Shown here one piece after another: positions 1-22,821 of a stretch of DNA of 22,821 nt (the first letter of the stretch is position 1; the number at the start of each line of letters is the position of its first letter). The notes beneath the pieces are model-generated. The model was not told where the DNA came from and did no database searches. It worked only from the letters and a program-made list of their open reading frames with translations. A program made the translations under genes and the position numbers. Source of the DNA: a virus. The stretch covers positions 1-22,821 of the IMG/VR virus record IMGVR_UViG_3300043446_002665, one strand, 5' to 3'.

Positions 1-44
1 TAGAGCAACGATATTATCAAAAATTTTCTGAATCAAACCTTTAA
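1..44 (+). CDS. C-terminal tail of an upstream gene (partial)
   Basis: An open frame enters from the window edge with its first complete codon at base 3 and ends at TAA 42-44. The last 13 residues read EQRYYQKFSESNL. The start codon of the next gene follows two bases later, so the two are probably co-transcribed. The YYQK stretch resembles FYQK near the C-terminus of the next gene, a GT2 glycosyltransferase, so this may be a paralogous glycosyltransferase. That is weak evidence from a few residues, and the function cannot be assigned. Confidence 0.5.
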   Translation, partial: EQRYYQKFSESNL

Positions 45-46
45 CA

Positions 47-742
47 ATGCAACAGATAAGTATTTGTATCCCAACTTGGAATAGGGTAGAAATGACCCTA
101 AATAGCTTTAAAAAAGTTTATAATGACGCTAGAATAGATACCATTGTAATAGTAGATGATGCTAGTGATATTGATGTGTATACTAGACTTAAAGAAGAAT
201 GTGATAAGTTAAGTAAGGTTAAGCTTTACAGAAATGTTACAAATCAGGACTGTTATGCCAATAAATTCGTAGCCGTTAGCTATTCACCAACTGATTATTG
301 TATACTTTTAGATAGCGACAATCAGATAGATGAAACATACATAGATAAGATATATTCTCAAACTTGGGATAAAAAGACCATACTAGCACCCGATTTTGCA
401 AAGCCATTATTTGATTATACAGAATTTAGTGGACTTACAATATCTAAGGAGAATGTGGCAAAATACATGGATAGACCATTCTTTGCCACTTGCTTAAATT
501 GCATGAACTATTTTGTTGCTTCAATGGAATATGTTAAAGTTTGGGATGCAAATACAGACCCACATAGTTCTGATAGTATATATCAAAACATGAACTGGTT
601 TAAATGGGGTAATAAAATGCACATTGTGCCGGGTATGCAATACGAGCACTTAGTTCACGATGAATCACACTATAAGTTGAATTGTAGCATAGACCCAGAA
701 TTTTATCAAAAAGTTGAAGAAGAACTTAGAAATATGAAATAA
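47..742 (+). CDS. GT2-type glycosyltransferase
   Basis: This 231-residue protein has the layout of a small GT-A fold, family 2 glycosyltransferase, which transfers a sugar from a nucleotide-sugar donor. The N-terminus reads ISICIPTWNR, the usual first beta strand. It is followed by VDDAS at about residues 36-40 and by LLDSDN at about 87-92, which corresponds to the DxD-like metal and nucleotide-binding motif. The C-terminal part with YEHLVHDESHY may contribute to the acceptor side, but this is not certain. No signal peptide or membrane segment is visible, so it should be cytoplasmic. It opens a run of glycan genes. Donor and acceptor cannot be read from the sequence. The start is ATG with an A-rich leader and no Shine-Dalgarno sequence. 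Confidence 0.85.
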   Translation: MQQISICIPTWNRVEMTLNSFKKVYNDARIDTIVIVDDASDIDVYTRLKEECDKLSKVKLYRNVTNQDCYANKFVAVSYSPTDYCILLDSDNQIDETYIDKIYSQTWDKKTILAPDFAKPLFDYTEFSGLTISKENVAKYMDRPFFATCLNCMNYFVASMEYVKVWDANTDPHSSDSIYQNMNWFKWGNKMHIVPGMQYEHLVHDESHYKLNCSIDPEFYQKVEEELRNMK

Positions 743-760
743 ATTATTTATTTTAGTATC

Positions 761-865
761 GCTTAATTCATAAAAAAATGGTTAGTTGTTAAATAAGACA
801 TACCCCCGAAAACAAGACGTTCAAGCCCCCCTGCGTGAATTAAGCCGTCTTGTCGTAGGGGGCTT
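761..865 (+). ncRNA. Candidate structured leader RNA with three interlocked helices
   Basis: The 129-nt gap before the GT11 gene holds three perfect complementary pairs. Helix C is 761-770 (gcttaattca) with 836-845, 10 bp. Helix A is 812-819 (acaagacg) with 846-853, 8 bp. Helix B is 823-830 (aagccccc) with 858-865, 8 bp. The strands run C-A-B-C'-A'-B', so they cannot nest: they must form pseudoknots or be alternatives. C' touches A' directly. B' is followed by TTTT and ends six bases before the ATG at 872, so helix B could act as a terminator or hide the translation start. A partial copy of the 5' strands (aagac at 795-799, ccccc at 803-807) could compete. No known RNA family is recognised. 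Confidence 0.6.
778..792 (+). other. Possible 4-codon leader ORF (MVSC)
   Basis: An ATG preceded by a run of seven A residues opens a four-codon frame, MVSC, ending in TAA. It lies inside the loop of helix C of the structured leader. Translation here could affect folding, as leader peptides do in attenuators, but nothing besides the A-rich leader supports translation. It may be chance. Confidence 0.12.
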
Positions 866-871
866 TTAATT

Positions 872-1609
872 ATGGTAACATTTACAAACGCTGGAAGAAT
901 GGGTAACTGGTGCTTTGAAGCAGCAACCGCAATAGCTTATGCCTTAAAGCATGACCTAGATTTTACTGTGCCATCCCATAGCGAAAATCCTAAATGGAAT
1001 CCCATATATTGCTTACACTTAGTTAATCCTAATTATAACCCAAGCTTAGAAAAGATTAATTTATGGGAGGGTAAGCATAGTTATGAAGAACTACCTTTTA
1101 ATGAAGAATGGAGGGATAAGAATATTTCAATAGAAGGTTATAGACAAACCGCTAAATACTTTGATGAGTACAGGAACGAAATACTTTATTTATTTAATTT
1201 CCCATACAATAAAAAAGAAGGATATGTTGCTTGCCATGTCCGTAGAGGAGATTATGTTCAATTAAGGGATAAGCACCCTGAAGTAAAAGTAGAATGGTAT
1301 GAAAAAGCTATGGCAGAATTTCCCGGATACAAGTTTAAGTTCTTTTCTGATGACATTGAATGGTGTATGGAGAACTTTAAGCACAGAAATGATTGCGAAT
1401 TTTCTGGTAATACTGATGAGGTATCAGACCTATTAGAAATGAGTTGGTGCGAGCATCAGATATGCAGCCCAAGTACATTTAGTTGGTGGGGCGGATGGCT
1501 CAATAGAAACGAAAATAAGAAAGTTATATTCCCTACTTTTTGGTTTAGCCCCGGTTGGGATGGATTAGATACTAGCGATATTGTTCCACCTTATTTTATA
1601 AAAATGTAA
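872..1609 (+). CDS. GT11 alpha-1,2-fucosyltransferase-like protein
   Basis: This 245-residue protein carries the signatures of family GT11, which transfers L-fucose from GDP-L-fucose in alpha-1,2 linkage. The N-terminal donor-fold motif GRMGNWCFEAATAIAYA spans about residues 8-24. HVRRGDYV at 122-129 is the family's HxRRxDY motif, which binds the GDP-sugar. FFSDD lies near 157-161, and SPSTFSWWGGWLN at about 199-211 is the conserved C-terminal motif. The protein is slightly short for the family (often 280-300 residues) but all motifs are present. No fucose synthesis genes are visible, while a GDP-mannose 3,5-epimerase-like gene lies two genes downstream. The true donor may therefore be GDP-L-galactose, which differs from GDP-L-fucose only by the 6-hydroxyl. 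That substrate idea is inference. Confidence 0.88.
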   Translation: MVTFTNAGRMGNWCFEAATAIAYALKHDLDFTVPSHSENPKWNPIYCLHLVNPNYNPSLEKINLWEGKHSYEELPFNEEWRDKNISIEGYRQTAKYFDEYRNEILYLFNFPYNKKEGYVACHVRRGDYVQLRDKHPEVKVEWYEKAMAEFPGYKFKFFSDDIEWCMENFKHRNDCEFSGNTDEVSDLLEMSWCEHQICSPSTFSWWGGWLNRNENKKVIFPTFWFSPGWDGLDTSDIVPPYFIKM

Positions 1610-1611
1610 TT

Positions 1612-2199
1612 ATGAGTGATTTTTTAATGTTTGATTTTCCGCATTTCTATCAGAAGATTGCAAAAGAACTTCCTGATGATTGTAAAGTTTGTGAGGTTGG
1701 AGTTGCTGATGGTGATAGTGCCTTGTATTTGGCTCAAGAGTTGAATAGACTTGGAAAAAAGTTTAAGATGTATATGGTGGATAATATGGATTACGGAAAG
1801 TATATCCAAATGAAAACCATATATCAAAACATAATTAAAAGTGGATTAGGTGAATTTATAGAAGTGGTTCCGTTTGGTAGTTTAGATGCCGCAAAAATGT
1901 TTAATGACGGATACTTAGATTTCTGTTATATAGATTCATCACATACATACGAAGAAACTAAAAAAGAAATTAGAGCTTGGTATCCGAAAGTTAAAGATGA
2001 GTATATATTAGCAGGACATGATTATAATGCAGATGAAGTACGTAGAGCAGTTGAAGAAGTTGTTCCTAAAGTATTTGTAAGAGATGATATTGGTGATAGA
2101 AGTTTTAATCCTGAAAATGTATTACAATCAGAAGATACTTTAAATCACTTTGGCGTATGGTGGTTTAGAAAACAATGGTATTTAAAACTAAATAAATAA
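1612..2199 (+). CDS. Class I SAM-dependent methyltransferase
   Basis: This 195-residue protein has a Rossmann-type S-adenosylmethionine fold. Motif I is CEVGVADGDSALYL at about residues 27-40, with the glycine-rich loop that holds SAM. VDNMD at 56-60 supplies the acidic residue for the ribose. FCYIDSSHTYEETKKEI at about 104-120 and AGHDY near 134-138 resemble the Methyltransf_24 and TylF-like families, which methylate sugar hydroxyls or small molecules. The gene begins two bases after the GT11 stop and ends two bases before the epimerase, so it belongs to the same operon. It probably O-methylates a sugar of the glycan made here. The acceptor is unknown. Confidence 0.82.
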   Translation: MSDFLMFDFPHFYQKIAKELPDDCKVCEVGVADGDSALYLAQELNRLGKKFKMYMVDNMDYGKYIQMKTIYQNIIKSGLGEFIEVVPFGSLDAAKMFNDGYLDFCYIDSSHTYEETKKEIRAWYPKVKDEYILAGHDYNADEVRRAVEEVVPKVFVRDDIGDRSFNPENVLQSEDTLNHFGVWWFRKQWYLKLNK

Positions 2200-2201
2200 A
2201 C

Positions 2202-3191
2202 ATGAAAACAGCATTAGTTTGTGGCGCAGGTGGATTCATTGGTAGCCACATGGTAAAAAGATTGAAGAAAGAAGGATATTGGGTAAGAGGTGTTGATTTA
2301 AAAAAACCTGAATATTCGGACACAGAAGCAGACCATTTTGTAGTTGGCGACCTTAGAAACCCAGAAGTTGTAAGCAGGGTTACATTTGGGCCTAATCAAA
2401 GTGATATTTATGGCGGACATGGTTCGTTTGATTTGGTTATTCAAATGGCTGCTGATATGGGTGGTGCTGGATATATATTTACAGGAGATAATGATGCAAA
2501 TGTGATGCATAATTCTGCATTGGTAAATTTAAACATGGTTTATTATTGCACTAGAAATAAAGTAAAGAAGATATTATTTTCATCTTCAGCTTGTGCGTAC
2601 CCAGAGCATATTCAAGATAGAGAAGATAGTGCAGCTTTAAAAGAAAGTGATTGTTTCCCTGCAAATCCAGATTCGCCTTACGGATGGGAGAAGATATTTA
2701 GTGAAATATTATTTGATTCATTCAGAAGAAATTATGGTTTAGATGTTAGAATCTGTAGATTTCATAACATATTCGGACCTGAATCATGTTACAATAATGG
2801 TAAAGAAAAGGCACCTGCTGCTGTATGCTATAAAGTAGCTTCTGTTGAAGAAGGCGGTGAAATAGAAATATGGGGTGATGGAAAGCAAACAAGGTCTTTC
2901 CTTTTTATAGATGAAGCAGTAGAAGGTGTAATGAGGTTATTAGATGGTGACTATGTTCACCCTGTTAATATTGGTTCAAATGAAATGATTGCAATTAATG
3001 ATTTAGCCAAAATGGTTATTGATATTTCTGGAAAGAAATTAAGTATAAAAAATGTAGAATCAAATGCAATTGGTGTACGTGGTAGAAATTCTGACAATAC
3101 ATTGATAGAAGAAAAATTAGGATGGAAACCATCAAGACCGCTTCGTGAAGGAATGGAAAAATTATATAACTGGATTAATCAAAAAGTATAA
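2202..3191 (+). CDS. GDP-mannose 3,5-epimerase-like SDR enzyme
   Basis: This 329-residue extended short-chain dehydrogenase resembles GDP-mannose 3,5-epimerase (GME), which converts GDP-D-mannose to GDP-L-galactose (and GDP-L-gulose). The NAD-binding loop GAGGFIG is at residues 8-14. MAADMGGAGYI at 82-92, FSSSACAYPE at 126-135, RFHNIFGPE near 186-194, KEKAPAA at 201-207, WGDGKQTRSF near 224-233 and GVRGRNSDNT at 291-300 are close to GME as I recall it. S129, C131, Y160, K164 and K203 match the spacing of the plant enzyme's S143, C145, Y174, K178 and K217, so the catalytic set is complete. It sits in a tight operon with the GT11 gene. A different hexose nucleotide substrate is possible, but the retained cysteine and second lysine favour GME. 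Confidence 0.85.
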   Translation: MKTALVCGAGGFIGSHMVKRLKKEGYWVRGVDLKKPEYSDTEADHFVVGDLRNPEVVSRVTFGPNQSDIYGGHGSFDLVIQMAADMGGAGYIFTGDNDANVMHNSALVNLNMVYYCTRNKVKKILFSSSACAYPEHIQDREDSAALKESDCFPANPDSPYGWEKIFSEILFDSFRRNYGLDVRICRFHNIFGPESCYNNGKEKAPAAVCYKVASVEEGGEIEIWGDGKQTRSFLFIDEAVEGVMRLLDGDYVHPVNIGSNEMIAINDLAKMVIDISGKKLSIKNVESNAIGVRGRNSDNTLIEEKLGWKPSRPLREGMEKLYNWINQKV

Positions 3192-3192
3192 T

Positions 3193-3816
3193 ATGCTGAT
3201 ACCATTAAAACCCGTACTTGAAAAGTATGATATAAAATTGAATGGAGTTGTTCACGTTGGAGCTCATTGGGCTGAAGAACATGATGATTACATTGATTGT
3301 GGATTAAAAGGTTTTTTGTATGTTGAACCAATCAAAGATGCATTTGAGGTTTTAGTTGAAAAGTTCGCAGGAAACCTTAGTGTTAAACTGGAAAATGTAG
3401 CAATTGGAAGTAAGGAAGATATTGGAGTAATGTGCGTTGATACAACCAATCAGGGTCAAAGTAATAGTTTGCTAGAGCCATTTGTGCATTTAGAACAGCA
3501 CTCTGAGGTGATTTTTAATGGTGACCCACAAGTTGTTAAGATAGTAACATTGGATAGTATTGGATTCCCAACATGGTACAATTTATTTATGGTTGATACT
3601 CAGGGATATGAACTAGAAGTTCTAAAAGGTTCTCAAAGTGTTTTACCTCAATTTGATTTATTATACCTAGAAGTTAACAGACAGGAAACTTATAAAGGTT
3701 GCCCTATGGTAGAGGAGTTAGATGAATTTCTTTTACCTTTCGGATTTCATAGAGTAGAAACAAAATGGGCTTCTGATTATCACTCTTGGGGTGATGCCAT
3801 TTGGATAAAAAAATAA
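3193..3816 (+). CDS. FkbM-type methyltransferase
   Basis: This 207-residue protein resembles the FkbM family (Methyltransf_21), SAM-dependent O-methyltransferases common in polysaccharide clusters. VVHVGAHWAEEHDDYIDCG near residues 19-37 is the SAM-binding loop in its typical FkbM form. YVEPIKDAF near 44-52 gives the acidic ribose-binding residue. VDTQGYELEVLKGS near 135-148 is the family's hallmark DxxGxE-LxVLxG motif, and LYLEVN follows. The ATG at 3193 was chosen because it lies two bases after the epimerase stop; the longer frame from 3145 would overlap the epimerase by about 47 bases. It is the second methyltransferase of the island, which suggests a glycan methylated at two sites. The acceptor is unknown. 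Confidence 0.83.
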   Translation: MLIPLKPVLEKYDIKLNGVVHVGAHWAEEHDDYIDCGLKGFLYVEPIKDAFEVLVEKFAGNLSVKLENVAIGSKEDIGVMCVDTTNQGQSNSLLEPFVHLEQHSEVIFNGDPQVVKIVTLDSIGFPTWYNLFMVDTQGYELEVLKGSQSVLPQFDLLYLEVNRQETYKGCPMVEELDEFLLPFGFHRVETKWASDYHSWGDAIWIKK

Positions 3817-3818
3817 TT

Positions 3819-4622
3819 ATGATAAACGTACCTTCTGAATTTACACCTACTATAAATACCATTTACCCTTTTGAGAATCTTTTTATTTTTGAAGATTGGG
3901 TAATGAGGCAGTATATACCTAAGACTGAAAGAGAATATTTACCAATACAATGGACTGCATATCATGTTAATAACAGCTATGGGAATGATAAGCAAGCTAT
4001 TGATAAGTTGCAAAAATATGTGGATAACCTATCAAGAGATAAAAAGTATTGGACAATTTGCCAATATGATGACGGTATAATTGTTGACCTTAAAGATTTA
4101 GATGTTCTTCAGTTTAGCATGAGTAAAAAAGTGGGCGTTGAAATACCACTTCTTTGTATGCCACACTCTTTTGAATGGGATGGACGTAAGCGTAGATTTG
4201 CTTCATTTATTGGAACGCATACGCATCCAATAAGAGAGCACGTATTTAATATATTAAATCCTGACTATTACATATCAGACAGAGGACATGACATAAACCA
4301 ATTTTGTGATATTATTTCTGAGTCATTATTTGGTTTGTGCCCTAGGGGTTATGGGTTAAATAGCTTTAGGATAGCAGAATGTATGCAGTATTTAACAATA
4401 CCAGTGTATATATCTGATGAATTTGTGAATCCTTTTGATTTGGATTTTAGAGAGTTTGGGATTATAATAGAAGAAAGAGATGCCGATAGAATTGAGCAAA
4501 TTTTAGGAAGCATATCTTACTTAGAAATAATAGACAAACAGGAAAAAATAGGTGAAATATATAGAGAGTATTATACTTACGAAGGAGCACTTAATAACAT
4601 AATTAAGATTTTAGAAAAGTGA
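3819..4622 (+). CDS. Exostosin-like (GT47-type) glycosyltransferase
   Basis: This 267-residue protein resembles the C-terminal half of exostosin-family glycosyltransferases. FASFIGTHTHPIRE near residues 127-140 matches the family's strand before the donor site. LFGLCPRGYGLNSFRIAE at about 170-187, followed by IPVYISD near 194-200, is the signature block (CPRGxGxxSxRxxE, then IPVxxSD). This type of enzyme is best known from eukaryotic heparan sulfate and plant wall synthesis but also occurs in bacteria and large viruses. It is unusual in a phage head-gene neighbourhood. The ATG at 3819 sits two bases after the previous stop; the upstream TTG in frame at 3801 would overlap the previous gene. 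Donor and linkage are unknown. Confidence 0.75.
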   Translation: MINVPSEFTPTINTIYPFENLFIFEDWVMRQYIPKTEREYLPIQWTAYHVNNSYGNDKQAIDKLQKYVDNLSRDKKYWTICQYDDGIIVDLKDLDVLQFSMSKKVGVEIPLLCMPHSFEWDGRKRRFASFIGTHTHPIREHVFNILNPDYYISDRGHDINQFCDIISESLFGLCPRGYGLNSFRIAECMQYLTIPVYISDEFVNPFDLDFREFGIIIEERDADRIEQILGSISYLEIIDKQEKIGEIYREYYTYEGALNNIIKILEK

Positions 4623-5164
4623 AAATAGCAGTTATCCACAATTTTGATTCTCATGACAGGTTTGATAGGCTTATGCAACAGTTTATTGGACAAGATATAA
4701 GACATTATCAGATATTTCCGGCTATTCATGACCAATATTCTGTTATGAAGGGCATTAATCTAGCTCATAAACAATGCGTTCAGTTTGCAAAAGATAATGG
4801 ACTCAAGGAAATATGTATAATGGAGGATGACGTAAAATTCACAAATCCCAATAGTTTTAAATATTTCTTAGAAAATAAGCCAAAAGATTTTGATATTTAT
4901 TTAAGTGGGATATACTTAGGGGAAATTTTAGAGGATAATTCTGTTAAATCATTTACCGGATTCCATTGCTATATAGTTAATGAAAGGTTTTATGATAGAT
5001 ATTTAAGCGTTTCAGATGATGAGCATATAGATAGGGCATTGTCGAATCTGGGAAAATACTATGTTTGTAACCCATTTGCAGCCATACAATATAATGGATT
5101 TTCATATAATACAAAAATGGATATGAATTATGATGATTTGCTAAAAGGGCGTGAATTATATTAA
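4619..5164 (+). CDS. GT25-like glycosyltransferase
   Basis: This 181-residue protein resembles family GT25, the lipopolysaccharide and collagen galactosyltransferase type. The key motif is CIMEDDVKF at about residues 66-74, a strand ending in the acidic EDD metal-binding site, preceded by INLAHKQCVQFAKDNGLKE, the helix that normally comes just before it in GT25. A short protein with no membrane segment, it should act in the cytoplasm. Translation starts at GTG 4619, which overlaps the TGA of the exostosin-like gene in a GTGA junction, so the two are translationally coupled. It ends the glycan island: after it comes an AT-rich gap with a promoter. The sugar donor is not known. Confidence 0.72.
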   Translation: MKIAVIHNFDSHDRFDRLMQQFIGQDIRHYQIFPAIHDQYSVMKGINLAHKQCVQFAKDNGLKEICIMEDDVKFTNPNSFKYFLENKPKDFDIYLSGIYLGEILEDNSVKSFTGFHCYIVNERFYDRYLSVSDDEHIDRALSNLGKYYVCNPFAAIQYNGFSYNTKMDMNYDDLLKGRELY

Positions 5165-5185
5165 ATTAATTTTTAAATAAATTAT

Positions 5186-5218
5186 TTTGTATTTTTAACA
5201 TAGTTTTAAGTATTTTTG
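5186..5218 (+). promoter_or_regulatory. Bacteroidota-type promoter for the HNH-portal operon
   Basis: TTTG at 5186-5189 and TATTTTTG at 5211-5218 match the Bacteroidota consensus TTG-N17-23-TAnnTTTG, with a 21-bp spacer. Transcription should begin a few bases downstream, giving a short leader before the ATG at 5243. The position marks the boundary between glycan island and head module. Confidence 0.7.
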
Positions 5219-5242
5219 GGTAACCTTAAATTTAGCATAGTA

Positions 5243-5806
5243 ATGCAGCAACAAACGAATGATATTACCGAAATCTGGAAAGACATACAAGGGTATGAAG
5301 GTTGTTATAAAATTAGTAATTTTGGTAATGTTATGGCTTTGAAAAGAGAATATTCTGCTAATGGTGCAAAAATGTTCACTGAAGAAAAAGTTTTGAAAAA
5401 AAGAAATTCAACAGATGGGTATTTTAGAGCAGCATTAACATTAAAAGGTAAAAGAAAAGATATAGGTATTCATAGACTTGTTGCAATGGCTTTTATAGAT
5501 AACCCTGAAAATAAATTAGAGGTTAATCATAAAGATGGAGTTAAAACCAATAATCATGTTTCAAATTTGGAATGGTCAACAAGAAAAGAGCAAATGAAAC
5601 ACGCTTATGATATGGGGCTAAATAGTATTGTAAAAAATATGGAAAATAGACCTCCATCCACAGGTAAGATAGTTATAGATTATCATACCGGAATATTTTA
5701 TGAATCAGCAAAGCAAGCAGCTAAAGCTAGGAATATGAAATATTCTACATTAAAAGCAATGCTAACAAATAGAAATAGCAATAGAAGTGGTATTCAATAC
5801 GTTTAA
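5243..5806 (+). CDS. HNH homing-type endonuclease (NUMOD4-HNH-NUMOD1-like)
   Basis: This 187-residue protein has the three-part plan of free-standing phage HNH endonucleases. A NUMOD4-type motif, EIWKDIQGYEGCYKISNFG, lies at about residues 10-28. The HNH core spans about 77-112: IHRLVAMAF, then LEVNHKDGVKTNN with the central H96, then VSNLEWST. A NUMOD1-like DNA-reading helix pair, SAKQAAKARNMKYSTLKAML, is at about 155-174. Such enzymes nick or cut a target site to spread their own gene. The first residues MQQQTN and the upstream bases closely match the start of the portal gene just downstream, which suggests insertion at the portal 5' end. The ATG at 5243 is preferred over a TTG at 5216 that falls inside the promoter. 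Confidence 0.9.
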   Translation: MQQQTNDITEIWKDIQGYEGCYKISNFGNVMALKREYSANGAKMFTEEKVLKKRNSTDGYFRAALTLKGKRKDIGIHRLVAMAFIDNPENKLEVNHKDGVKTNNHVSNLEWSTRKEQMKHAYDMGLNSIVKNMENRPPSTGKIVIDYHTGIFYESAKQAAKARNMKYSTLKAMLTNRNSNRSGIQYV

Positions 5807-5819
5807 AGTATTATAAATT

Positions 5820-8147
5820 ATGCAGCAACAGACAAATACATATCCTAACCAACAGATTGACCCAAGGGACAAAGGATACGACTGGATTTTAGCTTATGTT
5901 AAAAGTGCTTGGGGAGATAGTAGGGGTTATGTACCAAACAATATGCTCAATTTCGGTCAATCAAAAATGAACGAAATTAGAGAGTATGCATTAGGTAGAC
6001 AAAGTACAACTAAATATAAAAAAATGTTGCTCGCAGATGAGCAAACAGATAAAAGCTGGTTGAATATCGACTGGACTCCGCCATCATTTTTGACTAAATT
6101 TAGGGAGATTGCTATTTCAAAGTTGGTGCAAAGGAGATACGATATTCAAGCATTTGCTGTAGACCCATTAGCTAAGAGTGAAGAAGATGCTTACTTCAAT
6201 GAAATGAAGGTTAAGATTATGATGCGTGAAGCATTGAAGAAAGCTGGAGGAGAAGAACTTGCAGATAGCCCTGTGTTAGCACCAGCTCCCGGAGAGCCGC
6301 AAGACATGGAGCAATTAGAAATGGAGCAGCAGTTTGGATATAAGCACGTGATGTCTATGGAGGCAGAGCAAGCTGTATCATTGGCTTTTTATCAAAATAA
6401 ATTTGATGATAAAAGAAAAAGAACTTTAGAAAATTTATTTGATTTTGGTATTGGTGGATATACGCAATGGATTGATGAAAATGGTCACGTAAGACTAAGA
6501 GAAATTAATCCTGAAAACATGGTTTTATCTTATTGTGCAAAAAGTGATTTTTCTGATTTAGTGCATTGGGGTGAAGTAAGAGAAATGTATATTGGAGATT
6601 TAGCTCCGTATTTTACAGCAGACCAAATGAATCAAATGGTTACTTCTGTTGCAGGAAGATTTGGTAATCCATCAAACTTTATGTACGGAACCGACTATTC
6701 TAAATATTGGAATAGATTTAAAATATTAGTTTTAGATTTTGAATTTTTATCTTGGAACGATTATACTTACAAAGAGGAAGTAGATGGTCGTGGTAATATA
6801 AGATTTGGTAAAACAAAATATCAGGCTGCATCAAGAATGGCTGTTAATCAGTTAGGTTCATTAGAAGCTGAGTTTAATAAGCCAATGAGCCAAACAGAAA
6901 GTAAAGGTCAAGCAGAACCTGTATTTATGCCTGTAACTAAAAAAGTTGTTTACAAGTGTAAATGGGTTGTGATGACTGACTTTATGTTTGATTGGGGTAT
7001 GTCTGAAAACCAAATTAGAAAACCATCATCTTGGTGGGATACTCAATTAAATATCCAATTATATTCTTGGAACTTCTATAAGATGCGTTTTGCTGGTATT
7101 ACAGAAAGACTTATCCCATTAGAAGATAAAGCTTGTTTAGCTTGGTTTAGATTACAGAATATGTCTAATAAACTTATTCCGTATTTAATAAATATTGACC
7201 TTAACGCACTTGAGGGTGTAGACTTTGGTGGAGGTGGAGATAAAATGAATCCTACTAAGGTTATGGATTTCATTTTCTCAAACTTTGTTGTTCCTTATCG
7301 TTCAACAGATTTGTTAAGCCAAAACCCTAACTACAAACCAGTAAGTATTGAAGCTTCAGGTCAATTAGCTGTATTCGGACAATTGTATGATGACTTAATG
7401 CGCACTATTGATTTAATGCGTCAAGTATCTGGATTAAACGAATTAACAGATGGTTCTACTCCTAATGCAAGAACTTTAGTTCCTGTTGCAAATGCAGCAA
7501 TGGAAAGTACCAATAATGCTCTTTACTTATTGAACTTTGCAGATAAGCAATTGATTCAATCTTTAGCAGATGCAGTTGTTGCTAAAGTTCAAATAGCTGT
7601 TAAGTTAGGTAAAGTTCAAGGTGTGGCTAAAGCTTTAGGTGAGGAAACAGTTAAGTTTTTACAAATTAATCCTAATCTATCTATTCATGAGTTTGGTATT
7701 TTTATTGAAGATGCGCCTCAAGATTATGAAAGACAACAATTAATTCAAGAGTTAAATATTCGTGACTCTCAAGGATTAATTGAGCCTGAAGATAAGATTT
7801 TAGTAATGAGTTGCCGTAATTTGAAAATGGCTTCTATGATTTTGGCTTACAGAATCAAAAAGCGTAGAGAACAAATGCAGCAGTTTGAATTACAGAAAAT
7901 TCAACAACAAACGCAAGGTAATGCTCAAGCAGCTCAAGTTGCAGAACAAGAAAAGAGAACCACTTTGCAAGCTCAATTAGAATTAGATATTGCTAAGATA
8001 AATGCTGAGAAGCAATGGGAATACATTATCCAAATGGGTAAGAAAGAAAGCGATATTCAAGAAGCTAAGATTCAAAGTGATGCAAAAGTTATTGCTCAAA
8101 GAATTTCAGCAGAAGCTAAAATAACAGTTAACAACAATAAAAAATAA
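5820..8147 (+). CDS. Portal protein
   Basis: This 775-residue protein is the likely portal, the dodecameric ring at one head vertex through which DNA is packaged and released. Its size, its place ahead of scaffold and capsid genes, and the layout support this. An alpha-beta N-terminal region is followed by a wing-like part with LFDFGIGGYTQWID near residues 206-220 and NPENMVLSYCAKSDFSD. A long helical part with IDLMRQVSGLNELTDGSTPNA follows (quoted in part: DLMRQVSGLNELT). The last 90 or so residues are glutamine- and alanine-rich and probably form a coiled coil (KIQQQTQGNAQAAQVAEQEK region). Large portals of this kind occur in Bacteroidota podoviruses, including crAss-like phages, but I cannot assign the subgroup. 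It has lost exclusive use of the upstream promoter through the HNH insertion. Confidence 0.78.
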   Translation: MQQQTNTYPNQQIDPRDKGYDWILAYVKSAWGDSRGYVPNNMLNFGQSKMNEIREYALGRQSTTKYKKMLLADEQTDKSWLNIDWTPPSFLTKFREIAISKLVQRRYDIQAFAVDPLAKSEEDAYFNEMKVKIMMREALKKAGGEELADSPVLAPAPGEPQDMEQLEMEQQFGYKHVMSMEAEQAVSLAFYQNKFDDKRKRTLENLFDFGIGGYTQWIDENGHVRLREINPENMVLSYCAKSDFSDLVHWGEVREMYIGDLAPYFTADQMNQMVTSVAGRFGNPSNFMYGTDYSKYWNRFKILVLDFEFLSWNDYTYKEEVDGRGNIRFGKTKYQAASRMAVNQLGSLEAEFNKPMSQTESKGQAEPVFMPVTKKVVYKCKWVVMTDFMFDWGMSENQIRKPSSWWDTQLNIQLYSWNFYKMRFAGITERLIPLEDKACLAWFRLQNMSNKLIPYLINIDLNALEGVDFGGGGDKMNPTKVMDFIFSNFVVPYRSTDLLSQNPNYKPVSIEASGQLAVFGQLYDDLMRTIDLMRQVSGLNELTDGSTPNARTLVPVANAAMESTNNALYLLNFADKQLIQSLADAVVAKVQIAVKLGKVQGVAKALGEETVKFLQINPNLSIHEFGIFIEDAPQDYERQQLIQELNIRDSQGLIEPEDKILVMSCRNLKMASMILAYRIKKRREQMQQFELQKIQQQTQGNAQAAQVAEQEKRTTLQAQLELDIAKINAEKQWEYIIQMGKKESDIQEAKIQSDAKVIAQRISAEAKITVNNNKK

Positions 8148-8154
8148 AAATAAG

Positions 8155-8649
8155 ATGGAAGTTAAATCATTACTTAGCGGTAAAATGAGAAAGGGTCTAC
8201 AAGACGCTTTGTACGTAGAACTGTACCAATCTAACTTATGGAAAAGCCTAGCTAATCAGTTACAAAGATTAGGTTTATTTGGCACTCAATCATATTTCTT
8301 AGCAGAAAGCGCAGAGGAGTTAACCCATTATCAAATGATTGTTGAGTTTATGAACGACATGGGTGATTGCGCAGATGTTCCTAAAATTGATGCAATTACA
8401 GATAAAATAAATACACTTGGCGATTCATTGGAAATTGGTTATGAAACTGAATTAGAGGTTTATAATCAATATAAAAAATTCTATGAGATGGCGGAAGAAG
8501 AAGATTGCGTAGTAGCTCAGTTCTTATTGCAATTTATGGAGATTCAGAGAAAAGCTGTTGGTGAATATGGTGATTTATTAGCTAAGTACAAAATCGCTGA
8601 AGAAAACAAAGAGATTTTATTCTTTGATAAAGGAATGAGAAAAAATTAA
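8155..8649 (+). CDS. Ferritin-like protein
   Basis: This 164-residue protein reads as a ferritin-type four-helix bundle. Helix A has YVELYQSNLWKSLANQL with E22. Helix B has FLAESAEELTHYQMIVEFMND with E55 and H58 in the ExxH spacing. Helix C has YETELEVYNQYKKFYEMAEEE with E99, and helix D has FLLQFMEIQRKAVGEYGDLL with Q131. These align by eye with the E17, E50, H53, E94 and Q127 ligands of bacterial ferritin A. The residue matching E130 appears to be alanine, so the second iron site may be altered. Ferritins oxidise and store iron in a 24-subunit shell. The gene sits between portal and scaffold, seven bases after the portal stop, which is an odd place for a metabolic gene. A role in virion assembly cannot be excluded. 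Confidence 0.75.
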   Translation: MEVKSLLSGKMRKGLQDALYVELYQSNLWKSLANQLQRLGLFGTQSYFLAESAEELTHYQMIVEFMNDMGDCADVPKIDAITDKINTLGDSLEIGYETELEVYNQYKKFYEMAEEEDCVVAQFLLQFMEIQRKAVGEYGDLLAKYKIAEENKEILFFDKGMRKN

Positions 8650-8678
8650 ATAAATTTATTTTTTTAACTAAATTTTAT

Positions 8679-8695
8679 TATTTTCGTAACGAAAA
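8679..8695 (+). promoter_or_regulatory. Possible promoter -7 element with overlapping palindrome
   Basis: TATTTTCG at 8679-8686 matches TAnnTTTG at seven of eight positions, but no TTG lies at the expected upstream distance. A perfect 7-1-7 inverted repeat, ttttcgt-a-acgaaaa, covers 8681-8695 and overlaps the element, which would fit an operator. The leader aaaaacaca follows before the ATG at 8704, as at two other promoters here. Weak on its own. Confidence 0.35.
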
Positions 8696-8703
8696 ACACA
8701 CTT

Positions 8704-9846
8704 ATGTCAGAACTAGAACAAGAACAACCACAAGAACAAAAACCAGTTTATAGAATGAGTACCGGTATACCTATGCCTCAAGATGAGTTTGTAGAGCCTG
8801 CCGCACCTATTCAAGCTGAAAGTGCAGAACCAGTAGTAGCTAATGAAGAAGCTGCATCTACAGTTGTAACAGAGCCAGAAGCTCAGGTTGAAGAAAATGT
8901 AACAGCATTTTCAATTCCTAATTTTGGTGATGAGCAGGCTGAAGAAGTTTCTGCTGAAGCACAACCATCGGCACAAGTTCAGGTAACTGATTGGAAAGAG
9001 CAATTAAAAAAGTCAGACCCTAAAGAAATTTTAAAAGAATTAGGTTACGATGAATTTGTTGCAGATTTTGCAGAGTTTAGAAAAAACGGTGGAGATGCCT
9101 ATAAGTTCCTTGAAGCAAAGGCTTTTGATTGGAATAATGTATCTCATACTGATTTGGTGTTTGATGAATTAAAGTTACAATACCCTAATCTTAGTGATGA
9201 TAAGATTGAGAAATTGTATCAAGCAAGATATAAACAAAGTGATTTTGCATCTGATGAAGATAGAGAAATTGGATTGATTCAGTTAGAAGCGGATGCAGAA
9301 TTAGTTAGACAAAAAAGAATATATGAACAGCAACAGTTCCGTATACCAGAAGTTAGTAGGCCACAAGAGGTGGATAACCAATTTCAGTATGCAGAGCAGG
9401 AGCGAATTATAGCAGAACAACAACAACAAGTTCTCCAGTTTTTCAGGGAACATGATGCTACGAAATCCTTACTAGAAAGCAAAAGAGTTGCGATTGATTT
9501 AGGAGATAATGGCAAATTCAATTTTAACATTGATAAACCTGAAAATTTAATGGCAGTAGCGTTGGATGGAGAAAAGTGGCAAAGAGCAATTTCTGTAAAT
9601 CCGCAAGAGGCGGACCCAGCAAAGCTTATTCCAGATGTGGCTAAATTGCAAAAAATTGCATTAGTCGCTCTTAATCCAAACTATGAGAAAGACCTTGTTA
9701 ATTATGGAAAGTCATTGGGATTGAAAGCTATCATTGAAGAAGGACAAAACGCACGCAGACCTGTTGGTAGTGCACCTGCCCAACCCAATGAATCATTAGG
9801 CGAAGCTTTCGGCTCAAGAGCTAAAGTTAGCACATTAGGCAGGTAA
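8704..9846 (+). CDS. Probable capsid scaffolding protein
   Basis: This 380-residue protein lies just before the major capsid gene, the usual place for a scaffold. It has the expected make-up. The first 95 residues are disordered, acidic and rich in glutamate, proline and alanine. A helical middle follows, with a glutamine-rich coiled coil at about residues 190-245 (QERIIAEQQQQVLQFF). The C-terminal tail after about residue 350 is rich in small residues and ends in a basic stretch, SRAKVSTLGR, which could contact the capsid protein. No enzymatic motif or protease signature is visible. Scaffolds guide shell closure and are then removed. The assignment rests on position and composition, not on a recognised family. 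Confidence 0.6.
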   Translation: MSELEQEQPQEQKPVYRMSTGIPMPQDEFVEPAAPIQAESAEPVVANEEAASTVVTEPEAQVEENVTAFSIPNFGDEQAEEVSAEAQPSAQVQVTDWKEQLKKSDPKEILKELGYDEFVADFAEFRKNGGDAYKFLEAKAFDWNNVSHTDLVFDELKLQYPNLSDDKIEKLYQARYKQSDFASDEDREIGLIQLEADAELVRQKRIYEQQQFRIPEVSRPQEVDNQFQYAEQERIIAEQQQQVLQFFREHDATKSLLESKRVAIDLGDNGKFNFNIDKPENLMAVALDGEKWQRAISVNPQEADPAKLIPDVAKLQKIALVALNPNYEKDLVNYGKSLGLKAIIEEGQNARRPVGSAPAQPNESLGEAFGSRAKVSTLGR

Positions 9847-9888
9847 AAATTAAAAACTTTTACTTAAAAAAAATTAAAAAGATTAACA

Positions 9889-11244
9889 ATGGCAAACAAT
9901 TTAGGTAACATTACCAAAGCCTACGTCAGCGCAATTGACCCTGTGCTTGACACGAGAGAGATTAACAAGCTCGTTACTGATATTCAGAACGATGATGCTC
10001 TAACAGACATTTTGTGGTTAGGTGACAGAAAGAAGCCTATCACTACTGGTCAACCTATTTATTACACTTTTGTAAACGAAGCTTTATTCAAACTTCTTGA
10101 TACAACTGGTGGCACTGTAAATGGTTCTGGTACAACTTCTATCAACTTTACTTGTACTACTGCGACTTCTGGTCAAGCTCGTAAAGATGATTTAGTTCTA
10201 GTTCCAACTGGTGCTATCTCTGCTATCGTTACAAATGTTGTAACAACTTCAGGTGTTGATACCGTATACATTAAATCTGTATCTGGTGCTAACATGACTT
10301 TAACTGCTGGTGATAAATTATCTTTATTCTCAGTAGCTGTTGGTGAAAACTCAGTAAGCCAAACTAACTTACGTTTTGGTTTAACTAAGTACACTAACAA
10401 GTACCAAATCTTCCGTGAAATTTCAAAAATTACAGACGTTCAAAACGCTGCAACTATTGAAGTTGAATTTAACGGTCAAAACAAATTTATCGTTAAAGAC
10501 CACCTTGAAAAAGCAATTTTACTTAAAGGTAAAATCAATGCTGCTTTCATCGCTGGTGATATGTCAGTTACTACTTTCAGTGATACTAACCCTATCCTTA
10601 CTGATGGTAATACTTCTGGTAGCGATGGTGGTGGACCAGTACAAACAACTCGTGGTTTAAACAAATACATCGAGATGTATGGTAACACAATCGTTAACGG
10701 TACTTTAGGTACAGTACAAAAAGCAAACATTGATGATGCTCTTGATACACTTATCGCAGCTAAATCTCCTAAAGATTATTTAGTATTCGGTTCAAGTGCA
10801 GTTAAGAGAGCTCATGACACTTATTGGAAGGCATTAGGTTCTTCTGGTGTACAATCAGTTCGTATCGTTGTTGACGGTAAAGAACTTGATTTACAAGTAG
10901 ACAAAGTAAGTTACGGTGGTTTTACCCTTAACTACATGGCTATGCCAATCCAAGACCAACCAGTATTATTCGGTCAAACTGTAATTAACAAATGTGCATA
11001 CTATGTTCCTTACAACAACCGTGTTAAAGTACAAGGTGGTGGTTATGATTCAGCAATGCGTGTAAGATACGTACCAGCTCAGACTAAATTCGGTAACGAT
11101 ATGATTGGTGAAATCCACAGCGGTGCAATTTCTCCAGTAAATCCTAACGGAGATGCAATGAACTGGACTTGTTCTTGGACAACTGCTCAAGGTCTTGAGT
11201 GTTTAGGTGTTCAGCACTTCTTACGTCAGCAAGTATTATCATAA
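9889..11244 (+). CDS. Probable major capsid protein
   Basis: This 451-residue protein follows the scaffold gene and is followed by a strong terminator hairpin, as expected for the most abundant late product. The N-terminus is helical (NKLVTDIQNDDALTDILWLG). A serine- and threonine-rich beta region spans about residues 65-150 and may be an inserted surface domain. The helical and beta core contains GLNKYIEMYGNT, ANIDDALDTLIAAKSPKDYL and the FGSSAVKRAHD segment, in keeping with an HK97-type fold. Codon use looks different from its neighbours, with many GGT, CGT, AAC, TTC and GTT codons, as in highly expressed genes. The fold assignment is inference. A head decoration protein is less likely given the size. 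Confidence 0.7.
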   Translation: MANNLGNITKAYVSAIDPVLDTREINKLVTDIQNDDALTDILWLGDRKKPITTGQPIYYTFVNEALFKLLDTTGGTVNGSGTTSINFTCTTATSGQARKDDLVLVPTGAISAIVTNVVTTSGVDTVYIKSVSGANMTLTAGDKLSLFSVAVGENSVSQTNLRFGLTKYTNKYQIFREISKITDVQNAATIEVEFNGQNKFIVKDHLEKAILLKGKINAAFIAGDMSVTTFSDTNPILTDGNTSGSDGGGPVQTTRGLNKYIEMYGNTIVNGTLGTVQKANIDDALDTLIAAKSPKDYLVFGSSAVKRAHDTYWKALGSSGVQSVRIVVDGKELDLQVDKVSYGGFTLNYMAMPIQDQPVLFGQTVINKCAYYVPYNNRVKVQGGGYDSAMRVRYVPAQTKFGNDMIGEIHSGAISPVNPNGDAMNWTCSWTTAQGLECLGVQHFLRQQVLS

Positions 11245-11256
11245 TTCTTTGTAGAC

Positions 11257-11300
11257 AAAATAATGGTAGGCCGTTGAAATATACGGCTTACCTTTATTAT
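11257..11300 (+). terminator. Terminator hairpin after the capsid gene
   Basis: ggtaggccgt (11265-11274) pairs with acggcttacc (11283-11292) over 10 bp with one G-U pair and an 8-nt loop. The stem continues through one mismatch with aataa/ttatt. T-rich sequence follows. It lies directly after the capsid stop. Confidence 0.7.
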
Positions 11301-11305
11301 ATTTT
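11274..11305 (+). promoter_or_regulatory. Candidate promoter nested in the terminator
   Basis: TTG at 11274-11276 and TATATTTT at 11298-11305 are 21 bp apart, the same spacing as the other promoters here. The -7 element matches TAnnTTTG at seven of eight positions. The leader aaaaacaca at 11312-11320 leads to the ATG at 11324. It would restart transcription after the capsid terminator. Confidence 0.5.
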
Positions 11306-11323
11306 AAATCAAAAAACACATAT

Positions 11324-12229
11324 ATGCAAGTTGTTGGAAAATTCAACGGAATTTCAGAAGATTTAAAAAGAGCGATTCCGCCACTAGAGCCGGGTCAATC
11401 TGTAACTTTTGAAATGCTTACGGGGGTTAAAAATAACGACCCAGATGAGAAAGAAAGACAAAGAAACCCATTACTTTACCCAAAAGCAAACATCCCTACT
11501 AGAGATAGGATTAAAGACCCTTATCTAGCTAAACAAGGAAAAGATGCATGGGTAGATGTGGTAGTAGCTGATTGGTGGGATGGTGAAAAGCCGGGAAAGG
11601 AAAGATTCTTTATGCCGGGTGTTAGCGATGGTTTAGGTGGATTCCAATTCACTGGACGTTTCGCATTAGTAGGTGGTAATCAAAAAGATGAGGAGCTTTA
11701 TGAGTACCTTATGATTAGTAACTACAACAGAGATAGCATTTTAGGAGAAGCAAGAGATGCTAGTAAAGCACCACTTTTTGGTGTTGTAAATCAAAGAAAA
11801 TCAAGCCAAAAAGCACTTCAAGGTTTTGAAATCCTGAAAGAAGCAATTGGTATTATTTCTAAGATGAAGCCAGCAGAAGCTCGTAAAATTGGAGCTGCAC
11901 TTAACTGGAATGAATTTACTGATGATGATGTGATTTTAGCTGAGGTTGCAAACTTTGCTCGCTCTAAACCAGACGAGTTCTTAAAAGTTTATACAGACCC
12001 TTCTAAAGACATTAAATCAGCCGTAAGACAAGGCTTAGATAATGAGATTATTTCATTTGATATGGCTACCGGTAAGGTTTCAATTGGCTCTCAAGAAATC
12101 ACTACAATCTCTAAACAAGACAGAGGAAATGTAACAGATGCATTGACTCAATTTATCCAAACTGCAAAGAATGGTAAAGATGTTCTTGCTAATATCGAGA
12201 AGCAATTAAATGAGTTAGCTAAGGCTTAA
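11324..12229 (+). CDS. Unknown probable virion protein (301 aa)
   Basis: I do not recognise this 301-residue protein. It stands alone between two terminators, directly behind the capsid gene, and appears to have its own promoter, so it is probably made in quantity late in infection. The first 120 residues are mixed, with proline and charged segments (IPPLEPGQSVTFEML, DAWVDVVVADWWDGEKPG) that suggest a beta-rich domain. From about residue 150 it is mostly helical (ALQGFEILKEAIGIISKMKPA) and ends in a helix, VLANIEKQLNELAKA. No signal peptide, membrane segment or catalytic motif is visible. A head-associated or internal virion protein is the best guess, from position only. Confidence 0.6.
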   Translation: MQVVGKFNGISEDLKRAIPPLEPGQSVTFEMLTGVKNNDPDEKERQRNPLLYPKANIPTRDRIKDPYLAKQGKDAWVDVVVADWWDGEKPGKERFFMPGVSDGLGGFQFTGRFALVGGNQKDEELYEYLMISNYNRDSILGEARDASKAPLFGVVNQRKSSQKALQGFEILKEAIGIISKMKPAEARKIGAALNWNEFTDDDVILAEVANFARSKPDEFLKVYTDPSKDIKSAVRQGLDNEIISFDMATGKVSIGSQEITTISKQDRGNVTDALTQFIQTAKNGKDVLANIEKQLNELAKA

Positions 12230-12248
12230 AATTTAATTAAATTATAAT

Positions 12249-12283
12249 AAAAAAGCTCTACCATAAAAAAGTAGGGCTTTTTT
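12249..12283 (+). terminator. Rho-independent terminator
   Basis: aaaaaagctctac (12249-12261) pairs with gtagggctttttt (12271-12283) through a 9-nt loop, with one G-U pair in the core, followed by more T residues. It closes the transcription unit of the 301-residue gene. Confidence 0.85.
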
Positions 12284-12304
12284 TATTATTTAACATTTTT
12301 TTGG

Positions 12305-12312
12305 TAGTTTTG
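12305..12312 (+). promoter_or_regulatory. Promoter -7 element
   Basis: TAGTTTTG matches TAnnTTTG exactly and lies 15 bases before the ATG at 12328, just after a terminator. The expected upstream position is a run of T without a G, so the -33 element is imperfect. The bases after it (gtaaactt) resemble those after the promoter at 5211-5218 (ggtaacctt). Confidence 0.5.
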
Positions 12313-12327
12313 GTAAACTTTTTTATT

Positions 12328-12846
12328 ATGCCGTTTACACAAAATTTCGCCGCCTCTCAGGTTATATCAACACCTAATTTATTGATATTAGATGATACAA
12401 GTACAGGTTCTGATGCTGCTATCACTACCAGAAGGGTATATATGCAGAAATCAGATGGTACTTATTTAGTTGAAAGTGGTACAACTACCGATTATGAGGT
12501 ATGGTCATTAGCTACTGGAAACACAATTAGTTTTAACGTATTAGATAAAGATTATGCATTGAACATCACTGTTGAATGGAGGGATAACTCAAATGTGCTA
12601 TATAGCAAGACTGTTACGTATTGTTTTTCTACGTACGCAAAAATTTACAATACTAAATTATCTAAAGCTCAAATATCTACTCCTGAAAGATTGGATGGAG
12701 ATAATTGGCTTTCTACAAAGTTTGCTTTAAATACTTATATCCGTGCAGCAGATGATGCAATTTCATTAGGTGCAGGTATTGCTATTGCGCAATTAAGTTT
12801 GAATAAAGCAAAATACATTATTGACAATCCTAAATTAGTTTACTAA
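12328..12846 (+). CDS. Unknown probable head-tail (neck) protein, 172 aa
   Basis: This 172-residue protein is not from a family I recognise with confidence. About residues 18-110 are beta-rich, with strands such as NLLILDD, TTRRVYMQ and ALNITVEWRD, which suggests a beta sandwich. The C-terminal 50 residues are helical (ALNTYIRAADDAISLGAGIA). No membrane segment or signal peptide is present. It lies between head genes and the tail fibre and overlaps the next gene in a TAATG junction, so the pair is translationally coupled. Head completion, neck or tail adaptor are reasonable roles by position. The start was set at ATG 12328; the upstream TTG at 12301 would place the start before the promoter element. 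Confidence 0.6.
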   Translation: MPFTQNFAASQVISTPNLLILDDTSTGSDAAITTRRVYMQKSDGTYLVESGTTTDYEVWSLATGNTISFNVLDKDYALNITVEWRDNSNVLYSKTVTYCFSTYAKIYNTKLSKAQISTPERLDGDNWLSTKFALNTYIRAADDAISLGAGIAIAQLSLNKAKYIIDNPKLVY

Positions 12847-13364
12847 TGCCAACTACAGCAGATGTTATTGATATAGCAAAAGTTTCAGCATCTTTAGCAA
12901 TAAGAGATATTGAATTGGGTAAAGAAACAGATTTGAATTTACCTAAGAAATTGCAAATGGAAGCTGATATTTTAGAGTGGGTTGATGATGTGAATTACAC
13001 AGGCATCAACCTTGTTGGTTTTACAGAATACGTATACGGAATGTGCGGTGGGTATGCTTATGAAGCAGAAGGAATTATTGGCACAGGTGGTATCGTTGTT
13101 AATCCAAGTAGCGGAGGTTCTACAAGAACTATTGAGCAGTATTCTAAATTTGCAAGCGGTGGTTCTACAACAATTACATTCTCTGAAGCAATTGATAAAG
13201 TTCTTCTTTATGCAAGTAGAGGTGGTATTGATGTTGGTGAAATTATATTTAGTGGTACACCTACGGGTAATCAAGTTAAATGGGATACTAATACCGGAGT
13301 ACTAACTGTTGCATCAACTGTTCCGTTCCAAACTGGAGAGTTTGTGAGAATATTGGTTATCTAA
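12846..13364 (+). CDS. Unknown probable structural protein, 172 aa
   Basis: This 172-residue protein has a helical N-terminal part (residues 1-70, with LQMEADILEWVDDV) ending in a glycine- and tyrosine-rich stretch (VYGMCGGYAYEAEG). A glycine- and serine-rich linker, NPSSGGSTRT, leads to a beta-rich C-terminal domain with GGSTTITFSEAIDKVLLYAS and GNQVKWDTNTGVLTV. The latter pattern, short strands around serine and glycine turns, is common in phage tail and fibre attachment domains. Its start overlaps the stop of the previous gene in TAATG and its stop lies 15 bases before the tail fibre start. A connector between tail and fibre is plausible, but nothing here proves it. Confidence 0.6.
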   Translation: MPTTADVIDIAKVSASLAIRDIELGKETDLNLPKKLQMEADILEWVDDVNYTGINLVGFTEYVYGMCGGYAYEAEGIIGTGGIVVNPSSGGSTRTIEQYSKFASGGSTTITFSEAIDKVLLYASRGGIDVGEIIFSGTPTGNQVKWDTNTGVLTVASTVPFQTGEFVRILVI

Positions 13365-13379
13365 TAAAAAAATATTAAA

Positions 13380-16300
13380 ATGGCAATACAAGGTTTTTTT
13401 ACCGGTGATGTTAAGATAAGAGATTTAAACGGTGTATTAAAGGCCGTAGATGGTATTGTAGAAGTAGCAACTGATGCAGGTACGGTAACGAGTGTTGGAT
13501 TAACAGTTGGTTCTACAGGGACCGATGTAAATGTTGCAAATAGCCCAGTTACTACAAGTGGTAATATTACTTTGAATTTACCAAGTGCATCTGCAACTAA
13601 TAGAGGTTTATTGAGTGCTTCTGATTGGACTTCGTTTAATTCTAAACAAGGAACAATTACATTAACTACAACTGGTAATAATGGTTCTGCAACTTTGATT
13701 AGCGGAACTTTAAATATTCCAACATATACTTTAGCTGGACTTGGTGGTATTAGCTTGACTTCATTGAGCGCATCAAGCCCTTTAGCTTATAATAATACTA
13801 CAGGAGCATTTTCTATACAAGTAGCAAATGATTCTCAATCTGGTTATTTAAGTAGCTCTGATTGGACAGTTTTTAATAGCAAACAAGCTGCATTAACTTT
13901 TAGTGCTCCTTTAGTAAACACAGCAGGAACTATTTCAATACCTGCTGCAACAAGTTCTGTGAATGGTTATTTAACTTCTACAGATTGGAGTACGTTCAAT
14001 AACAAGCAAGCAACAATTACACTTACTACTACAGGAAGTAGTGGAGCTGCTACGTTAATTGGGGCAACTTTAAATATACCAAATTATACCGGTGGACTAA
14101 GTGGTTATGTTCCATATACGGGAGCAACTACAAATGTTGACCTAGGTGAATATGAATTAAAAGCTGGACAATTAACACTTGATGTATCTCCAACAGGAAC
14201 TGCTGCGGTGGGGACTACTCGATGGAATAATACTATCGGAAGTAGCGAAACTACATTAAAAGGTGGTAATGTCATTTTAAAGAATGGCGTTGATTTGGTT
14301 GCTAGAGTTGTAAATAAGGTTACACCAAATACTACTTTAACAAAAGCTGGTTATGCTGCTGTAAGGGTAAGTGGTGCACAAGGACAAAGATTAGCTGTTG
14401 CTTATGCACAGGCTAATAATGATAACAATAGTGCTGATACTATTGGATTGGTAACTGAAACAATTGCTACCAATCAGGAAGGATTTATCATGACCGTGGG
14501 TCAGCTTTTGGATATTGATACTACAGGTTCATTACAAGGTGAAACTTGGGCTGATGGTGATGTTTTATATTTAAGCCCAACTACTGCTGGTGCTTTAACG
14601 AATATAAAGCCAAACGGCTCTACAGGGCATATTGTGGTAATGGGTTATGTGGAATACGCACACGCTAATCACGGTAGTATCTATGTAAAAATAATGAACG
14701 GTTGGGAGCTTGATGAATTACACAATGTGTATATCTCATCTGTAGCTAACAATCAAGGTTTGTTCTATGAAAGTTCAACACAACTTTGGAAAAATAAAAG
14801 TATTGCAACTGTTTTAGGATATACCCCTGCAAATGCAGCTACTACAATTACAATAAACGGAACTACTTACGATATTTCTACAAACAGAACATGGTCTGTA
14901 GGAACTGTTACTAGCATTGGTACAAGTGGACCGATTACTGGTGGTACAATAACTGGTTCAGGAACTATAGGTATTACTCAGGCAACTACTTCAACAGATG
15001 GTTATTTGAGCTCTACTGATTGGAATACTTTTTATAATAAACAAGCGGCAGGAAGTTATATTACTGCATTAACAGGTGAGGCTACAGCTTCAGGACCGGG
15101 AAGTGCTAGTGTAACTTTAAGTACTTCTGCGGTTACAGGTAAGCTGCTTACAGGATTAAATTTAACAGGTGGTGGTTCTATTGCTGCTACTGATTCTATA
15201 TTACAGGCTTTTGGTAAAGTGCAAAACCAAATCTCAGGATTAGCTGGTGGTGTTACTTATCAAGGCACATGGAACGCATCTACAAATACTCCTACACTAA
15301 CAAGTTCTGTTGGAACTAAGGGGTACTATTACATAGTAGATGTAGCTGGTTCTACCAACTTAAATGGTATTACCGATTGGAAAGTGGGTGACTGGGCTAT
15401 ATTTAATGGCTCTACATGGGATAAAGTGGACAATACAGACGCAGTAAGTTCGGTGAACGGGTTTACAGGAGCAGTGAGTTTGACTACTTCTAATATTGCA
15501 GAAGGTACTAATTTATACTATTTAGACTCAAGAGCAAGACTTGCATTAAGCTTTACGGCAGGTTCGGGAGCTTATGATAATACTACTGGTGTTATTACAA
15601 TTCCAACCAATACAAGTCAGCTAACTAACGGTGCAAATTTTATTACCCTTTCTTCGCTATCTGCAAGCTCACCATTGGCTTATAATAGTGGTACTGGGGC
15701 TTTCTCTATCCAAGTGGCTACAGGCTCTCAAAATGGCTATTTAAGCTCTACAGACTGGACTACTTTTAATGGTAAGCAAAATGCTTTAACTTTAACGACT
15801 ACAGGCTCTAGTGGGTCTGCTACTTTAGTGGGTGCTACATTGAATATACCTACCTATACTTTAAGTGGTTTAGGTGGTGTGCCTACAAGCAGACAATTGA
15901 CTATTAATGGAACTGCTTATGATTTAAGTGCAGATAGAAGCTGGTCAGTTGGTACACATACCGGTTCTTTAACTTCAGGATATATACCTAAAGCTACAGG
16001 AAGTACAACGCTTACAGATGGTTTATTGTATGATACTGGTTCTGCGGTTCTATTAGGAACACAGACGGCTGGTTCTGGTAAGTTTATGGTGTACTCTAGT
16101 ACAGCAGATAACCATTACCAAGCTATCGGTACAGCCCCTTCGTTTAGATTTGCAGATACAATCACTTCTCCTACGTATACAGGTATAATTGGACTAGCTA
16201 CAGCAAGTAACCACTTTATTATTGGAGCAGCAGCAGGCGATATGGTACTTGCAAATAATACATCATCTGTAGGTAACTTCTTATTTGGAACGGGAGCTAC

Positions 16301-18611
16301 AGAGAGAATGAGGATTAATGCGACTACGGGTAACGTATCTATTGGTAATACAGGAAATACATTTAAGCTTGAGGTTACAGGAACTACTAAGATTAGTGGT
16401 CAATTGACTTTAGGTTCTACAATAACCAACGGAACATATACTTATACTTTACCAAGTGCTACAGGAACTATTGCTTTAACAAGTGATATAAGTGGTATGA
16501 TTACAGGAAGTGGTACTACAAACTACCTACCTAAGTTTACAGGTGCAAGTACAATAGGGAATAGTTTAATACAAGATGATGGTACAACAGTATCAATAAC
16601 AAGAACGGCAGGAGATTTAGAATTATCTTTATGGGCAGGTAATACAACTAATGCAGGAAATTCTATTCTTGGTTTATATGCAGGAACAGGAGCAGGTAAT
16701 TTAGTTCCTTATGGTACTATAAAAGTTAGTCCTGATGCTGCAGGAAATACAAGAGCAGCTAAAATGGTATTTGGAGTTAGGCAAAGTGGTGGCTCTTTAT
16801 TAGATGCATTAACTATTAATTCTTCAGGCAATTTAGGATTAGGAGTTACACCGAGTGCGTGGGGAAGTGCTAGTGCTGGGACATTGGAAAATAGTGCAGG
16901 TGCTTTATGGAGAATATCTACTTCTGCAATAGGGGTTGTTCAAAATGGTTATTATAATGGAACAAATTGGATTTATACAAATACTGCAGCTGCCACTGAT
17001 TATTATCAATCTTCTGGAGAGCATAGATGGAGAATAGCTCCTTCAGGAACGGCAGGTAACGCTATATCCTTTACCCAAGCAATGACGTTAAACGCTTCAG
17101 GGCAATTACTTTTAAATAGAACATCATCTTTTAATTCAGGGACATATACAGGACAGAAGTTACAAGTAACAGGTGGTATAGGTATAAATTCAGATAGTGC
17201 AGACGGAGTAGCAAGATTAACTTTATTAGGAAGTTCTGCAACTGGAGATGGAACTATTGATTGGGGTGGTAATGGGAACTTTAATTTAGTATTTTCTAAT
17301 AATGGTAGTGAGAGAATGCGCATCAATGCATCTGGAAACGTATCAATAGGAAACACTAATGATACATATAAACTTGATGTAACAGGTACGGGTAGATTTA
17401 CGGCATCAGCATATTTTGCTACAAGTTCTGGTAGCGTTGGTATAGGCACAACTAGTCCAGCCAGAAAACTTGAAGTATATGCTGTAGACCCATCATTTGC
17501 ATTGAAATCAAGTACCACTACAGGATATAGCGAACTTTACTTTGCAGACAGTGCATCTGATTCGGTTGGGTTTATAAGCTATGCTCACAGTACAGATTCT
17601 ATGGTATTGGGGACGTCTGGTAGTACACGACTTACAATAGCCTCTACAGGAGCAGCTACATTCTCAAGTAGTGTAACGGCAACAGGTGGTTTTGAAATTC
17701 CAAATGGTCAGTTTTATAGAGCAAGAAGAAGTAGCGGAAGTTTACTTACTGATATGATTGGTATTCCAAGCGGTACAGATGATGTGAGAATATTAACCAC
17801 AGGAGATTTTAATGTAATAAATGGTTCATTATCTAATATATTAACTGTTAAAAATAACGGCTCAGTAGGTATAGGTACTACATCGCCAAGTGTAAAACTA
17901 CAAGTTGAGGATAGTTCATCTACATCATTAACTACACTATATCTTGTAAACTCAAGTACAGCAGCAGTTACAACAAAGCAAAACAACTTGTCATTTAGAA
18001 TGACAGATACAGTTGGAACAAGAAAAAATGCATTTCAATTAACAGCATATTCTGATAGCTCGGGTGGTAATATTGAAAATGGAGGATTAATATTTTCAGG
18101 AAGAAAGGCAGACCTTGATACAGAGTTTATGCGCATAACAAGTGGGGGGTCAGTTATTGTTAATGGTACATCTTCTGCATATAATTCAGTAAGACAACAA
18201 ATTTGGTTTACAGGTGCAAGTACTCAATATGGATTAAGTATAGCAGCACTTAATACTGGAAATACTAATTTTATTGATTTTAATATAGGAAGTGGAAGTA
18301 GTGGTTTTGCAGGTTCTATATCTTGGAATGGAAGCACAGTAGCTTACAATACATCTTCCGACTATCGTCTTAAACAAAATTTCAAAGATTATAGTGGTCT
18401 TGATTTAATAAATAAGATTAAGACATACGATTACGAATGGAAGGCAGATAAAAGCCGTTCTTATGGTGTTATTGCTCACGAGTTACAATCAGTAATCAAT
18501 TACGCAGTAACGGGCGAAAAAGACGGAAAGGAAATGCAAGGAGTAGATTATAGCAAAATAGTACCTGTACTTATTAAAGCAATTCAAGAATTAAACGATA
18601 AAATAAAATAA
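13380..18611 (+). CDS. Large tail fibre with C-terminal S74 chaperone
   Basis: This 1743-residue protein is the largest in the window and the probable receptor-binding fibre. Residues 1-60 may attach it to the tail. Five copies of a GYLSSxDWxxFNxKQ motif follow, separated by LTTTGSSGxATLxGATLNIP-type segments. A domain at about 310-480 contains SGAQGQRLAVAYAQANN and GLVTETIATNQEGF. A QGTWNASTNTPTLTSSVG segment near 630 resembles a carbohydrate-binding-like fibre module. The second half repeats NVSIGNTxxxxKLxVTGT-type units near 990, 1320, 1360 and 1500. The C-terminus from S1659 (SSDYRLK, SYGVIAHELQ, VDYSKIVPVLIKAIQEL) is a peptidase S74 intramolecular chaperone, which helps the fibre trimerise and then cuts itself off. 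Confidence 0.9.
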   Translation: MAIQGFFTGDVKIRDLNGVLKAVDGIVEVATDAGTVTSVGLTVGSTGTDVNVANSPVTTSGNITLNLPSASATNRGLLSASDWTSFNSKQGTITLTTTGNNGSATLISGTLNIPTYTLAGLGGISLTSLSASSPLAYNNTTGAFSIQVANDSQSGYLSSSDWTVFNSKQAALTFSAPLVNTAGTISIPAATSSVNGYLTSTDWSTFNNKQATITLTTTGSSGAATLIGATLNIPNYTGGLSGYVPYTGATTNVDLGEYELKAGQLTLDVSPTGTAAVGTTRWNNTIGSSETTLKGGNVILKNGVDLVARVVNKVTPNTTLTKAGYAAVRVSGAQGQRLAVAYAQANNDNNSADTIGLVTETIATNQEGFIMTVGQLLDIDTTGSLQGETWADGDVLYLSPTTAGALTNIKPNGSTGHIVVMGYVEYAHANHGSIYVKIMNGWELDELHNVYISSVANNQGLFYESSTQLWKNKSIATVLGYTPANAATTITINGTTYDISTNRTWSVGTVTSIGTSGPITGGTITGSGTIGITQATTSTDGYLSSTDWNTFYNKQAAGSYITALTGEATASGPGSASVTLSTSAVTGKLLTGLNLTGGGSIAATDSILQAFGKVQNQISGLAGGVTYQGTWNASTNTPTLTSSVGTKGYYYIVDVAGSTNLNGITDWKVGDWAIFNGSTWDKVDNTDAVSSVNGFTGAVSLTTSNIAEGTNLYYLDSRARLALSFTAGSGAYDNTTGVITIPTNTSQLTNGANFITLSSLSASSPLAYNSGTGAFSIQVATGSQNGYLSSTDWTTFNGKQNALTLTTTGSSGSATLVGATLNIPTYTLSGLGGVPTSRQLTINGTAYDLSADRSWSVGTHTGSLTSGYIPKATGSTTLTDGLLYDTGSAVLLGTQTAGSGKFMVYSSTADNHYQAIGTAPSFRFADTITSPTYTGIIGLATASNHFIIGAAAGDMVLANNTSSVGNFLFGTGATERMRINATTGNVSIGNTGNTFKLEVTGTTKISGQLTLGSTITNGTYTYTLPSATGTIALTSDISGMITGSGTTNYLPKFTGASTIGNSLIQDDGTTVSITRTAGDLELSLWAGNTTNAGNSILGLYAGTGAGNLVPYGTIKVSPDAAGNTRAAKMVFGVRQSGGSLLDALTINSSGNLGLGVTPSAWGSASAGTLENSAGALWRISTSAIGVVQNGYYNGTNWIYTNTAAATDYYQSSGEHRWRIAPSGTAGNAISFTQAMTLNASGQLLLNRTSSFNSGTYTGQKLQVTGGIGINSDSADGVARLTLLGSSATGDGTIDWGGNGNFNLVFSNNGSERMRINASGNVSIGNTNDTYKLDVTGTGRFTASAYFATSSGSVGIGTTSPARKLEVYAVDPSFALKSSTTTGYSELYFADSASDSVGFISYAHSTDSMVLGTSGSTRLTIASTGAATFSSSVTATGGFEIPNGQFYRARRSSGSLLTDMIGIPSGTDDVRILTTGDFNVINGSLSNILTVKNNGSVGIGTTSPSVKLQVEDSSSTSLTTLYLVNSSTAAVTTKQNNLSFRMTDTVGTRKNAFQLTAYSDSSGGNIENGGLIFSGRKADLDTEFMRITSGGSVIVNGTSSAYNSVRQQIWFTGASTQYGLSIAALNTGNTNFIDFNIGSGSSGFAGSISWNGSTVAYNTSSDYRLKQNFKDYSGLDLINKIKTYDYEWKADKSRSYGVIAHELQSVINYAVTGEKDGKEMQGVDYSKIVPVLIKAIQELNDKIK
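13605..15779 (+). repeat. Five copies of a 15-codon fibre repeat
   Basis: Copies lie at 13605-13649, 13842-13886, 13965-14009, 15000-15044 and 15735-15779. Each encodes a variant of GYLSSTDWTTFNNKQ. Spacing is uneven, with flanking LTTTG...ATLNIP units around some copies. DNA copies have diverged at third codon positions, so they look old rather than recent duplications. Confidence 0.85.
18354..18611 (+). other. Peptidase S74 domain and predicted self-cleavage site
   Basis: The 85 codons from the serines at 18354-18359 encode the S74 chaperone. By analogy with endosialidase and T5 fibre chaperones, cleavage is expected at the serine of the SDxRLK motif (S1659 or S1660), with the nearby lysine as part of the dyad. 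The mature fibre would then be about 1658 residues. Confidence 0.75.
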
Positions 18612-18613
18612 AA

Positions 18614-18949
18614 ATGGCAACAACTTACAAATGGGTAGTTAGCAGTTTAGATGCGTACCCAAAAGATGCAGATGGTTTAACAGACGTTATATGCGTAATA
18701 CATTATCGCTATCAAGCGGAGCAAGTAGAAAACGATAAAACATACTTTGCTGAGGTTTATGGTACGTTAAGCGTTCCATCTCCAGACCCGGCTGATTTCG
18801 TTCCTTATGACCAAGTAACTGAAGCAATGGTAGAAGGTTGGCTTAATGAAGGGCTAGATACTGAATCATTAGACGCTAATTTGGATACTCAAATTGAAAA
18901 CCAAATTAACCCCCCTACCGTGACACTTCCGCTCCCATGGGTTTCATAA
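18614..18949 (+). CDS. Small fibre-associated protein, DUF7936-like
   Basis: This 111-residue protein begins two bases after the fibre stop. The first half is beta-rich (TYKWVVSSLDAYP, DVICVIHYRYQAE, YFAEVYGTLSV). The second half has PADFVPYDQVTEAMVEGWL followed by a short helix and a proline-rich end (LPLPWVS). The pattern of a beta domain, an FxPYxxxTExxVxGW motif and a terminal PW resembles a small family found next to tail genes in many phages, which I recall as DUF7936. I am not certain of the family. A chaperone or accessory of the fibre is suggested by position alone. Confidence 0.6.
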   Translation: MATTYKWVVSSLDAYPKDADGLTDVICVIHYRYQAEQVENDKTYFAEVYGTLSVPSPDPADFVPYDQVTEAMVEGWLNEGLDTESLDANLDTQIENQINPPTVTLPLPWVS

Positions 18950-18966
18950 TAAAATAGTGGACAAGT

Positions 18967-18999
18967 TTTGTAGTTTTTAATTAAAATTGACTATTTTTG
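18967..18999 (+). promoter_or_regulatory. Bacteroidota-type promoter for the lysis block
   Basis: TTTG at 18967-18970 and TATTTTTG at 18992-18999 are separated by 21 bp, a full match to TTG-N17-23-TAnnTTTG. The leader aaaacaca at 19002-19009 precedes the ATG at 19016. This should drive the genes from 19016 to beyond the window end. Confidence 0.75.
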
Positions 19000-19015
19000 A
19001 CAAAACACATATTTT

Positions 19016-19426
19016 ATGAAATTGAACCTAAATGAAATCGTAGAACTACATTATGAATTAAATGGTATGACTTACACCAAAGATGGTGTTTCTACCGTTG
19101 TTTCTAATGGACTTCTAAAACAAAAAACAAGCATGAAAAACAAGCTTTATTTCCAAAGGCTTAACAAAGTAGTAGAAGCGGAAGTAAAGTTGCTAGATGA
19201 GTCTAAAAAAGAGCTTTTTGACAAGTTTGGCGAAGGGGAAGGAGAAGAAAGATTCATCCCTAAAGAAAAAATGGAAGAATTTAATAAAGAGTATTTGGAT
19301 TTGCTAAAGGCTGAAAAAGATATAGACGTGGTTAGCTTGTGGTCATCAGATGTGACCCCTGATACACTAGATTCTATTGAAACAGAAGAAGTTTATCCTG
19401 TTTTTTTAAAATTAGTAGACAAATAA
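19016..19426 (+). CDS. Unknown small coiled-coil protein, 136 aa
   Basis: This 136-residue protein starts with a helical segment (KLNLNEIVELHYELNGM), then has GLLKQKTSMKNKLYFQRLNKVVEAEVKLLDE, a charged helix likely to form a coiled coil. IPKEKMEEFNKEYLDLLKAEKDIDV follows as a second helix (EKMEEFNKEYLDLL). The layout recalls the DUF1617-type proteins coded near tail and lysis genes of some phages, but this is a memory-based likeness only. It has no signal peptide or membrane segment. It is the first gene after the promoter at 18967-18999 and ends seven bases before a holin-like gene. Function unknown. Confidence 0.6.
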   Translation: MKLNLNEIVELHYELNGMTYTKDGVSTVVSNGLLKQKTSMKNKLYFQRLNKVVEAEVKLLDESKKELFDKFGEGEGEERFIPKEKMEEFNKEYLDLLKAEKDIDVVSLWSSDVTPDTLDSIETEEVYPVFLKLVDK

Positions 19427-19433
19427 CATTAAA

Positions 19434-19619
19434 ATGACAAATCACAGTCACCAAGCCGACATCGCTACACTAATTAGCATTTCTGGAGCAGCCGTAACAA
19501 TAAGCGCTATCCAACCATTTGTAAGTTTAGCTGCCGGTTTGGTGGCTATAGTGTCAGGTATATTTGCTATCAGATACTACCATAAGAAAACTAAGAACAT
19601 CAAAAAACGTGACGCATAA
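19434..19619 (+). CDS. Holin-like small membrane protein (61 aa)
   Basis: This 61-residue protein has a short polar N-terminus with two histidines, then a hydrophobic stretch from about residue 10 to 48 (IATLISISGAAVTISAIQPF and onward) that fits two membrane helices with a tight turn at QPF. It ends in a strongly basic tail, YYHKKTKNIKKRD. Small size, two helices and a basic C-terminus are typical of holins, which open the inner membrane for the endolysin. Its stop overlaps the start of the spanin gene in TAATG. At least two other holin-like proteins lie in the same block, so which one is the main holin cannot be told. Confidence 0.55.
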   Translation: MTNHSHQADIATLISISGAAVTISAIQPFVSLAAGLVAIVSGIFAIRYYHKKTKNIKKRDA

Positions 19620-20056
19620 TGAGAAAGGTAGCATTTTTACTACTTTTCCTTTGTAGCTGCGCAACAGTTAAGAAGAACGAGAAAAGAATGGATAGTACCG
19701 TAACTCGTACTATTGATTCAGTTCATATAACCTTATACGATAGCGTAACCAAGGTCATTGAAAAAGAACAGTATTTCACAAAAACAGTAACATACTACGA
19801 TACCTTATGGGTAACTAAGGATAGTATGATTACCATACCGAAATACACAGAAACATGGACTTCTGGAACCAAAGAGAAGCAATCCGATACCAAACTAAGC
19901 AAAAAGGATTCTGTTAATACAGCTAAATCCGAAACAATCCAAAAAACCACCACAGAGAAAAGCAAAGAAAAAACTGCTAACAATCTGTATAAGATACTAT
20001 TCTTTCTTATGCTGATAGTTGTAGTTATTTATATTTATGAAAAGCTTAGAAAATGA
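19619..20056 (+). CDS. Candidate unimolecular spanin (lipoprotein with C-terminal membrane helix)
   Basis: This 145-residue protein has the topology of a unimolecular spanin, as in phage T1 gp11. The N-terminus MRKVAFLLLFLCSC is a lipoprotein signal with lipobox LCSC, so C14 would be lipid-modified and anchored to the outer membrane. About 105 polar, lysine- and threonine-rich residues would span the periplasm; the first half looks beta-prone (alternating TVTYYDTLWVTKD) and the second is charged and flexible. Residues 124-140 (ILFFLMLIVVVIYIY) form a single C-terminal helix for the inner membrane. Spanins fuse the two membranes in the last step of lysis of Gram-negative hosts. Topology, size and location agree; sequence families of spanins are too diverse to use. 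Confidence 0.75.
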   Translation: MRKVAFLLLFLCSCATVKKNEKRMDSTVTRTIDSVHITLYDSVTKVIEKEQYFTKTVTYYDTLWVTKDSMITIPKYTETWTSGTKEKQSDTKLSKKDSVNTAKSETIQKTTTEKSKEKTANNLYKILFFLMLIVVVIYIYEKLRK

Positions 20057-20139
20057 AGCAGATAAATCATAATATCAAAGGTTTTGTTTGGGGGTTGGGG
20101 TTTATTATAGCATTAACATTATTAATTCTATTGACATGA
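20053..20139 (+). CDS. 28-residue membrane microprotein
   Basis: A 28-codon frame starts in an ATGA overlap with the spanin stop and ends in an ATGA overlap with the next gene's start, filling the gap exactly. The product has a polar, basic N-terminus (MKQINHNIKGF) and one hydrophobic helix (VWGLGFIIALTLLILLT). Overlaps at both ends argue for real, coupled translation. It may be a small holin partner, an antiholin, or a way to couple translation across the gap. No family is recognised. Confidence 0.6.
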   Translation: MKQINHNIKGFVWGLGFIIALTLLILLT

Positions 20140-20375
20140 AAAGATTATTTAGCTGGGCTTCGGGCTTCCTCTCAGATAACGGAGAAGCATCAAGCAAAAG
20201 ATTAGTTGGTATTGTTTGTGCAGGATTCCTTTGTTGGACTATGTACGCTAATTCATTTACAGAGGAGCATTTTGCTCCATCAGCTATATTAGTTGAATCT
20301 GTAGCTGCATTGGCTTTTGGTTGCCTTGGACTTACAAGTGCTGAAAAGATATTTAAGAAAGAAAAAACCGACTAA
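20136..20375 (+). CDS. Two-helix holin-like protein (79 aa)
   Basis: This 79-residue protein has an N-terminal cytoplasmic-looking part (FSWASGFLSDNGEASSKR), a first membrane helix at about 22-38 (LVGIVCAGFLCWTMYA), a short loop with acidic residues, and a second helix at about 49-67 (SAILVESVAALAFGCLGLTS), ending in a basic tail. The SSKR-helix-loop-helix-GCLGLTSAEK pattern is familiar from small lysis-region proteins of Bacteroidota phages. The start at ATG 20136 was chosen because it overlaps the stop of the 28-codon gene in ATGA. A longer frame from 20088 would lie mostly inside that gene and adds a poor N-terminus. Confidence 0.65.
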   Translation: MKRLFSWASGFLSDNGEASSKRLVGIVCAGFLCWTMYANSFTEEHFAPSAILVESVAALAFGCLGLTSAEKIFKKEKTD

Positions 20376-20378
20376 AAG

Positions 20379-20714
20379 TTGGATAATTTTGTAGCTCATT
20401 TCCTAGATGGGGGGTGGGTAGTTTTGCTGATAGGAGCTGCTGGGATGGTAGCTAGACTTGTTACTACTAATGAGGAACAATCTAGTACCGATGTGTTTAA
20501 GAAAATGGTAAGTTCTATGATAGCCTCGTTAATTGCGTGGTTTGTTATGGAACAGTTTGAGGTTGATTCTATGTATAAGGCTGTTGCGTATGGTTTAGTT
20601 GGTTTGAATAGCCCTGAAATAATACAAGGAGTGCTTAAAATAAGCGGACAGTTTGCTGCTGACCCTATGTCATTTATGAAAAAAGAACAACCGAAAACAA
20701 AACGAAAAAAATGA
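20379..20714 (+). CDS. Three-helix holin-like protein (111 aa), TTG start
   Basis: This 111-residue protein shows three hydrophobic segments at about residues 11-28 (GGWVVLLIGAAGMVARLV), 42-58 (KMVSSMIASLIAWFVME) and 64-86 (MYKAVAYGLVGLNSPEIIQG), and a very basic C-terminus (KKEQPKTKRKK). That fits a class I type holin. The only in-frame start that keeps the first helix is TTG at 20379, four bases after the previous stop; the first ATG would remove most of that helix. The stop overlaps the next start in ATGA. With its three helices and charged tail it is the most holin-like protein here. Confidence 0.6.
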   Translation: MDNFVAHFLDGGWVVLLIGAAGMVARLVTTNEEQSSTDVFKKMVSSMIASLIAWFVMEQFEVDSMYKAVAYGLVGLNSPEIIQGVLKISGQFAADPMSFMKKEQPKTKRKK

Positions 20715-21370
20715 AAAACACACTACTAATTATACTAACTGCTATTATTTTAGCTATCGCAGGGTTTGGTAAATATGTAGAATACACTATTAAAAAAACA
20801 GCTACAAGTGTTTACGAAGATAGGTTAGTACCTCAACCTTATTTGAGCCGCAAGTTTGATTATTACGGCTCAACCATACAAGACCAAATTAAAGTTATTA
20901 AAGGTGGAAAGATAGACCTAGTTGCTATCCAAAAGGAAAAAGATATAACCGATACAATGTGGGCTGCATACCTTAAAACTTACCAAACAGGAGAAGAAAA
21001 AGAGGTAAGTGATAAGGCTCAAATGTATATTGATACGGCAGACGCTTATTTTGAAAAGATTTCAGCAGATGGCATCGTTACAGATGAGGAAGCTAAGGAG
21101 ATGGATAAAAAGATTTATCCCGTATTGGAGTATGTAAATGACCTAATAGACATACAAACTACCATTGGTGCTAAAGACACTAAGGGAATGATAAGCCTAC
21201 TTAACAAGTTTTCTAATTTTATGATAGGGGCAATTGCTTTGGCTATTGCTCTTTTAGGTTCTATTGTTTATGACATATTTAAAAATAGAAAACAAGTTGT
21301 TAAAAAGGTTGTGAAAAAAACAGCAAAAAAACCAATTAAAAAAGCAACTCCTAAAAATAAAAAGAAATGA
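20711..21370 (+). CDS. Membrane protein with chemoreceptor-type four-helix sensor domain (4HB_MCP-like)
   Basis: This 219-residue protein has a first membrane helix at 4-18 (TLLIILTAIILAIAG), a periplasmic domain at about 25-165, a second helix at about 168-186 (SNFMIGAIALAIALLGSIVY) and a lysine-rich tail (residues 191-219, 16 lysines). The periplasmic part reads like the four-helix bundle of methyl-accepting chemotaxis proteins: VYEDRLVPQPYLSR at 34-47, DTMWAAYLKTYQTGEEKEVSD at 81-101 (core WAAYLKTYQTGEEK), and IYPVLEYVNDLIDIQ at 135-149. There is no HAMP or methyl-accepting signalling domain; the tail resembles basic histone H1-like or nucleic-acid-binding tails. It is coupled to both neighbours by ATGA overlaps and sits between holin-like and endolysin genes. 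A role as lysis regulator or receptor decoy is inference. Confidence 0.72.
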   Translation: MKNTLLIILTAIILAIAGFGKYVEYTIKKTATSVYEDRLVPQPYLSRKFDYYGSTIQDQIKVIKGGKIDLVAIQKEKDITDTMWAAYLKTYQTGEEKEVSDKAQMYIDTADAYFEKISADGIVTDEEAKEMDKKIYPVLEYVNDLIDIQTTIGAKDTKGMISLLNKFSNFMIGAIALAIALLGSIVYDIFKNRKQVVKKVVKKTAKKPIKKATPKNKKK

Positions 21371-21801
21371 GATTTATAGCAATAATGTGTTTATGTTTTG
21401 CGTTAAAGGGTAAAGCCCAGTATTATGTTATGGCTGCCCCAAACGTAGCTTTTAACACACCATTAAACGATACTAAGAATTTGTTAGGTGGAACTATTGA
21501 GGTAGGAAAGTATTTTGGTAAAACGGCAGTAGGCATTAATAGCGGTTGGTGGACTTTAGATAGTAAAGATTTTTACCAAGAAGTTATGGCTACATTTCCA
21601 ATTTATGAAAACTTTAGTGTAAGTGCAGCAATAGGCTATTTCTACCATTATAAAGATATAACAATGGAATACGATTTTAACTATACTATTCCATTGAAAA
21701 AAGATTATTCATTTGTGCTAAGTTATGGTGCTCAAAGTGCTTTTGGTGGAACTTTTGGAGCATATTCATTAGGTATTAATAAAGACTTTAAAATAAGATA
21801 A
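21367..21801 (+). CDS. Small secreted outer-membrane beta-barrel-like protein
   Basis: This 144-residue protein has a signal peptide, MRFIAIMCLCFALKGKAQ, with the KAQ end typical of Bacteroidota type I cleavage sites. The remaining 126 or so residues alternate hydrophobic and polar residues in strand-like segments: GGTIEVGKYFGKTAVGINSG, SVSAAIGYFYHY, DITMEYDFNYTIPL, DYSFVLSYGAQSAFG and AYSLGINKDFKI. This pattern, ending with a short charged C-terminus, fits a small outer-membrane barrel of about eight strands. The start overlaps the sensor gene stop in ATGA and the endolysin begins one base after its stop. It might block re-infection, act in lysis or alter the host surface. I recognise no specific family. 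Confidence 0.6.
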   Translation: MRFIAIMCLCFALKGKAQYYVMAAPNVAFNTPLNDTKNLLGGTIEVGKYFGKTAVGINSGWWTLDSKDFYQEVMATFPIYENFSVSAAIGYFYHYKDITMEYDFNYTIPLKKDYSFVLSYGAQSAFGGTFGAYSLGINKDFKIR

Positions 21802-21802
21802 C

Positions 21803-22402
21803 ATGAAACTAGACGCATTATCCAAGAAACTTCCTGCAAACGTAATGGATGAAATACCTATTATTATGGAAAATTTTGGTATTGATAATCCATTAAAGTT
21901 ATCTCACTTCTTATCTCAATGCGCTCATGAAAGCGGTAATTTTAAGTTTGTAAAAGAAAACTTAAACTATTCTGCTGATGGGCTTCGTAAAATATTCCCT
22001 AAATATTTTCCAACCCAAGAAATAGCAGAAAAGTATGCAAGACAACCAGAAAAGATTGCCAACAAAGTTTATGGCGGACGTATGGGTAATGGTGATGAAG
22101 CTTCAGGAGATGGTTTTAAGTTCAGAGGTCGTGGTTATATTCAGCTTACTGGTAAGGATAATTACGCAGCGTTTGATAAGTTTGTAGATGATGATATTAT
22201 GGCTAATCCAGATTTAGTAGCTACCAAATATCCACTTACTTCTGCTGCTTTCTTTTTCCATAAGAATAAATTATGGGATGTGTGCGACAAGGGTCATGGT
22301 GATGATATAGTTCTAGCGGTTACAAAGCGTGTAAATGGCGGGGTAATTGGGCTTGAGGAAAGACAAAAGAATTTTGATTTCTTCTACAATACATTAGCAT
22401 AA
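21803..22402 (+). CDS. GH19-type endolysin (chitinase-like lysozyme)
   Basis: This 199-residue protein is a glycoside hydrolase family 19 type lysozyme that cleaves peptidoglycan glycan strands. SHFLSQCAHESGNFKFVKENLNYSADGL at about residues 34-60 contains the catalytic glutamate E43 in AHESGNF and a likely second acid, E52. FRGRGYIQLTGKDNY at 107-121 is the hallmark substrate-binding motif, and VTKRVNGGVIGLEERQ lies near 173-188. It has no signal peptide, so it needs a holin to reach the wall, which agrees with the holin-like genes just upstream. It is a single domain with no separate wall-binding part, as is usual for phages of Gram-negative hosts. Confidence 0.92.
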   Translation: MKLDALSKKLPANVMDEIPIIMENFGIDNPLKLSHFLSQCAHESGNFKFVKENLNYSADGLRKIFPKYFPTQEIAEKYARQPEKIANKVYGGRMGNGDEASGDGFKFRGRGYIQLTGKDNYAAFDKFVDDDIMANPDLVATKYPLTSAAFFFHKNKLWDVCDKGHGDDIVLAVTKRVNGGVIGLEERQKNFDFFYNTLA

Positions 22403-22821
22403 TGAAAAAATCAGATATAGCTAGACAATATAGAGAGGAGCATGGTTGGGATATACCTACCCTGAAACTAGCTAGAATAATGTATGCTGAAAATAATCTT
22501 ACTTTTAAAGATATTGAAGATGCAAGAATATTTTTGAGATATATAGAGGGTAAGACTGGAGCTAAAGTAAAAAATTTAAAAACAATCATACCAATGCCAG
22601 AAAGACCAAAGAACCCGTATAATTTACCTGAAAGCCATCAGGAAAAAAGAGAACCATTTATTCTACCTAAAGTATGTGATAATATACTTTTAATATCCGA
22701 TTTGCATATTCCATACCATGATATAGATGCTATTACAATAGCCTTGGATTATGGTAAAAAAGAAAATGTAAATACCATATTTATTAATGGTGATTTGATA
22801 GATAATAGCCAAGTAAGTAGA
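22402..22821 (+). CDS. Metallophosphoesterase (calcineurin-like), 3' end cut off
   Basis: The first 140 codons of a gene that runs off the window. An ATG overlaps the endolysin stop in TAATG. Residues 1-60 are a small helical domain (DIARQYREEHGWDIPTLKLA) that might bind nucleic acid or a partner. The catalytic domain starts near residue 94: ILLISDLHIPYHD at 95-107 holds the DxH metal ligands D100 and H102, and INGDLIDN at 128-135 holds the GDxxD/N motif with D131. Such enzymes remove phosphate from proteins, nucleotides or nucleic acid ends. Related genes with this N-terminal domain are familiar from phages of Bacteroidota. The substrate is unknown and the remaining motifs lie beyond the window. 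Confidence 0.82.
   Translation, partial: MKKSDIARQYREEHGWDIPTLKLARIMYAENNLTFKDIEDARIFLRYIEGKTGAKVKNLKTIIPMPERPKNPYNLPESHQEKREPFILPKVCDNILLISDLHIPYHDIDAITIALDYGKKENVNTIFINGDLIDNSQVSR

Follow-up and report, generated by a model that had tools for sequence, protein, structure and literature searches.

Lysis locus and gene order

The window, which is the whole 22,821-nucleotide stretch of viral DNA analysed here, carries towards its end a compact run of genes on one strand, encoding small membrane proteins, a secreted barrel and an endolysin. Within this run lies the gene for a protein with two transmembrane (TM) helices and a predicted periplasmic four-helix bundle (4HB) of the kind found in methyl-accepting chemotaxis proteins (MCPs), here called the 4HB protein. 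The genes of the block, and the parts of the 4HB protein, are:

19434..19619, + strand: small two-TM protein of 61 aa and holin-like size (hydropathy)
19619..20056, + strand: candidate unimolecular spanin, with a lipobox-like start (LFLCSC) and a C-terminal TM helix (sequence, hydropathy)
20136..20375, + strand: small two-TM protein of 79 aa (hydropathy), whose place around the block varies in relatives
20379..20714, + strand: holin-III (LydA-like) protein, 111 aa, TTG start, basic tail
20711..21370, + strand: 4HB protein, 219 aa, ATG start
4HB protein, about residues 3-22: TM1 (hydropathy segment about 5-23; AlphaFold2)
4HB protein, about residues 23-165: periplasmic MCP-type four-helix bundle, between TM1 and TM2
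4HB protein, about residues 166-188: TM2 (hydropathy segment about 172-190; AlphaFold2)
4HB protein, residues 189-219: C-terminal cytoplasmic tail, basic and lysine-rich
21367..21801, + strand: secreted, eight-stranded outer-membrane barrel, OmpX/OmpA-like, the usual third member after the 4HB gene
21803..22402, + strand: endolysin of GH19 type (phrog_181 endolysin, 2e-66; PF00182), right after the barrel gene

The 4HB gene is joined to both of its neighbours by ATGA overlaps, as the earlier note had read from the sequence: the TGA of the holin-like gene (20712-20714) overlaps its start, and its own TGA (21368-21370) overlaps the ATG of the barrel gene at 21367. The spanin candidate at 19619..20056 has no family match at curated cut-off in Pfam/PHROG-type profile searches, and a scan of the whole window found no tRNA and no Rfam RNA. 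Elsewhere in the window, glycosyltransferases (GT2, GT11) and a sugar epimerase are encoded ahead of the structural genes (47-3191) and perhaps serve glycan modification by the phage; a 1743-aa repetitive tail-fibre-like protein (13380-18611) has a Peptidase_S74 chaperone domain at its end.

Relationship to chemoreceptor sensor domains

Taken from the window protein by itself, the assignment to the 4HB_MCP families is weak, since its match to 4HB_MCP_1 (PF12729; E 0.0022, 18 bits) falls under the 27-bit Pfam cut-off. The assignment is settled because its relatives match: 23 of the 25 close relatives scanned do so, the best at 1.6e-5, and six of nine distant relatives lie above the 27-bit cut-off, the best of these (46.4 bits, E 4.4e-12) spanning nearly the whole model. 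Matches to TarH (PF02203) are weak, the best being 1.2e-4 among distant relatives. Of the two profiles against which the earlier note had wanted its by-eye domain call checked, 4HB_MCP_1 is thus recovered in the relatives, but the window protein stays under the cut-off.

The 4HB protein also finds, in tblastn searches, the ligand-binding domains of MCPs encoded on Azospirillum and Agrobacterium plasmids (E 1e-5 to 2e-4). These plasmid MCPs align with it in register from TM1 to helix a4 and have in common with it the positions D-R-x-x-P, W-x-x-Y and L-x-x-x-Q, with the residues D37, R38, P41, D50, Y52, W84, Y87, E96 and Q149. An hhalign comparison of the phage 4HB family with the plasmid MCPs gives a probability of 99% (E 5e-18, 160 columns), a figure flattered because the MCPs compared were chosen by their likeness to the query. 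The motif LSxxFDYYG in a1 is phage-specific.

An AlphaFold2 model built from a 25-sequence alignment (mean pLDDT 81) has helices at residues 2-39, 42-62, 70-88, 94-117 and 125-193, in the order TM1/a1, a1b, a2, a3, a4/TM2, and a disordered tail from 196. The best four matches of a Foldseek search against the PDB are all to the ligand-binding domain of the chemoreceptor Vc1313 (E 0.009-0.024), and the best VIA-align match is the ligand-binding domain of MCP2201 (Z 14.6, 2.0 A over 119 aa). The model, its PDB matches and hydropathy all bear out a four-helix bundle between two TM helices. Scores for helical-bundle folds are not decisive alone, so the claim of MCP homology is based on the sequence evidence; Pfam matches of relatives, plasmid-MCP alignments and predicted fold agree, and they show that the 4HB ectodomain is homologous to MCP ligand-binding domains, as had been proposed.

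Several other matches stand apart from this relationship. A PDB sequence search with the phage 4HB profiles returned chance matches only, and cytochrome b562 constructs, the best PDB matches of a mixed phage-MCP profile, were taken as chance bundle similarity. A scan for the motif W-x-A-Y-L found, besides the 4HB family, five tape-measure-like proteins, likewise taken as chance. The best viral structure match, BFVD A0A8S5L4P1, is named '4HB MCP domain-containing' (TM-score 0.72 by query); it is filed under an ssRNA phage, and could come from a phage or from a fragment of host sequence.

Loss of the signalling half

MCP ligand-binding domains (4HB_MCP_1/TarH; MCP2201 and Vc1313 are examples) and the phage protein are built alike, as a TM-four-helix bundle-TM unit. 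The two part company after TM2, where a whole receptor has HAMP and MCPsignal domains: the 4HB protein has neither, ending 31 aa past TM2 in its basic tail, and its gene is paired with a holin-like gene. MCPsignal (PF00015) was not found in 15 phage records, in a search that was positive in 8 of 14 controls. The replacement of HAMP and signalling domains by a tail, already noted from the window, is therefore upheld, and a chemoreceptor-type outer part without the signalling part may be a sensor that gates lysis timing. An i-spanin of the Rz type, with a single N-terminal TM helix and a periplasmic C-terminus, was considered and set aside, since the 4HB protein has a second TM helix, followed by a basic tail.

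Conservation of the 4HB family

Close relatives of the 4HB protein are encoded on 62 IMG/VR contigs, and the wider family extends to 137 IMG/VR stretches, with distant members 30-43% identical to the window protein. The gene is strongly conserved and under purifying selection, not a product of chance: dN/dS is 0.05 for the whole gene, 0.036 for the ectodomain and 0.21 for the tail, estimates for which synonymous sites are close to saturated. Helix a1b hardly varies within the close clade, where 20 of its 21 residues are invariant. Across the wide family, conservation is highest in TM1, a1 and TM2 (0.54-0.59) and falls to 0.36 and 0.30 in a2 and a3; both the 4HB and the holin-like proteins have basic tails throughout. 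Conserved TM1, a1 and TM2 beside variable a2 and a3 suggest a fixed membrane contact with a partner and a changeable outer part, a pattern that might be expected of a receptor whose output is a holin.

The same figures bear on a plainer account, which we rate as rather improbable: a domesticated bundle that works as antiholin or holin chaperone without responding to any ligand or cue, and sets a fixed delay only. The pairing with a holin-like gene described below would fit it equally, and the variability of the outer helices a2 and a3 suggests that no ligand is common to the family. The near-total invariance of a1b on all of its faces in the close clade, however, goes beyond the apparent need of a passive bundle.

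An obligate pair with a holin-like gene

The protein encoded directly upstream matches PF16083 (LydA) below the cut-off (E 1.2e-4; 22.6 of 28.4 bits) and phrog_6384 (holin) at 4e-7. Twelve of 16 members of its family match PF16083 weakly, the best at 2.5e-5, and its TM helices are its most conserved parts across the wide family. TTG is the apparent start of the holin-like gene in all close relatives examined (27 loci), and may hold its translation low.

The holin-like and 4HB genes form an obligate pair. A 4HB gene lies directly downstream of every distinct holin-like gene with readable downstream sequence (86/86), and a holin-like gene directly precedes 88 of 89 distinct 4HB genes, the exception being the tail piece of a frameshifted copy. 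The pairing was found from either side with independent baits, scans with the holin-like family as sole bait extending to relatives of about 50% identity, and the pair occurs on contigs of up to 322 kb. An antiholin is encoded with its cognate holin; the 4HB gene is so encoded in these loci, its partner being a putative holin. A clear PF05105 holin is additionally present in 4 of the 15 phage records, so the holin-like partner may be one of two holins, and perhaps not the main lysis holin. Phage P1 likewise encodes several holins (PMC9025707).

The surroundings of the pair are far less constant. In the close clade the holin-like, 4HB and barrel genes are kept together, whereas around them the endolysin, the spanin candidate and the small membrane genes have diverged, lie elsewhere or are absent; in one locus the 4HB protein is 97% identical and the endolysin 68% (L066). 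Nearby endolysin-type genes are of unrelated kinds (GH19, Amidase_2, Peptidase_M15_3), and endolysin and spanin genes are exchanged freely among relatives. Taken with the counts of pairing, the unrelated endolysins indicate that the pair stays together as a unit across lysis regions of differing make-up. The tie of the 4HB gene to lysis genes is in this respect stronger than the earlier note had it; the endolysin that it placed next after the barrel is there in the window (at 21803), but differs in type and place among relatives. Two relatives have overlapping genes that may form a two-gene spanin (L229:2704-3039 with 2948-3415; L240:5765-6115 with 6024-6491), one gene of each pair encoding a TM helix and a long hydrophilic helix and the other a signal peptide.

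The outer-membrane barrel

The barrel model (AlphaFold2, pLDDT 86) matches OmpX, OmpA, NspA, OprF and proteins of Ail/OmpX type in the PDB. Its gene has a dN/dS of 0.07 and is present in 70 of 83 loci. With a conserved third gene of outer-membrane fold and another holin family in some relatives, the holin-like, 4HB and barrel proteins could together be a trans-envelope structural device for disrupting the envelope or placing the lysis machinery, the bundle then being a spacer or connector that senses nothing. The barrel gene keeps its place beside the 4HB gene almost as constantly as the holin-like gene does, and in this regard such a complex fits as well as a holin gate does. It nevertheless seems an unlikely account, if one of appreciable weight, in view of a barrel that is missing or moved in several loci, where the holin-4HB pair never is, and of a window that already has a spanin candidate for bridging the envelope.

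The match of the barrel to Ail/OmpX raises another reading. Phages encode small outer-membrane proteins of this type, such as lambda Lom, and the three proteins, expressed late, might bring about superinfection exclusion or some other envelope change with no role in lysis timing. The chances of this appear slim, given that, across unrelated loci, the genes lie within a block that also contains endolysin, holin-like and spanin-like genes.

Hosts and distribution

Judged by the portal protein, the nearest named phages infect Flavobacteriia (Flavobacterium, Cellulophaga, Tenacibaculum and Maribacter), and the signal peptide of the barrel ends in AQ, which is common in Bacteroidota. The likely hosts are Flavobacteriia, and the phages are apparently of Bacteroidota. 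Gliding is the usual movement of Flavobacteriia, which are not known to use MCP chemotaxis. The portal relatives and the AQ signal peptide make interference with host chemotaxis unlikely, and with it the second role once suggested for the 4HB protein, that of pairing with host chemoreceptors and disabling them. True homology to MCP sensor domains and the retention of both TM helices would suit such a role. It is scarcely credible all the same, because the fixed partner is the phage's own holin-like gene, the protein has no array-contact region, MCPsignal was not found in the 15 phage records and the probable hosts are Flavobacteriia.

A tblastn search with four 4HB members and two holin-like partners found no relative in 50,697 GenBank phage records, and eight records of Bacteroidota phages and related ones gave no match to the 4HB family profile, a search run without a positive control. 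Scans of bacterial genome contigs gave no 4HB relatives, and the open-access literature searched holds no description of a holin-paired chemoreceptor-type protein of this kind.

A possible sensory gate for lysis

The reading that we prefer, and to which we give slightly less than even weight, is that the 4HB protein is a membrane-anchored holin partner, probably an antiholin or gate fashioned from the sensor domain of a chemoreceptor. It draws together the sensor-domain homology and matching predicted fold, an obligate holin-like pair that overlaps by ATGA in the window and is kept as a unit while endolysin and spanin change, and a conservation that is best in TM1, a1 and TM2, with a nearly invariant a1b and strong purifying selection on the ectodomain. 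Telling against it are the sub-cut-off matches on which the holin assignment of the partner is based and the clear PF05105 holin in some of the records. The earlier suggestion that the protein times lysis is strengthened by these results; sensing, a ligand, the antiholin role, complex formation and an effect on lysis timing are what we infer from them.

By sequence and prediction, the 4HB protein is an inner-membrane protein descended from a chemoreceptor's sensor half. It would form a physical complex with the LydA-like holin-III partner made from the overlapping upstream gene. Its TM helices and helix a1 would hold the holin in the membrane, and its 4HB domain, perhaps dimeric as in MCPs, would meet a periplasmic cue and shift TM2, the shift either blocking or licensing hole formation. 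The outer-membrane barrel might let the cue in, or might itself be another partner. A fuller version is possible though doubtful: that a group of phages has converted a chemoreceptor's sensor half into a ligand-responsive, membrane-anchored gate on its own holin, such that a cue in the periplasm, chemical or from the envelope, triggers or holds lysis and is sensed at the membrane itself, with no signalling cascade in between.

The timing of lysis is understood in few phages, and what is known of environmental sensing by lysis proteins comes chiefly from T4-type lysis inhibition. The link of a chemoreceptor sensor domain to a holin-like partner, seen in some 90 distinct loci, makes a concrete candidate for a sensory lysis clock in Bacteroidota-type phages. 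If this is true, a receptor domain would have been reused with its signalling half left behind, a clean case in which to ask how 4HB domains transmit signals across TM helices.

Comparison with known systems

There are precedents for holin control of both kinds that the antiholin or gate reading calls on, and no homology to either is claimed. In phage P1, the antiholin LydB partners the holin LydA from the same operon (PMC9025707), an arrangement like the present one in that a LydA-family holin has a partner gene beside it. LydB, however, has no TM domain, no known homologue and no resemblance to the 4HB protein (PMC9025707), whereas the partner here is a two-TM protein of chemoreceptor type; this difference weighs against the reading. 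Holin control from the periplasm is exemplified by RI of phage T4 (PMC11413866). RI is a helical protein of the periplasm that probably reads a cue there and controls the holin T; it carries a cleavable signal peptide and is no member of the 4HB_MCP family, and T has a single TM helix and a periplasmic domain (PMC11413866, PMC8385771).

A parallel of another sort is phage VP882, which captured the host receptor VqmA to time lysis by a chemical cue (PMC10426928). VqmA, which the phage encodes as its own copy, is a cytoplasmic transcription factor, whereas the 4HB protein is a membrane protein that would act at the holin.

Cellulophaga phage phi14:2 encodes a TM-anchored PAS protein, g078 (L326:3336-3965), that overlaps the start of an endolysin gene. 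Unlike the 4HB protein, g078 has a PAS fold on one TM helix and no holin-like gene directly upstream; like it, g078 places a sensor-type domain with a TM helix in the lysis region of a Bacteroidota phage.
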